64,000 nucleotides of DNA from Amaricoccus macauensis (lineage in GTDB: Bacteria; Pseudomonadota; Alphaproteobacteria; Rhodobacterales; Rhodobacteraceae): the NCBI RefSeq assembly GCF_014201905.1, contig NZ_JACHFM010000005.1, forward strand, positions 124,001 to 188,000, written 5' to 3'. Of this stretch, positions 1 through 64,000 are shown in pieces (within the stretch, counting starts at the first letter, position 1; every line of letters starts with the position of its first letter). The notes under the pieces are model-generated. The model saw nothing but the letters and a program-made list of their open reading frames with translations. It was not told where the DNA came from and made no database searches. The position numbers were made by a program, and so were the translations under genes.

Positions 1-564
1 GAAGCCGTCGGCGATGCCGTCGCAGATCGTCTGGCGCACACAGGCACAGGCGGTCACGCCGGTGACGAGGATGGTGTCGACGCCGTTCGCCCGCAGGATG
101 CCCGCAAGCTCGGTGCCGTGGAACGACGAGGCGCGCTTCTTCAGCAGGGTGTACTCACCCTCGACCGGCGCGATGCGGCTGTCGATCGCCCAGAGATCCT
201 TGTTGGCGAGATCGACGACGTCCACCGGGATCTTGTTGTGCCACAGGCCCATGTCGGTGAAGGGCGCGTTGCGGTCGGTGATCTCGTAGGCGGTGGTGAC
301 ATGGATCACCGGGTGGCCGTTGGCGCGGCACGCGGCCAGGAGGCGCTGCATCCCGGGGATGATCTCGTTGTCCATCTTCTCCTGGTCGCAGGTGAAGGGA
401 TTGCCCGGACGGGTCCAGGCGTTGGCCAGATCGACGCTGACGAGCGCCGGGCGCTTGCCGAAGCCGACACGGCGCTGGAAGCCGCGTTCCTGGTAGAGCT
501 TGCTCGCCTGAGCGAAAGCCTCGTTGAGCATGCGATCGAGTTCTTTGGCGTCCACGTCGGACAT
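1..564 (-). CDS. N-carbamoylsarcosine amidase-like isochorismatase-family hydrolase (partial)
   Basis: Only the first 188 codons are in the window; the C-terminus runs off the left edge. The frame begins MSDVDAKELDRMLNEAF, the helical lead-in seen in N-carbamoylsarcosine amidohydrolases. The family's catalytic Asp-Lys-Cys set is visible: Asp45 in VSVDLANAW, Lys142/143 in LLKKRASSF, and Cys175 in GVTACACVRQTICDG. The family hydrolyses carbamoyl amides such as N-carbamoylsarcosine (creatinine catabolism) or related ureido compounds; the exact substrate cannot be read here. It is transcribed divergently from a LysR regulator, which suggests substrate-induced control. It could also be a biuret- or maleamate-type amidase of the same fold. 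Confidence 0.85.
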   Translation of the reverse strand, partial: MSDVDAKELDRMLNEAFAQASKLYQERGFQRRVGFGKRPALVSVDLANAWTRPGNPFTCDQEKMDNEIIPGMQRLLAACRANGHPVIHVTTAYEITDRNAPFTDMGLWHNKIPVDVVDLANKDLWAIDSRIAPVEGEYTLLKKRASSFHGTELAGILRANGVDTILVTGVTACACVRQTICDGIADGF

Positions 565-715
565 GAGCGTCTCCCCTGCCGAACCGCGTAAGCGTCGGCA
601 CTACAAGAAGTTTCATCGTGTCGGGGTTTTGTGCGGCCTCAGCGCCGCCCGTTTCCCGAGACCAAATCTGCGCTCGTCGCCGCCGAAGAGGAATTGCCGA
701 CTCGGCATCTATTAT

Positions 716-728
716 TGCATGTGATGCA
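716..728. promoter_or_regulatory. LysR-type operator candidate (T-N11-A dyad)
   Basis: TGCAT-gtg-ATGCA is a perfect 5-3-5 dyad with the T-N11-A spacing of LysR-regulator boxes. It lies 22 bases before the LysR start, in the 185-base gap between the divergent amidase and regulator genes. Assignment is by position and shape only. Confidence 0.5.
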
Positions 729-749
729 TCAGTCGAACGGAGACCCCCG

Positions 750-1649
750 ATGGAGATACCGGCCGGCCTCGATCTCGTTTATTCGTTCCTCGTCGTCGCG
801 GACGAGCTGAACTTCCGCCGCAGCGCGGAGCGGCTGCACGTCGATCAGTCGGCCCTTTCCCGCCGCATCCAGAAGCTTGAACAGACACTGGGTTTCCGGC
901 TTCTGGAGCGCACCACGCGCGAGGTGAGCCTCACCGCCGCCGGCCGCCGCTTCTACAAGGACAACCTCGCGCTGCTGAACGGCTACGCCGATTCGATCTC
1001 AGCCGCCCGGGGAATCGCCGAGGGACACACCGGCACCGTCCGCGTCGGCTACATGGCTTTCGCGGCAACCGAACTCGTGCCGCGCACGGTGGCGCGATTC
1101 GGCAAGCTGCACCCCCATGTGGACGTGAAGCTCCGCTACATCCGCACCCAGGGGCAGAAGCTCGCGCTTGCCAATGACGAGATCGACATCGGCTACATGA
1201 TCGGGCCGTTCGTGCATTCGGAGTACAACGCCGTCCGCCTCGCCAGCGACCCGCTCTATCTCGTCGGCCCGCTCAACCACCCGCTCCTGCGCCTGCCGAG
1301 CGTGCGCCCCTCCGACCTGGCCGACGCCGACATGATTCTCGGCGACATGGAAGAGTGGGGCGAATACCGCTGGCGACTCTCGGAGCTCTTCAACGGCGTC
1401 GGTGTCGCGTTGCGGGTCCGGCTCGAGGCGTCGAACACCCTCGCCCTCATCGGCCTCGTGGCCGCCGGCCTCGGCGTGACGATCTACCCCGAGAACCTCC
1501 TCGCCTTCCTCGGCCGCAACGTCGAGGCCCGCCCGATCCAGCACTCGGACTTCAGGATCGAGACCGTCCTCGTCTGGAAACGCACCAACCGCTCCGGCCC
1601 GACGCAACGCTTCGTCGAGGTCGCGACAAGGCTCCCGGCGCCACTCTGA
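750..1649 (+). CDS. LysR-family transcriptional regulator
   Basis: A 299-residue protein of standard LTTR length. The N-terminal winged helix-turn-helix (residues about 5-65) reads LDLVYSFLVVADELNFRRSA, then DQSALSRRIQKLEQTLGFRL. It is followed by a periplasmic-binding-protein-like effector domain (about 90-295). The ATG at 750 was preferred to the open frame reaching back to 618 because GGAG lies just upstream (739-742) and the HTH begins at the expected distance. It is divergent from the amidase-type gene and probably regulates both that gene and itself through the dyad at 716-728. Effector unknown. Confidence 0.92.
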   Translation: MEIPAGLDLVYSFLVVADELNFRRSAERLHVDQSALSRRIQKLEQTLGFRLLERTTREVSLTAAGRRFYKDNLALLNGYADSISAARGIAEGHTGTVRVGYMAFAATELVPRTVARFGKLHPHVDVKLRYIRTQGQKLALANDEIDIGYMIGPFVHSEYNAVRLASDPLYLVGPLNHPLLRLPSVRPSDLADADMILGDMEEWGEYRWRLSELFNGVGVALRVRLEASNTLALIGLVAAGLGVTIYPENLLAFLGRNVEARPIQHSDFRIETVLVWKRTNRSGPTQRFVEVATRLPAPL

Positions 1650-1670
1650 GGACGCGCTCGGTGAAGAGCT

Positions 1671-2507
1671 TCAGCGGAAAGCGGCGCGATAGTTCGCCGC
1701 CGTCAGATTGAGATGATCACCGAGGGGCGGCGCGATCAGAAATGCCTTCGGCTCGCGGGCGAAATCGTACAGGCGAAAGATCCGGAACTCGGCGGGCCGC
1801 TCTTCCGAGAACGCTTTCTCGTTGCTGGAGACGTAGAACGGCGTCTTGTCGGGTCCGGCCGTCGTCTTTACCTCCAGGAATCGCGTTTCTCCGCTGCCGG
1901 CGAACGACAGGATATCGTACCCTGCACCGTCGCCCTCCTCCTCAGCGACCCACCGGACCTTTCGGGCCAGATCATCGCGCCCTGCCGCGCGAAGGCGTGC
2001 GCGCTCCGACCGCAGAACGCGCTCCTCCCCGCTCTTGCCGAGCGCGCGATTTTTCGCGTCACGCGCGGCGGGGTCGAATTTCCTGACGAGCCGCTCCAGA
2101 TCCCGGGTCATCTCCGGCGTCGTCCGGACAGTACGCAGCGGGGCCGGCCCAATGAACAACGCGGCATCCTCAGAAAGGCCCTGCGCGGGCTTCGTCGGCG
2201 CGATGGGAACCGTCCGAGCATCCAGATAGCGCTCAACGCCGTCGACAAGCGCGTTCTGATAGTTCGGCATCGGCATGTAGCCTCGGATCCATGGCTCTCC
2301 CAGTTCGCGCAAGACGGCGCTGATGTTCTCGTGCTTGAACTCGATGGCCCCCCGCCGACGACCCGTCAGCCGTTGCAGTTCTGCGTTCCGGTGTGCCTTG
2401 ACGTAGCGCTCGCCTCGCAACTCCATGGCGAGCATGGCGAAGTAGTCAGCAACGATCAGGTCGATCTCCTGCTCGCTCCAGTCCTGACCAGCGCGCCCTT
2501 CGGACAC
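1671..2507 (-). CDS. DUF3883-domain protein, predicted nuclease
   Basis: About 278 residues from a GTG at 2507, which follows a strong GGGAGG seven bases upstream; an ATG at 2576 is the alternative start. The N-terminal half (WSEQEIDLIVADYFAML..., then IEFKHENISAVLRELG and GYMPMPNYQNAL) is a conserved module I associate with DUF3883 proteins. The C-terminal third carries GYDI...FLEVKTT, the D...ExK arrangement of a PD-(D/E)xK nuclease core, followed by FYVSSNEKAFS, typical of DUF3883. Such proteins often occur in restriction or defence contexts. Here it stands alone, downstream of and in the same direction as gyrB. Nuclease activity is inferred from motifs only. Confidence 0.75.
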   Translation of the reverse strand: MSEGRAGQDWSEQEIDLIVADYFAMLAMELRGERYVKAHRNAELQRLTGRRRGAIEFKHENISAVLRELGEPWIRGYMPMPNYQNALVDGVERYLDARTVPIAPTKPAQGLSEDAALFIGPAPLRTVRTTPEMTRDLERLVRKFDPAARDAKNRALGKSGEERVLRSERARLRAAGRDDLARKVRWVAEEEGDGAGYDILSFAGSGETRFLEVKTTAGPDKTPFYVSSNEKAFSEERPAEFRIFRLYDFAREPKAFLIAPPLGDHLNLTAANYRAAFR

Positions 2508-2630
2508 CCGGCTACCTCCCAGTCCCCGGTTCCCGATTAGAGCATTACGAGTATCTGTCGGGAGAAACGGGTTCAAGAGGCCGCTCTCGCGGCCCCGTGC
2601 GGTTCACAGGCAGTGTGGGAAGCAGCCTCG

Positions 2631-5099
<2,469 letters not shown>

Positions 5100-5154
5100 T
5101 CACGCATCGGGAAAGCACGGGCGTACGGGCGAATAGTCGCTGCCGCCAAGACGT

Positions 5155-5183
5155 TATATAGGCGCTCGCGGCCGCCGGGGCAA
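5155..5183 (-). promoter_or_regulatory. gyrB promoter candidate
   Basis: Read on the minus strand: TTGCCC, a 17-base spacer, then TATATA. This is a good sigma-70 type arrangement and the only AT-rich hexamer in this GC-rich stretch. It would give gyrB a leader of about 100 bases. Confidence 0.55.
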
Positions 5184-5436
5184 TCTTCGGACGGACGGGT
5201 CTCCGCCGACACCCCATCGCCCGCTTGCGCCCCGCCCCACGCGCCCATCGGCCGGAGAAAGACGAGCGCGCGCGAGTCCCGGCGCGACAAGCGAACGCAC
5301 GGCGTTCGCCGCGCCGACGGCGGGGAGCGCGGGACGCGCGGAGGCCGTCAGGGGTCGAGATTTCCGCCGAAGCGCGCCAATCCAGACGTGCGCGCCCCTG
5401 GCGGGCGCTCGCCCGCCCCCGGGAGGGGCGTGCGCG

Positions 5437-5578
5437 GCTGGATTTGTCACCCGCCAAATCCAGCAGGCGTCACCGTCCCCGCCAACACCCCGGCCGCCGG
5501 TTGCCCGCCACCGGCAGCAACCCATCCCGGCGCGACAGGGGCAGTCGCGGACGGATCTAATCCCTGCCAAATCCGTCT
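5437..5578. repeat. Pair of related stem-loops
   Basis: Hairpin 1 is GCTGGATTT (5437-5445) with AAATCCAGC (5456-5464), a 9-bp stem with a 10-base loop. Hairpin 2 is GACGGAT (5550-5556) with ATCCGTC (5571-5577), a 7-bp stem plus a G-U pair. Both contain a ...CCaaATCC.. element, so they look like diverged copies about 113 bases apart, directly upstream of the zinc-ribbon gene. Confidence 0.5.
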
Positions 5579-5681
5579 CTCGCCACCCTCTGAACCTACC
5601 TCTCCGGGAGTGACCAGAAAACAAACTCAGGATAATCTGCGCTCTCCGGCGGTACGGTCGCGATAAGGAGATGAATGGATC

Positions 5682-6269
5682 ATGTCCATGACGTACTATA
5701 TATTCGAGTGCACGGCATGCCATATGACGGAATATTCATATAAATCTTGGGGATATTTCGAGTATCGAATTCCAGAAGATCTTAGTTCTCCTGTTGACAG
5801 GAGTATGGGGGTATGTCGGGACTGTCGCACTGTAGTACCGCTCGAGCGCCTGCCATCCCTGGACGACGTCCTACGGAGAAAGGTCAGTGCAGAGGAAGCC
5901 TTGAAGAGACTGTCACCGCATCGATTCTCCCCACGTCGGTGGATCAAGCTCAGCCAATCCGATCAAAAAATGCGCGACTATCTCGTCCAGGACCTGAAGA
6001 AAATAAGCGTCATTGAAAAGATCTCCATGAATGGCAGGCTACCAGTCTGCCTGATGTGCGGATCTTATGATGCATATTATCTCAATATACCATCATCATG
6101 CGACAGAACTCGATCTGATGCCTGGCATACAAACGGCATTCACCCGGGATGCGGTGGCCGCATTGCTGCAAGAGGTTCAGGGGGAATGCGGATCAGATTG
6201 GCCCATCGCGTCATCCGAACTTACGATGAGGAAGGGCAGTTCCTCGCGGCAGAACCGATATCGATATAG
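5682..6269 (+). CDS. Hypothetical protein with two zinc ribbons
   Basis: A 195-residue protein I do not recognise. It has two putative metal sites. The N-terminal one is CTAC (Cys10, Cys13) with CRDC (Cys45, Cys48). The C-terminal one is CLMC (Cys123, Cys126) with HPGCGG (His154, Cys157) and Cys140 between. The linker (about 55-115) is charged and probably helical. AAGGAG lies 11 bases before the ATG at 5682. The gene is clearly more AT-rich than its neighbours, uses codons such as ATA and AGA freely, and stands alone between gyrB and lysE, which suggests recent transfer. Nucleic-acid or protein binding is plausible but not shown. Confidence 0.75.
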   Translation: MSMTYYIFECTACHMTEYSYKSWGYFEYRIPEDLSSPVDRSMGVCRDCRTVVPLERLPSLDDVLRRKVSAEEALKRLSPHRFSPRRWIKLSQSDQKMRDYLVQDLKKISVIEKISMNGRLPVCLMCGSYDAYYLNIPSSCDRTRSDAWHTNGIHPGCGGRIAARGSGGMRIRLAHRVIRTYDEEGQFLAAEPISI

Positions 6270-6275
6270 CGCCCC

Positions 6276-6902
6276 TCAGCCCACCGCAATCGCCACACCC
6301 ACCAGCATCAGCGCCGCGCCTGCTGCCATGTGGGTGCGCCGCATCGCCACCGGATCGGCGAGCCAGCGGCGGGCGCGGGCGAAGAGGGCCGCCCAGGCGA
6401 GGTTGCAGAGGAACGGGATCGCGGCCGAGACGGCGCAGATCAGCGCCATGTCGAGCGGCGTCAGTGTGCGGAAGTCGAAGAAACCAGGCAGGATGCCGAG
6501 GTAGAAGAGGATCGCCTTCGGGTTGCCGGCGATGACCGAGAGGCCGGCGAGGAAGCCTGTGAGCGGGCGCTCGCGCGCCGGGGCGCCTGCGGTCGCGCGG
6601 AGGGCGGCGGCCGGGGCCTTTTGGACCATCCTGATGCCCATCCAGATCAGGATCGCCGCGCCGAAAAGCCGGAGCGCCGTCAGGAACCCGGCCCAGACGG
6701 TTGCGAGCATGCCGAGACCCAGCATGGCGAGAAGCGGCCAGGCCACGTCGCCGATCGCGACCCCGGCGGCGAGGGGAACCGCGGCGGCAACGCCACCCGT
6801 TGCGGCGCGGGCAATCAGCGCCGCGACGACCGGCCCCGGAGTCGCGGCGAGCACCGCGAGCGCCGCGGCGTAGCTGCCGAGCTGGCTGAGGGCGATCGTC
6901 AT
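6276..6902 (-). CDS. LysE/RhtB-family amino-acid exporter
   Basis: A 208-residue inner-membrane protein with about six hydrophobic segments. It has the family's N-terminal ATPGPVVAALIARAATGG signature (residues 20-37, the TPGP motif) and a central GNPKAILFYLGILPGFFDF motif. LysE/RhtB proteins export lysine, homoserine, threonine or related metabolites; the substrate cannot be told. It ends six bases from the convergent zinc-ribbon gene and follows the VOC gene with a six-base gap, so the two are probably cotranscribed. It faces homoserine dehydrogenase across the divergent gap, which makes an aspartate-family amino acid a reasonable guess. Confidence 0.9.
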   Translation of the reverse strand: MTIALSQLGSYAAALAVLAATPGPVVAALIARAATGGVAAAVPLAAGVAIGDVAWPLLAMLGLGMLATVWAGFLTALRLFGAAILIWMGIRMVQKAPAAALRATAGAPARERPLTGFLAGLSVIAGNPKAILFYLGILPGFFDFRTLTPLDMALICAVSAAIPFLCNLAWAALFARARRWLADPVAMRRTHMAAGAALMLVGVAIAVG

Positions 6903-6908
6903 GGGGCG

Positions 6909-7337
6909 TCAGGCGTCGGGCAGGGTCAGCGTGCCGTCCGGTCCGAGTGGCCAGAACGGGTTCATCGCCAGCTCCCAGACGTGGCCGTCGGGATCGGCGA
7001 AGTAGCCGGAATAGCCGCCCCAGAACACCTTCTCCGGCCGCTTCAGCGCGCTCGCCCCGGCATCGAGCGCCAGCGCGAAGGCCGCGTCCACCTCGGCCTC
7101 GGTGGCGAAGTTGCGCGCAAGCGTCACCGCGCCCCGCCCGAGACTGCCGCGCGGCGCCTTCATGTCGTCGGCGAGATCGTCGACGCCGAAGAGCGCCAGC
7201 ACCTGACCGGCGAGCTGGATGAAGACGACGCCTTCCTGAGCGGTGTGCGGCTCCCAGCCGAGGGCGGCGTAGAACGCGCGCGACCGGGCGAGGTCGGAGA
7301 CGCCGAGGGTGACGAGGCTGATCGATTTCGGAAACAT
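6909..7337 (-). CDS. VOC (glyoxalase/bleomycin-resistance) family protein
   Basis: 142 residues from the ATG at 7337, which follows GGGAGG at good spacing; the open frame reaches back to 7364. Two beta-alpha-beta-beta-beta half-modules are visible: ISLVTLGVSDLARSRAFYAA at the N-terminus, and GYSGYFADPDGHVWELAMNP at the C-terminus with the typical Asp-Pro-Asp-Gly-His and Glu metal-ligand region. Catalytic role and substrate are unknown. Probably cotranscribed with the LysE-type exporter. Confidence 0.88.
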   Translation of the reverse strand: MFPKSISLVTLGVSDLARSRAFYAALGWEPHTAQEGVVFIQLAGQVLALFGVDDLADDMKAPRGSLGRGAVTLARNFATEAEVDAAFALALDAGASALKRPEKVFWGGYSGYFADPDGHVWELAMNPFWPLGPDGTLTLPDA

Positions 7338-7516
7338 GGCGCGCCTCCCGAGGGGTTGCCGCACCCTAGCCCGGCAACCTCATGCGCGATAGGTTCTGCG
7401 TGCGGCCGGCCCCGAAGCTCTGCGGATCATCGCGCGCCACAAGCCGCCCCGCTTGCGGCGCGAAACCGCCTCGACTACGAGAAGGGCGCATTCTCCCCAG
7501 TCAAGGATCAGTGACG

Positions 7517-8803
7517 ATGACCGAACCGCTCCGCATCGGGCTTGCCGGCCTCGGCACCGTCGGCACCGGCGTCGTCAGGATGCTCCAGACGCACCCCGAT
7601 CTGCTCGCCGCGCGCGCTGGCCGCCCGATCGAGATCACCGCCGTCTCCGCCCGGTCCCGCCGGCGTGACCGCGGCATCGACCTCTCCGCCTATGCCTGGG
7701 AAGATGATCCCGTGGCACTGGCGAAACGCGACGACGTCGATCTCGTGGTCGAGGTGATGGGCGGCGAGAACGGCCCGGCCCGCGCCACGGCGCTCGCGGC
7801 ACTCGAGGGCGGCAAGCACTTCGTCACCGCCAACAAGGCGATGATGGCGCGCCACGGCACGTCTCTGGCCGCCGTGGCCGAGGCGAAGGGCGTGGCGCTG
7901 CGCTTCGAGGCGGCGGTGGCCGGCGGCATCCCTGTCGTCAAGGCGCTGACCGAGGGGCTGGCGGGCAACGCCATCGGTCGGGTGATGGGCGTGCTGAACG
8001 GCACCTGCAACTATATCCTCACCCGGATGCAGGCCGAGGATGCGCCCTACGAGCAGGTCCTCGAAGCGGCGCAACGCCTCGGCTATGCCGAGGCCGACCC
8101 GAGCTTTGACGTGGGCGGCATCGACGCGGCGCAAAAGCTCGCGCTCCTCGCGACGATCGCCTTCGGTGCGCCGGTCGATCTCGAGTCGATGATCGTCGAG
8201 GGGATCGAGCGGGTGAGCCTCGCCGACATCGAGCACGCGGCCGAACTCGGCTACCGCATCAAGCTGCTCGGGGTGGCGCAGGTGACCGGCGAGGCGCTCG
8301 AGGCGCGGATGCAGCCCTGCCTCGTCCCGGCCGGCTCGCCGATCGGCCAGCTCGAGGGCGTGACGAACATGGTGGTGATCGAGGGCGACTTCGTCGGCCG
8401 GATCGTCCTCTCCGGCCCCGGCGCCGGCGAGGGGCCGACCGCTTCGGCGATCGTCGGCGACATCGTCGACATCGCCCGCGGGCTGATCATCCCGCCGTTC
8501 GGCCGCCCTTCCGCCAGCCTCATTCCCGCTGCCCGGCCCGGAGTCGGCGCTCAGGCGTCCTACTACCTGCGCTTCCTGCTGGCCGACGCGCCGGGGGTTC
8601 TCGCCAAGGTCGCGACCGCGCTCGGCGAGGCGGACATCTCGATCAACCGGATGCGTCAGGTCGAGCACGATGGACCGGAGGCACCGGTGCTGATCGTGAC
8701 GCACCGCACCGAGCGTGCCCGGCTGGACGCCGCGCTGGCGACGATCGCCGGGCTCGACGTCTGCCGTGAGGCGCCGGTGGCGATCCGCATCGAGGAACTC
8801 TGA
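7517..8803 (+). CDS. hom: Homoserine dehydrogenase
   Basis: A 428-residue NAD(P)-dependent enzyme that reduces aspartate semialdehyde to homoserine, leading to threonine and methionine. It has a Rossmann start, IGLAGLGTVGTGVVRML (residues 6-22). The catalytic domain includes TANKAMMARHG, GGIPVVKAL, the GVLNGTCNYILTRM signature and YAEADPSFDVGG. A C-terminal ACT domain (from about 350, YYLRFLLADAPGVLAKVA) is typical of the threonine-sensitive form. The ATG at 7517 was chosen because homology begins at MTEPLRIGLAG. It heads a run with the acetyltransferase two bases downstream. Confidence 0.97.
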   Translation: MTEPLRIGLAGLGTVGTGVVRMLQTHPDLLAARAGRPIEITAVSARSRRRDRGIDLSAYAWEDDPVALAKRDDVDLVVEVMGGENGPARATALAALEGGKHFVTANKAMMARHGTSLAAVAEAKGVALRFEAAVAGGIPVVKALTEGLAGNAIGRVMGVLNGTCNYILTRMQAEDAPYEQVLEAAQRLGYAEADPSFDVGGIDAAQKLALLATIAFGAPVDLESMIVEGIERVSLADIEHAAELGYRIKLLGVAQVTGEALEARMQPCLVPAGSPIGQLEGVTNMVVIEGDFVGRIVLSGPGAGEGPTASAIVGDIVDIARGLIIPPFGRPSASLIPAARPGVGAQASYYLRFLLADAPGVLAKVATALGEADISINRMRQVEHDGPEAPVLIVTHRTERARLDAALATIAGLDVCREAPVAIRIEEL

Positions 8804-8805
8804 GG

Positions 8806-9327
8806 GTGGATACGGTGATCCGGCCGGGGGCGCTTGCCGACATGGGCGCGATCGGCTCGATCTACCGCCGCCACGTGCTCGAAGGTCTCGCGACGTTCGA
8901 GGAAGTGCCGCCCGACGTCGACGAGATGGCGCGGCGCTTCACCAATGTCACCGGCCGCGGCCTGCCGTGGCTCGTCGCCGAGGCGGACGGTCAAATCGTC
9001 GGTTACGCCTACGCCGGACCGTTCCGCGACCGCTCGGCCTATCGGTTTACGGTGGAGGACTCGATCTATCTCGACGCGGCGGCGCAGGGTCAGGGGCTCG
9101 GAACCCGCATGCTGGAACAGCTCATCGCCCGGTCCGAGGCGGCGGGCGCGCGGCAGATGCTCGCGGTGATCGGCGACAGCGCCAACGCCGGCTCGATCGG
9201 CGTTCACCGGCGCTGCGGCTTCGAACACGTCGGCATCTTCCGCGACGTCGGACTGAAGTTCGGTCGCTGGGTGGACACGGTGATGATGCAGCGCCCGCTC
9301 GGCGAAGGCGGCCGGACGCTCCCGTGA
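8806..9327 (+). CDS. GNAT acetyltransferase, phosphinothricin acetyltransferase-like
   Basis: 173 residues from a GTG two bases after the hom stop. GNAT signs are VIRPGALADMGAIGSIYRRH at the start, the acetyl-CoA loop QGQGLGTRMLEQLI (about 93-107), and the late GVHRRCGFEHVGIFRDVGLK and WVDTVMMQRPL segments that mark the PAT/MddA subgroup. Members acetylate phosphinothricin, methionine sulfoximine or methionine sulfone; the physiological substrate is uncertain. Its stop codon is part of the first unit of a tandem repeat at 9325-9388. Confidence 0.88.
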   Translation: MDTVIRPGALADMGAIGSIYRRHVLEGLATFEEVPPDVDEMARRFTNVTGRGLPWLVAEADGQIVGYAYAGPFRDRSAYRFTVEDSIYLDAAAQGQGLGTRMLEQLIARSEAAGARQMLAVIGDSANAGSIGVHRRCGFEHVGIFRDVGLKFGRWVDTVMMQRPLGEGGRTLP

Positions 9328-9388
9328 TCTCGGACTCTGATCTCGGGCCCCTGATCTCGGGCGCCTGATCTCGGGCCACTGATCTCGG
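9325..9388. repeat. Short tandem repeat, five units of TGATCTCGG
   Basis: TGATCTCGG starts at 9325, 9338, 9352, 9366 and 9380, so the period is 13 then 14, 14, 14. The connecting bases (gcccc, gcgcc, gccac) are also similar. It occupies the gap between the acetyltransferase stop and the glpX leader. Confidence 0.9.
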
Positions 9389-9468
9389 CGGCGACCAACC
9401 CCCTCCCTTGCCCGAGGGCGCCCGCTTCGCCTAAAACGCAGGCGAAAAGAGTACCAGGAGAGGCCCGA

Positions 9469-10434
9469 ATGTCCGACGATCCCATCTTCGCCGACCGTAT
9501 GTTGTCCCTCGGGCTCGCCCGGGTCTCCGAGGCAGCGGCCATTGCCGCGGCAAAGCTGGTGGGCCAGGGCAACGAGAAGGCGGCCGATCAGGCGGCGGTC
9601 GACGCCATGCGGACGCAGCTCAACCTCCTCGACATCAAGGGCGTCGTCGTGATCGGCGAGGGCGAGCGTGATGAGGCGCCGATGCTCTACATCGGCGAGG
9701 AAGTCGGCACCGGCAACGGCCCGGGCGTCGACATCGCCCTCGACCCGCTGGAGGGCACCACGCTCTGCGCCAAGGACATGCCGAACTCGCTCGCGGTGAT
9801 CGCCATGGGGCCGCGCGGCTCGATGCTGCACGCGCCGGACGTCTACATGGACAAGCTCGCCATCGGACCGGGCTACGCCAAGGACGTGGTGAGCCTCGAC
9901 ATGTCGCCGACCGAGCGGATCAAGGCGCTGGCCAAGGCCAAGGGGACCGACGCCTCGGGCATCATGCTCTGCGTCCTGGAGCGGCCGCGCCACGAGGCGA
10001 TGATCGAGGAGATCCGCTCGACCGGCGCGCGCATCCGCCTCATCACCGACGGTGACGTGGCTGGCGTGATCCACTGCGCCGAAGCCGCGAAGACCGGCAT
10101 CGACATGTACATGGGCTCGGGCGGCGCCCCGGAAGGCGTGCTCGCCGCGGCCGCGCTGAAGTGCATGGGCGGACAGATGTGGGGCCGGCTGCTGTTCCGC
10201 AACGAAGACGAGAAGAAGCGGGCACGCAGTGCCGGCATCGAGAACCTCGACCGCATCTACTCGCGTGACGAGATGGTGACCGAGGACGTGATCTTCGCCG
10301 CCACGGGCGTCACCGACGGCTCGATCGTCTCGGGCGCGCGGCGTGACGGCGAGTGGCTGGAAACCGAGACGATTCTCATGCGCTCGAAGACCGGCTCGCT
10401 GCGCCGCCTGCTCTATCGCCAGCGGAACCACTGA
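9469..10434 (+). CDS. glpX: Fructose-1,6-bisphosphatase class II
   Basis: A 321-residue GlpX-type phosphatase that converts fructose 1,6-bisphosphate to fructose 6-phosphate in gluconeogenesis; in many alphaproteobacteria it may also act on sedoheptulose bisphosphate. The metal- and phosphate-binding segments VVIGEGERDEAPMLYIGE and DIALDPLEGTTLCA (about residues 60-105) and the IRLITDGDVAG and MGSGGAPEGVLAAAALKCMG segments are diagnostic. AGGAG lies upstream of the ATG. It is followed four bases later by a small membrane protein gene. Confidence 0.97.
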   Translation: MSDDPIFADRMLSLGLARVSEAAAIAAAKLVGQGNEKAADQAAVDAMRTQLNLLDIKGVVVIGEGERDEAPMLYIGEEVGTGNGPGVDIALDPLEGTTLCAKDMPNSLAVIAMGPRGSMLHAPDVYMDKLAIGPGYAKDVVSLDMSPTERIKALAKAKGTDASGIMLCVLERPRHEAMIEEIRSTGARIRLITDGDVAGVIHCAEAAKTGIDMYMGSGGAPEGVLAAAALKCMGGQMWGRLLFRNEDEKKRARSAGIENLDRIYSRDEMVTEDVIFAATGVTDGSIVSGARRDGEWLETETILMRSKTGSLRRLLYRQRNH

Positions 10435-10438
10435 AGCG

Positions 10439-10777
10439 ATGGCCGCGCCGGACCCGGGGGAGCCGGATCGCGGACGAAAGGTCTCGATCGGATTCATGGC
10501 GCTCTGGCTGATCGTCTGGTGCGCCGCGATCTTCATCGCGATCTGGGCGTTCGGCGGGGCCGCGTGGTCCGGCGACATCGGCGCGGCGATCTTTCTCGTG
10601 ATCTGGGTGATCGGCGCTTGCTTCGGCCTGGCGAGCGGCATCCGCCGGCTCGTCGGCCTCTCCATGGGCGAGCCGGTCACGAAGCGGCGACTGCGGCCGA
10701 ACGACTGGAACGACGGAATGCACTTGCCGGAGCGTGAAAACCGGCAGGAACCGGACCGCGGGGGCGATGGCAGGTGA
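10439..10777 (+). CDS. Small two-helix membrane protein, hypothetical
   Basis: 112 residues. A hydrophilic Pro/Asp-rich N-terminus (about 20 residues) leads to two close hydrophobic segments, FMALWLIVWCAAIFIAIWAF and GAAIFLVIWVIGACFGLASG, then a basic, hydrophilic tail. This fits an integral inner-membrane hairpin. The start ATG is four bases past the glpX stop, so it is probably cotranscribed with glpX. No family recognised. Confidence 0.7.
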   Translation: MAAPDPGEPDRGRKVSIGFMALWLIVWCAAIFIAIWAFGGAAWSGDIGAAIFLVIWVIGACFGLASGIRRLVGLSMGEPVTKRRLRPNDWNDGMHLPERENRQEPDRGGDGR

Positions 10778-10781
10778 TGGA

Positions 10782-10857
10782 TGGTGGGTGATGACGGACT
10801 CGAACCGCCGACATCCTCGGTGTAAACGAGGCGCTCTACCAACTGAGCTAATCACCC
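10782..10857 (-). tRNA. tRNA-Val (anticodon TAC)
   Basis: A 76-base cloverleaf on the minus strand: acceptor GGGTGAT pairs with ATCACCC, the D arm has TAGCTCAGTTGGTAGAGC, the anticodon stem CCTCG/CGAGG encloses TTTACAC (TAC at 34-36), the T arm has GGTTCGAGTCC, and CCA is encoded. Confidence 0.96.
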
Positions 10858-10869
10858 ATCTGAGCGCGG

Positions 10870-10899
10870 CTGATACCCCGGCGGGTGACTGGGAAGCAA
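10870..10899 (-). promoter_or_regulatory. tRNA-Val promoter candidate
   Basis: On the minus strand, TTGCTT, an 18-base spacer and TATCAG lie 12 bases upstream of the tRNA-Val 5' end. A moderate sigma-70 match. Confidence 0.4.
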
Positions 10900-10900
10900 G

Positions 10901-10916
10901 AGCGCCCTTCGGGGCT
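10901..10916 (-). terminator. Possible intrinsic terminator after the 30-codon ORF
   Basis: On the minus strand AGC-C-CC-GAAG-GG-C-GCT forms a short stem with one mismatch, followed by the T-rich CTCTTGCTT. It begins inside the stop codon of the small ORF at 10915-11007, which slightly favours that ORF being expressed. The stem is weak. Confidence 0.35.
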
Positions 10917-11007
10917 AGAGGTGTCGGTCGTCGTGCCGGCTTTCGGCACGCTGCTGGAGGTAGAGAGCGCAAAGCACGATGATCGAAATTGTTCCGACGA
11001 TCAGCAT
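10915..11007 (-). CDS. Candidate small membrane protein (30 aa)
   Basis: A 30-codon frame starting MLIVGTISIIVLCALYLQQR, i.e. one hydrophobic helix followed by a short, strongly charged tail (RAESRHDDRHL). GGAG lies seven bases before the ATG at 11007. A second in-frame ATG at 11058 would give 47 residues but lacks a Shine-Dalgarno sequence. The surrounding DNA is more AT-rich than the genome average, and a terminator-like stem begins at its stop codon. No homologue is known to me; the single-helix architecture is common among bacterial small membrane proteins. Confidence 0.35.
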   Translation of the reverse strand: MLIVGTISIIVLCALYLQQRAESRHDDRHL

Positions 11008-11181
11008 CTGTATCTCCGCAACCAATGTGACTGGATAAATGTCCACTACACGTATCATGACGTATGCGTTAAGTCGAGCCGGACGTCCGCGGAAATTCGC
11101 CGGTAGGCTTGATCCCGCCGGGATTGAGGGCATTTCTGCGGGAAGCAAAGCGACTGAGGCGAGCGGAAGGGGACAACGGAT

Positions 11182-11907
11182 TTGAGAAAACTCATTGCGG
11201 CGGCGGGAACTGCACTCCTTCTTGCGGGGTGCACCACTGCTCCGGCCCCCAACGACCTGGACTGGGATCCGCATCGCAGCTTCAACCAGACCGCCCACAA
11301 GGTGAACGTCGCGGCTGACCGCGTCGTCGTCGGCCCGGTGGCGCGCGCCTACGGCGAGGTGACGCCGCCGCTCCTGCGGCGCGGTATCACGAACGTGCGC
11401 GACAACTGGAAGCTTCCGGGGCACGTGGTGCAGTCGGCGCTGCAGGGCGACGGGCTCCAGGTGGCGAAGTCCACCACCCGCTTCCTCGTCAACACCACCT
11501 TCGGTCTCGGCGGCATCCTCGACCCGGCCAAGGACATGGACCTGCCGTACGAGGAAAACGGCTTCAACGAGACGTTCTACGCATGGGGCGTGCCCGAAGG
11601 GGGCTATCTCGAGATCCCGCTCGGCGGCCCCGGCACCGAACGCGACTGGACGGCCTGGGGCCTCGACATCGTGAGCGATCCGCTCAACTGGGTCCTGCCG
11701 CAGGAAGCGCTGACGGGCCTCACGGTGGTGGGCGGCCTTGATCTGGTCAGAAAGCGTTATGAGATGGACTCGATCATCGAGGCGCTCCTGCACCAGTCCG
11801 CCAACAGCTACGATGCCACACGCATCGCCTACCTGCAGAGGATGCGGGCGTCTCTCGGCGGTGGCACCAGTGTCGATACCTTGGAGGATGTTTATGCAAC
11901 TGAGTAA
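11182..11907 (+). CDS. mlaA: MlaA/VacJ-family outer-membrane lipoprotein
   Basis: 241 residues from a TTG at 11182, where AAGGGG lies about nine bases upstream; no better ATG gives the signal peptide. The lipoprotein signal MRKLIAAAGTALLLAGC places the lipidated cysteine at residue 17. Family signatures are DPHRSFNQTAHKVN, then TTFGLGGILDPAKDMDL, FYAWGVPEGGYLEIPLGGPG and DPLNWV. MlaA extracts mislocalised phospholipids from the outer leaflet of the outer membrane and passes them to MlaC. It overlaps mlaC by 14 bases. No mlaFEDB genes are in the window. Confidence 0.93.
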   Translation: MRKLIAAAGTALLLAGCTTAPAPNDLDWDPHRSFNQTAHKVNVAADRVVVGPVARAYGEVTPPLLRRGITNVRDNWKLPGHVVQSALQGDGLQVAKSTTRFLVNTTFGLGGILDPAKDMDLPYEENGFNETFYAWGVPEGGYLEIPLGGPGTERDWTAWGLDIVSDPLNWVLPQEALTGLTVVGGLDLVRKRYEMDSIIEALLHQSANSYDATRIAYLQRMRASLGGGTSVDTLEDVYATE

Positions 11908-12514
11908 ATCCGGCGGCCTCGGCCGCCGCGACCTGCTGCTCGGCCTCGCGGCCACCGGCGCGCTGGCGGCTTTCGGAGCCCCTGCGCACGCCCAGGCGAC
12001 CGCGCAGGCCCAGACCTTGGTAACCAGCCTCTCGGACCAGCTGACGCAGCTCGTGAACTCCGGTCGAAGCGACGAGCAGATCCTGTCCTCGTTCGAGAGC
12101 CTCCTCGGCCAGTACGCCGACATGAGCGCGATCGGCGCAAGCGTGCTCGGCCCGCCGTGGCGCAGCGCCTCCTCGACTCAGAAGCAGTCGTTCATCCAGG
12201 CGTTCTCGCACTACCTGTCGCGCCGCTATGGCAAGCAATTCCGCCAGTACAAGAACGCCCAGATCAAGGTGACCGGCGCCAAGGATGGCGGCCGGGTCGG
12301 CGTGCTGGTGAACAGCCAGGTCCTGCGGCCGGGTCAGGAGACGGTGAACGTCGACTGGCAGATCAGCTCGGGGAGCGGCTCGCCGAAGGTCGTGAATCTG
12401 GTGATCGAGGGCGTCTCGATGCTGGCGTCCGAGCGCGCCAACATCGGCTCCATGCTCGAGGCTGCCGGTGGCAGCCTCGACAAGCTCATCGCGCAGCTGA
12501 AGTCCACGACCTGA
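11894..12514 (+). CDS. mlaC: MlaC-family phospholipid-binding periplasmic protein
   Basis: 206 residues. The start ATG at 11894 has GGAGG at 11883-11887 and lies inside the end of mlaA. A twin-arginine type leader GRRDLLLGLAATGALAAFGA is followed by an AHA cleavage site near residue 33. The mature part has the Ttg2D/MlaC pattern (FESLLGQYADM, then QKQSFIQAFSHYLSRRYGKQF, then VDWQI...KVVNLVIEGVSM). It should carry phospholipid between MlaA and the inner-membrane MlaFEDB complex. Use of Tat rather than Sec is a reading of the RR motif, not proof. Confidence 0.92.
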   Translation: MQLSKSGGLGRRDLLLGLAATGALAAFGAPAHAQATAQAQTLVTSLSDQLTQLVNSGRSDEQILSSFESLLGQYADMSAIGASVLGPPWRSASSTQKQSFIQAFSHYLSRRYGKQFRQYKNAQIKVTGAKDGGRVGVLVNSQVLRPGQETVNVDWQISSGSGSPKVVNLVIEGVSMLASERANIGSMLEAAGGSLDKLIAQLKSTT

Positions 12515-12533
12515 GGGGCGCCCCTGTCGGCGG

Positions 12534-13745
12534 TCAGCGACGCCTGATCGCGTTGTCCGCCGGCAGGAACACCGTTACCAGCCCGATAAGCGGCAGGAAC
12601 GCGCAGACGTGGTAGACGAAGAGAATGCCCTTTGCGTCCGCCACCATGCCGAGGAACGCCGCTCCGACCCCCGCGACGCCGAAGGCGAAGCCGAAGAACA
12701 GCCCCGAGATCATCCCCACCCGGTTCGGCACCAGCTGCTGAGCGTATACGATGATCGCCGAGAACGCCGAGGCAAGCACGACGCCGATGATCGCCGAGAG
12801 CACCGCGGTCCAGAACAGGTTGGCGTAAGGCAGGGCCAGCGTGAACGGCAGCGCGCCGAGGATCGAGACCCAGATCACCGCCTTGCGCCCGATCCGGTCG
12901 CCGATCGGCCCGCCCGCGAAGGTGCCGAGCGCCACCGCGCCGAGGAAGACGAAGAGCAGGAGCTGCGAATCGCGCACCGAGACGCCGAAACGCTCGATCA
13001 GGAAGAACGTGTAGTAGCTCGTGAGGCTCGCGAGGTAGAGGTACTTCGAGAATACCAGCAGCGCGAGGATGCCGATCACGATCACCACCTTGCGGTGTGG
13101 CAGCGCCGATTCGGGTGCCTTGGCCTTCGGCCCGGAACTCCGCTGCGCGTGCAGCGCCTTGGCCCAGGATCCGACGTTCCAGAGCAGCACCATGCCGGTC
13201 AGTGCCAGCACCGAGAACCAGGCGATCGACGACTGGCCGAACGGCAGCACGACGTAGGCCGCGAGAAGCGGTCCGATCGCGGAGCCGGTGTTGCCCCCCA
13301 CCTGAAACAGCGACTGCGCGAAGCCATAGCGCCCGCCCGAGGCGGCGCGGGCGTTGCGCGAGGAGTCCGGGTGGAAGATCGACGACCCGATGCCGATCGA
13401 CGCCGCGGCGAGCAGCAGCACCCAGTACTGCGTCGCGAACGCGAGGATGACGAGCCCGAGGAGACTCGCCCCCATGCCGATGGTCGCAAGCCGGAACATC
13501 GGCCGCTTGTCGGTGACAAAGCCCACCGCCGGCTGCAGCAGCGACGCGGTCACCTGAAACACGAAGTGCAGCACGCCGATCTGGGTGAAGGTCAGCGCAT
13601 AATTCTGATGCAACACCGGATAGATCGCCGGAAGCAGCGACTGAATGGTGTCATTCAGCAAATGGCACGCGCTGAGTGCAAACAGCACCGACAGCGCAGT
13701 ACGGGTTTCGGGGGTGGTCGTCGGAGAAGCGGTTGAAATCGACAT
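12534..13745 (-). CDS. MFS transporter, fosmidomycin-resistance (Fsr)-like
   Basis: About 403 residues with 12 predicted membrane segments. The Fsr subgroup pattern is clear: ALSACHLLNDTIQSLLPAIY at the first helix, IGVLHFVFQVTASLLQPAVG, and SIFHPDSSRNARAASGGRYG. Fsr proteins are proton-driven exporters, known for fosmidomycin; the natural substrate is unknown. The ATG at 13745 (MSISTASP) was preferred to upstream starts at 13817 and 13835 because the extra residues are uncharacteristic. It converges on mlaC with a 19-base gap that includes the palindrome GGGGCGCCCC. Confidence 0.9.
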   Translation of the reverse strand: MSISTASPTTTPETRTALSVLFALSACHLLNDTIQSLLPAIYPVLHQNYALTFTQIGVLHFVFQVTASLLQPAVGFVTDKRPMFRLATIGMGASLLGLVILAFATQYWVLLLAAASIGIGSSIFHPDSSRNARAASGGRYGFAQSLFQVGGNTGSAIGPLLAAYVVLPFGQSSIAWFSVLALTGMVLLWNVGSWAKALHAQRSSGPKAKAPESALPHRKVVIVIGILALLVFSKYLYLASLTSYYTFFLIERFGVSVRDSQLLLFVFLGAVALGTFAGGPIGDRIGRKAVIWVSILGALPFTLALPYANLFWTAVLSAIIGVVLASAFSAIIVYAQQLVPNRVGMISGLFFGFAFGVAGVGAAFLGMVADAKGILFVYHVCAFLPLIGLVTVFLPADNAIRRR

Positions 13746-13856
13746 CACTAGGGCCCGGGGGGAGAAAAGCGGGCCGGCGCAGACGGCCTCGCTCTCTCGT
13801 CGCATGCGTTGCTGCATGATGCAACCCCGCCCCACGGCCAGTCTGCCGTCAGGATC

Positions 13857-15131
13857 TCAGATGCCGGGCACCAGATCCATGCAGCTTGGCGGGCCGTCGG
13901 GATAGAATTCAGCCGGCACATAGCGCGCTTCGGTCACGATCATGTTACGATTCGCGTCCCATCCCATGTCGCGTTCCCAGACCAGCCCGCCGTCAGGCGC
14001 CGCCTCGAAGACGCGCCCCTGCTCCGCCTCGGTGACGAGAACGTTGCCGTCCGGCAGCATCTGATGCTTGCCGCGCTGCCAGCTGTAGAACGGCGTCGCC
14101 TCCGTTCCCGCGTAGACCGTGCTGACTGCGCGGGTCGCGGGATCGATTCGCAGGATGTGCGAGGCGCCCGATCCGGTGTGGTTGTCGTAGACCGTGATGG
14201 TGCCGTCCGGCTGGAAGTCGGGATCGTGCTGCTTCAGCCATGGCCCGTGCTGCCACCAGCGCAGGGCGCCGCTTTCCGGGTCGATGACCGCCACGAGATT
14301 GAGCTCCCGCAGGCTGATGAGCAGGTCACCCGCCTCGAACATCGGAAAGGCCGCCGCCATCTCCGGCCGGAGCGGCTCCACGTCGTTCGCGTGGAACGGG
14401 TCGGACGGATAGGCCAGCCCCTCGCCGTTGCCGTCGATCGTCGCCCGCACCGAGAAGACCCCATCCTGACCGCCATTGGCCGGCAGGATGTCGCGTCGCA
14501 GATCGAGGGTTTTCGTCACCTCTCCGGTCGCGGCGTCGAGACGCTCGATCGCCTCGTCCCGCCAGACCCACAGTCCGCCCTCGCCGTCCGAGGAAATCGA
14601 GTGGTGGTAGTTGCCGCGCTTCACCCAGGTGGCGTTGCCGCAGGCGTCGAGCCGCGCAATGGCGCGACCGGCGTCGAAGGTGACGGCGAGCGAGCCGTCG
14701 TCGAACACTTCCATCCCGTGAAGCATCACGTGCAGCGGCTTCGGCCCGTCCGGGTCGAGCCGGCGATAGTCGACCGGCCAGCGGTGCAGCATCCGCCCTG
14801 CGCCGTCGTAGAGCCCGACCTCGAAGGCGGAGGTCTCCTGCTGCTCGCTCAGCCCGGCGATCAGCACATAGCCCGGCTCGACCGCCTCCGGGCGCTCCAC
14901 GCGGTAGCGCTCCGCCTCGTCTCGGCCGGCGTTGCGCGCCGGAACGAGATGCCGTGTCGGCTCCAGTTCGAGATCGTTGCGCCAGTTCGCGCCGAGATCC
15001 CGCACGGTATCGAGCGCCAGGCTCACCTGCGGGTTCGGAAACCAGTCGTTGCGCGCCGCCGCCACGCCATAGGCGACCGACAGGGCCATGGCAGAGGCGA
15101 GAAAGACCGTTGCCGCCTTGCGATCACTCAT
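13857..15131 (-). CDS. Arylsulfotransferase (ASST)-like protein
   Basis: 424 residues with an N-terminal hydrophobic segment (VFLASAMALSVAYGVAA, residues 9-25) that is either a signal peptide or a membrane anchor. The rest is a beta-propeller-like series with the ASST family's histidine-bearing repeats: LHVMLHGMEVFDDGSLAVTF, GNYHHSI, DPFHANDVEPL, HDPDFQPDGTITVYDNH and GKHQMLPDGNVLVTEAE. True ASSTs move sulfate from a phenolic sulfate donor to an acceptor in the periplasm through a sulfohistidine. Which histidine would serve here needs alignment. It overlaps the upstream sulfotransferase gene by four bases (ATGA). Related proteins without sulfotransferase activity exist, so function is tentative. 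Confidence 0.78.
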   Translation of the reverse strand: MSDRKAATVFLASAMALSVAYGVAAARNDWFPNPQVSLALDTVRDLGANWRNDLELEPTRHLVPARNAGRDEAERYRVERPEAVEPGYVLIAGLSEQQETSAFEVGLYDGAGRMLHRWPVDYRRLDPDGPKPLHVMLHGMEVFDDGSLAVTFDAGRAIARLDACGNATWVKRGNYHHSISSDGEGGLWVWRDEAIERLDAATGEVTKTLDLRRDILPANGGQDGVFSVRATIDGNGEGLAYPSDPFHANDVEPLRPEMAAAFPMFEAGDLLISLRELNLVAVIDPESGALRWWQHGPWLKQHDPDFQPDGTITVYDNHTGSGASHILRIDPATRAVSTVYAGTEATPFYSWQRGKHQMLPDGNVLVTEAEQGRVFEAAPDGGLVWERDMGWDANRNMIVTEARYVPAEFYPDGPPSCMDLVPGI

Positions 15132-16213
15132 GCCGCAGCCTCCCCAGCTCCGATGCAGCGGTCCAGCAGCGCGCGGTGCAGCCGCCGCGCCCGCTCGACC
15201 AGCGCCGACGGCAGTGCCAGCTTGTCCACCGGTCGCCCGCTCTGAGGCCGGAAGACCTCGGCCGCCGTCCGAAGTGCCTCACCGTCCGCCTCCGCGCCGA
15301 TCGCGGCGGCAAGCTCGCCGATCTGCCGCAGCGGATCGCCCGACAGCCGGTCGAGCGAGACGAAGATCGCCTGCCGCCCGGCGTTGCGCAGCACCGCCTC
15401 GTAGGCGTCGCACCAGTACTCCAGCCAGAACGCCGGATCGTCGGCCGCAGCGATGTCCGCCGGGCCTGCGAAAGTGATGGGCCGCAGGGCGGCGCCGAAC
15501 TCGAAGTGCCCGAGCCCCTCCATGTAGGTCCGCGCGAAGTCGTCCTCGGCGTGCAACTCGACAAAGCGCCTGTGCTGCCGCAGGAGCGACGCCGTGTGGG
15601 ACAGCGGGTCACGCACCGGCACCACCACCGCGGCATCGGGGAAGGTCGCGGCGAGGAGCGGCAGCCGGGCGATGTTGGCGTTGTTCTTCGAGAGATACCG
15701 CGTCGCGCCCTCTGTCCCGGCGGCGACGACCTTGGCCATGTGCTGGCGGAACGCGCGCTCGAAGCCCGGATCGCGCTCGTCCGCCTCCCACGGCAGGATC
15801 CCGGTCGCGCGGTAGTGCTTCGGCCAGAACGCCATCCAGAGCGGTTCCTCGAACGCCTCGGGGCTGTCGAACCCCACGTCGAGCCCGTCGCCATGCGCCC
15901 GCTCGCCCAGCGCCGACCGCTGGCGGAAACGACGGCTCGCGTCGGTCCAGAGCAGCGGCAGCAGCGGGAACGGCATGTGCCGGTAGGTGGCGCTGGCAAA
16001 CTCCGGCAGTCGGGTCAGCGCCTCGAGCACGACCGTCGTCCCCGCCCGGGGCAGCGACGTGATGAAGACTGGCCGCCGCGCATGGGCCGGGTCGATCCGG
16101 TCGCGGAACATCGACGTCTCGGCGCCGGCAAGGCGCCGTTGCAGCCCGAGCGTGCCAAACCCGAGACGGTGCATTGCCCGGTCGAGCCTGCCATAGGGGG
16201 CCGCGCCGCTCAT
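15128..16213 (-). CDS. PAPS-type sulfotransferase
   Basis: 361 residues. The 5'-phosphosulfate loop is SLPRAGTTVVLEALTRLPEF at about residues 53-72, and the 3'-phosphate region VVVPVRDPLSHTASLLRQHR is near 198-217. That places it in the Sulfotransfer_1/3 superfamily, which moves sulfate from PAPS to hydroxyl or amino groups of carbohydrates or lipids in the cytoplasm. It overlaps both neighbours by four bases (16210-16213 and 15128-15131), so it is translationally coupled to a membrane protein upstream and an ASST-like protein downstream. Acceptor unknown. Confidence 0.85.
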   Translation of the reverse strand: MSGAAPYGRLDRAMHRLGFGTLGLQRRLAGAETSMFRDRIDPAHARRPVFITSLPRAGTTVVLEALTRLPEFASATYRHMPFPLLPLLWTDASRRFRQRSALGERAHGDGLDVGFDSPEAFEEPLWMAFWPKHYRATGILPWEADERDPGFERAFRQHMAKVVAAGTEGATRYLSKNNANIARLPLLAATFPDAAVVVPVRDPLSHTASLLRQHRRFVELHAEDDFARTYMEGLGHFEFGAALRPITFAGPADIAAADDPAFWLEYWCDAYEAVLRNAGRQAIFVSLDRLSGDPLRQIGELAAAIGAEADGEALRTAAEVFRPQSGRPVDKLALPSALVERARRLHRALLDRCIGAGEAAA

Positions 16214-16599
16214 GTCAGGCGCTCCACGGCGACCCAGGCCAGCGTGCCCACGACCATTGAGGCAATGAGGAACGGCCAGCCCACCGCCGTCGCGAGCAGC
16301 GCGTCGAGCGGATAGAGGCCCGCCGCCGAGCCCGCCCAGATCAGGGCCGCGGAGGCCGCCACGGCAGCCCCGCCGATCAGCGTGATGGCGATGAAGCCGC
16401 GAAACAGACCCGCCGCAGCCTGACGCGCCGCGCGTTCCTTCTCGTCATCGGACAGGGCGCCATTCCGCAGCGAGGCGGCCGCGCTGCGCGCAGTTGCGAC
16501 CGCCCGGCCCCCGGCTCCGGCCGCATCGAGCAGCCGCAGCACGACGACGAAGACGAGGATCGCTGCGATCAGCGCCGCGACGATCACTTGCCCGACCAC
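16210..16599 (-). CDS. Membrane protein of the sulfotransferase operon
   Basis: 129 residues with three hydrophobic segments: VIVAALIAAILVFVVVLRLL at the N-terminus, FIAITLIGGAAVAASAALIW in the middle, and VGWPFLIASMVVGTLAWVAV at the C-terminus. A charged stretch (ALSDDEKERAARQAAAG) lies between the first and second. No family recognised. It overlaps the sulfotransferase start by four bases and starts inside the end of the preceding small gene (16-base overlap). Confidence 0.75.
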   Translation of the reverse strand: MVGQVIVAALIAAILVFVVVLRLLDAAGAGGRAVATARSAAASLRNGALSDDEKERAARQAAAGLFRGFIAITLIGGAAVAASAALIWAGSAAGLYPLDALLATAVGWPFLIASMVVGTLAWVAVERLT

Positions 16600-16838
16600 T
16601 CGTCGGAATTCCGGCCCTCCGGGGCGTTGGCGTTCGACGCCGAGCCGCGCAGCAGACGCTTCACCGGATACCAGACGAATCCCACGATCGCGAGAAACAC
16701 CGCGCCGATCAGCGCGAGCACGGTGCCGATCGCGGTCAGCCCGGCGCCCGGACCAACATAGGCCGCGGCGATGCCGGGGATCAGGACGAGCGCAAGCGCC
16801 GAGGCGATCATGCCCTGTAGAATGGGACGGTGTGACAT
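16584..16838 (-). CDS. Small membrane protein heading the sulfotransferase operon
   Basis: 84 residues from the ATG at 16838, with AAGGGG seven bases upstream. It has a signal-peptide-like first helix ending IPGIAAAYVGPGAGL, then a second helix TVLALIGAVFLAIVGFVWYP with a basic cytoplasmic turn (VKRLLRG) and a hydrophilic tail. Small proteins with an A-Y-x-G/D-P-G-x-G motif near glycan-modification genes are familiar to me, but I can name no family or function. It is the first gene of a four-gene overlapping run. Confidence 0.75.
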   Translation of the reverse strand: MSHRPILQGMIASALALVLIPGIAAAYVGPGAGLTAIGTVLALIGAVFLAIVGFVWYPVKRLLRGSASNANAPEGRNSDEWSGK

Positions 16839-16901
16839 GGCGAACCCCTTCTCTCGGTCACTGGACAAACGATGGGCCATGCGCGTGCGTTCCACGCGAC
16901 C

Positions 16902-16983
16902 AACGTACGACACCCGAAGGGCGCATGTTTTTCGCACCGAAACGACACCTGCAGGGCCCGCTTTGGAGATAATGTCGTACGTT
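16902..16983. promoter_or_regulatory. Perfect 11-bp inverted repeat, widely spaced
   Basis: AACGTACGACA at 16902-16912 is matched exactly by TGTCGTACGTT at 16973-16983, with 60 bases between. It sits in the 238-base divergent gap between the sulfotransferase operon and dgt. The spacing suits two operator half-sites bridged by a looping regulator, or a long-range RNA stem. Confidence 0.5.
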
Positions 16984-17076
16984 TTGCCTCGATTGTCCAA
17001 CATACCGGCGAAATCCCGCCGAATGGCGCCGGCTTCCGGGTCCCGGCACAATGGGTTAAGAGGGCATCGGACCCGC

Positions 17077-18249
17077 ATGGATGTGCTGATGACCGCACCG
17101 TTCGCTACCCTTCCCGACGCCAGCCGGGGCCGGCGGTTTTCCGAGGCGGAATCGGCTCATCGCTCGCCGTTTCAGCGTGACCGGGACCGGATCATCCACT
17201 CGTCCGGCTTCCGGCGGCTGAAGCACAAGACGCAGGTCTTCGTGGAGCATGAAGGCGACTACTATCGCACGCGCCTTACCCACTCGATCGAGGTGGCGCA
17301 GGTGGCCCGCACCATCGCCCGGGTGCTCGGGCTGAACGAGGAACTGGCCGAAGCGGTCGCGCTGGCCCATGACCTCGGCCACCCGCCCTTCGGCCACACC
17401 GGCGAGGATGCCCTCGCCGCCCTGATGGCGCCCTACGGCGGATTCGATCACAACGCCCAGGCCCTGAAGATCGTCACGAAACTCGAGGCGCATTACGCCG
17501 ATTTCGACGGGCTGAACCTCACGTGGGAGACCCTCGAAGGCATCGCCAAGCACAATGGCCCCGTGCTGCCCGACCCGGTCACGGGAGAGATCCCGTTCGC
17601 ACTTGCCGATGCCAACGCCGGCTTCGATCTCGACCTCGCCACCCACGCCAGCGCCGAGGCTCAGGTCGCGGCGGTGGCGGACGATATCGCCTACAACAAT
17701 CACGATCTCGCGGACGGCCTGCGCGCCGGTCTCTTCACGCTGGAAGACCTGCGCGAGCTGCCGCTCATCGGCCCCTGCGTTGCGGCGGTGGACGCCCGCT
17801 GGCCGGGCCTCGCGCCGAGCCGGCGCCAGCACGAGGCGTTGCGGCGCTTCTTCGGGCTGATGGTCGAGGACGTGCTCGCCTCCAGCAAGCAGCGCCTCGC
17901 CGAGGCCGCGCCGGGGAGCGCCGACGCGATCCGCCACCTCGGGCATCCGGTGATCGGCTTCTCCGAGGGCACGTTCACCGAACTGAAGGCGATCCGCCGC
18001 TTCCTCTACGTGCGGATGTACCGCCATTGGACGGTGCAGCGGATGCGCCGCAAGGCGCGCGTGGTGGTGGAGGAACTGTTCCGCACCTTCTCCGAGGCGC
18101 CCGAGCTCATGCCCTCGGAATGGAACGCCTGCGCTGCCCTCGACAGCACCGGCCGGGCGCGGGTCGTCGCCGACTACATCGCCGGCATGACCGACCGCTT
18201 TGCCCTTCAGGAACACCGCAAGCTGATCGACCCCTTCGTCAAGGGTTGA
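17077..18249 (+). CDS. dgt: Deoxyguanosinetriphosphate triphosphohydrolase-like protein
   Basis: 390 residues from the ATG at 17077; MTAPFATLP at 17089 is an equally possible start. It is an HD-superfamily enzyme that cleaves dNTPs to the deoxynucleoside and tripolyphosphate. Metal-site motifs are RLTHSIEVAQVARTIAR, the HD pair in ALAHDLGHPPFGHTGED (about residues 97-113) and VADDIAYNNHDLADG. Its length matches the type-2, non-Enterobacteriaceae dGTPase subfamily. The open frame reaches back to 16771, but homology begins at RFSEAESAHRSPFQRDRDRI. Confidence 0.95.
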   Translation: MDVLMTAPFATLPDASRGRRFSEAESAHRSPFQRDRDRIIHSSGFRRLKHKTQVFVEHEGDYYRTRLTHSIEVAQVARTIARVLGLNEELAEAVALAHDLGHPPFGHTGEDALAALMAPYGGFDHNAQALKIVTKLEAHYADFDGLNLTWETLEGIAKHNGPVLPDPVTGEIPFALADANAGFDLDLATHASAEAQVAAVADDIAYNNHDLADGLRAGLFTLEDLRELPLIGPCVAAVDARWPGLAPSRRQHEALRRFFGLMVEDVLASSKQRLAEAAPGSADAIRHLGHPVIGFSEGTFTELKAIRRFLYVRMYRHWTVQRMRRKARVVVEELFRTFSEAPELMPSEWNACAALDSTGRARVVADYIAGMTDRFALQEHRKLIDPFVKG

Positions 18250-18506
18250 GCCCCGGGGGATATGCGCGCGCAGGTCTTCAGCCGGCGCCGGCTTGCGCGT
18301 TGAGGGTCATCAGAACCCATTGCCGCTCCGGCTCTTTCCGCGACTTCGCCACGGGCGTCGACACGGGCTTGCGTCTCTAGGGCGCTCTGTTTTGAGGAGT
18401 GGTGAGCCGCGGCATCTGCAACCGCATGGGGAGCCCAGGCGGGCCCCGGTTCGCGTCCGGGCAGCTTGAGGTAATGCTGCGCCGGAACGCGCGAACGAAG
18501 GTAGAA

Positions 18507-18593
18507 TGGTGCGGTTGAGAAGACTCGAACTTCCACGGGGGTTAGCCCACAGCGACCTCAACGCTGCGCGTCTACCAATTCCGCCACAACCGC
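18507..18593 (-). tRNA. tRNA-Leu (anticodon GAG)
   Basis: An 87-base class II tRNA on the minus strand: acceptor GCGGTTG/CAACCGC, D arm TGGCGGAATTGGTAGACGC, anticodon stem CAGCG/CGCTG enclosing TTGAGGT (GAG), a long variable arm, T arm GTTCGAGTC, and encoded CCA. Confidence 0.96.
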
Positions 18594-18603
18594 ACTGCGC
18601 GGG

Positions 18604-18632
18604 CTTCTAGCAAAGGCTTCACGCCGCCACAA
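18604..18632 (-). promoter_or_regulatory. tRNA-Leu promoter candidate
   Basis: On the minus strand, TTGTGG, a 17-base spacer and TAGAAG end 10 bases before the tRNA-Leu 5' end. Confidence 0.5.
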
Positions 18633-18871
18633 GTGCCGACACGCAGGTTTCGGCGACAGAAAATGACGCCTGTGCGACAGGTTTATCTGCGCCGACTGCC
18701 GGCCGTTTCGCGGCTGTCTCCGCGTCCCCCTGAGGCGGGCGTGCGGGCAAATCCCGGGCGGAAATTCACGGCCGGGCTCGGGCCGAATCCGCTCGAAATA
18801 TCCGGCTTTGCTGCCCAAGAAGACTGAGAGCGCTCCCGTTTGATTCGCGCCGAACCACGAGAGACTCCCGA

Positions 18872-19588
18872 ATGGTCGAAGCCGCCAGCATCACCGCCCC
18901 CGCCCCGGAAGCACTGGAGTGGAAAGTGTCCGAGGGGCTCGTGCCCTATCCGCAGGCGCTCGCCGAGATGGAGGCGCGGGTCGAGGCGATCATCGCCGGC
19001 ACGGCGCCGGAACTCGTCTGGCTGCTGGAGCATCCGCCGCTCTACACCGCCGGCACCTCGGCACGGGCGGAGGATCTGCTGGAGGCCGACCGCTTCCCGG
19101 TCTACCCGACCCGGCGCGGCGGTGAATACACCTACCACGGGCCGGGTCAGCGGGTCGCCTATGTGATGCTCGACCTGAACCGCCGCGGCCGCGACGTCCG
19201 CGCGTTCGTGCGCCAGCTGGAGGACTGGGTGATCCGCACCCTTGCGGAATTCTCGGTGCGCGGCGAGCGGCGCACCGGCCGGGTCGGCGTCTGGGTCGTG
19301 CGCCCCGACCGCCCGGCACAGGCCGACGGCAGCGCGGCGGAAGACAAGATCGCGGCGATCGGCGTGCGCCTGCGCCGCTGGGTGAGCTTCCACGGCATCG
19401 CGATCAACGTCGAGCCCGACCTCTCGCATTTCGAGGGGATCGTACCCTGCGGCATCCGGGAGCACGGGGTGACCAGCCTCGTCGACCTCGGCCTGCCGGT
19501 GACGATGGCCGACCTCGACGTGGCGCTGGCGCGCACCTTCGAGGAAGTGTTCGGCCCGATTCCGGCGATGGAAAATCAATCGGATTGA
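18872..19588 (+). CDS. lipB: Octanoyl-[acyl-carrier-protein]:protein N-octanoyltransferase
   Basis: A 238-residue cytosolic enzyme of lipoate synthesis that moves octanoate from ACP to the lipoyl domains of 2-oxoacid dehydrogenases and GcvH. LipB signatures are [34 protein letters not shown], the conserved Lys in [19 protein letters not shown] and the thioester Cys in [15 protein letters not shown]. The ATG at 18872 gives the usual length. It stands alone between tRNA-Leu and the tct operon. Confidence 0.97.
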
Positions 19589-19666
19589 ATGCTGGCGCGA
19601 CGCGACGCGCCGGTCTACCGTCTTCACAACGGGGCCTCGATGACCCCGGCCAAGGGAGACTGTCCG

Positions 19667-20614
19667 ATGCTGCTTCGATCGCTCTCCGGCGTTGTGCTTG
19701 CCGCTGTCCTGGCGGTGCCGGCTCTCGCTGCCAATTACACCCTCATTGCTCCCGCGGCGCCCGGCGGCGGCTGGGACCAGACCGCGCGCACCATGCAGAC
19801 CGTGATGCAGGACGAAGGCATCGCCGGCAACGTGCAGGTGACCAATGTCCCGGGCGCCGGCGGCACCATCGGGCTCGCCCAGTTCGTCAACCAGTCGAAG
19901 GGCAACCCCGAAGCGCTGATCGTCGGCGGCTACGTGATGCTCGGCGCGATCCTGACCAATGCGTCACCGGTCGATCTCACGATGGTCACGCCCATCGCGC
20001 GGCTGACCGGTGAATCCGAAGTCATCGTCGTGCCTGCGTCGAGCGAGATCCAGACGATGGCCGACCTCGTCACCAGGCTGAAGGCTGATCCCGGCGCGGT
20101 CTCCTGGGCCGGTGGCTCGGCGGGCGGCACCGACCACATCGCCGCCGGCCTCATCGCCAAGGCGGTGGGCGTCGATCCGACCAAGGTCAACTACATCGCC
20201 TACTCCGGCGGTGGCGAGGCGCTCGCGGCGATCCTCGGCAACCAGGTCACTGTCGGCGTCTCCGGCTATGGCGAGTTCGAGAGCCAGATCGAGGCAGGCA
20301 CTCTGCGGGCGCTCGCGGTCTCCGGCGACGCGCGGATCGAGGGCCTCGACGCGCCGACCCTGAAGGAAGCCGGCGTTGACGTCAGTCTCGAGAACTGGCG
20401 TATGGTCGCGGCCGCGCCGGGCATCACGCCCGAGCAGGAAGCGGCGATCACCGCGGACATCACGAAGATGGCGCAGTCGGAGTCGTGGAAGAAGGCGCTG
20501 GCCGATCGCGGCTGGATCGACCGCTTCCAGTCCGGCGAGGAGTTCCGCAACCAGCTCGCCGAGGATACGACAGCGACGGCGACCATCCTGAAAGCCATCG
20601 GTCTGGTGAAATGA
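19667..20614 (+). CDS. tctC: Tripartite tricarboxylate transporter, periplasmic binding protein
   Basis: 315 residues from the ATG at 19667 (GGGAG at 19654-19658). A Sec signal peptide ([21 protein letters not shown]) precedes a Bug/TctC fold: [36 protein letters not shown] and [19 protein letters not shown] are typical ligand-contact segments. It binds a carboxylate in the periplasm and delivers it to TctAB. It overlaps tctB by four bases (ATGA). The ligand (citrate, other carboxylate, or terephthalate-like) is not determined. No tctDE sensor pair is adjacent. Confidence 0.95.
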
Positions 20615-21090
20615 GCGGAGGCGGCGCGTCCGGCCGTCCCGATCGGGGCGGCCTCGTCATTGCGCTGCTTCTCGCCATCCTCGCCGCGGTCATCTTCTTC
20701 TCGACTCGCGCGATGCCGGTGACGGCGCAATACACCCGCGTCGGCCCGACCACCTTTCCCTACGCGGTCGCGGCCGGGCTCGCCGCCCTCGCGGTCGGGA
20801 CGGCGGTCTCGGCGCTGCGCGGCGGCTTCCCCGAGCGCGAACCCGAGCGGCTCGCGCCGGTGCTCTGGATCGTCGGCGGCCTCGTCGCGCAGATTCTCCT
20901 GTTGAAGCCGCTGGGCTTCTCTATCGCCACGGGCTTTCTCTTCGCGCTGACCGCGCGGGGCTTTGGCCGCGGCCCGCTCTGGGTCACCATTCCGATCGGC
21001 GTGGTGTTCTCGCTCGTCGTCTGGGTCATCTTCGCGGACGTGCTGCAGCTGTCGCTGCCCGCCGGGCCGCTGGAACGCCTCGTGCCCTGA
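20611..21090 (+). CDS. tctB: Tripartite tricarboxylate transporter, small permease subunit
   Basis: 159 residues with four hydrophobic segments ([77 protein letters not shown]), the TctB layout. The start overlaps the tctC stop, and tctA starts ten bases after its stop with GAGGGG between. It forms the membrane complex with TctA. Confidence 0.93.
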
Positions 21091-21100
21091 GGGGATCCGC

Positions 21101-22618
21101 ATGGAAACGTTCGGCCTGCTCTTCCACGGTCTCGGCCTCGCCCTGCAGCCGATGAACCTGCTCTACGCGCTGATCGGCGTGACGCTCGGCACCGCGGTCG
21201 GCGTGCTGCCCGGCATCGGGCCGGCGCTCACCGTCGCGCTGCTGCTGCCGGTGACCTATCAACTCGATCCGACAGGATCGCTCATCATGTTCGCCGGCAT
21301 CTACTACGGCGGCATGTACGGCGGCTCGACCACGTCGATCCTGCTCAACACCCCCGGTGAGAGCGCCTCGATCGTCACCGCGCTCGAGGGCAACAAGATG
21401 GCGCGGAAGGGCCGGGGCGGCCCGGCGCTGGCCACCGCGGCAATCGGCTCCTTCGTGGCGGGCCTCATTGCCACGCTCGGACTGGCCTTCATCAGCCCAT
21501 GGATGGTGAAGTTCGCCCTTTCGCTCGGGCCGGCGGATTATTTCGCGCTGATGGTGCTCGCCTTCGTCACCGTCTCGGCGGCGTTCGGTGACAGCGCGCT
21601 GCGTGGCCTGACCGCGCTCTTTCTCGGGCTGGCGCTCGGTCTCATCGGCATCGACCTGCAGACCGGACAGGCCCGGCTTTCCTTCGGCATCCCCGACCTT
21701 CTCGACGGCGTCGAGGTGACAACCCTCGCCGTGGCACTCTTTGCCGTCGGCGAAGCGTTGAAGATCGCCGCCACCCCGCCCGAGGGCGAGGAACGGATCG
21801 AGCCGGTGAAGGGCTCGGTCTGGATGACGAAGCAGGACTGGGCGCGGTCGTGGAAACCGTGGCTGCGCGGCACGGCGATCGGTTTCCCGATCGGCGCGAT
21901 GCCGGCGGGCGGTGCGGAGATCGGCACCTTCCTCAGCTACTCGACCGAGAAGGCGCTGACCAAGCACCCCGAGGAGTTCGGCAACGGCGCGATCGAAGGC
22001 GTGGCCGGACCGGAGGCCGCGAACAACGCTTCCGCCGCCGGAACGCTGGTGCCGCTGCTCACGCTCGGCCTGCCGACGAGCGCCACGGCGGCGATCATGC
22101 TCGCAGGGTTTCAGCAGTTCGGGCTTCAGCCCGGACCGCTGCTCTTTGCCACCAACGCGCCGCTGGTCTGGAGCCTGATCGCGAGCCTTCTGGTCGCGAA
22201 CTTCATGCTGATCGTCCTGAACCTGCCGCTGGTCGGCCTCTGGGTGCGGCTCCTCGCCATCCCGAAGCCGTGGCTCTACGCCGGCATCCTGACGTTCGCG
22301 ACACTCGGCTGCATCGGCGCAAACCCCTCGCCGGTCGAACTCGCGCTGCTTCTGGCCTTCGGCCTGCTCGGCTATGGCCTCCGGCGCTTCAGCTATCCGA
22401 TCGCGCCGGTGGTTGTCGGGCTGATCCTCGGGCCGCTGGCGGAGCAGCAGCTCCGCCGCGCGCTGGCGATCAGCCAGGGCGATCCGTCAGTCCTCGTCCA
22501 CTCGCCCGCGGCGATCATACTCTACACCATCGCCGCCATCGCGCTCCTGCTGCCGCTGATACTCAGGCTGCGGGGCAAGGGAGCGGTGCTGAAGGCGATG
22601 CAGGCCGACGAGGACTGA
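21101..22618 (+). CDS. tctA: Tripartite tricarboxylate transporter, large permease subunit
   Basis: A 505-residue polytopic membrane protein of typical TctA length (about 12 segments). Conserved stretches are [20 protein letters not shown] near the start, the [20 protein letters not shown] signature (about residues 68-87), and a second half-repeat around [20 protein letters not shown]. It carries the solute delivered by TctC using the ion gradient. Last gene of the tctCBA operon. Confidence 0.96.
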
Positions 22619-22644
22619 ACCAGGATCGGGGCGGGGGCCGGCGG

Positions 22645-22809
22645 TCAGCCGTGCCCGACCGTCATGAACGTGTTCGGGTCGATGCCGAGGCGGCGCAGAT
22701 GCACCGGATCCGGCCGGCGGTTGGCCTCGATGGCAGCCACGACGTGGCTCGCGCTGCGGACCGTGCCAAACGCGCCCGAAATGCTGGCGATGATGCGATT
22801 GATCTTCAT
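22645..22809 (-). CDS. Small hypothetical protein, paralogue B of a tandem pair (54 aa)
   Basis: A 54-residue frame starting MKINRIIASISGAFGTVRSA and ending LRRLGIDPNTFMTVGHG. It aligns without gaps to the next upstream gene (22871-23035) with 27 of 54 positions identical by my count, the strongest evidence that both are real genes. Conserved blocks are N-R-I-(IV)-A, S-x-A-F-G-x-V-R-x-A-S, and R-R-L-G-(IM)-D-P-x-x-F-(ML)-(TS)-(VI)-G-H-G at the C-terminus. There is no signal peptide or membrane helix. The N-terminal part could be an amphipathic helix. I do not recognise the family. It lies 61 bases downstream of its twin. Confidence 0.72.
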   Translation of the reverse strand: MKINRIIASISGAFGTVRSASHVVAAIEANRRPDPVHLRRLGIDPNTFMTVGHG

Positions 22810-22870
22810 GGGACTGGATACTCTTCTCTGGGTATTACGAAAGTCTGCGAAACGGTGGAGACTCGACGCG

Positions 22871-23035
22871 TCAGCCGTGGCCGATGCTCAGGAAGGCGCG
22901 CGGATCCATACCGAGACGACGCACGGCCTCCGGCACCGGCCGGGTGGTATCGATACCACGGAGAACAATGCGGCTCGCGGGGCGAACCTCGCCGAAGGCA
23001 TTCGAAAGGCGGGCGACGATACGGTTGAAGCTCAT
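22871..23035 (-). CDS. Small hypothetical protein, paralogue A of a tandem pair (54 aa)
   Basis: A 54-residue frame starting MSFNRIVARLSNAFGEVRPA and ending VRRLGMDPRAFLSIGHG. It is preceded by two AGGAG elements, one about ten and one two bases before the ATG. It shares 50% ungapped identity with the gene at 22645-22809, which follows it in the same direction, so the two look like one transcript born of duplication. The invariant Gly-His-Gly C-terminus and the R-R-L-G-x-D-P turn suggest a conserved binding role. No known family. Confidence 0.75.
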   Translation of the reverse strand: MSFNRIVARLSNAFGEVRPASRIVLRGIDTTRPVPEAVRRLGMDPRAFLSIGHG

Positions 23036-23139
23036 GACTCCTGTGCTCCTGTGTCTTGGTTGAGGGATACATGGCAGCTTTCAGCCCGGCTTGTTAGGTG
23101 CAGTGCAGCAAGACCGCCATGTGCCCAGCGCAAGGGTCT

Positions 23140-23153
23140 TTACGTAAACGTAA
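23140..23153. promoter_or_regulatory. TTACGT-AA-ACGTAA dyad (operator candidate)
   Basis: A perfect 6-2-6 inverted repeat 105 bases upstream of the 54-aa gene pair and downstream of the glycosyltransferase stop. From memory, ACGT-centred dyads of this kind resemble sites of MerR-family regulators of acyl-CoA and branched-chain metabolism. It is the only obvious regulatory sequence for the small-gene pair. Confidence 0.5.
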
Positions 23154-23292
23154 CCTTGATCCCGGAGGGCCACGCCCATGAACGCGCACGTTCCGCCTGC
23201 GCCAGGGCTGTCTTGCGCTGATCCGCAGCGACAGCCCGATGCCGCAACGGCACCTTCGGGTATCCTTTTGAAAACAGACGCTATAAGCCGCC

Positions 23293-24120
23293 TCAGACCG
23301 CCGGCTTCACGATCCCGTCCACCGCCCACGCGAGGCCGGATCGCCGCGCTTCCCGGATCCGATCCTTGTTGGCACGGATGATTTCAGGGTCGACATAGCC
23401 ACGGGAATGGTCGAGGTGCACGACCGACGCAAGATAGCGGCTATGCTGTCCGCGAATACCTGCGTTGGTCAGTCGGACCCCAAGCTCCTTGTCCTCGCCG
23501 CCGTACTTCATCGACTCGTCAAATCCGTTGACCTTGACGAGTGCCGCGCGAAACGCCGAGGCATTCGACCCACCCCAGGCGCGCTGAACCGGCGTCAGCC
23601 GGTCGAGCGCCGCCATGACCGGTTTCGGAAACGGCCGGGTCTTCAGCCAGGTGCCGAAGCGGTCGAGCGCGCCATGGGCCCGGAGCCAATCCCGGCTGAA
23701 CACCTCGCCCGAAGCAATGAGGTCTTCCGTCACCGCCGCGCTCGCCGCCGCGTCGAGCCGGATCAGGCTCCCCGACGACCAGCGATCGGGCCGGGCGATC
23801 TCCAGATGCCGCGCCACGAAATCCGGCCGGATCAGCACGTCGCCATCGAGAAACAGCAGGAACTCCGCCTCCGACGTGGCGATCGCCCGGTTCAGGATGG
23901 CGTTCTTCTCGAAGCCCCGATCCTCGTGCCAGACATGCCGCACCGCGACGCCCGGCAGGGCGAAAGCCTCGACGACGGCGGCGGTCTCAGGCCCGGACCC
24001 GTCGTCCGCGATGGCGATCCCGTCTGGCAGAATCCCCTGACGCGCGACCGACGCGAGGCAGAGCCCGAGCGAGCGCGGGTTGTTGTAGGTCGAGACGATG
24101 AGTTCGGTGCGCACCGTCAC
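23293..24120 (-). CDS. Family 2 glycosyltransferase
   Basis: 275 residues from a GTG at 24120 that overlaps the preceding stop (GTGA). GT-A fold signs are ELIVSTYNNPRSLGLCLASV at the start, IAIADDGSG (first Asp), EAEFLLFLDGDVLIRPDFV with the DxD metal site near residue 105, and a late WGGSNASAF...FDESMKYGGEDKELGVRL segment typical of galactosyltransferase-like GT2/GT27 C-termini. A cytosolic or membrane-associated sugar transferase; donor and acceptor unknown. Coupled to the GT92-like gene upstream. Confidence 0.9.
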   Translation of the reverse strand: MTVRTELIVSTYNNPRSLGLCLASVARQGILPDGIAIADDGSGPETAAVVEAFALPGVAVRHVWHEDRGFEKNAILNRAIATSEAEFLLFLDGDVLIRPDFVARHLEIARPDRWSSGSLIRLDAAASAAVTEDLIASGEVFSRDWLRAHGALDRFGTWLKTRPFPKPVMAALDRLTPVQRAWGGSNASAFRAALVKVNGFDESMKYGGEDKELGVRLTNAGIRGQHSRYLASVVHLDHSRGYVDPEIIRANKDRIREARRSGLAWAVDGIVKPAV

Positions 24121-25046
24121 CCCCCGGTACGCGCGGCCCCGACGCACTCGGGTCCGATGCGCTCCAGATAGTCGAGCGCCGCGCGGTCCTCTGCCTCGTC
24201 CGCCTCGATGTTCGCCACCGTCCGGCGCACTTTGCGCTCGTACTCGCCCATCTTCGCGGCGAGGTTCGGCCCGCGCCCGATCTTTGCCGCAAGCTCGGAT
24301 TCCGACCGGGTGTAGTAGTGATTGAGCTGGAGGTGATCGGCCGAGTAGAACCCCGGCTTGTCGCGCTCGCGCTCCTCCACCACGACGCCCCGGTCGTTGC
24401 AGGTCCGGCCCGAGCCGTCGGTCTCCATGGAATGCACCCGCAGCGCGGTCAGGTGACAGGGATCGACGATGCACTTGAACGCCCGCACGCCGCGAACGTC
24501 GCTCATCGGATCGCGCGCACGTCTGAGATAATTGCGCACCACACCGCCCTCCGGCGGCTCCACATGGCCGGAGCGCCCGAACATGTGCCAGGGCAGCGAC
24601 AGGTTCCGCGCGTCCCCGAGATGGCCGAGCGCCTCGGGGATCGAGGCCGCCTGCTTCGGCACCAGAAATTCGTCGGCATCGATGAACGCCATCCACCGCA
24701 GGTCGCCGCCGAAGTTCGAGGCGGCGTGGGCATAGGCCAGCACCTGATTGTGGATCTCCCGCCCCATCCGGGCATCGCTGAAGATCTGCCGCCATGGCAC
24801 GACAATGAGCGCATCAGCAGGCAGCGTCTCGCGCAGGATGTCGATCGTCCCGTCGCTGCTGCCGTTGTCGTAGACGAGGAACTGCCGCACCCCGGCGGCG
24901 AGGTGGAACGCCGCCCATTCGGCCACGTGCCGCGCCTCGTTCTTGACGATCAGCGCGATCGCGACGCCCGAGCGCCCCGGCGCCGCCTGTGGCGGCCGGA
25001 TGCCGATCTTGCTGATCTTGCCGAGCGCCGGGAGCTTCCAGAACAT
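24117..25046 (-). CDS. Glycosyltransferase family 92-like protein
   Basis: 309 residues. The start region ALIVKNEARHVAEWAAFHLA and FLVYDNGSSDGTIDILRE is the GT92/GT2-hybrid nucleotide-sugar fold, and WMAFIDADEFLVPK carries the DxD. A later CHLTALRVHSMETDG... and LQLNHYYTRSESELAAKIGR pattern is typical of these proteins, found in surface polysaccharide loci. It overlaps the downstream GT2 gene by four bases. The Shine-Dalgarno sequence is weak. Confidence 0.87.
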   Translation of the reverse strand: MFWKLPALGKISKIGIRPPQAAPGRSGVAIALIVKNEARHVAEWAAFHLAAGVRQFLVYDNGSSDGTIDILRETLPADALIVVPWRQIFSDARMGREIHNQVLAYAHAASNFGGDLRWMAFIDADEFLVPKQAASIPEALGHLGDARNLSLPWHMFGRSGHVEPPEGGVVRNYLRRARDPMSDVRGVRAFKCIVDPCHLTALRVHSMETDGSGRTCNDRGVVVEERERDKPGFYSADHLQLNHYYTRSESELAAKIGRGPNLAAKMGEYERKVRRTVANIEADEAEDRAALDYLERIGPECVGAARTGG

Positions 25047-25155
25047 GACATCGGTCTAGAGCATCCCGGGGGCGCGCGGAAGCTGGTTCGCCCGTTGTCT
25101 GCCCGGAACCCTCGGGCAATACTCCGGGGCTGGAGCGGACGGGAGACGCGACGAA

Positions 25156-26058
25156 ATGCGCATGGGTGTCGACTACGGCGGGACCAAGATCGAGGGCATC
25201 CTTCTCGACGACGAAGGCAGGGAGCGGGCACGCGCACGCATCCCGACACCGCGTGGCGACTACCACGGCGGCCTTGAGGCAATCCGCGGCCTCATGCAGG
25301 ATCTCGAGCAGCAGGCGGGCGGACGGGTCTCGCAGGTCGGCATCGGCGTGCCGGGCTCCGTCGACCGCGAGACCGGCCGCGTCAGCATGGGCAACTCCAC
25401 CTGGCTGAACGGCATGGACCTGAGGGGCGATCTCACGGCCACTCTGGAGCGGCCGGTGAAGATCGCGAACGACGCCAACTGCTTCGCCCTCTCCGAGGCG
25501 GTCGACGGCGGCGGAACCGGAGTGCCGGTGGTCTTCGGCGTCATCCTCGGCTCCGGCGTCGGCGGCGGCATCGTGGTCAACGGCAGGCTGATCGAGGGCG
25601 TGAACGCCATCGCCGGCGAGTGGGGCCACATCCCGCTCCCCTCCCCCCTCGACGACGAACGCCCCGGCCCCTTGTGCTCCTGTCAGGTTCCGGGCCACGT
25701 GGAGGCCTGGCTCTCCGGCCCGAGCTTCGCCCGCGACTACGCGCGGCGCGCCGGTCTGCCGGAAACGACCGGCCCGACCGCACCGGAGGTCATCGCCCGG
25801 GCCGAGGCCGGAGAAGCCGCCGCCCTCGAAACGCTGCAACGCTACGAGGACCGGCTCGGCCGCGGCCTCGCCACCATCGTCAACGTCCTCGATCCCGACG
25901 TGATCGTGCTCGGCGGCGGCATGTCGAACGTGAAGCGCCTCTACGACACCGTGCCGGCCCTCATGGAGCGCCACGTGTTCGGCGACAAGTTCCGCACCCG
26001 GCTGGTGCCGAACGTCCACGGCGACAGTTCGGGTGTCCGGGGCGCCGCCTGGCTCTGA
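25156..26058 (+). CDS. ROK-family sugar kinase (fructokinase/Mak-like)
   Basis: 300 residues. N-terminal phosphate loop MGVDYGGTKIEGILLDDEG, central ANDANCFALSEAVDGG with the catalytic Asp, GSGVGGGIVVNGRLIEG, and the Zn-site segment AGEWGHIPLP with CSCQVPGHVEAWLSGP. The layout and length match Mak/NagK-type ROK kinases, which phosphorylate fructose or N-acetylhexosamine with ATP. The usual CxCGxxGCxE zinc motif is altered: the third cysteine is His and the glycine after the second is Gln. It may still bind zinc through His. Divergent from the glycosyltransferase pair. Confidence 0.92.
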   Translation: MRMGVDYGGTKIEGILLDDEGRERARARIPTPRGDYHGGLEAIRGLMQDLEQQAGGRVSQVGIGVPGSVDRETGRVSMGNSTWLNGMDLRGDLTATLERPVKIANDANCFALSEAVDGGGTGVPVVFGVILGSGVGGGIVVNGRLIEGVNAIAGEWGHIPLPSPLDDERPGPLCSCQVPGHVEAWLSGPSFARDYARRAGLPETTGPTAPEVIARAEAGEAAALETLQRYEDRLGRGLATIVNVLDPDVIVLGGGMSNVKRLYDTVPALMERHVFGDKFRTRLVPNVHGDSSGVRGAAWL

Positions 26059-26062
26059 GGCC

Positions 26063-26917
26063 TCAGGCGCGCGCGCTTCCCATCCGGCCGAGCCGCCCCT
26101 CGCGCAGCACCGTGTAGAGCCCGGCCGCAAGGATCAGCGCCGCCCCGGCAACGGTCCACACGTCCGGCCGTTCGCCAAGCCACGTCACGGCCATGATCGT
26201 GACGAAGACCAGCTGGAAGTACGCGAACGGCTGCACGGTCCCGGCTTCCGCGACCTCGTAGACCTTGATCAGGATGAAGTGCCCGAGGATGCTGGTGAAG
26301 CAGAGCAGCCCCATCCACCCCCAGTCGGCCCAGCCGCGGAGCGGCGTCCACCAGAACGGCGCGACCAGCGAGATCGCCACCGCACCCGCGACTCCGGTGT
26401 AGAAGAAACTCGTCTCCGCACTGTCCCAGCGCGCCACCATCCGGGTCTGCAACGAATAGAGCGCGAACATGAAGGCGGCGACAAGCGGCACCAGCGCCAT
26501 CGGGCTGAACACCTGAAACCCCGGACGCAGGATCACCAGAACGCCCACGAGCCCGATGCCGATCGCAAGCTTCCGCCGCCACCCGACCGGCTCGCCCAGC
26601 ACCGGCCCGGCGAGGGCGGCGACGAGCAGCGGAAAGACCGCGAAGATCGCATGGGTCCCGATGAGCCCCAGCAGCACGAACGAGATGACGGTGATGCAGA
26701 TCTCGGCAACGAGCAGCACCGAGCGGAAGATCTGCAAGCCGGGGCGTCTGGAGCGCACCGCCGCGCGCAATCCGCCCGGCCGCGCCGCCGCAAGAAGCAC
26801 CACGAAGATTGCGAAGGCCCAGTAGCGGATCATCACCACCGACATCACGTTGTAGTGCTCCGCGAGGTGGCGGGAGACCACGTCCTGCCCGGCGAAGATC
26901 GCCGTGACGAGGATCAT
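26063..26917 (-). CDS. EamA/DMT-family permease
   Basis: At least 284 residues with ten hydrophobic segments in two EamA repeats (first from ILVTAIFAGQDVVSRHL, second from VPLVAAFMFALYSLQTRMVA). The frame stays open upstream of the ATG at 26917 and reads NNPRLGIAL directly before it, which looks like the real start of the first helix. No ATG or GTG lies in that extension, so the true start is uncertain. It ends four bases from the convergent ROK kinase and follows the PfkB kinase gene. Substrate unknown. Confidence 0.88.
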   Translation of the reverse strand: MILVTAIFAGQDVVSRHLAEHYNVMSVVMIRYWAFAIFVVLLAAARPGGLRAAVRSRRPGLQIFRSVLLVAEICITVISFVLLGLIGTHAIFAVFPLLVAALAGPVLGEPVGWRRKLAIGIGLVGVLVILRPGFQVFSPMALVPLVAAFMFALYSLQTRMVARWDSAETSFFYTGVAGAVAISLVAPFWWTPLRGWADWGWMGLLCFTSILGHFILIKVYEVAEAGTVQPFAYFQLVFVTIMAVTWLGERPDVWTVAGAALILAAGLYTVLREGRLGRMGSARA

Positions 26918-26997
26918 CAGCGCGATGCCGAGCCGCGGGTTGTTGCGCTGTACCCGGGCAGGTTGGGGATGCTCCTCGGGAGTCTCGGCGACAGTGC

Positions 26998-27990
26998 TCA
27001 GTTCAGCCCCTCCGCCGCGAAAAGCGCCTTCAGGTCCGCTTCGGGCCGCGCGCCGATGTGCGAGATGATCTCCGCCGCCGCCACATTGCCCATGCGCGCA
27101 CAGGTGAGCCAGTCGCGGCCGGTGACGATGCCATGCAGCAGACCGGCGGCGAAGAGATCACCCGCGCCGGTCACGTCGACAACCTGCGTGCCGTGCGCCG
27201 GCGCATGCACCCGCGCGCCACGGCTCACCACATGCACACCGCCCGCGCCGACGGTGCAGGCGGTGACCGGCACTTCCGCCGCCGCCTTCCCGATCGCGTG
27301 CTCGAGATCATCTGTCTGATAGAGCGATTTCAACTCGTGCTCGTTCGCCACCAGCAGCTCCACGTCCGCGCGGATCATCGCGAGAAACGCGTCGCGGTGC
27401 CGCTCGACGCAGAACGGATCGGAGAGCGTCACGGCGACCCTGCCGCCTTCCGCGCGCGTCGCCCGGATCGCCTTGGCGAAGGCCGCGTGGCTGTCCGGCC
27501 CGTCGAAACGGTAGCCCTCGAGGAAAATCCACTCCGCCGCGCCCATCTGGCGCTCGTCGATGTCGTCGGGCGACAGGAACTCCGACACGCCGAGATACGT
27601 CGACATGGACCGCTCGCCGTCCGGGCTCACCAGCACGATGCAGCGCCCGGTCTCGTGCGGATGGTCCGCGGGCGCGAGCGGCGTCGTGTAGCTCGCCCCC
27701 TGCGCCCGGAGATCATGGGCAAAGATCGCGCCCAGCTGGTCGTCCTTCACCTTGCCCACATAGGCCGTCGTCGTCCCCAGCGCCGCGAGCCCGGCAATGG
27801 TGTTCGCCGCCGAGCCGCCGGAGATCTCCCGCGCCGGCCCCATGTGACCATAGAGTTCGACCGCGCGGCCGGTGTCGATCAGCGTCATGATGCCCTTCTC
27901 GACACCGTGCTCCGCGAGGAAGCTGTCCTCCACGTGCCCGAGCACGTCCACGAGCGCGTTGCCGATGCCGACGACCTGATAGGGCTTCAT
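26998..27990 (-). CDS. PfkB-family carbohydrate kinase (adenosine kinase-like)
   Basis: 330 residues from the ATG at 27990, with AGGAG six bases upstream; the frame reaches 28038. The N-terminal YQVVGIGNALVDVLGHVED, ISGGSAANTIAGLAALG (PfkB signature 1) and C-terminal VDVTGAGDLFAAGLLHG (signature 2, with the catalytic base Asp) define the fold. The overall form matches bacterial sugar kinases annotated as adenosine kinase. Substrate choice (adenosine, another nucleoside, or a sugar) is not certain from sequence. Probably cotranscribed with the DMT permease downstream. Confidence 0.9.
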   Translation of the reverse strand: MKPYQVVGIGNALVDVLGHVEDSFLAEHGVEKGIMTLIDTGRAVELYGHMGPAREISGGSAANTIAGLAALGTTTAYVGKVKDDQLGAIFAHDLRAQGASYTTPLAPADHPHETGRCIVLVSPDGERSMSTYLGVSEFLSPDDIDERQMGAAEWIFLEGYRFDGPDSHAAFAKAIRATRAEGGRVAVTLSDPFCVERHRDAFLAMIRADVELLVANEHELKSLYQTDDLEHAIGKAAAEVPVTACTVGAGGVHVVSRGARVHAPAHGTQVVDVTGAGDLFAAGLLHGIVTGRDWLTCARMGNVAAAEIISHIGARPEADLKALFAAEGLN

Positions 27991-28062
27991 TTCCGCTCCT
28001 GCTTTCCGGGACTTCCGCTGCGGCGCACTCATGGCCAAATTCGGCGGCGAGGGAAACCCCGC

Positions 28063-28713
28063 TCAGGCCACCTGGGTCTCGACCGACGCCTGCTGCACCG
28101 CCAGCACCCGCTTGACGGCGGGATCGGCCTCGAGGCGGTTCGCGAGCCCGTCGAGCGCCGGCCAGCGCTCAAGCCGCTCGGGCAGCTTCGCCCGCGCCCA
28201 GCGCAGCATCGGCAGCGCATAGGCATCGACCACCGACCGGCCGTCTTCGGAAGCACCGTCGAGGATCCACTGCCGCCCCGCCATGTGCGCCTCGAAGAGA
28301 TCGAGCTTCCTGCGCACCAGCGTGAGGGCCGCCTCGACCACATTGCCGCGCGCCTCGTCGGTCGGATCGGTCGTGTACCGCGCCGGGCCGAACACCGGAA
28401 AGAACGCCGGATGCAGGTCCCCGGTCAGGAACGACGACCAGCGGTCGAGCTCCGCCGCCCCGCGCAGCCCTTCGCCACCGCCAAGCCGCGCCTCCGGGTG
28501 CTTCGACGCGAGGTAGTGCAGGATCGCCCCAGCCTGGGTCAGGATCCAGCCGTCATCCTCCTTCAGCACCGGCACCGCGCCCGCCGGGTTGAGCTCGCGC
28601 AGCAGCTCCGACCCGATCATGACCGGCACCGCCTCATAGGGCGCGCCGATCCACTCGAGCACCACGTGCGGCCCGAGCGCACAGGTGCCGTTCTTGTAGT
28701 AAAGCGTGGTCAT
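28063..28713 (-). CDS. Glutathione S-transferase family protein
   Basis: 216 residues from the ATG at 28713, with GGAGA seven bases upstream. A thioredoxin-fold N-domain (MTTLYYKNGTCALGPHVVLE, then NPAGAVPVLKEDDGWILTQA with the cis-Pro) is followed by an all-helical C-domain (ELDRWSSFLTGDLHPAFFPV). The CALGPH segment holds a Cys where beta-class GSTs carry their active residue. Cytosolic; detoxification substrate unknown. A cluster of stem-loops separates it from nth upstream. Confidence 0.9.
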   Translation of the reverse strand: MTTLYYKNGTCALGPHVVLEWIGAPYEAVPVMIGSELLRELNPAGAVPVLKEDDGWILTQAGAILHYLASKHPEARLGGGEGLRGAAELDRWSSFLTGDLHPAFFPVFGPARYTTDPTDEARGNVVEAALTLVRRKLDLFEAHMAGRQWILDGASEDGRSVVDAYALPMLRWARAKLPERLERWPALDGLANRLEADPAVKRVLAVQQASVETQVA

Positions 28714-28817
28714 CTCGTCTCTCCTTGCATCGTCCATTCCCGCGCGGCGCCGACCGCCTGTCGCGTGCTGTTTCCGGTTTTCATATGGGCAGAAACCCTA
28801 TCGGGCAGTCGCAGGGG

Positions 28818-28946
28818 CCCCGCCAAAGGGCGGGGAGAGCAAACGACTCACGGGCGAAGCCCGTTCCACCGAAGCGAAGCCGCAAAGGCGGCGAAGCGCC
28901 AAGCGCCGGCCGAGCGGGAGCCTTCAAGGCTCCCCGAGGCCGGCGC
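28818..28946. repeat. Cluster of four GC-rich stem-loops
   Basis: Four successive hairpins lie between nth and the GST gene: CCCCGCC/GGCGGGG (28818-28835), ACGGGC-gaa-GCCCGT (28850-28864), GCCGC-aaag-GCGGC (28879-28892) and a long two-part stem (GCGCCGGCC 28903-28911 with 28938-28946; GGGAGCCTT 28916-28924 with 28926-28934). The last, 20 bases past the nth stop, could act as a terminator. The group resembles a REP/BIME-type repeat. Confidence 0.7.
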
Positions 28947-28965
28947 TCCCCCGAAACCCCGCCAC

Positions 28966-29610
28966 TCAAACCGTCTTGTCCTCGTAGGGGCAGAGATCGC
29001 GGATCAGACAGGCCGGACACGCGGGCCGTCGCGCCTTGCAGGTATAGCGCCCGTGCAGGATCAACCAGTGATGGGCATTGAGCTGGTACTCGGCCGGAAT
29101 ATGATCCTCCAGCGAGCGCTCGACTGCCACCACGTCCTTCCCCCGGGCAATGCCGGTGCGGTTCGAAACCCGGAAGATATGCGTGTCGACCGCCATCGCC
29201 GGCAGGCGGAACCAGGTGTTCAGGACCACGTTCGCCGTCTTGCGCCCCACGCCGGGCAGGCTCGAGAGCGCCGCGCGCGAGGACGGCACCTCGCCGCCGT
29301 AGTCATCGACAAGAATGCGGCTCAGCTTCATCACGTGCCGGGCCTTGGAGTTGAAGAGCCCGATGGTCTTGATGTGGCCGATCAGGCCCTCCTCACCGAG
29401 GTCGAGCATCTTCTGCGGCGTGTCCGCCACCTTGAAGAGCTCCGCCGTCGCCCGGTTCACGCCCTTGTCCGTCGCCTGCGCCGACAGCGCCACGGCAACG
29501 AGCAGCGTGAAGGCGTTCATGTAGTCGAGTTCGCCCACCGGCACGGGGTCTGCTTCGTGAAAGCGGTGGAAGATCTCGGAAATAGTGGCGTAGTCGAGCT
29601 GTTCCGGCAT
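28966..29610 (-). CDS. nth: Endonuclease III
   Basis: 214 residues; a GTG six bases upstream of the ATG at 29610 is also possible. A bifunctional DNA glycosylase / AP lyase that removes oxidised pyrimidines. The helix-hairpin-helix LPGVGRKTANVVL contains the catalytic Lys, AVDTHIFRVSNRTG contains the catalytic Asp, and the C-terminal cluster C-x6-C-x2-C-x5-C (CKARRPACPACLIRDLC) binds a [4Fe-4S] cluster. Length is normal. Confidence 0.97.
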   Translation of the reverse strand: MPEQLDYATISEIFHRFHEADPVPVGELDYMNAFTLLVAVALSAQATDKGVNRATAELFKVADTPQKMLDLGEEGLIGHIKTIGLFNSKARHVMKLSRILVDDYGGEVPSSRAALSSLPGVGRKTANVVLNTWFRLPAMAVDTHIFRVSNRTGIARGKDVVAVERSLEDHIPAEYQLNAHHWLILHGRYTCKARRPACPACLIRDLCPYEDKTV

Positions 29611-29723
29611 GATCACCGAGGCTTACGTCCCGCTCCCGGTGGCGTCCAGCGGCATTGCGCAGCTTCCGGGTGGAGAACCGGACCGCCCGCCTCTACCTTC
29701 TGCGTCAAAGCGGAGCACGTCAC

Positions 29724-30584
29724 ATGTCCGAAGATCTCGCCCAGGCCTACCACTACGGCGTCATCGGCCGCGCCATCGCCGCGATCGCCGAGCGCGCGCC
29801 CGAACAGGCGCCTCTCGAGGAAATCGCCGCCAGCGTCGGCCTCAGCCCCGCGCACTTCCAGCGCATCTTCAGCCAATGGGTCGGCGTCAGCCCGAAACGC
29901 TACCAGCAGTACCTCGCCCTCGACCACGCCCGGCGGCTTCTCGCCGAGCGCCACACCGTGCTCGACGCCGCGCATCTGGCCGGCCTCTCGGGCTCGGGGC
30001 GACTGCACGACCTCTTCCTGCGCTGGGAGGCGATGAGCCCCGGCGAGTACGCCCGCGCCGGCGACGGGCTTTCGGTCGCGTGGGGCTGGTTCGACACGCC
30101 CTTCGGCGAGGCGCTCGCCATGGGCACCGATCGCGGGCTCTGCGGCCTCGCCTTCGCGGCGGAAACCGGACGCGACGCCGCCATGGCCGATCTCTGCGCC
30201 CGCTGGCCACGCGCCGCCTTCCGCGAAGACCCCGACGCCATCACCCCCTGGGTCGAGGCCGCGTTCCGCGGTGCCGGCGAGGCGCGGCTGCACCTGATGG
30301 GCGCCCCGTTCCAGATCAAGGTCTGGGAGGCGCTCCTGCAGGTGCCCTCGGGGCACGTCACGACCTATTCCGACATCGCCGGCGCCATCGGCCGGCCGAA
30401 GGCGGTGCGCGCCGTCGGCACCGCGGTCGGGCGCAACCCGGTCAGCTTCCTCATCCCCTGCCACCGGGCGCTTCGGAAAGCCGGCGGCCTCGGCGGCTAT
30501 CATTGGGGCCTCGGGGTGAAGCGCGCGATGCTCGCGTGGGAGGCAGCGCGCTTCGAGGCAGAACAACTGGAGGGCGCCGCGTAG
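29724..30584 (+). CDS. AraC HTH / O6-methylguanine-DNA methyltransferase fusion (Ada-like)
   Basis: 286 residues from the ATG at 29724 (GGAG eight bases upstream). An AraC-type double HTH (residues 20-115, LEEIAASVGLSPAHFQRIFS then HLAGLSGSGRLHDLF) is followed by the Ogt domain with FQIKVWEALLQVPSGHVTTY, RAVGTAVGRNP and the acceptor-Cys motif FLIPCHRALRKAG. It lacks the N-terminal zinc methyl-phosphotriester domain of E. coli Ada, so it cannot switch on by that route. Repair of O6-methylguanine is expected; a regulator role is possible. Head to head with nth, another DNA repair gene. Confidence 0.93.
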   Translation: MSEDLAQAYHYGVIGRAIAAIAERAPEQAPLEEIAASVGLSPAHFQRIFSQWVGVSPKRYQQYLALDHARRLLAERHTVLDAAHLAGLSGSGRLHDLFLRWEAMSPGEYARAGDGLSVAWGWFDTPFGEALAMGTDRGLCGLAFAAETGRDAAMADLCARWPRAAFREDPDAITPWVEAAFRGAGEARLHLMGAPFQIKVWEALLQVPSGHVTTYSDIAGAIGRPKAVRAVGTAVGRNPVSFLIPCHRALRKAGGLGGYHWGLGVKRAMLAWEAARFEAEQLEGAA

Positions 30585-30662
30585 CTTCGGGTTCCCGCGG
30601 GTTCCATCTGCTGCTATCGCGAGTTGCCGGACATCACCGGCGTCACGCGGAGCTTCCCCCCG

Positions 30663-31295
30663 ATGCGCTTCCAGACTGGCTTCATCCTGTTGACCTCGGC
30701 CGCGATGCTCGCGGCCTGCACCAATCCCGACGGCAGCCACAACCACCGCACGACCGGCACGATCCTCGGCACCGCCGCCGGCGTGGCCATCGGCGCGGGC
30801 CCGGCCACCGGCATCGGCACCGCCGCCGGCGCGGCGCTCGGCAACGTGGTCGGCTCGGCGGCCGGCGCGCTGCTCGACCGGCAGCAGAAGGAACTCAACG
30901 CCGAACTCGCCGACACCGGCGCCACCGTCGTCAACACCGGCAGCATCCTCGTCGTCACGCTGCCCGAGTCCGTCACCTTCGACAGCGGCAGCGCGCGGCT
31001 GCATCAGGACTACGTCGACGAGATCGCCTTCATCGCTCGGAGCCTGCGCGACCACCCGAACTCGATCGTCACGGTGGTGGGCCACACCGACAATGTCGGC
31101 AGCACCAAGTACAACCAGGGGCTGAGCGAGCGGCGCGCCGCCGCCGTCGCCAACGTCCTGACGGAAAGCGGCGTCGAGGCGACCCGCATGCATTCGATCG
31201 GCATGGGCTACCATCAGCCGGTTGCATCGAACGACACACCCGGGGGGCGCGCGCAGAACCGCCGCGTGGAGATCATCATCACCCCGACGGTCTGA
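30663..31295 (+). CDS. OmpA-family outer-membrane lipoprotein
   Basis: 210 residues. The signal MRFQTGFILLTSAAMLAAC places the lipid Cys at residue 19. A Gly/Ala-rich segment (TILGTAAGVAIGAGPATGIG and following, about 30-75) resembles a glycine-zipper membrane-associating region. The C-terminal OmpA/MotB peptidoglycan-binding domain has VTFDSGSARLH, VTVVGHTDNVGSTKYNQGLS and RRAAAVANVL...RAQNRRVEI. It anchors the outer membrane to peptidoglycan, in the YiaD group. Start chosen at the signal peptide. Confidence 0.93.
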   Translation: MRFQTGFILLTSAAMLAACTNPDGSHNHRTTGTILGTAAGVAIGAGPATGIGTAAGAALGNVVGSAAGALLDRQQKELNAELADTGATVVNTGSILVVTLPESVTFDSGSARLHQDYVDEIAFIARSLRDHPNSIVTVVGHTDNVGSTKYNQGLSERRAAAVANVLTESGVEATRMHSIGMGYHQPVASNDTPGGRAQNRRVEIIITPTV

Positions 31296-31305
31296 CAACG
31301 AGTGG

Positions 31306-31330
31306 CGGGGTGCGCACGTTGCGCACCTCG
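31306..31330. terminator. Bidirectional terminator-like hairpin
   Basis: Stem of 11 pairs (one G-U): CGG-GGTGCGCA / TGCGCACC-TCG with loop CGT. It lies between the convergent ends of the OmpA lipoprotein and the DksA-type gene. No T run follows. Confidence 0.5.
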
Positions 31331-31370
31331 CTCCCGGCTCACCCGACCGTCGGAAAAAGGCCGCGTCCGC

Positions 31371-31694
31371 TCAGCGCCCGGCGGCGCAATCAGCGCAGAG
31401 CGGCGTCGCTGGCACCGTGTCGAGCCGCTTTGCCTCGATCACCTCGCCGCAATTGGCGCAGATGCCATACGTGCCCCGACGGATCCGGTCGAGCGCCGCC
31501 TCGATCATGCGGATCTCCTGCGCGCCCGATGCGCCGAGATCCTCGAGCACCTGGTCATCCTCGCGCTCGGTCGCCTGCTCGGAGAAGTTGTCGCTCGCCG
31601 GCTGTTCGAGTTCGTCCTCGATCCGCACCAGCCGCCCCTGCAATTCCGTGAGGCGTGCCTCAAGCCCGGCCTTGCGGTCATCAATCGTCGTCAT
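31371..31694 (-). CDS. DksA/TraR-family C4 zinc-finger protein
   Basis: 107 residues from the ATG at 31694, with GGAGG just upstream. An N-terminal coiled-coil region (DDRKAGLEARLTELQGRLVR...) is followed by a C-terminal C4 zinc finger, CANCGEVIEAKRLDTVPATP, then LCADC. Shorter than DksA proper (about 150) and like the short alphaproteobacterial or TraR-like members that insert into the RNA polymerase secondary channel. The acidic tip in the coiled coil is hard to assign. Lies between the ompA-type gene and smc. Confidence 0.9.
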   Translation of the reverse strand: MTTIDDRKAGLEARLTELQGRLVRIEDELEQPASDNFSEQATEREDDQVLEDLGASGAQEIRMIEAALDRIRRGTYGICANCGEVIEAKRLDTVPATPLCADCAAGR

Positions 31695-31751
31695 CCAATC
31701 CTCCACGGCGCGTCTTTTGCGACTTTCGCGGCATCGGGTCTAGCGGGTCGC

Positions 31752-34700
31752 TCAGGCGTTTTCCACCATGCGCTCCGCTGCAGCCAGGTCGACCGAAACC
31801 AGCTGGCTCACGCCCTTCTCCGCCATCGTCACCCCGAAGAGCCGGTCCATGCGCGACATGGTGACTGCATGGTGCGTGATGATGAGAAACCGCGTGTCGG
31901 TCCGCCCGGTCATCTCGTCGAGCAGGTCGCAGAATCGCGTAACGTTCGCGTCATCGAGTGGCGCGTCGACCTCGTCCAGCACGCAGATCGGCGCCGGGTT
32001 GGCGAGGAAGACCGCGAAGATCAGGCTGAGCGCCGTCAGGGTCTGCTCGCCGCCCGAGAGCAGCGACAGGGTCGAGAGCTTCTTGCCCGGCGGCTGGCAC
32101 ATGATCTCGAGCCCGGCCTCGAGCGGATCGTCGCTCTCGACCAGCACGAGCTTCGCCTCACCCCCGCCGAACAGGCTCTGGAACAGCGTCCCGAAGCTCG
32201 CGTTCACCTCGTCGAACGCCGCCACCAGCCGTCCGCGCCCCTCGCGGTTGAGGTTGGAGATGCCGTGCCGGAGCTTGGCGATCGCCTCCTCGAGGTCGGC
32301 CCGCTCGCTGCCGAGCGTGTCGGCCTCTTCCTTCAGCTCCCGCGCATCTTCCTCGGCGCGCAGGTTCACCGCGCCCATGCCGTCGCGCGCCCGGCGCAAC
32401 CGGTCGACCTCGGCGTCGAGCGCCGCTGCTGCCGGGATCTGATCGCCTGTGACCGCGAGCGAGGCGAGCACGTCCGCGGGCGACCGCCCGGTCTCGCTCT
32501 CCAGCCGTTCGGTCGTCTCGACGGCCCGCGCCTCGGCACCCTCGGCAACCGCCTCGGCGCGCGCCCGCGCCTCGCGCGCCTCGCCGGCGGCCTTCTCGCT
32601 GGTGCGTGCCCGCTGGTCGGCGGTGCGGAACGCGGTCTCTGCCACCGCCAGCGCATCCGCCGCCCGGCGACGGCGCGTCTCGGCTTGCTCATGCGACGCA
32701 GCCAGTTCCTCGCGGCGGGCTTCGAGCGCCGGTGGCCGCGCCCGGGCGTCATCGAGCGAGGCGGTCGCGACCCCCGCCCGGCGATCGAGGTCGGCGAGCC
32801 GGCCCGAGGCCGAGGCCTTGCGGGTCGCCCAGCCGCCGATCTCGCGCGCGATCTCGGCAAGCCGTCGCGCCCTCGCCTCACCGGCACGCGAGACCTCCTC
32901 GGACTGGGTCCGGCGGGTCAGCATGGTGATGCGCGCGGCCTCGACCCGCATCCGGCCGGCATCGACCTTCGCCTTCGCCTCCGCCGGATCGGCCAATGCC
33001 GCCAGCGCCGCCGCGGCCTGCGTCTCAGCCGTCCGCGCGGCGCTCAGTTCGTCGCGACGGCGCGCCGCCGCGCCTTTCAGGCTCGCGGTCTTGCCCTGTA
33101 GCGTCTCGAACGCGGTCTCGGCGCGCGTCAGCGCCCGGGCGGCATCGCTTGCCGCCTGATCCGCCGCCTTGCGGGCCGCGCGCGCCGCGCTCTCTGCCGC
33201 CGTCGCCGCAGCGAGCCGGCTGGCGGCGGCATCCTTCGCCTCAGTGAGCGCCTCGAGCTCGGCCTCGGCCACCTCGGACTCGGCGCGGAGCGCGGCGAGG
33301 CGGTTTCGCTGCTGCAACCGCTCAGCCGTCGCCGAGGGAGCCGCCCCGGCCAGAAGCGCCAGTCCGTCCCAGCGCCAGAGATCACCCTCGCGGCTCACCA
33401 GCCGCTGGCCAGCGCGCAACAGCGGCTGAAGCCTTGCACCATCCGCCCGATCGACAACACCGATCGCCGCGAGCCGCCGCGTCAGCGCCACCGGCGCCGT
33501 CACCTCGGCCGCGAGCGGAAGGGCACCCTGGGGCAAGGCCGACGCATCGAGCGGCGGCAGTGCGTGCCAGCCCGAGTCAGCCTCCGCCGCCGGGTGCGCC
33601 AGATCGTCGCCCAGCGCCGCGCCGAGCGCGGCCTCAAAGCCCGGTGCCACCTCGACCGCGTCGAGCATCGGCGCCACATCGCCGGGCCTTGCCCGCGACA
33701 GGAGCCGCTCGATCCCCGCCGCCTCGGACCGAAGCGCCCGCGCGGCACCCTCGGCGCTCGCGAGCCGGCCCGCGAGCGCGGTTCCCGCCTCGCGCGCGGC
33801 CGATGCGGCATCTTCGGCGGAGGCCAGCGCCTCCTCGGCCATGGCGGCCTGCTCGGCGGCGAGTTCGGCCACATCGACGGCATTGGCGCGCGCCTCCTCG
33901 GCGGCGTCGAGATCCCGGGCGGCGGCGTCCATGGCGCCCTCGGCGGCCTCGAGCCCGCGCGCGATCTCCGCGGCACGGCGGGCGGCATCATCGCGCAGCC
34001 GGCCGGCGGCCTGATGCTCGGCGAGCAGACGGGCGACTTCCTCGGCCCGCGCGTCGGCCTCGGCCTGCACCGCGTCGAGCGCGGCAGCCGCCTCCTCCGC
34101 CGCATCGCGCGCGGCTTCGAGCATCGCCTCGTGCCCCTCGCCCTCGACTTCAAGCTCCGCCGCCTCTTCCGCGAGACGGCCAGTGGTCTCGACGGCATCA
34201 CGGTCGAGCGCCGCCTCGCGCTCACGGTCGGCGGCAAGCTGGGAAATCTGCGCCTCGAGCGCCGCGACGGCGCGCACCGCCTCGGCAACCTCGGTGTCGA
34301 TCCGGTCGCGCTCCAGCACCAGCCGCTGCAGCACGGCACCGGCAATCGCGTCTTCCTCGCGGAGCGCCGGCATCGCTTCCTCAACCTCTTCCCGCGCGCG
34401 GGCAGCGGTCGCGGCCTCGGTCTGGGCGGCACCGGCCGCGCGGGCCGTCGCGGTCAGCGTGGCCACGGCCGCGCCCCTCGCCGCGTCGGCATCATGCCAG
34501 TGGCGCCAGAGCAGCATGGCCTCGGCCCGGCGCAGCCCCTCGGCGATCTCGCGATACCGCTGCGCCGCCCGCGCCTGACGCGCCAGCGTGCCGAGCTGTG
34601 CCTCGAGCGCCTCGAGCACGTCGCCGACCCGGGCGAGGTTCACCTCGGTCGCCTTCAGCTTCAGCTCGGCCTCATGCCGCCGCTGATAAAGGCCGGAGAT

Positions 34701-35207
34701 CCCCGCCGCCTCTTCGAGGATCCGGCGGCGGGCCTTCGGTCGGGCGTTGATCAGCTCGGAAATCTGCCCCTGGCGCACCAGCGCCGGCGACTGGGCGCCG
34801 GTCGAGGCATCGGCGAAGAGCATGGCGACGTCGCGCGCCCGGGTCTCCTTGCCATTCGCCCGGTAGACCGAACCCGCCTCGCGCACGATGCGGCGCACGA
34901 TGGTCAGCTCGTCGTCGTCATTGAAGCCGGCGGGCGCCGTGCGGTTGCGGTTGTCCACGGTGAGGGTGACCTCGGCGTGGTTCCGGGCGGGCCGACCGCC
35001 GGAGCCATTGAAGATCACGTCCTCCATGCCGTCGCCGCGCATGACCGATGGCCGGTTCTCGCCCATCACCCAGCGCAGGGCCTCGAGCAGGTTCGACTTG
35101 CCACAGCCGTTCGGCCCGACAACGCCCGTCAGTCCCTGATGGATGACGAGTTCGGTAGGGTCGACGAAGCTCTTGAACCCGAGCAGGCGCAGGCGGGTGA
35201 AATGCAC
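31752..35207 (-). CDS. smc: Chromosome segregation protein SMC
   Basis: 1151 residues. The N-terminal ATPase half has FKSFVDPTELVIHQGLTGVV and Walker A GPNGCGKSNLLEALRWVMGE (about 30-50). Two long Ala/Glu/Arg-rich coiled coils flank a hinge near 500-640. The C-terminal half has the signature LSLLSGGEQTLTALSLIFAV and Walker B PAPICVLDEVDAPLDDANV. It forms the condensin ring with ScpA and ScpB, which are not in the window. The coiled-coil composition produces long open frames on the other strand that should be ignored. Confidence 0.97.
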   Translation of the reverse strand: MHFTRLRLLGFKSFVDPTELVIHQGLTGVVGPNGCGKSNLLEALRWVMGENRPSVMRGDGMEDVIFNGSGGRPARNHAEVTLTVDNRNRTAPAGFNDDDELTIVRRIVREAGSVYRANGKETRARDVAMLFADASTGAQSPALVRQGQISELINARPKARRRILEEAAGISGLYQRRHEAELKLKATEVNLARVGDVLEALEAQLGTLARQARAAQRYREIAEGLRRAEAMLLWRHWHDADAARGAAVATLTATARAAGAAQTEAATAARAREEVEEAMPALREEDAIAGAVLQRLVLERDRIDTEVAEAVRAVAALEAQISQLAADREREAALDRDAVETTGRLAEEAAELEVEGEGHEAMLEAARDAAEEAAAALDAVQAEADARAEEVARLLAEHQAAGRLRDDAARRAAEIARGLEAAEGAMDAAARDLDAAEEARANAVDVAELAAEQAAMAEEALASAEDAASAAREAGTALAGRLASAEGAARALRSEAAGIERLLSRARPGDVAPMLDAVEVAPGFEAALGAALGDDLAHPAAEADSGWHALPPLDASALPQGALPLAAEVTAPVALTRRLAAIGVVDRADGARLQPLLRAGQRLVSREGDLWRWDGLALLAGAAPSATAERLQQRNRLAALRAESEVAEAELEALTEAKDAAASRLAAATAAESAARAARKAADQAASDAARALTRAETAFETLQGKTASLKGAAARRRDELSAARTAETQAAAALAALADPAEAKAKVDAGRMRVEAARITMLTRRTQSEEVSRAGEARARRLAEIAREIGGWATRKASASGRLADLDRRAGVATASLDDARARPPALEARREELAASHEQAETRRRRAADALAVAETAFRTADQRARTSEKAAGEAREARARAEAVAEGAEARAVETTERLESETGRSPADVLASLAVTGDQIPAAAALDAEVDRLRRARDGMGAVNLRAEEDARELKEEADTLGSERADLEEAIAKLRHGISNLNREGRGRLVAAFDEVNASFGTLFQSLFGGGEAKLVLVESDDPLEAGLEIMCQPPGKKLSTLSLLSGGEQTLTALSLIFAVFLANPAPICVLDEVDAPLDDANVTRFCDLLDEMTGRTDTRFLIITHHAVTMSRMDRLFGVTMAEKGVSQLVSVDLAAAERMVENA

Positions 35208-35397
35208 CGGTCGTCCGCTCCTGTACTGTCCGGGACACTGAGGATCCCAAGGGGGTGAGTCGGTGTCAACTCAATTCGATTCGGGCGCTCCGGCCAATGC
35301 GGCGCCTGTGCCGGCTCACGATCCGCCTTGCCGATGCCCCCCTTGACCGGCCCGCCGGTTTTGCCATTGCTTCCCGCAATCCGAGGAGTTGATCGCC

Positions 35398-35775
35398 ATG
35401 GCCTACGACTACGACGACACAAACATCTTCGCTCGCATCCTCAGAGGTGAGATCCCCAACGACACGGTTGCCGAAACCGAGCACACGCTCGCCTTCCGCG
35501 ATATCCGGCCGCAGGCACCGGTGCACGTGCTGGTGATCCCGAAAGGCGCCTATGTCACCTACGACCACTTCGCGGCGGAAGCGAGCGAGGCGGAGATCAT
35601 CGACTTCACCCGGACGGTGGCGCGGCTCTGCAACGAGCTTGGCGTGGCACCGGGAGAGGGTGGCGCGGGGTGCCGCCTGATTGCGAACTCCGGTCCTCAC
35701 TCGCATCAGGAGGTGCCGCACATGCACATGCATATCCTCGCGGGCAAGCCGCTCGGACCGATGCTGGCGGTATGA
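35398..35775 (+). CDS. HIT-family (HINT-type) purine nucleoside phosphoramidase
   Basis: 125 residues from the ATG at 35398 (GAGGAG at 35383-35388); an in-frame TTG at 35389 is less likely. NIFARILRGEIPNDTVAE at the N-terminus and the histidine triad EVPHMHMHILAG at the C-terminus identify the HINT branch, which hydrolyses AMP-lysine or AMP-phosphoramidate bonds in the cytosol. Divergent from smc. It overlaps the next small lipoprotein gene by four bases. Confidence 0.95.
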   Translation: MAYDYDDTNIFARILRGEIPNDTVAETEHTLAFRDIRPQAPVHVLVIPKGAYVTYDHFAAEASEAEIIDFTRTVARLCNELGVAPGEGGAGCRLIANSGPHSHQEVPHMHMHILAGKPLGPMLAV

Positions 35776-35930
35776 GACCGGCGATGACGAAGTGGACACT
35801 GGCTCTCGCGCTCGTCGCCGCGGTGCTTGCCGGGTGCAGCGGCGGCAAGGCGCCGTACCGCGCGCCCGGACAGAAGGGCTGTGACGACGGCGGATCGGGC
35901 GGCGTGCTGATCGACGGCGTGTGCCTCTGA
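35772..35930 (+). CDS. Small lipoprotein, hypothetical (52 aa)
   Basis: 52 residues starting at the ATGA overlap with the HIT gene stop; MTKWTL at 35784 is an alternative start. The signal ALALVAAVLAGC gives a lipidated Cys at residue 22 and a mature part of only about 31 residues (CSGGKAPYRAPGQKG..., then GGVLIDGVCL, ending in a second Cys region). No family recognised. Coupling to the HIT gene supports expression. Confidence 0.7.
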   Translation: MRPAMTKWTLALALVAAVLAGCSGGKAPYRAPGQKGCDDGGSGGVLIDGVCL

Positions 35931-35998
35931 CTTGAGGCCGCCGCGGGCGGGAGATAGCATTCCGCATCAATGCCGCTACGACAGCAGGAGCCTCCCGG

Positions 35999-37582
35999 AT
36001 GAGCTTGCGCCCCACCCGCCGTCAAGTGATGGCCACCGCGATCGTCGCCGGCGCGCTGCCGGTGCTTCCCCGGCCCGCCGCCGCCGAGGATCCCGCGATG
36101 GGGGCGGCGCAAGCCTTCTCCTTCGACCAGGTGCGCGAGATGGCGCGCGATCTCGCAAAGCAGCCCTACGCCCCCGCCGAGGTGCCGGACGCGGATCTGC
36201 TCGAGACCATCGACTACGATCTTCACAACCAGATCACCTACCGTGCCGACCGCACCCTCTGGGGTGACGTGCCCGGCGCGGCCAAGGTGCGGTTCTTTCA
36301 CCCGGGGCGCTACTTCAAACAGCCGGTCGAGATCTTCGCGGTTCAGGACGGCAAGGCCCGGCAGATCGAGTTCTCGCTCGACCTGTTCGACCTGCCGGAG
36401 GACCATCCTGCACGCAAGCTGGAGAACGCCGGGTTCGCCGGCTTCCGGGTGATGGACCCGGACGAAAAGAACGACTGGCTGGCGATCCTCGGCGCCTCCT
36501 ACTTCCGCACCTCGGGCTACTCGGGCCAGTTCGGCCTCTCCGCCCGGGGGATCGCGATCGACTCGGGCGGACCGGGGCCGGAAGAGTTTCCGCGCTTCTC
36601 GAAGTTCTGGCTCGAACAGGCTCCCGAGGGCGGCATCGTCATTCACGCCCTGCTGGAAGGGCCGCGGGTCACGGGCGCCTACCGTCTCGATACGAGGCAC
36701 CAGCCGGGCAAGGGCGTGTTCCAGACCATCGACGCCGACATCTTCCTGCGCGGCGACATCGAGCGGCTGGGCATCGCGCCGCTCACCTCGATGTTCTGGT
36801 ATGGCAAGAACAACCGCTTCGTCGGGCCGGACTGGCGCCCCGAGATCCACGACAGCGACGGGCTCGAGATGTTGCTCGCGACCGGCGAGCGCATCTGGCG
36901 GCCGCTCAACAACCCGCCACGCGTCATGGCGAACGCCTTCGGCGCGCAGAGCGTCAAGGGCTTCGGCCTCAGCCAGCGCGAGCGCAGCTTCGAGCAGTAT
37001 CAGGACGACGGCGTCTTCTACGAGAAGCGCGCCACCGCCTGGATCCAGCCGCGCGGCGACTGGGGGCCGGGGTCGGTGATGCTGATCGAGCTGACGACCA
37101 ACGACGAAATCCACGACAACATCGTCGCCTTCTGGAACCCGGGCGAGCCGGCGGCGGCGGGCAAGGAATTCAACCTGAGCTACACCCTCGACTGGGTGAG
37201 CGACTCGCCGCCGCAGGACACTGCCCGCTTCATCGCGACCCGCGTCGGTGCCGGGGGTGTGCCGGGTCAGGTGCGGCCGCCGAACACGGTGAAGTACGTG
37301 CTCGACCTCGACGGCAAGGGGCTCGAAGGGCTCGACCGGTCGAGCGGCGTCGAGGCTGTTGTCGAGGCGAGCCGTGGCACGCTGAGCCTCGTCTATGCCT
37401 TCCCGATCGCGACCACCGACCGCTGGCGCGTGACATTCGACCTCGACTTCGGCGAGGACCCCAGCGACGACCCGATCGACCTGCGGCTGTTCCTGCGTCA
37501 CGAAGGTCAGGCGATGTCGGAGACGTGGATCTATCAGGCCTTCCCGTCGCAGCTCCGCGCGTTGCTCGCCGATCACGCCTGA
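35999..37582 (+). CDS. opgD: Osmoregulated periplasmic glucan biosynthesis protein, MdoG/OpgD family
   Basis: 527 residues. A twin-arginine leader (RPTRRQVMATAIVAGALPVL, then RPAAAED) favours OpgD over Sec-exported OpgG. The large MdoG domain begins AFSFDQVREMARDLAKQPYA and contains DLHNQITYRADRTLWG, FFHPGRYFKQPVEIF, GASYFRTSGYSGQFGLSARG and FYEKRATAWIQPRGDWG. It is a periplasmic protein needed for osmoregulated glucan assembly or branching. No opgH glucosyltransferase is nearby. OpgG cannot be fully excluded. Confidence 0.9.
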   Translation: MSLRPTRRQVMATAIVAGALPVLPRPAAAEDPAMGAAQAFSFDQVREMARDLAKQPYAPAEVPDADLLETIDYDLHNQITYRADRTLWGDVPGAAKVRFFHPGRYFKQPVEIFAVQDGKARQIEFSLDLFDLPEDHPARKLENAGFAGFRVMDPDEKNDWLAILGASYFRTSGYSGQFGLSARGIAIDSGGPGPEEFPRFSKFWLEQAPEGGIVIHALLEGPRVTGAYRLDTRHQPGKGVFQTIDADIFLRGDIERLGIAPLTSMFWYGKNNRFVGPDWRPEIHDSDGLEMLLATGERIWRPLNNPPRVMANAFGAQSVKGFGLSQRERSFEQYQDDGVFYEKRATAWIQPRGDWGPGSVMLIELTTNDEIHDNIVAFWNPGEPAAAGKEFNLSYTLDWVSDSPPQDTARFIATRVGAGGVPGQVRPPNTVKYVLDLDGKGLEGLDRSSGVEAVVEASRGTLSLVYAFPIATTDRWRVTFDLDFGEDPSDDPIDLRLFLRHEGQAMSETWIYQAFPSQLRALLADHA

Positions 37583-37590
37583 CACGGGCG

Positions 37591-37612
37591 GACGGGGCCC
37601 CCGGGCCCCGTC
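37591..37612. terminator. Bidirectional terminator-like hairpin after opgD
   Basis: GACGGGGCC / GGCCCCGTC with loop CCCG, nine bases after the opgD stop and before the convergent gene that ends at 37642. Followed by TTC but no long T run. Confidence 0.6.
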
Positions 37613-37641
37613 TTCACGACAGACAGGTGCGCGGCCGCCGC

Positions 37642-37851
37642 TCAGGGCGCCAGCGGCTCGACCGACGCGGTGGACCGGGCGATGCGTTCCGCCACCGCCG
37701 ACCAGAATGATTGCTCCGCGGCCGGCAACCCCGGTTCGTCCGCCGCGCGCTGCGCCTGCTCGAACGCCGTGTCGCCATAGGCCTCGAGCAGGAGCGCCGC
37801 CCGCTCGCGAATTTTCCGCCCGTAGGCGAAGCGCTCCTCGAGCGGTGCCAT
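37642..37851 (-). CDS. Small hypothetical helical protein (69 aa)
   Basis: 69 residues from the ATG at 37851: MAPLEERFAYGRKIRERAAL, then LLEAYGDTAFEQAQRAADEP. Ala/Glu/Arg-rich and probably all helical, without signal or membrane segment. The LLEAYG...A..A pattern is familiar from small alphaproteobacterial proteins of unknown function. It stands alone, convergent with opgD. Confidence 0.6.
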   Translation of the reverse strand: MAPLEERFAYGRKIRERAALLLEAYGDTAFEQAQRAADEPGLPAAEQSFWSAVAERIARSTASVEPLAP

Positions 37852-38269
37852 CGTTGCCCTGTCTCCCTGCAAGTGTCGGAGATACGTGCCGGCTTTACCG
37901 CGCCTTTACAAGTTCGCGGGACCGCCGTGGTGAATCGCCGGCCCTCAGGGCCCGCACCCCTCCCGGAGCCCTCGTTCGCTGTGGCTTGACGGTCGCACGA
38001 TCACGCGCATCGGCAGAAATATCACACTCACGCTGATCTGATTGCACGCGGAATGAGCCATCGCGGGTTGGGGGCGCCGTGACCGCCTGCACAGTGCAAC
38101 TTGTAACAGGCTGTTACAAAAGAGTTTTCGTACTGGACAGAGACCGTTGGTGCAGCGGAACCACACCGTTTGGGATCAAAGCAAGAACGCGGCGTTCCAC
38201 TTGCAGGAATCGAAGAGCCGCCCATACTCGAACCCAATAAAAAATAAGTACGATGAGCAGGAGAATACC
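37852..38269. other. Intergenic region with an AT-rich second half
   Basis: 418 bases without a supportable gene. The part up to about 38040 is GC-rich and featureless. From 38095 the DNA becomes AT-rich and holds the TTGTAACA dyad (38101-38119), a stretch AATAAAAAATAAG near 38237-38249 and AGGAG at 38259-38263, serving the next gene. Confidence 0.6.
38101..38119. promoter_or_regulatory. TTGTAACA-ggc-TGTTACAA palindrome
   Basis: A perfect 8-3-8 inverted repeat, about 150 bases upstream of the ICMT-like gene, followed by AAAGAGTTTT. It could be an operator for a dimeric repressor or, read as RNA, a small stem-loop. No T run supports a terminator in the plus direction. Confidence 0.5.
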
Positions 38270-38977
38270 ATGTTCCTCAGCGAGAGGATGCGGCGCACGC
38301 CGCATCCCGCGGTATGGCGTTGGCTTGGGTTACTTGGGTTCGTTCCGCTGGTGTTTCTGGCGGCATCTCGCGCTGAGCCGATCGAGGCACGGCTTGGCTC
38401 GCACTGGGGATCAATCTACGAGACCGTCTGCCTCGCGCTGGTACTGACCGGGCTCGGGATCCGCGCCGGAATGGCAGCCTGCCATCCACTGATGCGCGAC
38501 AGGCTCGACGCAAGCGGATTCTACTCCGTCTCGCGCAACCCGATCTACTTCGCGAACAGCCTGGTCATGGTCGGGATCATGCTCTTCACGCAGGACGTGA
38601 TCCTCGGCATCGCCTTCGCCCTGTGGCTCGCGGTCTACTACGAGCGCACGATCCTCGCCGAGGAAGCGCGTCTCTTCCGTCGCTTCGGGATGGTGTTCGT
38701 CGGCTGGGCGACGCTGACGCCCGTGTTCCTGCCGCGTCTGACCTCATGGCGCCCGCCCGCCGCCCGGTTCAGCCTGCGCGCCGTCATGCGCCGCGAGCCG
38801 CTGGTCTGGTTCGGCGTCACCGCCGCGCTCGCGGCGATCGCCGCGCTGTCCGATCATTTCGGCGACGAGCCGATGGATGACATCGGCCTGATGTTGCTTC
38901 TCGCCGCGGCGATTGCCGGAGCCGGGTTCTCGCTCATTGGCCGTCAGGCCGGACTTCTTGACGACCCCAAGCCCTGA
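38270..38977 (+). CDS. Isoprenylcysteine carboxyl methyltransferase (ICMT)-like membrane protein
   Basis: 235 residues from the ATG at 38270 (AGGAG six bases upstream). About five to six membrane segments. The conserved cofactor region GFYSVSRNPIYFANSLVMVG followed by YYERTILAEEARLFRRFG is the PEMT/ICMT signature (RxP...E...E), which suggests SAM-dependent methylation of a membrane substrate or phospholipid. A C-terminal extension adds two more segments (LVWFGVTAALAAIAAL; GLMLLLAAAIAGAGFSLIG). The 3' end overlaps the end of the convergent ligase gene by 34 bases. Confidence 0.82.
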   Translation: MFLSERMRRTPHPAVWRWLGLLGFVPLVFLAASRAEPIEARLGSHWGSIYETVCLALVLTGLGIRAGMAACHPLMRDRLDASGFYSVSRNPIYFANSLVMVGIMLFTQDVILGIAFALWLAVYYERTILAEEARLFRRFGMVFVGWATLTPVFLPRLTSWRPPAARFSLRAVMRREPLVWFGVTAALAAIAALSDHFGDEPMDDIGLMLLLAAAIAGAGFSLIGRQAGLLDDPKP

Positions 38978-40581
38978 GGCGGCTCGGGAAGCAGCGCCTC
39001 GAGCGTTTCCAGCGTATCGGCCTCGCCGGGCGGCTTGTCCCAGCGCAGCCGGGAAATCCGCGGGAAGCGCATGGCAACGCCTGAGCGGTGGCGCGTCGAG
39101 CGGGCGAGGCCCTCGAACGCCACCTCGAGCACCAGTCCATGATCCGGCTCCGCGCGCACCGCGCGCACGGGTCCGAACCGCTCGGTGGTGTTGGCCCGGA
39201 CCCAGCGGTCGATCTGCTCCAGCTCCTCGTCGGTGAAGCCGAAGTATGCCTTGCCGACCGGCGCCAGACTGCCATCGCTGGTCCACAGCCCGAAGGTGTA
39301 ATCCGAGTAGTAACCCGATCGCTTGCCGTGGCCACGCTGGGCGTACATCAGCACCGCGTCGATCACGTGCGGATCGCGCTTCCACTTGAACCAGAGCCCC
39401 TTCGGCCGGCCGGGAACGTAGGGCGAGTCGCGGCGCTTCAGCATCACCCCCTCGATCACCGGATCAGGCGGCGCGGCGCGAAGCCGGGCCAGATCCTCCC
39501 AGCTCTCCACGGGGAGGAGCGGCGAGAGATCGAAGCGGCCGGGATCGAGGCGGGCGGACAACGCCTCGAGCGCCGCGCGCCGGGTTTCGAACGGCTCGGG
39601 TCTGAGATCGCGTCCATCCGCCTGCAACAGATCGTAGGCGCGCAGGTGCGCGGGGTAACGGCGAAGCTGCGCCGCGCTCACCGTCTTGCGGTTCAACCGC
39701 TGCTGCAGGTCGGAGAAGGTGGCAATCGACCCATTGGGGCGCCGGACCAGAAGCTCGCCGTCGATCGCGGCATCGAAGTCGAGCGCCGCCACCAGATCGG
39801 GAAACGCACCGGAGATATCGTCCCCGGTGCGGGAGTAGAGGCGCCGGCCACCCGCCTCGCTCACCGCCTGCACACGGATGCCGTCCCACTTCCATTCCGC
39901 CACGAAATCGCCCGGGGCCATCCGGTCCAAGTCGCGTTCCCCGAGCGCGTGGGCAAGCATGACCGGTCGAAACGGCGCCGCGGCGGCAGAGACCGGCTTC
40001 TCGCCGTCGCCGTCGAGCCAGGCGAAGAGCGGCTGGTAGGGCGGAGCCAGACCGTGCCACAGTTCCTCGATTTCCGTCACGTCGACACCGCCGAAATCCG
40101 CGAGTGCCTGCTTCGCGAGCCGGGCGGAGACGCCGACGCGCAGGCCGCCGGTCACGAGTTTCAGGAGCGCGTAGCGCTCCGAACCGCCAAGCCGGTCAAG
40201 CAGGCGCTCGACCACCTGCGGCGCCTCCCGGCGCGATGCGGCGTGGAGCGTGTCTATCACCTCACCAAGGCTCGGGTCCGAGGCCGGCATGGGCGTTGGC
40301 AGCCCAGGCGCCGGCGGCCAGATCAGCGCGACGGTCTCGGCCAGATCGCCGACGAAATCGTAGGACAGCGCGAAAAGCTCCGCGTCCACCCGCTCCGTCG
40401 CCAGCGACCGCAGCAGCGCGGGCTTCACCGCGTCGAGCTTCAGGTCGCGGGTGATGGCCGCGATGCCCCAGCCGCGATCCGGGTCGGGCGCCTCGCGCAG
40501 GTAGTCGACGATGAGCCGCAACTTGCCGTTGCGTGCCGGCGTGAAGGCGAGGCGTTCGAGCAGGTCGGCGAAGCGGCGCAT
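38944..40581 (-). CDS. ATP-dependent DNA ligase (LigB-type, cisplatin-system like)
   Basis: 545 residues. An N-terminal helical ligase domain (FADLLERLAFTPARNGKLRL, about 1-200) is followed by the nucleotidyltransferase with motif I EWKWDGIRVQ (Lys231), DGELLVR, EGVMLKRRDSPYVPGRPKGL and LWFKWKRDP (motif V), then an OB domain. This resembles bacterial ATP-dependent ligases encoded with an MBL-fold exonuclease rather than Ku-linked LigD. The start ATG shares one base with the stop of the exonuclease (TGATG), so the pair is translationally coupled. Confidence 0.93.
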   Translation of the reverse strand: MRRFADLLERLAFTPARNGKLRLIVDYLREAPDPDRGWGIAAITRDLKLDAVKPALLRSLATERVDAELFALSYDFVGDLAETVALIWPPAPGLPTPMPASDPSLGEVIDTLHAASRREAPQVVERLLDRLGGSERYALLKLVTGGLRVGVSARLAKQALADFGGVDVTEIEELWHGLAPPYQPLFAWLDGDGEKPVSAAAAPFRPVMLAHALGERDLDRMAPGDFVAEWKWDGIRVQAVSEAGGRRLYSRTGDDISGAFPDLVAALDFDAAIDGELLVRRPNGSIATFSDLQQRLNRKTVSAAQLRRYPAHLRAYDLLQADGRDLRPEPFETRRAALEALSARLDPGRFDLSPLLPVESWEDLARLRAAPPDPVIEGVMLKRRDSPYVPGRPKGLWFKWKRDPHVIDAVLMYAQRGHGKRSGYYSDYTFGLWTSDGSLAPVGKAYFGFTDEELEQIDRWVRANTTERFGPVRAVRAEPDHGLVLEVAFEGLARSTRHRSGVAMRFPRISRLRWDKPPGEADTLETLEALLPEPPQGLGSSRSPA

Positions 40582-41594
40582 CAGTCCTCCGCCTCGTCCT
40601 CGTAGCCCACCAGATGCAGCGGACGGGCCGGCCGCCCGGTGAGGCTGCACCAGCGGACCAACGCCTCCTCACGACCGTGGGTGACCCACACCTCGGTCGG
40701 GTCGAGTTCGTCGATTGTCGTGGTCAGCTCGGTCCAGTCGCAGTGGTCGGAGATGACGAGCGGCAGCTCCACGCCGCGCTGCCGGGCGCGGGCGCGCACC
40801 TGCATCCAGCCGGAGGCAAAGCCGATCAGCGGGTCGGCGAAGCGGCGGACCCAGGCGCTGGCGAAGGCTGATGGCGGGCCAAGCACGATCTGGCCGGCGA
40901 AGTCGCGCGACCGGCCGCGCTCGATGGTGGCGTCGGGAAGGTCTCCCAGCGCAACGCCGCGCTCGGCGTAGTAGTCGCAGAGCCGGCGGAGCGCCCCATG
41001 CACGAAGATCGGCCCGTCGTGACCGGCGGCACGCAGCAGCGCGATCAGCCGCTGCGCCTTGCCGAGGGCATAGACCCCGATGAGATGCGTGCGCTCGGGA
41101 AACTGCGTGAGGGACTGCAGAAGCCTGCCCGCCTCGGCGAGGGGCTCGGGATGGCGAAAGACCGGCAGGCCAAAGGTCGCCTCGGTGATGAAGACGTCGC
41201 CCCTGACCGGCTCGAAGGCCGCACAGGTCGGGTCGGGCGTGCGCTTGTAGTCGCCGGCCGCCACGATGCGAAAACCACCGCGCTCCACCTCGATCTGCGC
41301 CGAGCCGAGGACGTGACCCGCGGGGTGAAAGGTCGTGGCAACCTCGCCGATCGCGACCCGTTCGCCGTAGCGCAGGGGCTGCACGCTGCCTGCGAACCCC
41401 TCCCCCATGCGGATCGCCATGATGTCGAGGGTCTCGCGCGTGGCAAGCACGGCGCCGTGGCCGGAGGTGGCGTGATCGGAATGAGCGTGGGTGACGAGTG
41501 CGCGGGCGACCGGCCGGACCGGGTCGATGAAGAAGTCGCCCGGTGGGCAGTAGAGGCCTTCGGGCCGCGACTGGAGGAGATCCGCGGGGCGCAT
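40581..41594 (-). CDS. Ligase-associated MBL-fold DNA exonuclease
   Basis: 337 residues of the metallo-beta-lactamase/beta-CASP (SNM1-like) superfamily. The metal motif THAHSDHATSGHG is near residue 35, then HPAGHVLGSAQIEVE (with His ligand), AAGDYKRTPDP (with Asp) and late VISDHCDWTELTTTI and VWVTHGREEAL. It matches the ligase-associated exonuclease that accompanies an ATP-dependent ligase in many proteobacteria. In full systems an Lhr-type helicase and a metallophosphoesterase are also linked; neither is here. Confidence 0.92.
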   Translation of the reverse strand: MRPADLLQSRPEGLYCPPGDFFIDPVRPVARALVTHAHSDHATSGHGAVLATRETLDIMAIRMGEGFAGSVQPLRYGERVAIGEVATTFHPAGHVLGSAQIEVERGGFRIVAAGDYKRTPDPTCAAFEPVRGDVFITEATFGLPVFRHPEPLAEAGRLLQSLTQFPERTHLIGVYALGKAQRLIALLRAAGHDGPIFVHGALRRLCDYYAERGVALGDLPDATIERGRSRDFAGQIVLGPPSAFASAWVRRFADPLIGFASGWMQVRARARQRGVELPLVISDHCDWTELTTTIDELDPTEVWVTHGREEALVRWCSLTGRPARPLHLVGYEDEAED

Positions 41595-41634
41595 GGATCT
41601 GGTGTAGCCCGCGCCGCCTCCGGGTCCATGCCGG

Positions 41635-42315
41635 TCAGCCGGGAAAGACGTAGCCCATGCCGCGCACGGTCTTCACCAGCTGCGGGTGCTCGGGGTCGTC
41701 CTCGAGCTTGCGGCGAAGCCGCGTCACGCGGTGGTCGATCGAGCGGTCGTTGCTGTCGTCATCGCGCGGTGGTGCGAGGCGCATCAGGTCGTCGCGGCCC
41801 AGCACCTTCCCGGGGTTGGTGGCGAACGCCGCGACGAGATCGACCTCCATCGGGCTCAGGTCCACCGGCCGCCCGGCGCCGTCGACCAGTCGAAAGGCGC
41901 GGAGATCGAGCCGGTAGGTGCCGAACGGCAGGCCCTCCACCGCGACCACGGGGCGGCGGCGGCGCAGCACCGCCTCGATTCGGGCGGCAAGCTCCGGCAG
42001 TGCCACCGGCTTCGCGATGTAGTCGTCGGCTCCGATCTCCAGCCCGACGACCCGGTCCACCAGATCCCCCGCGCCGGTCAGCATGACGATTCCGGGATCG
42101 AGCCGACCGCGCAGCATCCGGGCCAGTTCCAGGCCATCCTGCCCCGGAAGTCCCACGTCGAGCACGAAAAGCGCCGGCGCGTCGCCGTTGGCAAGAAGCC
42201 CTTCAAGCCCCGCGCCGTCGCCCGCCGTCACCACCTCGTGCCCGATCGAGCCGAGGTAGTCGGCGAGCATCTCGCGCACATCAACCTCATCATCGACGAC
42301 CGCGATCCGCGCCAT
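41635..42315 (-). CDS. OmpR-family response regulator
   Basis: 226 residues from the ATG at 42315 (GGGAG upstream). Receiver domain with acidic pocket VVDDE and phospho-acceptor Asp53 in FVLDVGLPG, then Lys in YIAKPV. The C-terminal winged helix (about 130-226) has VDLSPMEVDLVAAFATNPGK and IDHRVTRLRRKLEDDPEHPQ, ending TVRGMGYVF. It is divergent from the hybrid kinase 172 bases away and probably acts with it. Confidence 0.94.
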   Translation of the reverse strand: MARIAVVDDEVDVREMLADYLGSIGHEVVTAGDGAGLEGLLANGDAPALFVLDVGLPGQDGLELARMLRGRLDPGIVMLTGAGDLVDRVVGLEIGADDYIAKPVALPELAARIEAVLRRRRPVVAVEGLPFGTYRLDLRAFRLVDGAGRPVDLSPMEVDLVAAFATNPGKVLGRDDLMRLAPPRDDDSNDRSIDHRVTRLRRKLEDDPEHPQLVKTVRGMGYVFPG

Positions 42316-42340
42316 GCTCGCTCCCCGATCTGTGGGATAC

Positions 42341-42368
42341 TTGATACAATCACCGCCGGACTTGGCAA
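42341..42368 (-). promoter_or_regulatory. Response-regulator promoter candidate
   Basis: On the minus strand, TTGCCA, 16 bases, TATCAA, about 25 bases upstream of the regulator start. Confidence 0.4.
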
Positions 42369-42487
42369 AGGTGCGAAACCGCGCCACGACACGGTATCGG
42401 CCAGCGGACGACAGGGCGGACCCGCGACCGCCCGGGGGAAACGTCGGACGCTGTGGGGATCGCCGCGGGAAGGGCCACGGGGACGAT

Positions 42488-45400
42488 ATGGTCACGATGC
42501 ACGAGTCGCCGGCGCCGGGCACGGCCAATCAACGCAACCTTGGCGAAATCCGCGCGGTCCGGACAGTGGCCTGCGCGCTTCTGCTGCTCATCGCGGTCTG
42601 CGGTCTCCTGACCGTCCGCGCCGAGCCCCGCGATGCCGTTCCATTCGCCCTAATCTTCATCGTCGCAGCCGGCTCGGTCTGGTACGTCGCCCGCGTCGCC
42701 GGTCGCTGGATCCGCCGGCTCCAGCTCTCGGAAGCCCGCCTGCTCGCCGCAGCCGAGGCGCTGCCCGACGGGCTCGTCATCCTCGATCGCGACGACCACA
42801 TCGCCTATTTCAACGCCCGCTATCCCGACCATCTGGTCGAACCGCTCCGCGACGGCCTCGCCCTCGGCCGCCCGTTCGAGGACTGGCTGCGCGAGGGCAT
42901 CTGCCACGGGCCGATCTACCACGAGGAGATGGGCCCGGCGTTCCTCGAAAACCGCCTGGCCCTGCGCCAGCGGGGCAAGAACGAGCATGTGCACCGCATC
43001 GCCGATGGCCGGTGGCTCAGGATCCGCGAGAACTGCACCCCCGACGGCGGGCGGGTGATCCTGACGACCGACATCACCGAGGAGCGGAGCCGCGCGGCCC
43101 AGTTGCGCCTGCTGGCGCTTGCGGTCGAGCAGGCGGCGGATCCGGTGGAGATCACCAGCGCCAGCCACGGCTTCACGTACGTGAACCACGCCTTCGAGAC
43201 CACGACCGGCTACGCGCCCGAGGAGGTGCTCGGCCGCGAGCCGCAGCATGTGCTTGCGAGCGGCGCGCAGCCGCCGGAATTCTTCGACGCGATGCGACGC
43301 GATCTCGAAGCCGGCCGCCCGTGGCAGGGCACCATCGTCAACCGCCACCGCGACGGCCACCTGATCGAACAGGAGACCACCATCGCGCCGCTGCGTGACG
43401 ACGCCGGCGTCATCACCCACTACGTCGCGGTGAAGCGTGACGTGACCGAGGCGCGCGCCGCCGCCCGGGCGCTCGCGGCGAGCGAGGCGCGATACCGCGC
43501 GGTCGTCGACACCCAGACCGAGATTCTGGCCCGCGTCGATCCGGGCGGAAACTGGACCTTCATGAACGACGCGGCGGAGCGCTACATCGGCACGACCTTC
43601 GCGGAGATGCGGCGCCAGGGCATCCGCGACGTGGACCTCGTGCTGCCGGAGGACCAGCCAGCCTTCCGCGCGCACATGCAGAAGATCACGGCCGGCCAGC
43701 CGACCCAGACGCTCGAACTCCGCGCCCGCCACCCGGACGGCTCGATCCACTGGGAGAACTGGACCCACACCGGCATCTTCGACAGCGAGGGCCGCCTCAT
43801 CGAGGTCCAGTGCATCGGCCGCGAGATCACCGACCGGAAACTCGCAGAAGCCGCGCGGACCGAAGTCGAGCGGGCGTTGGCCGAGCGCGAGGCGCAGTTC
43901 CGCACCCTGGCCGAAAGCGTGCCGGTGGGCCTCGTCATCAGCGAGATCGACAGCGCCCACACCCTCTATCTCAACCCGCGCGCCCGGGCGATCTTCGGCA
44001 TCCCGCACGGCACGGAAGTCGACAACCTGCTCGACGTCTGGGCGGACCTCGGCCAGCGCGAGCAGCTTCGCGCGCGGATGCTGCTGGACGGCTCGGCCCG
44101 GGCGATGGATGTGGACCTGCTGATGCGCAACGGCCGGCGGATCAAGGCGGTCATGTCGGCGACCCGCATCGTCTGGGCCGGCCGCGACGCCATGCTGGTC
44201 GCCACCGTGGACATCACCGACCTGCGGGACACCGAAGCGGCGCTGCGCGCCTCCGAGGCGCGGCTGAACGCGATCAACGCGGCAAACCCCGTGCCGATGA
44301 ACATCGCCCGGCTGTCCGACCGCAAGCTGCTCTTCGTCAACGAGCCCTATCGCCGGCTTTACGGCCTCGAGGGCACGGATCTCACCGGCTTCGATCGCAG
44401 CGTGCTCTATCCCGACCCCGCGACCCGCGACTGGCTCTATGGCGAGCTTGCGGCGGGCCGCGAGGTAACGGACTTCGAGGTCACCCTCTGCCGCGTTGAC
44501 GGCCGCGAGGTGCCGGTGTCGCTCACCTCGCGGCCGATCGTCTTCGAGGGTGAGCCGGCCATCGTCACCACCTCGGTCGACCTGTCGGCGCTGCGCACTG
44601 CCCAGACCGAAGTGGCGCGCTCCCGCGAGGCGCTGCACCAGAGCGAAAAGCTGACCGCCCTCGGCGCATTGCTGGCCGGGGTAGCCCACGAGCTCAACAA
44701 CCCGCTGTCGGTGGTGGTCGGCTACTGCTCGATGCTGCGCGAGATGGAGGTCGAAGACGGCACCCGGGTCCGCATCGAGAAGATCCACGCGGCTGCCGAG
44801 CGCTGCGCCCGGATCGTGCGCACCTTTCTCGCCATGGCCCGGTCGCGGCCCCCGCGCCGCGAGGCCGTGGCGCTCGGCGAGGTGGTGCTCGGCGCACTCG
44901 ATCTGGCCGCCTATGGCCTCAGCAGCGCCGATGTGGCGGTGAACGTCGAGATCGCCCCGGACCTCGCCCCGGTCCACGCCGACGCCGACCAACTGCACCA
45001 GGTGGTGGTGAACCTCGTCGTCAACGCACAGCAGGCGCTCATCGGCGCCCAGGCACCCCGCCAGCTGCACCTCCACGCATGGGAGGAAGGCGGTGAGGTG
45101 GTGCTCGAAGTCGCCGACAACGGCCCCGGCATGACGCCCGACGTGGCGAAGCGCGTGTTCGAGCCATTCTTCACCACGAAACCGCAAGGTGTCGGCACCG
45201 GGGTGGGGCTTTCGGTCTGTCACGGCATCCTCGAAGCCCACGGTGGGCGCATCGAGCTTGACACGGCGCCGGGCTCGGGCGCGCGCTTCCGCCTGCGCCT
45301 GCCGCGCTCGACCGAGGGCGCGGTGCTCCGCCCCGCGGACGCCGCCTCCGAGCCCGGGCGTGGCCGGGTCCTTGTCGTGGACGACGAGCCCGAGATCGCG

Positions 45401-45736
45401 GCGCTTCTCGCCGAGCGGCTGACAAGGGACGGCCTCAGCGTCGCGACCGCCACCAGCGGCCGCCGGGCGCTTGCCGCGATCGAACAGGGTGGCATTGATC
45501 TGGTGGTGAGCGACCTGCGGATGCCGGACATGGACGGCACGGCCCTTGCCCGCGAGATCCATCGGCGATGGCCGGCGATGGCCGGCCGCATCCTGATGAT
45601 CACCGGCGACGCGCTCGGCAGCGATCTCGGCGCGCGCGCCGGCGGCATCGGCCTGCCGGTCTTCGAAAAGCCGCTCGACCTCGGCGCGCTCGCCTCCGAA
45701 GTTCACCGCCGCATTTCCGGGATCGCCGCCGAATGA
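42488..45736 (+). CDS. Hybrid sensor histidine kinase with five PAS domains
   Basis: 1082 residues from the ATG at 42488; ATG 42497 is possible. Two N-terminal membrane helices (VACALLLLIAVCGLLTV and VPFALIFIVAAGSVWYV) are followed by five PAS modules starting near AAAEALPDGLVILD, LAVEQAADPVEITS, RYRAVVDTQTEILA, QFRTLAESVPVGLV and RLNAINAANPVPMN. HisKA has His734 in GVAHELNNPLSVVVG. HATPase has LHQVVVNLVVNAQQAL, DNGPGM and FEPFFTTKPQGVGTGVGLSV. A C-terminal receiver has VVDDEPE with Asp1009 in VVSDLRMPDMDG. Almost no periplasmic loop exists, so the PAS domains should sense cytoplasmic or membrane-linked cues. It overlaps the next regulator by four bases. Confidence 0.94.
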   Translation: MVTMHESPAPGTANQRNLGEIRAVRTVACALLLLIAVCGLLTVRAEPRDAVPFALIFIVAAGSVWYVARVAGRWIRRLQLSEARLLAAAEALPDGLVILDRDDHIAYFNARYPDHLVEPLRDGLALGRPFEDWLREGICHGPIYHEEMGPAFLENRLALRQRGKNEHVHRIADGRWLRIRENCTPDGGRVILTTDITEERSRAAQLRLLALAVEQAADPVEITSASHGFTYVNHAFETTTGYAPEEVLGREPQHVLASGAQPPEFFDAMRRDLEAGRPWQGTIVNRHRDGHLIEQETTIAPLRDDAGVITHYVAVKRDVTEARAAARALAASEARYRAVVDTQTEILARVDPGGNWTFMNDAAERYIGTTFAEMRRQGIRDVDLVLPEDQPAFRAHMQKITAGQPTQTLELRARHPDGSIHWENWTHTGIFDSEGRLIEVQCIGREITDRKLAEAARTEVERALAEREAQFRTLAESVPVGLVISEIDSAHTLYLNPRARAIFGIPHGTEVDNLLDVWADLGQREQLRARMLLDGSARAMDVDLLMRNGRRIKAVMSATRIVWAGRDAMLVATVDITDLRDTEAALRASEARLNAINAANPVPMNIARLSDRKLLFVNEPYRRLYGLEGTDLTGFDRSVLYPDPATRDWLYGELAAGREVTDFEVTLCRVDGREVPVSLTSRPIVFEGEPAIVTTSVDLSALRTAQTEVARSREALHQSEKLTALGALLAGVAHELNNPLSVVVGYCSMLREMEVEDGTRVRIEKIHAAAERCARIVRTFLAMARSRPPRREAVALGEVVLGALDLAAYGLSSADVAVNVEIAPDLAPVHADADQLHQVVVNLVVNAQQALIGAQAPRQLHLHAWEEGGEVVLEVADNGPGMTPDVAKRVFEPFFTTKPQGVGTGVGLSVCHGILEAHGGRIELDTAPGSGARFRLRLPRSTEGAVLRPADAASEPGRGRVLVVDDEPEIAALLAERLTRDGLSVATATSGRRALAAIEQGGIDLVVSDLRMPDMDGTALAREIHRRWPAMAGRILMITGDALGSDLGARAGGIGLPVFEKPLDLGALASEVHRRISGIAAE

Positions 45737-46446
45737 CCCGACCGCGCATCCTCGTCGCTGATGACGAACCCGACCTGCGGGCGATGCTGGCAGACTACCT
45801 CGAGATGCAGGGGTTCGAGGTCACGACTGCGGCGGACGCGGTCGAACTGGGGGCGAGGCTTGCCGCGGCACCGGCCGACGTGATCGTTCTCGACATCAAC
45901 ATGCCCGGCGAGAACGGTCTGGCCGCGCTCGCCCGGCTCCGCGCCGACGGGCTGGCGGCTGGCGTGATCATGCTGACCGGGGTCGGCACCCTCGAAACCC
46001 GACTCGACGGCCTGCACGCCGGGGCCGACGACTTCATGGAAAAGCCGTTCGAGCCTCGCGAATTGCTCGCGCGCGTCCGCGCGGTCCTTCGCCGACTGGA
46101 ACCCGGTCCCCTCGCCGCCGCTCCCGAGGTTTCGTTCCGGCCGACGCCGATGGGTGCCTGCACTTTCGACCTCAGGGCCCGTTGCCTGCGTGACGCCGAA
46201 GGTCGCAGCATCGCACTTACCGCCATGGAGTTCGATCTGCTCGACGTCTTCACCCGGCACCCCCGGCAGATCCTGAGCCGGGCACGGCTTTCCGAACTCG
46301 CCCACGGCCGCCCGCTTGAGCCCGGAGACCGGTCGATCGACATCCGCATCACCCGACTGCGCGCCAAGATCGGCGAGGACGCCCGCGCGCCGAAAACGCT
46401 CCGCACCGTGCACGGCGAGGGCTACCTCTACGACCCGGACGCCTGA
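45733..46446 (+). CDS. OmpR-family response regulator, cognate of the hybrid kinase
   Basis: 237 residues starting at the ATGA overlap with the kinase stop. Receiver with VADDEPD and Asp54 in IVLDINMPGENG, Lys in FMEKPFEP. Winged-helix domain with IALTAMEFDLLDVFTRHPRQ and DIRITRLRAKIGEDARAPKT, ending TVHGEGYLY. Together with the divergent regulator at 41635-42315 the locus holds two output regulators and one hybrid kinase. No other gene of the pathway is marked. Confidence 0.95.
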   Translation: MTRPRILVADDEPDLRAMLADYLEMQGFEVTTAADAVELGARLAAAPADVIVLDINMPGENGLAALARLRADGLAAGVIMLTGVGTLETRLDGLHAGADDFMEKPFEPRELLARVRAVLRRLEPGPLAAAPEVSFRPTPMGACTFDLRARCLRDAEGRSIALTAMEFDLLDVFTRHPRQILSRARLSELAHGRPLEPGDRSIDIRITRLRAKIGEDARAPKTLRTVHGEGYLYDPDA

Positions 46447-46489
46447 CGCCTCCGCGGCGCCCCCATCCGATCTCAGGGACCGAAAAGCA

Positions 46490-46523
46490 AACCGGCCGCG
46501 GAGGGTTGCCCCCGCGGCCGGTT
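46490..46523. terminator. Bidirectional intrinsic terminator
   Basis: AACCGGCCGCGG (46490-46501) pairs perfectly with CCGCGGCCGGTT (46512-46523), and GGG/CCC nest in the loop. A-rich before (GAAAAGCAA) and T-containing after (CGATTTCC), between the convergent response regulator and RND transporter genes. Confidence 0.8.
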
Positions 46524-46544
46524 CGATTTCCGTGCCGTCACCCG

Positions 46545-49500
46545 TTACGCCGGGTGCGGCTCGTGCTCGGGATGCTCATGCCCCGGTCGCACCGAGTGAT
46601 GCTCCGGCGAGATCAGCGTGTAGAACATCGGCACGACGAAGAGCGTGAAGCCGGTGCCGATCAGAAGCCCGCAGAAGATCACGAGGCCCATGGAGTACCG
46701 CGCCGCGGCGCCCGCGCCTTCGGCGATGATCAGCGGCACCACCGCGAGCGCCATGGCCGCCGTGGTCATCAGGATAGGACGAAGCCGGATCTTCGCCGCC
46801 GCGACGATCGCGTCACGCTTGGAGAGACCGTGATCCTCACGCTGCTGGTTGGCGAACTCCACCAGAAGAATGCCGTGTTTGGTGATGAGCCCGATCAGCG
46901 TGATCAATCCGACCTGCGTGTAGATGTTCAGCGTCCCGAGCCCGAGGTTCAGCGGCAGCACCGCGCCGAAGATCGACAGCGGTACCGACATCAGGATGAT
47001 GAACGGATCGCGGAAGCTCTCGAACTGTGCCGCGAGCACCAGGTAGATCACGACGATGGCGAGGACGAAGGCGATCATGATCGTGTTGCCTTGCTGCACC
47101 TCGAGCCGCGATTGGTCGGAATACTCGATGAAGAAGCCTTCCGGCATCGTCTCGCCGATGATCCGCTGCAGCTCCGCAAGCCCGTCGCCCGTCGTCACAC
47201 CCGGCAGCGGCAGGGCCGAGATCGTCGCCGAGTTCAGCTGATTGAACTGCTCGATCGCCACCGCGTTCGCCGTCGTCTCGATGCGCACGAGCGAACTCAG
47301 GGGCACCATCTCGCCGGTCGCCGCCCGGACGAAGAACTGCCCGAGGCTCTCCGGGTTGTCCCGGAACTGGCGCGGGACCTGCGTGATGATGTCGTAGCTG
47401 TTCGAGTCCCGGTCGAACTGGCCGATCGAGCCGCCGCCGACCAGAAGGCTCAGCGTGTTGCCGATGTCGCTCACCGGCACGTTCAGCGCCGCCGCGCGCT
47501 CCCGGTCGATCGTCAGCCGCACTTCAGGCGCGTCGAACGACATGGAGTTCTGCACCACGATGAAGCGCCCGGACGCCTGCGCCTTGGCCTTCACCTCGTC
47601 GGCCACCTCGACCACGCGGTCAGGGTCGTGGATCGACTGGATCACCACCGAGATCGGCAGGCCGCCACCCGCGCCGGGCAGTGTCGGTGGCGCGAAGACG
47701 AAGGCCTCGACGCCGGTCTGTTCCGCGAGCCGCGCCTGGATGTCCTGCTGGATTTCAGCCTGCGACCGGCTGCGGTCGGCCCAGTCCTTCATCACCCAGA
47801 TGTAGAAGCCGGAGTTCGCCTGCCGGTTGATGCCGGCGATGGAGAACTCGGTTTTCACCTCCTCGATGCCGCGGGTCAGCTCCGAGATGCGGTCGGTGAA
47901 GAGCTTGGTGTAATCGAGCGTCGCATAGCGCGGGCCATTCAGCACCGAGAACAGCGCGCCCTGATCCTCCTCCGGCGCCAGCTCGGAGGTCGTCCGGGTG
48001 AACATGAAGAACGTCGCCCCGAGCAACGCCACCACGACGAGAAGCGTCACCGGCCGATAGTCGAGCGAGCTCGACACCCGCCGCTCGTACCAGTTCGCCA
48101 CCCGGTCGAAGGTGCGGTCGACGAACGACTGGAACCGGCTGACCTTGCCGTGGACCAGGAGCCGCGCCGCCATGGTGGGCGTGATCGTCAGCGCCACGAT
48201 GCCCGAGATCACCACCGCCCCGGCGAGGGCGAAGGCAAACTCCCGGAACAGCGCACCCGTGAGGCCGCCGGTGAAGCCGAGCGGCGCCAGCACCGCCGCG
48301 AGGGTGAGCGTCATCGCCACCACCGGCCCGGTGATTTCCTTCATGCCGACGATTGCCGCCTCGAGTGGCGGCAATCCCTCTTCCATGTGTCGGTGGATGT
48401 TCTCGACCACGACGATCGCGTCGTCGACCACAAGCCCGATGGCCAACACCATGGCCAGCAATGTGAGCAGGTTGATCGAGTACCCGAGGGCGAGCAGCAC
48501 GGCGCAGACACCGATCAACGACAACGGAATCGTCGCAACCGGCATCAGGACCGACCGGAACGAGCCGAGGAAGAGCAGGATGACGACGACGACGATCGCG
48601 ACCGCCTCGGCGATCGTCTTGAACACTTCCTTGATCGACGCGCTGATGGTCTCGGTCGAGTCGTAGACAAGCTCGATCGACATCCCCTGCGGCAGGGCCG
48701 AGTTGATTGCCGGCAGTTCCTTCACCACCGCGGACGCGGTGTCGAGCGGGTTGGCGGCCGGCGTCGGGAAGACGCCGATGAATGTCCCCGGCCTGGAGTT
48801 GAACGTGACGACCGCCTCGGGCTCGTCCGCGGCCAGTTCGATGCGCGCCACATCCCGCAGCCGCACCACGTTGCCGTCCTCGGATCGGAGCGGCAACGTC
48901 CCGAACGCCTCGGGCGTCTGCAGCGTCGTCTGCATGTTGATGTTGTGCAGAACGTATTCGTTCTCGGTCTTGCCGGGTGCCGCGAGGAAGTTCGACGCCT
49001 GGATCGCCTGCAGGACCTCCGTCGCGGTGACGTTGCGCGCCGCGAGCGCCAGCGGATCGATCCAGACCCGCATGGTGTAGTTCGACGCGCCGATGATCTG
49101 GATCTCGGCAACGCCCTCGATCGTCGACATCCGCGGCCGGATCACCCGGTCGAGATATTCGGTCAGCTGCTCCGGCGTCATGTTCGGGTTGACGGCGGCG
49201 AGGTACATGAGCGCGAACTGCATGCCCGTGCCCTTGACGATCACCGGATCGTCCGCCTCGTCTGGCAGCTTGCCCCGCACGCCCTGAACCTTGGAGAGAA
49301 CCTCGGTCAGCGCCACGTCCGGATTGGACCCGAGCTTCATGTGGACGCTGACGACACTCGCCGACGGCGTCGACTGGGAGGACACGTAGTCGATGTTCTC
49401 AGTCGTCGCCACGGCGGCGGCGATCGGCGCGGTGATGAAGCCCTGGATCAGGTCGGGCTGCGCGCCGCGATAGGTCGTGGTGACGGTGACCACGGTCTCC

Positions 49501-49622
49501 TCGACCTCCGGGTACTCGCGCACCTTGAGGTTGACGATCCCGTAGATGCCGATCAGCAGGATGAAGGCCGCGAGCACCGTGGAAAGCACGGGCCTGCGGA
49601 TGAAGAGTTCACTGAAATGCAT
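46545..49622 (-). CDS. RND-family efflux transporter, inner-membrane subunit (HAE1-like)
   Basis: 1025 residues, normal AcrB/MexB length. It starts MHFSELFIRRPVLSTVLAAF, the family's first helix. The large periplasmic pore domains follow. TM4 carries the proton-relay acidic pair in MVLAIGLVVDDAIVVVENIH, preceded by VILLFLGSFRSVLMPVATIP. The second half repeats the layout (IAFVLAIVVIYLVLAAQFES). It expels drugs or other amphiphiles using proton motive force. The start is preceded 16 bases away by the adaptor stop, so the two form an operon. No outer-membrane TolC-type gene is linked. Confidence 0.96.
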   Translation of the reverse strand: MHFSELFIRRPVLSTVLAAFILLIGIYGIVNLKVREYPEVEETVVTVTTTYRGAQPDLIQGFITAPIAAAVATTENIDYVSSQSTPSASVVSVHMKLGSNPDVALTEVLSKVQGVRGKLPDEADDPVIVKGTGMQFALMYLAAVNPNMTPEQLTEYLDRVIRPRMSTIEGVAEIQIIGASNYTMRVWIDPLALAARNVTATEVLQAIQASNFLAAPGKTENEYVLHNINMQTTLQTPEAFGTLPLRSEDGNVVRLRDVARIELAADEPEAVVTFNSRPGTFIGVFPTPAANPLDTASAVVKELPAINSALPQGMSIELVYDSTETISASIKEVFKTIAEAVAIVVVVILLFLGSFRSVLMPVATIPLSLIGVCAVLLALGYSINLLTLLAMVLAIGLVVDDAIVVVENIHRHMEEGLPPLEAAIVGMKEITGPVVAMTLTLAAVLAPLGFTGGLTGALFREFAFALAGAVVISGIVALTITPTMAARLLVHGKVSRFQSFVDRTFDRVANWYERRVSSSLDYRPVTLLVVVALLGATFFMFTRTTSELAPEEDQGALFSVLNGPRYATLDYTKLFTDRISELTRGIEEVKTEFSIAGINRQANSGFYIWVMKDWADRSRSQAEIQQDIQARLAEQTGVEAFVFAPPTLPGAGGGLPISVVIQSIHDPDRVVEVADEVKAKAQASGRFIVVQNSMSFDAPEVRLTIDRERAAALNVPVSDIGNTLSLLVGGGSIGQFDRDSNSYDIITQVPRQFRDNPESLGQFFVRAATGEMVPLSSLVRIETTANAVAIEQFNQLNSATISALPLPGVTTGDGLAELQRIIGETMPEGFFIEYSDQSRLEVQQGNTIMIAFVLAIVVIYLVLAAQFESFRDPFIILMSVPLSIFGAVLPLNLGLGTLNIYTQVGLITLIGLITKHGILLVEFANQQREDHGLSKRDAIVAAAKIRLRPILMTTAAMALAVVPLIIAEGAGAAARYSMGLVIFCGLLIGTGFTLFVVPMFYTLISPEHHSVRPGHEHPEHEPHPA

Positions 49623-49638
49623 CGACCCGCCCCCCGCG

Positions 49639-50745
49639 TCAGTTGGCTGCCGCGGGCAGCGGGTTGACCGTGTTGTCGATCTTCACCGAGGCACCGCTCG
49701 TCAGCCGGTTCTGCCCGGCGCTCACCACCTCGTCGCCAGCCGAAATCCCTTCCCTGATCTCCACGAGTTCGCCCGAGCGGCGCCCGGTCTTCACGAAGAC
49801 CTGCTCCACCGTCTGCTTCGCCTGATCTCCCTCGCCCTCGGTGCGCACCACGAAGACCGAGTCGCCGTAGAGGTTCGAGGTCACCACCGTCTGCGGCAGC
49901 GCCATCACGCCCTGCTCCTCGGGAAGCTCGACCCAGACGCGGATGAACTGACCCGGGTTCAGGCTCTGCCCGGGGTTGTCGAGCTGGGCGCGCAGGGTGA
50001 CGAGGCGGCTGTTCTGGTCGATCTTCGGCTCGATCGCGATGATCTTGCCACGCAGCTCCAGATCGCCCACCTCGCTCGTCGCGGCGACGGGCATTCCGAT
50101 CTTCACCTGCGTGATCTGCTGCTCGGGCAGCGAGAAATCCACCCGCATGTTGTCGAGGTCCTGCAGCGTCGCGAAGACGGTGCCGGCCGGGACGAACTCG
50201 CCCACGTCGATCTGCGCGATACCGATCACCCCGGCAAACGGCGCCTCGAGGCTCTTCTGGTTCATGACGGCCGTCAGCTTCAGCACCTGCGCCTGCGAGC
50301 TGGAGGCACTGGCCTGCGCCACGTCGAGATCGTTGATCGCCGTCACCCCGCGCTCACGCAGCGTGCGCTGGCGCTCGAGCTGGGTCTGGGCGAGTTCGAG
50401 TTCGGCCTGCGAGGCTGCGAGATCGGCCGACTCCACCGCATCGTCGAGCTGCACGAGGCGCTGGCCGGCCTCGACCTTGTCGTTCGGGTTGAAGAGGATC
50501 TCCTTGACGATGCCGCTCGTTTCGGACGCGAGGCTCACGCCCTGCGCCGCAAGCGCGGTGCCGATCGCCTCGAAACCGGGCTTCCACGTCACGGGTTCCG
50601 CCTCGACCACGGAAACCGTGACCGGCGGCGGTTTCATGCTGGCAAAATATTCACCAATTGCCTTTTCTTTAAACAGGTTGAAGCCGACAATCCCGCCAAC
50701 GAGAATGACGAGAGCGACGAGCGCGATAATCAGGCGCCTCCACAT
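49639..50745 (-). CDS. RND efflux periplasmic adaptor subunit
   Basis: 368 residues from the ATG at 50745 (GGAGA about nine bases upstream). An uncleaved N-terminal membrane anchor WRRLIIALVALVILVGGIVG is followed by a lipoyl half-motif (ETSGIVKEILFNPNDKVEAG), a coiled-coil hairpin (VESADLAASQAELELAQTQL), the second lipoyl half (SLEAPFAGVIGIAQIDVGEF) and beta-barrel and membrane-proximal domains. It links the RND pump to an outer-membrane channel. First gene of the operon. Confidence 0.95.
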   Translation of the reverse strand: MWRRLIIALVALVILVGGIVGFNLFKEKAIGEYFASMKPPPVTVSVVEAEPVTWKPGFEAIGTALAAQGVSLASETSGIVKEILFNPNDKVEAGQRLVQLDDAVESADLAASQAELELAQTQLERQRTLRERGVTAINDLDVAQASASSSQAQVLKLTAVMNQKSLEAPFAGVIGIAQIDVGEFVPAGTVFATLQDLDNMRVDFSLPEQQITQVKIGMPVAATSEVGDLELRGKIIAIEPKIDQNSRLVTLRAQLDNPGQSLNPGQFIRVWVELPEEQGVMALPQTVVTSNLYGDSVFVVRTEGEGDQAKQTVEQVFVKTGRRSGELVEIREGISAGDEVVSAGQNRLTSGASVKIDNTVNPLPAAAN

Positions 50746-50878
50746 GCGGATTGGTCTCCAAGTCCCAGCCGCACAAGACGGCTCCCCCCGGCGCACGGTT
50801 TCCCGCGCAACACATTGGGCACAAAAGTGTGAGAGCGGCAGGAAAGTCAACCCTGAGAGGGCCGGGCGTGACGCGGGG

Positions 50879-52129
50879 TCAGGCCGCTTCGGCGAGCAGG
50901 AAGCCGGCCTCGCGACCGGTGATGCGGGCCGGCACCACGGCGCCCGGACGCCACGTGCCGGCGAGCCGCGTCTGGGCAAACCCCTCGGTGCGGCCGAGGT
51001 CCGGCTTCTCCATCAGCAGCTCGACCCGCCGCCCCGCCATCCCTGCGAGATGCGCCTCGACCCGCGCGGCGCCGAGCGCCCGAAGGCGCGCCGCCCGCTC
51101 GCGGATCGCCTCCTGCGCCACCTGCGGCATCCGCGCCGCCGGGGTGCCGCTCCGCGGGCTGAACGGAAAGACGTGCAGCCAGGTCAGCCCGCATTCCTCC
51201 ACGAGCCGCAGCGAATTCTCGAACATCGCCTCGGTCTCTGTCGGGAAACCGGCGATGATGTCGCCGCCGAATACCACGTCCGGCCGTGCCGCCCGGATCG
51301 CGGTGCAGAAGGCGATGGCGTCATCACGCAGGTGCCGCCGCTTCATGCGCTTCAGGATCAGATTGTCACCTGCCTGCAACGACAGATGCAGATGCGCCAT
51401 CAGCCGCGCCTCGCCGGCGATCGTCTCCACCAGCCGCGGGTCGGCCTCGACCGAATCGATCGACGAAAGCCGGAGGCGCGGCAGATCCGGCACCCGCGCG
51501 AGGATCGCCGCCACCAGATCGCCGAGCTTCGGCTCGCCGTCGAGATCGGCGCCCCAGCTCGTCAGATCGACCCCGGTCAGCACCACCTCGTTGAAACCGC
51601 GATCGACCAGCCGCGTGATCTGCTCGATCACCGTCGCCGCCGGCACGCTGCGCGAGTTTCCCCGGCCGTAAGGGATGATGCAGAAGGTGCAGCGATGGTC
51701 GCAGCCGTTCTGCACCTGCACATAGGCCCGCGCCCGGGTGCCCAGCCCGTCGACGATCGGCGCCGGGCTCTCGCGCTCGGCCATGATGTCGCCCACGTCG
51801 ACGCCCGTCTCACCATCCCGGAGGCGAGCCCACGCGGCAGGCCGCAGCTTCTCGGCATTGCCGAGCACATGATCGACCTCGGGCATTGCCGCGAACGCCG
51901 CCGGATCGGTCTGGGCGGCGCAGCCGGTCACCACCACCCTGGCGCCGGGGTTCTGCCGGGCGAGCCTGCGGATCTGCTGGCGCGCCTGCCGGACCGCTTC
52001 GGCGGTGACGGCGCAGCTGTTCACCACCACCACATCGCCGACCCCCGCCGCCTCGGCGAGACCCTTCATCGCCTCGGTCTCGTAGGCGTTGAGCCGGCAA
52101 CCCATGGTGGAAAAGACCGGGGCGCTCAT
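50879..52129 (-). CDS. mtaB: tRNA t6A37 methylthiotransferase MtaB
   Basis: A 416-residue radical-SAM enzyme that converts N6-threonylcarbamoyladenosine to its 2-methylthio form at tRNA position 37. The N-terminal UPF0004 domain has [33 protein letters not shown] and [12 protein letters not shown] (three cluster cysteines). The radical-SAM cluster motif is [19 protein letters not shown], followed by a C-terminal TRAM-like region. The start ATG overlaps the dapF stop by four bases. Confidence 0.96.
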
Positions 52130-52992
52130 GCCAGGGCGTCCAAGAACTCGTGCGAGAGCCGCCCCTCGAAGACCAGCGTCGTCGGCCCGGTCATCCAGAC
52201 CCCGTCGTCGCGCCAGTCGATGCGCAGATCGCCGCCGTCAAGCCGCACCGTCACACCGCGCCCCGTCAGTCCGCGCCGCGCCGTCACGACCGCCGCCGCG
52301 CAGGCCCCCGAGCCGCAGGCGAGCGTGATCATCCCGCCGCGCTCCCAGACCCGCATGCGGATCGTCTCGCGATCAAGGATCTGCACCACCTCGACGTTGG
52401 TCCTCTCAGGGTAAAGCGGATCGTGCTCGACCTGCGGCCCGAGCGCGGCCAGGTCGACCGCCTCGGCGTCCGGTACCACGAAGACGCAGTGCGGATTGCC
52501 CATGCCGGCCGCACCGGGCAGCACGCCAAGCGGCGTCTCGATCGGCAGCGCGTCGAGATCCACCTCGCGCGCCAGCGGCACCGCCTGCCAGTCGAGCACC
52601 GGCGGCCCCATGTTCACCCGCGTCAACCCGTCCCCGGCATCCTCGGCCCGAAGCACCCCGCGCCCGGTCCTGAGATCGAGCGCCGTCTGCCCGGACTCCG
52701 TCATGAGCAGCCGCGCGACGCAGCGCGTGGCATTGCCGCAGGCGTCGGCCAGCGAGCCGTCGGAATTCCAGAAATCGATCTCCGCCGCCACGCCCGCGCC
52801 GTTGCGGATCACCGCAAGCTGATCGAAGCCCACCCCGCGGTGCCGGTCGCCAAGCGCGCGCGCCAGCGCAGGCGTCATCGCCTCGCCACCCGGCCGGGCG
52901 TCGACGATGACGAAGTCGTTGCCGAGCCCGTGCATCTTGAGGAACCGCAGGTCCCGGGGCTGGCGCTGATGGCGGTGGGATTCGCCTTCCAT
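52126..52992 (-). CDS. dapF: Diaminopimelate epimerase
   Basis: A 288-residue cytosolic enzyme that interconverts LL- and meso-diaminopimelate for lysine and peptidoglycan. Two symmetric halves each carry a catalytic Cys: [17 protein letters not shown] and [31 protein letters not shown] near residue 20 marks the N-terminus of the fold. The ATG at 52992 (MEGESHRHQ) gives a short extension. A TATATA at 53001-53006 on the same strand is so close that the mRNA might be almost leaderless, or the true start may be the KMHGLGND methionine. Confidence 0.96.
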
Positions 52993-53179
52993 GGGGGCGG
53001 TATATAGGAGAAGCAACCACGCCGGACCAGTGACGCCGCGCGGTGCTTCATTTTCGCTTCACCATGGCGCGGCTCCGGCCTTGACGGGGCCAGCGATCTC
53101 CGTCAATAAGCCCCCGCTGTACCGGCGAAAGCCACACGGGAAACAGTCACTTTTCGGGAGAAGGCAGCGGCAATCCGGG

Positions 53180-53208
53180 TTGACCGGGAAAGCCGCTCCG
53201 AATAGGTC
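53180..53208 (+). promoter_or_regulatory. tRNA-Lys promoter candidate
   Basis: TTGACC, a 17-base spacer, then TAGGTC, 13 bases before the first tRNA-Lys. Good -35, poor -10. The tRNA pair is probably one transcript. Confidence 0.45.
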
Positions 53209-53220
53209 TCCCGGCCTAGT

Positions 53221-53296
<76 letters not shown>

Positions 53297-53321
53297 GATT
53301 GAAGGTCTCGCTGGCAGAGTC

Positions 53322-53396
<75 letters not shown>

Positions 53397-53529
53397 GCGA
53401 AAACCAACCCTTCCATCCGAAACGGACAGTGCCCCGCGGGGCGGCGTAGCCATTGCGAGGGCTCAGGCGGTTGCTTGGGAAATCGCGCGCGGCGCTGTGG
53501 TCCGCTCGCCGACCCGGTTCGCCTGACGA

Positions 53530-54126
53530 TCAGTAGCAGAGATCGCGGTCGACGTACTGCTTGTTGCCCGCCGACGTGAAATAGAAGCAGCCGCCGCGTG
53601 GCCCGAGGTGATATTCCTGCGACGCGGACCAGGTCCCCGGCGTCGAAAGGAGCGCGTGGCTCGAACGCACCGGAGCGGCGTATCGGTCTCGGTTGGCCTT
53701 TGCCTCGACGCCCCACTCACACGCGAAGCCATCCCCGTCGCGATCGAGCCCGTCCCGGTCGTAGACCGGTCCGCCCGTCGCGAGGAAATGGCGCTGCGCG
53801 GCCGCGGCGGTGGGAAAATCGGCGCAGTCCCTGTCGCCGGTCTCCGCGGCGCTTCGCACGTAGCGCGAGCTTCCGACGGACGCCGACGAACGCGACCCGA
53901 TGTAGTTCGTGCCACTCTGCCACTCGCCGCGGTTCGCAAGTTCAGCCTCGACGATCAGCAGCTCGAGCGGACCGGATGTCGTCGCCTGCCGACGCCATAG
54001 CTCCTCGGTCGACTGGCTCGCATAGGCCTGCGCGAGCGCGGCGTTGCGAGCGAACTCCGGCGGCGGCCCCGGTGTCGCGCAGGCACAAACCAGAGCCGCA
54101 GGCAGCAGCCGACACCATCCCCTCAT
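53530..54126 (-). CDS. Excalibur-domain lipoprotein
   Basis: 198 residues from the ATG at 54126. The signal region MRGWCRLLPAALVCAC suggests lipidation at Cys16. The excalibur calcium-binding motif DCADFPTAAAAQRHFLATGG, then DRDGLDRDGDGFACEWG (about residues 105-140), is clear, with the D-x-D-x-D-G loop. A C-terminal RGGCFYFTSAGNKQYVDRDL segment with paired Cys is a second small motif that often follows. Cell-envelope location is expected; role unknown. Confidence 0.88.
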   Translation of the reverse strand: MRGWCRLLPAALVCACATPGPPPEFARNAALAQAYASQSTEELWRRQATTSGPLELLIVEAELANRGEWQSGTNYIGSRSSASVGSSRYVRSAAETGDRDCADFPTAAAAQRHFLATGGPVYDRDGLDRDGDGFACEWGVEAKANRDRYAAPVRSSHALLSTPGTWSASQEYHLGPRGGCFYFTSAGNKQYVDRDLCY

Positions 54127-54188
54127 GGCCCCCTCCCGAGCGTTTCCGCGAGAGTGCCTCGCCCGGTGCCGCCGGGGCAACGGTTTCG

Positions 54189-56450
<2,262 letters not shown>

Positions 56451-56555
56451 TGCGGTCTCCTTCAGGAGGTGTGGCGGCGGGTTCAGGATACCGGCTTGTG
56501 ATGGCCGTTGCATGCTTGCCGCCGCTCGATGTCGCCGGGGCGTGCGCGGCTTGTC

Positions 56556-59360
56556 TCAATGTCGCCGGGCCTCCGCGTCACAGAGCGCGTCGAGATCGGC
56601 CCGGATCAGCGCCATGGGATGCGCCCGGAGACTCAACCGCATCGCCTGATAATCCGCCACCAGCTCCTCGCCAAGGGTCATCGCCGGCAGGGTCGCGGGC
56701 ACGGCGTCGTCCTCCGCCTCGAGCCCGGCAAAAAGCGGCAGCGGCGCGTCGCCCCGGATCGCCCGCACCTGCCAGAGCGCCGCGCGCCGATCGAGCCCGA
56801 GGCTGGCGAAGGCATCAGCTTCGGCCAGCACCGTCAGGATCTTCGGCGGCGTGCCGGCCCGGCGCCAGAGGGCCGCGACATCGGTGTAGCCGTTGCCGCG
56901 CGCTCCGGCGATCCAGTCCGCTTCCTCCTGCGGCATCCCCTTCACCTGCCGGAACCCGAGCCGGAGCGCAAAGCCGCCGCGCGCGTCGGGCTCCAGCACA
57001 TTGTCCCAGTAGCTCGCGTTCACGCAGACGGGCCGCACCTCCACCCCGTGCGCCCGCACGTCCCGCACGATCTGCGCCGGAGCGTAGAAACCCATCGGCT
57101 GCGCGTTCAGGAGCGCGCAGGCGAAGACCGCCGGATGATGGCACTTCATCCAGGCCGAGGCGTAGACGATGAGCGCGAAGCTCGCCGCGTGGCTCTCCGG
57201 GAAGCCGTACGAGCCGAACCCCTCGATCTGGCTGAAGCACCGCTCGGCGAACTCCGCGGGGTAGCCGTTCGCCGCCATGCCCGAGAGGAAACGCTCGCGG
57301 AAAGTATGGATGGTGCCGGTCTTCTTGAAGGTGGCGAGCGCGCGGCGCAGCCGGTCGGCCTCCTCGGGCGAGAAGCCGGCGCCGCGTATCGCGATCTGCA
57401 TCGCCTGCTCCTGGAAGAGCGGCACGCCGAGGGTCTTGCGCAGCACCTCGCCGAGGGCGTCCGAGGGGAATTCCACCATCTCCTCGCCCCGGCGCCGACG
57501 CAGGTAGGGGTGCACCATGTCGCCCTGGATCGGCCCGGGCCGCACGATCGCCACCTCGATCACCAGATCATAGAAGGTCCGCGGCTGCATCCGGGGCAGA
57601 AAGTTCATCTGCGCCCGGCTCTCCACCTGAAAGACCCCGAGCGAATCGGCGCGGCAGAGCATGTCGTAGACCGCCGGATCCTCCGAAGGCAGCGTCGCGA
57701 GGGTGTAACGGACGCCGGTCAGTTCGGCGAGAAGATCGAAGCTCTTGCGCAGGCAGGTGAGCATCCCGAGGGCGAGGATGTCGACCTTGAGGATGCCGAG
57801 GGTGTCGATGTCGTCCTTGTCCCAGGCGATGACGGTGCGGTCCTCCATCGCCGCGTTCTCGATCGGCACCAGCTCGTCGAGCCGCCCCTCGGTCATCACG
57901 AAGCCGCCCACGTGCTGCGACAGATGGCGGGGGAAGCCGATGATCTCGTCGACGAGTTCCATGGTGAGGGCGAGGCGCCGGTCCTTCGGGTCGAGCCCGA
58001 GCTCGGTCAGCCGCTCGGTCGGCAGCGACGAGGACCCCCAGCCCCAGATTTGCGAGGAAAGCGCCGCCACCGTGTCGCGCGACAGGCCCATGGCGGTGCC
58101 GACCTCCCGCACCGCGCGCTTGCCGCGATAGTGGATCACCGTGGCGCAGAGCCCGGCCCGCTCGCGGCCGAAGCGGTTGTAGATGTACTGGATCACCTCC
58201 TCGCGGCGTTCGTGCTCGAAATCGACGTCGATGTCGGGCGGCTCGTCGCGCGCGGCGGAGACGAAGCGCTCGAACACCATGGTGCCGATCTCGGGCGAGA
58301 CCGAGGTGATGCCAAGCGCGTAGCAGACCACCGAATTCGCCGCCGAGCCCCGCCCCTGACAGAGGATGTCGCGCGAGCGGGCGAACTCCACCACGTCGCT
58401 CACCGTGAGAAAATACGGCGCATAGCCGAGCTGGGCGATGAGCGCGAGTTCGTGGCGCACCTGGGCCTGCACCGTCTCCGGCACGACGCCGGGATAGCGC
58501 CATTTCAGTCCGCGCGCAGTCAGCCGCTCCAGCCGCTCCTGCGGATCCTCGCCCTCCCAGATCTCCTTCGGATACTCGTATCGCAGGGTTCCGAGGTCGA
58601 AGCGGCAGTCGGCGGCGATCTCTCCCGCCCGGTGCACCGCGTCCGAATGGTCGGCGAAGAGCCGCAGCATCTCCGCCTCGCTTCGCAGCCGCCGCTCGGC
58701 ATTGGCGAGCGCCGCCCGGCCGATCCGGTCGATGCGCCGACCCTCGCGGATGCAGGTGAGCACGTCCGCGAGTCGCCGACGGCTGGCCGCGTGCAGGACG
58801 GGCTCGGCCGAGGCGACGAGCGGCAGCCCGAGCCTTGTGGCGAGCCCGGCGGCCCGGGCCAGGCGCCGGGCGTCCTCGCCGTCATAGCGCGGACTCGTGA
58901 GCAGGTGCGCATGGCGGTTGGCTTCGACGAACGCCCGCGCGGCGACGCCCCACATCTTCCGGGCATCCGTGGGCGCGTGAAGCAGCAGCGCGAGATCCGC
59001 GAGGCCGGTCAGATCCGCGACTTCGAGCCGGCAACTTCCCTTCTTCGCCCGCAGGTTGCCTGTGGTGAGCAGGCGGCAAAGCCGCGCCCAGCCCGTCCGG
59101 TTCCGTGGCAGGGCAGTGATCTCGAGATCCTCGGTCACCACGAGCCGCGCCGCTGGCAGCAGGCGTGGCACCTCCGCCCCGCCACGGGCGGCGTCTTTCA
59201 GCTCCTGATAGGCTCGCACGATACCGGCGACCGAGTTGCGATCTGCGATGGCAAACGCCGGCAGACCGAGGGCGATCGCCTTGTGGGCGAACTCCTGCGG
59301 GTGACTTCCGCCGGTCAGGAAGGTGAAGTTCGAGGTAATGGAGAGCTCGGCGAAGGCCAT
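56556..59360 (-). CDS. dnaE2: Error-prone DNA polymerase DnaE2, C-terminally short
   Basis: 934 residues. PHP domain from AELSITSNFTFLTGGSHPQE; polymerase active site PPDIDVDFEHERREEVIQY (catalytic Asp pair) near residue 375; fingers and (HhH)2 region GFGSYGFPESHAASFALIVY and QVKGMPQEEADWIAGARGN. DnaE2/ImuC works with ImuB in SOS translesion synthesis. Known DnaE2 proteins are about 1050-1100 residues and end with an OB domain; this one stops at DLDALCDAEARRH, right after the ADYQAMRLSLRAHPM segment, so the OB part is missing. Only about 105 bases separate the stop from zntA, so the domain is not in another frame. Confidence 0.93.
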   Translation of the reverse strand: MAFAELSITSNFTFLTGGSHPQEFAHKAIALGLPAFAIADRNSVAGIVRAYQELKDAARGGAEVPRLLPAARLVVTEDLEITALPRNRTGWARLCRLLTTGNLRAKKGSCRLEVADLTGLADLALLLHAPTDARKMWGVAARAFVEANRHAHLLTSPRYDGEDARRLARAAGLATRLGLPLVASAEPVLHAASRRRLADVLTCIREGRRIDRIGRAALANAERRLRSEAEMLRLFADHSDAVHRAGEIAADCRFDLGTLRYEYPKEIWEGEDPQERLERLTARGLKWRYPGVVPETVQAQVRHELALIAQLGYAPYFLTVSDVVEFARSRDILCQGRGSAANSVVCYALGITSVSPEIGTMVFERFVSAARDEPPDIDVDFEHERREEVIQYIYNRFGRERAGLCATVIHYRGKRAVREVGTAMGLSRDTVAALSSQIWGWGSSSLPTERLTELGLDPKDRRLALTMELVDEIIGFPRHLSQHVGGFVMTEGRLDELVPIENAAMEDRTVIAWDKDDIDTLGILKVDILALGMLTCLRKSFDLLAELTGVRYTLATLPSEDPAVYDMLCRADSLGVFQVESRAQMNFLPRMQPRTFYDLVIEVAIVRPGPIQGDMVHPYLRRRRGEEMVEFPSDALGEVLRKTLGVPLFQEQAMQIAIRGAGFSPEEADRLRRALATFKKTGTIHTFRERFLSGMAANGYPAEFAERCFSQIEGFGSYGFPESHAASFALIVYASAWMKCHHPAVFACALLNAQPMGFYAPAQIVRDVRAHGVEVRPVCVNASYWDNVLEPDARGGFALRLGFRQVKGMPQEEADWIAGARGNGYTDVAALWRRAGTPPKILTVLAEADAFASLGLDRRAALWQVRAIRGDAPLPLFAGLEAEDDAVPATLPAMTLGEELVADYQAMRLSLRAHPMALIRADLDALCDAEARRH

Positions 59361-59680
59361 TGCTACGGCATCCCACAGTCACGCCGCGGCCTGCAGCGCC
59401 GCAGTCCACGCCCCGGTCCGCAACATGCCCGGGACCGACAGCATGACCGGGACCGACAGCATGGCCGGCAGCACTGGCCGCGATATGACCGGCAGCGCGA
59501 TCACCAGCCGAAACCGCCGGCGGGAGAAGGCATTGCTCTGGCCGCGCGTGCCGTGAGCGATCCCGCCATCGGCATCGGTGTTCTGCCCGGACGGTTGGGT
59601 GGCTGAAAACCGGCTCTGGAAGCTGTCCCTTGTCCAGCCACGTGCTATCTTGGTTGCAAACAACAACCAGGAGGAAACCC
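59361..59680. other. Divergent intergenic region, dnaE2 to the 60-aa gene
   Basis: 320 bases with no supportable gene. It holds an 18-base tandem repeat (59431-59463) and the leader of the small plus-strand gene (GGAGG at 59670-59674). I see no GTTC-N7-GTTC LexA box for dnaE2 here. Confidence 0.6.
59431..59463. repeat. 18-bp tandem repeat, two units
   Basis: GGGACCGACAGCATG occurs at 59431-59445 and again at 59449-59463, period 18, with a third degraded unit (GGCAGCA) following. Confidence 0.8.
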
Positions 59681-59863
59681 ATGAGCATCGGTCAGATCGA
59701 CGATTATGCCCGGCAACTCTATTCGGCCCACGGCGACAGAGCCGAGTACGAAGCCGCGCAGCGGGCCAAGGATTATGCCGCCAAGGGTGATCGCGACACC
59801 GCCGAACAGTGGCGGCAGGTGCGCGAGGCGATCCGGGTGCTCCGCGGCCCGAACGAGAGCTGA
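59681..59863 (+). CDS. Small hypothetical protein between dnaE2 and imuB (60 aa)
   Basis: 60 residues: MSIGQIDDYARQLYSAHGDR, then AEYEAAQRAKDYAAKGDRDT and a C-terminal REAIRVLRGPNES. GGAGG precedes the ATG at good spacing. It is charged, helical, cytosolic. I recall similar 60-residue proteins in other Rhodobacteraceae, but no function. It runs opposite to dnaE2 and imuB, so it is not in their operon. Confidence 0.75.
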   Translation: MSIGQIDDYARQLYSAHGDRAEYEAAQRAKDYAAKGDRDTAEQWRQVREAIRVLRGPNES

Positions 59864-60067
59864 GCCCGGCGATCCCTCGCCGGCACTTCCGGTCCCGGCA
59901 GTGCTCGCAAAAGCGGCGCGTCAGCCGCTCGCGGGCAGCAATCGCAGGCCCGCGCCGCGCGTCACCGGCAAGGCCGGTTTCACCGGGGTCGAAACCCGGC
60001 CTTCCCGCGGCTTCGACGTTTCCCGAAGTCGCGCGGAACCACAGATGCAAGCCCGGCACCGGGCACG

Positions 60068-61708
60068 TCATGCGAACACGCCTTGCGCGAACCAGCCTGC
60101 CGTGGCTTCACCGCCAAGGGCAGCATAGAGCCAGAGGCGCACGCCTTCTTCCGTTTCCACCCGCCAGTAATCGCGCGGACCTGACCGCCAGGCGGGATCG
60201 TCCAGCCACCATTCCGGCGCAAGGCGTTCCGGTCCCCATGCCGCAGCACGCTGGCGCGGCCGGCGGCGCCAGATGAACCGGCCGGGCGGTGTGCCGTCAT
60301 CGGTCGGAGTGATCGGCTCGGGCGGAAACAGCAGCGGCGGCCGCGTCCGGCCCGACGGGGGCCAGCCGGAGCCCGGTGACATGAAGGCCGCAGGCATTTC
60401 GGTCGTCGCCTTTTCCGGGACATGGCTGTCCGCCGGACAGAGCCGCAGCAGGGCGTCGAGCCCGAGACGGGCGCCGAGCCGGCCGATGAGATCGGCAATG
60501 TCGGGATCAGCCGCTGCCGGAAGGTCCCCGGCCCGCATCGCTGGCAGCGGCCGGGACGCGACGGAGGCCACCGGTTCGGTCACGAGGGCTTCGAGACGCA
60601 GGCCGTCGAGACCGAAGCCCGCGTCGATCTCGCCGAGCGACAGCGCGAGAATCGCCCGGATCGCCGCCGGTTCGACCGTGGGGCGGGCGAGGCCGATCTC
60701 GCGTTGCACCACGCCGCCATCGCTTCGCAGCAGGTTGAGACGGAGCCGGCGCAGGCCGCGTCCCGCGTTCGTCAGGCGCTCGCAGAGCGGCGGCAGCAGC
60801 CGGTCGATCCCGGCCAGCACATCCTCGACCCGACCGATCGGCTCGGGGAAGCCGAGGCGCAACGCGAAGACCGCGGCCGGCGGCGCCGGTGTGACCGGCT
60901 CGGCGGCGCGACCGAGGGCCTGGTCGAGGCGCCGGCCCGCCTCCGGCCCGACCCGGCGCGCCAGCGCGGCCCGCGGCTGGGCCGCCACATCGGTGATGCG
61001 CCGCAGCCCGAGGCCCTGCAGCGCCGCCACCGCGCCCGGATCGAGCCTGAGGGCCGCGACCGGCAACGGCCCGATATGCGTGATCGTCTCACCCGGCGGC
61101 GCGATCCGCGCCGCCGACGCCACCGGAGAGGTGACCGGAGGGCCCCCGCGCTCCCACCGCCGTTTCTGCGCGCGCGAGCGGGTGGCGCGCGCCTCCTGAT
61201 CGATGGCGTCGCCGGCAAAGGCGAGCTCGTTTCCCGCGCCGGCATAGCGCGCGAGCGCCCAGGCCGCGCCGAGCGTGTCGGCGAGTCCGAGCCGCACCGT
61301 GAGACCGAGCCGTGCCGCACCCGCCTCCACCTCGGCGACGAGGCCAGCCTCGTCGCCGAAGAGATGCGCGCAGCCGGTGATGTCGAGGACGAGGCCATCG
61401 CCCTCCACCGCCGCCCAGGGCGTAAAGCGACCGGCCCAACGGCGCAGCGACACGAGAAAGCCCGCGACCGCTGGCGGATCATCGGGCCGGGTCGCGAGAT
61501 CCGGCCGGATGGCGCGGGCATCGCCGAGCGCCATCCCCGGGCGAAGCCCCACCCCTTCCGCCTCCGCGCTCAGGCTCGCGACGACGAGGGCGCCGCGCCG
61601 GTCGGCGATCACCGCGAGCGGCAGACCGGCAAGCTGTGGCTCCACGCGCACCGCGCGATCCGCCGCGAGGCGTGGGAACCAGAGTGAGAGGATTCGGCGG
61701 CGCAGCAT
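60068..61708 (-). CDS. imuB: ImuB-type Y-family polymerase-like protein
   Basis: 546 residues. It starts LRRRILSLWFPRLAADRAVR and has Y-family-like palm segments (PLAVIADRRGALVVASLSAE; GLVLDITGCAHLFGDEAGLV) and little-finger and HhH parts, but lacks the paired catalytic acids of active polymerases, as ImuB does. The C-terminal DUF6504-like motif reads PEWWLDDPAW, then RDYWRVETEEGVRLWLYA. It bridges DnaE2 and the clamp in SOS mutagenesis. The usual imuA is absent upstream. A LexA box lies just before the start. Confidence 0.92.
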   Translation of the reverse strand: MLRRRILSLWFPRLAADRAVRVEPQLAGLPLAVIADRRGALVVASLSAEAEGVGLRPGMALGDARAIRPDLATRPDDPPAVAGFLVSLRRWAGRFTPWAAVEGDGLVLDITGCAHLFGDEAGLVAEVEAGAARLGLTVRLGLADTLGAAWALARYAGAGNELAFAGDAIDQEARATRSRAQKRRWERGGPPVTSPVASAARIAPPGETITHIGPLPVAALRLDPGAVAALQGLGLRRITDVAAQPRAALARRVGPEAGRRLDQALGRAAEPVTPAPPAAVFALRLGFPEPIGRVEDVLAGIDRLLPPLCERLTNAGRGLRRLRLNLLRSDGGVVQREIGLARPTVEPAAIRAILALSLGEIDAGFGLDGLRLEALVTEPVASVASRPLPAMRAGDLPAAADPDIADLIGRLGARLGLDALLRLCPADSHVPEKATTEMPAAFMSPGSGWPPSGRTRPPLLFPPEPITPTDDGTPPGRFIWRRRPRQRAAAWGPERLAPEWWLDDPAWRSGPRDYWRVETEEGVRLWLYAALGGEATAGWFAQGVFA

Positions 61709-61724
61709 GGGGAAGGTCTCGAAC

Positions 61725-61739
61725 GTTCTCTTTACGTTC
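61725..61739. promoter_or_regulatory. LexA (SOS) box upstream of imuB
   Basis: GTTC-TCTTTAC-GTTC is an exact GTTC-N7-GTTC direct repeat, the alphaproteobacterial LexA operator, 16 bases upstream of the imuB start codon, where LexA would block transcription. Confidence 0.85.
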
Positions 61740-61843
61740 TCATCCTAACCCCTCCGTCGCCGGAGTCGAGTCCGGCGCCCGGGATGGTTAACCGCGCACC
61801 GCCTGCCCCGCCATCAGCGTCCCGCCATCAGCGCCGGCCATCA

Positions 61844-62701
61844 TCAGCGCCCGGCCGTCAGCGCGACACCGCGGCGGCCGGCGAGGTCGGTGACGTACTG
61901 CCAGGCGACGCGGCCGGAACGGCCGCCGCGGGTCTGGCTCCACTCGATCGCCTCGGCGCGCAGCTCCTCGTCGGAGATCGCGATGCCGTAGGCGTCGCAG
62001 TAGCCGCGAATCATCGCGAGGAAGTTGTCCTGATTGCAGGCATGGAACCCGAGCCAGAGACCGAAGCGATCGGAGAGCGAGACCTTCTCCTCCACCGCCT
62101 CGGTGGGGTTCACGCCGCGCTGCCGCTCGTTGTCGATCATGTCCTGCGGCATGAGATGCCGGCGGTTCGAGGTCGCATAGAGCACGACGTTCTCGGGCCG
62201 CCCCTCGATGCCGCCGTCGAGCACCGCCTTCAGGCTCTTGTAGTGGCTGTCATCCTTGTCGAACGAAAGGTCGTCGCAGAACAGGATGAAACGCAGGTCC
62301 GACCCCCGCAAGACCGTGAGCAGACGGCCGATCGAGGGCAAATCCTCGCGGTGAAGCTCGATGAGCTTCAGCCCCGGCGCCTCGCGCAGGGCTTCCGCGT
62401 GCGCCGCCTTGACGAGGCTCGACTTGCCCATGCCGCGGGCGCCCCAGAGCAGCACGTTGTTCGCCGGATGCCCCCGGGCGAACTGGCGGGTGTTGGCGAG
62501 CAGCGTGTCACGCGAGCGGTCAACGCCGACCAGCAGGGCGATATCGACGCGAGAGACCCGCGCCACCGGATCGAGCCGGTCCGGCCCGGTGGCCCAAACG
62601 AAGGCATCGGCGGCGTCGAGATCGGGAACGTCCGCCGGGGCCGGGCTCATGCGCTCGAGCGCATCGGCGATGCGTCGCAGGGACTTCTTCACGGCGCTCA
62701 C
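61844..62701 (-). CDS. DUF815-family AAA+ ATPase
   Basis: 285 residues from a GTG at 62701 that overlaps the tatC stop (GTGA). Walker A is NVLLWGARGMGKSSLVKAAH (about residues 82-101), Walker B RFILFCDDLSFDKDD, and sensor 1 VVLYATSNRRHLMPQDM. DUF815 proteins resemble loader-type AAA+ ATPases; no reaction is established that I know of. Coupling to tatC puts it in the Tat operon, possibly by chance. Confidence 0.9.
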   Translation of the reverse strand: MSAVKKSLRRIADALERMSPAPADVPDLDAADAFVWATGPDRLDPVARVSRVDIALLVGVDRSRDTLLANTRQFARGHPANNVLLWGARGMGKSSLVKAAHAEALREAPGLKLIELHREDLPSIGRLLTVLRGSDLRFILFCDDLSFDKDDSHYKSLKAVLDGGIEGRPENVVLYATSNRRHLMPQDMIDNERQRGVNPTEAVEEKVSLSDRFGLWLGFHACNQDNFLAMIRGYCDAYGIAISDEELRAEAIEWSQTRGGRSGRVAWQYVTDLAGRRGVALTAGR

Positions 62702-63549
62702 GCGTTGTCAGGCGTGTCGGTGGTGTCGGGATCGTCGACCCAGAGACCCTGCGCCCGAAGTTCCGCCTCACGCTTGCGCTCGAAGAACCGCACGAGAACG
62801 ATCGAGACCTCGTAGAGCGGATAGATCGCGGCAAAGAGGATGAGCTGCGACATGACGTCCGGCCCCGGCGTCACGAAGGCGGCGACGACGAGCAGGCCGA
62901 CGAGGGCATAGCGGCGGAAGGACGCGAGCCCCTTCGCGCTGACGATGCCGGCGATGCCCATCAGCGTCAGCGCCACCGGCAGCTGGAAGCAGAGGCCGAA
63001 GGCCACCATGAACTTCATGGTGAGGGCAAGATACTCGTTGATCGTGCCGAGGAACTGGATCGTGACGTCCTGGCCCTCGATCGGACCGGCGCCGAACTGC
63101 TGGAAGCCGAGGAAGAAGTCGTAGACCAGCGGCAAGAGGCCGTAGAACGCGAAGGCGCAGCCGAGCATGAAGAGCACCGGCGAGGCGATGAGAAACGGCA
63201 GGAACGCCCGCTTCTCCTGCTTGTAGAGACCGGGCGCGACGAACCGCCAGAGCTGATAGCTGATGACCGGGAAGGACAGGACGAACCCGCCGAACACCGA
63301 GATGCGGATCTGGGTGAAGAACCCCTGCTGCAGGCCGGTGTAGATGAGTTCGGGCTTCTGGCCGTGCTCGATCAGCAGGCGCGTGAGCGGCGCGGCGAGA
63401 AAGTTGAAGATCGGGCCGGCGACGGTAAATGCCGCGACCATCGCCACGCAGAAGGCGATGAGGCAGGTGATGAGCCGCTTCCGCAGCTCGACCAGATGCT
63501 CCATCAGCGGCGCAGTGGAGTCGTCGATGTCCTTGTCGTCGTCTTTCAT
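62698..63549 (-). CDS. tatC: Sec-independent protein translocase TatC
   Basis: A 283-residue membrane protein with six hydrophobic segments that recognises twin-arginine signal peptides. Signature regions are MEHLVELRKRLITCLIAF at the N-terminus (with the conserved Glu and Arg), FGGFVLSFPVISYQLWRFVA and PGLYKQEKRAFLPFL, and the late FVTPGPDVMSQLILFAAIYP. It overlaps tatB by four bases upstream and DUF815 downstream. Several window proteins (MlaC, OpgD) carry Tat-like signals and could be its clients. Confidence 0.97.
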   Translation of the reverse strand: MKDDDKDIDDSTAPLMEHLVELRKRLITCLIAFCVAMVAAFTVAGPIFNFLAAPLTRLLIEHGQKPELIYTGLQQGFFTQIRISVFGGFVLSFPVISYQLWRFVAPGLYKQEKRAFLPFLIASPVLFMLGCAFAFYGLLPLVYDFFLGFQQFGAGPIEGQDVTIQFLGTINEYLALTMKFMVAFGLCFQLPVALTLMGIAGIVSAKGLASFRRYALVGLLVVAAFVTPGPDVMSQLILFAAIYPLYEVSIVLVRFFERKREAELRAQGLWVDDPDTTDTPDNA

Positions 63550-64000
63550 CCGCGCGCGGCTCGGCTCTCGTCGGCCGCGGCGGTCGATGCGTCAGCCGCG
63601 TCGGCCCCGGCCAGGGGGGCACGGACGGCCTCCGGCATCGGCGCGGACTGCGCTGGCACGGACTGTGCGGCGGGCTCGGTTGGGGGGGCGGCCGGAGTGG
63701 CTCCGGTCGCGGGAGTGTGCGGTTTGGCCACCGCCTCGCCGTCCTTCGGCAGGATCACGCTGCGCACGGGCTGCGTCGCGAACTTGCGCGCCGACTCGGT
63801 CGCGGAGTTCAGCGTATCGTCGATGGAGCGCAGGCTTTTCGTGACCTCGCTCATGCCGGACTCGTTCGCAGCTTGTTCCAGCGACCGCTGGAATTCGCGC
63901 GCCATGCCTCTTGCCTTGCCGGTGAAGTTGCCAATCGTCCGGAACAGGGCCGGAAGATCCTTCGGCCCGACCACGACGAGCGCAACGACACCGATCAGGA
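63546..64000 (-). CDS. tatB: Sec-independent protein translocase TatB (partial)
   Basis: The N-terminus lies beyond the right edge; 151 codons are visible. The first visible residues, LIGVVALVVVGPKDLPALFR, are the end of the TatB membrane helix and its Gly-Pro hinge. An amphipathic helix (IGNFTGKARGMAREFQRSLE) and a Pro/Ala-rich tail follow. It docks Tat precursors with TatC. The stop overlaps the tatC start (ATGA). tatA is presumably just outside the window. Confidence 0.94.
   Translation of the reverse strand, partial: LIGVVALVVVGPKDLPALFRTIGNFTGKARGMAREFQRSLEQAANESGMSEVTKSLRSIDDTLNSATESARKFATQPVRSVILPKDGEAVAKPHTPATGATPAAPPTEPAAQSVPAQSAPMPEAVRAPLAGADAADASTAAADESRAARG

Follow-up and report, generated by a model that had tools for sequence, protein, structure and literature searches.

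A tandem pair of small basic protein genes beside tctA in Amaricoccus macauensis, and the possible place of its family in a VtlR/LsrB-type regulon

The tandem pair and its family

The window analysed here, a stretch of 64,000 nucleotides, carries on its minus strand two adjacent frames of 54 codons, each running from ATG to TGA and separated by a spacer of 61 bp, next to a tct gene cluster. The pair and the genes around it are as follows.

22871..23035, minus strand: copy B, a small basic protein of 54 aa, pI 11.9, 17% Arg (16.7%); the pair's first gene in transcription
22645..22809, minus strand: copy A, a small basic protein of 54 aa, pI 11.7, 11% Arg (11.1%); the pair's second gene
21101..22618, plus strand: tctA, tripartite tricarboxylate transporter permease (PF01970), convergent with the pair
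20485-21090: ORF in the tctB position, between tctC and tctA, assigned by position
19664..20614, plus strand: tctC, substrate-binding protein of the same tct cluster (PF03401), start uncertain
23293..24120, minus strand: glycosyltransferase, upstream of the pair

The initial annotation had singled out these frames as paralogues; their coordinates and their ATG and TGA ends are confirmed, and the two products indeed align without gaps, 27 of their 54 residues being identical. A search of the window's genome (4.83 Mb) with copy A recovers copy B at an E-value of 9.9e-12, against 0.14-1.4 for the next matches, and the likeness of the two copies is therefore far above chance. The Gly-His-Gly (GHG) C-terminus, which had been put forward as conserved, was seen only in the window's genus: it ends five of seven aligned members from that genus, and in a separate 23-row alignment of the family it is missing from all 17 rows that belong to other genera. 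The core shared in the 23-row alignment is RxPxxxDLRxLGIxP.

Taken alone, the pair is weak evidence of selection on protein, because its differences show little codon-position bias (19, 17 and 24 at the first, second and third positions) and dN/dS between the copies is 0.56. The argument for such selection, also made initially, is carried instead by orthologues. Relatives are found in the window's genus, in other Rhodobacteraceae and in Rhizobiaceae. For 21 rhizobial genes the median dN/dS is 0.147 (highest 0.75) over the 209 usable of 210 pairs, which are related and not independent, and differences fall as 1270, 717 and 3571 on the three codon positions; loci L095 and L109 are omitted from this set. 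The substitution pattern demonstrates purifying selection in rhizobia, and we read the genes of the family as being kept as proteins, with a frame that is not incidental. This is almost certainly a real protein-coding family.

In a first survey, matches were present in 5 of 61 genomes at E 0.01, all five belonging to the window's genus. Two relatives of this genus (G003 and G010) hold one copy each and a third (G004) holds two, the second of which is weak in sequence (E 0.58) and is assigned by its end and its place. The copies of these three genomes are flanked by a thrS-like gene in the same orientation, which occupies the place of the glycosyltransferase in the window, and a tct gene on the opposite strand; Pfam places the thrS-like gene of G004 among the class II aminoacyl-tRNA synthetases, and we take it to be thrS. 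A more distant member lies at another location in G009, also of this genus. Two wider profile surveys give lower bounds, as at most about 21-27 preliminary candidates were scored per genome. The family-level survey found members in at least 8 of 295 genomes at E 0.001, a count that includes the window's own genome and the doubtful G277, whose match holds an internal stop; the match in G306 is cut by a contig end. The class-level survey found them in at least 2 of 240 genomes at E 1e-4, namely the window's genome and G466, which belongs to a family other than Rhodobacteraceae and holds a second tandem pair (L112 and L115, frames of 69 and 76 aa) beside a gene that is presumably DUF1638-like. 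The matches of a survey at E 0.01, in 28 genomes, mostly resembled chance on inspection.

A scan of a named genome collection yielded 27 loci, from Cereibacter changlensis (two), Frigidibacter, Falsirhodobacter and 23 Rhizobiaceae/Rhizobiales records, among them Shinella, Rhizobium, Agrobacterium albertimagni and Sinorhizobium medicae. With start codons chosen by us, the encoded protein has 54 aa at 23 of the 27 loci and at 22 of the 23 rhizobial ones. Relatives are also present on 88 plasmid records (78 Sinorhizobium, 9 Ensifer and 1 Shinella); plasmid searches with the single queries L064 (minus its first residue) and L037, and a single-protein scan of genome contigs with copy A, gave no match. 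Over 23 members, the mean Arg content is 10.8% (range 4.6-16.7) and the median pI 10.95.

In agreement with the initial statement that no such family was known, there is no credible match in Pfam or NCBIfam; the best ones, at E 0.0058 and 0.0061, are weak, concern unrelated families and were rejected. The accompanying view that such genes fall below gene-calling limits holds only in part, given that S. meliloti HB772_33500 is annotated as 'hypothetical protein'; in S. meliloti RCAM1115 the gene so annotated directly follows TctC, TctB and TctA. The literature records found, mostly short of full text, mention no small protein tied to tctCBA and no name for the family. Neither tctA nor 54 aa appears in the main text, as far as available, of a paper on the S. 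meliloti small proteome (PMC10117765), whose supplements may list the gene.

A VtlR/LsrB-type box and its candidate regulator

The aligned upstream regions of 14 tct-linked genes have a conserved element in common. The published box of the regulator VtlR, called LsrB in Sinorhizobium and Agrobacterium, is GCAT-N3-TG-N3-T (PMC7486931, which like the other papers below is cited from part of its text; a 15-mer form is given in PMC12595884), and all 23 rhizobial loci carry it, between -85 and -101 bp relative to the start. Counted over all 39 upstream regions, the published box occurs in 24, where shuffles would give 0.57; the one beyond the rhizobial 23 (second copy of G004, at -183) lies inside a neighbouring gene and is probably due to chance. 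The same form is also found at plasmid loci of S. meliloti (two more) and Ensifer (one more). A relaxed box, which was defined after seeing the data and tuned on the same sequences in which it is counted, occurs in 34 of the 39 regions, against 1.34 expected. This set omits G238 and G306; the latter is without upstream DNA, and G238 has the relaxed box at -87 and lacks the published form. The boxes of Rhodobacteraceae members mostly read GCAT-N3-GG-N3-T. Even the relaxed box is absent upstream of copy A, the G249 gene, the Cereibacter locus L084 and both G466 copies; copy A is perhaps cotranscribed with copy B. At tct-linked loci the box-bearing promoter sits between tctA and the small gene. 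The elements of the copy B promoter are the following.

23110..23122, minus strand: VtlR/LsrB-like box ACATGGCGGTCTT, 87 bp upstream of the copy B ATG, relaxed form
23069..23081, plus strand: another box-like element, ACATGGCAGCTTT, in inverted orientation and overlapping the presumed -10 region; putative role in the same promoter

The window box ACATGGCGG (ACAT-GGC-GG-TCT-T) is not the exact published form. The pattern [AG]CATGGC-N-G-N3-T has two matches in the 64-kb window, both in the copy B promoter and mutually inverted, and the inner ends of the two box-like elements are 28 bp apart and flank the putative -35 region. The -10-like element of the window reads CATGTA; of the 33 regions with a box, 24 have a (C/T)ATCTT element about 50 bp past it, and the window belongs to the other nine. 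Scanned over the whole genome of the window, the box pattern gives 13 matches and its reversed form none; the 13 include three promoters of DUF1127 genes (L065, L066 and L069) and one match inside a LysR gene.

As the regulator query we used S. medicae LsrB, taken as the product of the LysR gene beside trxB, an arrangement published for A. tumefaciens vtlR (PMC7486931). Each of the 12 genomes searched contains an LsrB-like LysR protein, with identities of 39-51% and E-values no weaker than 6e-68; the next-best LysR protein of these genomes is at E 2e-39 or weaker. These proteins are likely orthologues of LsrB. The DNA-binding region agrees with that of LsrB at 42-48 of 62 residues across the 12 genomes, and at 43 of 62 in the window's genome, where the gene is the following.

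G000 C3:694217-695077: LsrB/VtlR-like LysR gene (L129), 41% identity, E 1.9e-74, no trxB within 1.5 kb

Among the 12 genes (L126-L137), trxB is found within 1.5 kb only in G466, where it lies next to the LysR gene, and not within that distance of the other 11. The presence of an LsrB/VtlR-like LysR gene in Rhodobacteraceae genomes and in G466 contrasts with a statement printed in 2025, in the part of PMC11975290 cited here, that LsrB is found solely in Rhizobiales; the abstract of PMC7486931 describes VtlR as conserved in the class.

The direct targets activated by VtlR include abcR1 and the small-protein gene atu1667 (PMC7486931), and three DUF1127 genes of Brucella depend on VtlR (PMC12595884); among the VtlR/LsrB targets named in the available portions of the published work examined, members of the present family do not appear. 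Another known VtlR-activated transcript, A. tumefaciens VrsA of about 300 nt, was found through a box between two convergent genes. Control of the family by VtlR/LsrB is probable in rhizobia, and for the window's species we consider the chances evenly balanced. A stress-inducible pair had been suggested initially, for which the groES or groEL neighbours in some Rhodobacteraceae may leave room; the promoter box speaks instead for control by a VtlR/LsrB-type regulator.

Relation to DUF1127 proteins

Proteins of the DUF1127 family (PF06568) are predicted to have a two-helix fold. They are small, basic and Arg-rich, with about 14% Arg (PMC12501420), and the present family, at 54 aa, is likewise small, Arg-rich and basic. 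The sensor kinase PhoR is a binding partner of DUF1127 proteins in Agrobacterium and E. coli, and one DUF1127 protein, CcaF1, binds RNA (PMC12501420); YjiS of Salmonella has 54 aa and is associated with the inner membrane (PMC11707872).

By the Pfam model, the family does not belong to DUF1127: a search with 23 members up to E 10, in which the HMMER filters drop most matches above about 0.1, lists PF06568 for none of them. Profile comparisons nevertheless make a diverged true branch of DUF1127, with the same fold and the same partners (PhoR or RNA), an alternative to be weighed. Using hhalign, the family profile could be aligned with that of 37 DUF1127 proteins with a score of 22.1 and a probability of 49%, a score that none of 300 column shuffles attains (best 15.5), but the controls with reversed profiles score 19.1 and 18.1; a smaller set gives 19.7, with none of 200 shuffles as high (best 17.4). 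When each family was scored with the HMM of the other, 12 of 26 members of the present family and 13 of 37 DUF1127 proteins lay above the 95th percentile of shuffles, although single shuffled sequences score up to 9.3 against 9.6 for the best real one, and the DUF1127 HMM gives both window proteins a score of about 0. The core RxPxxxDLRxLGIxP can be set in register over LSDRxLxDIGLxR of DUF1127, whose D and R in DIGLxR are not retained in the family. Homology of the two families is therefore suggestive only, the excess over shuffles being offset by the high reversed controls and by the near-zero scores of the window proteins.

The promoters provide a further point in common. The 37 DUF1127 genes consist of seven in the window's genome (six of them over the Pfam cut-off) and 30 of 39 matches in seven other genomes, namely those with a locus. 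The relaxed box stands upstream of 12 of the 37, against 1.62 expected, with one of the 12 (at -26) doubtful, and the published box upstream of 3, against 0.75 expected; in the window's genome three of the seven DUF1127-like genes (L065, L066 and L069; G000 C4:155119-155499) have the relaxed form. Two of the seven, L069 and L067, make up a tandem DUF1127 pair with a box before its first gene, which mirrors the arrangement in the window. On balance, descent of the family from within DUF1127 is a tentative reading that we hold to be somewhat improbable; it is compatible with the adaptor explanation given below.

Genomic neighbourhood and proposed function

At 24 of the 27 loci of the named collection the small gene directly follows tctC/tctA in the same orientation, and all 23 rhizobial loci have a tct gene as neighbour; tctA also lies upstream in two further Rhodobacteraceae, G238 and G249. 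In the window's genus the adjacency to tct is kept, but the small gene faces the tct gene, from the opposite strand, in the window, G003, G004 and G010. The linkage is patchy in Rhodobacteraceae. Starting from the transporter, eight close TctA matches (62-100% identity) were found in 100 family genomes, and only one of the eight, that of the window's own genome, clearly has the small gene within 1.5 kb; at L209 one frame near tctA reaches E 0.055. Elsewhere the surroundings differ: the small gene adjoins a DUF475/TerC gene at L084 and L041, its neighbour is a DHH/DHHA2 protein at L101 and groEL at L086, and at L119 Pfam identifies a DHH/DHHA2 protein and groES nearby. The neighbours at L120 are presumably the same two, and the DHH/DHHA2 gene we take to be an inorganic pyrophosphatase. 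The Rfam terC RNA element (RF03067) is found at L084 6406-6466 and L088 6490-6552, upstream of the DUF475/TerC gene that adjoins the small gene.

This neighbourhood would also fit a dedicated accessory of TctCBA, that is, a small protein that binds TctA or TctB and adjusts transport directly, as other small transporter-bound proteins do. Besides the position after tctA, seen likewise in the annotation of S. meliloti RCAM1115, and that beside a tct gene in the window's genus, such an accessory would have to be reconciled with a box-bearing promoter of its own, with loci that have no tctA within 5 kb (L084, L086 and L101) or within 1.5 kb (L040 and L047), and with Cereibacter changlensis G125, where tctA is present without the small gene within 1.5 kb; we regard it as unlikely. 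Far less probable still is a regulatory RNA of the AbcR or VrsA kind with an incidental frame, which the box common to VtlR targets published as sRNAs (in part of the cited texts) would allow but which is opposed by the conserved frame and length, the third-position excess, the median dN/dS of 0.15 and, for the window pair, the lack of any Rfam match that reaches the gathering score. Rfam searches of seven family loci at E up to 0.1 gave nothing at the small gene, and a sub-threshold ctRNA match just past the small gene at L084 was rejected.

Our preferred reading, to which we assign a probability of roughly 0.5 as a whole, is that the window pair arose by tandem duplication of a gene encoding a small, Arg-rich, basic protein of an unrecognised alphaproteobacterial family, and that this family, by analogy with DUF1127, comprises small regulatory adaptors that belong to a VtlR/LsrB-type regulon and, in some lineages, are linked with carboxylate uptake. 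The small-protein regulator proposed by the initial annotation thus stands as the best guess, with a target that is likewise conjectured from the analogy. The pair would be transcribed from its own promoter carrying the VtlR/LsrB-type LysR box, and owing to this box it would belong to the same kind of regulon as the DUF1127 small proteins. A LysR regulator that signals carbon or redox state may bind and activate at the window promoter; the basic protein might then bind an acidic surface, as on a sensor kinase, a transporter-linked partner or RNA, in the manner of DUF1127 proteins, and its binding as an adaptor would tune nutrient uptake. The linkage to tctCBA suggests carboxylate uptake as the tuned process, at least in Rhizobiaceae, where the constant tct neighbour makes it the likeliest one. 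Tandem duplication may have raised or diversified the dose.

One could speculate further that a main conserved output of VtlR/LsrB-type regulators across Alphaproteobacteria, including Rhodobacterales, consists of two kinds of small basic proteins, DUF1127 and the unnamed family, that couple carboxylate uptake to carbon and redox state, and that some VtlR-activated sRNAs, such as VrsA, may be mRNAs for such proteins; we consider this a long shot. Our confidence in the preferred reading and in this extension is lowered by the DNA-binding region of the regulator, which at 42-48 of 62 residues is not near-identical to that of LsrB, and by the deviating -10 element of the window.

An unnamed family of small proteins would thereby be added to a regulon with known roles in symbiosis and carbon use, and the family itself gains a promoter logic and a genomic partner. 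Its function can be tested in S. meliloti, which has an intact gene that is annotated only as hypothetical. VtlR/LsrB-type control may also extend past Rhizobiales, contrary to the statement in the cited part of PMC11975290.

Among known systems, the DUF1127 proteins (the SDPs of A. tumefaciens, YjiS of E. coli and Salmonella, CcaF1 of Rhodobacter) resemble the family in their similar size and Arg-rich, basic composition, in being encoded several times per genome and sometimes in tandem, in the relaxed box at 12 of 37 genes and in a loosely similar C-terminal motif. The family differs from them in having RLGIxP, preceded by a conserved RxP, in place of DIGLxR, in being without a Pfam match and in being often tct-linked. 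The VtlR/LsrB regulon (atu1667, abcR1, vrsA and the Brucella DUF1127 genes) is approached by way of the published box at the 23 rhizobial members and the regulator-like gene in all 12 genomes, whereas the boxes of Rhodobacteraceae members depart from it by mostly having GG in place of the central TG. The TctCBA operon is the neighbour at every one of the rhizobial loci (23 of 23) and is adjacent in the window, but the family protein is none of TctA, TctB and TctC, has its own promoter and is encoded elsewhere in several Rhodobacteraceae.
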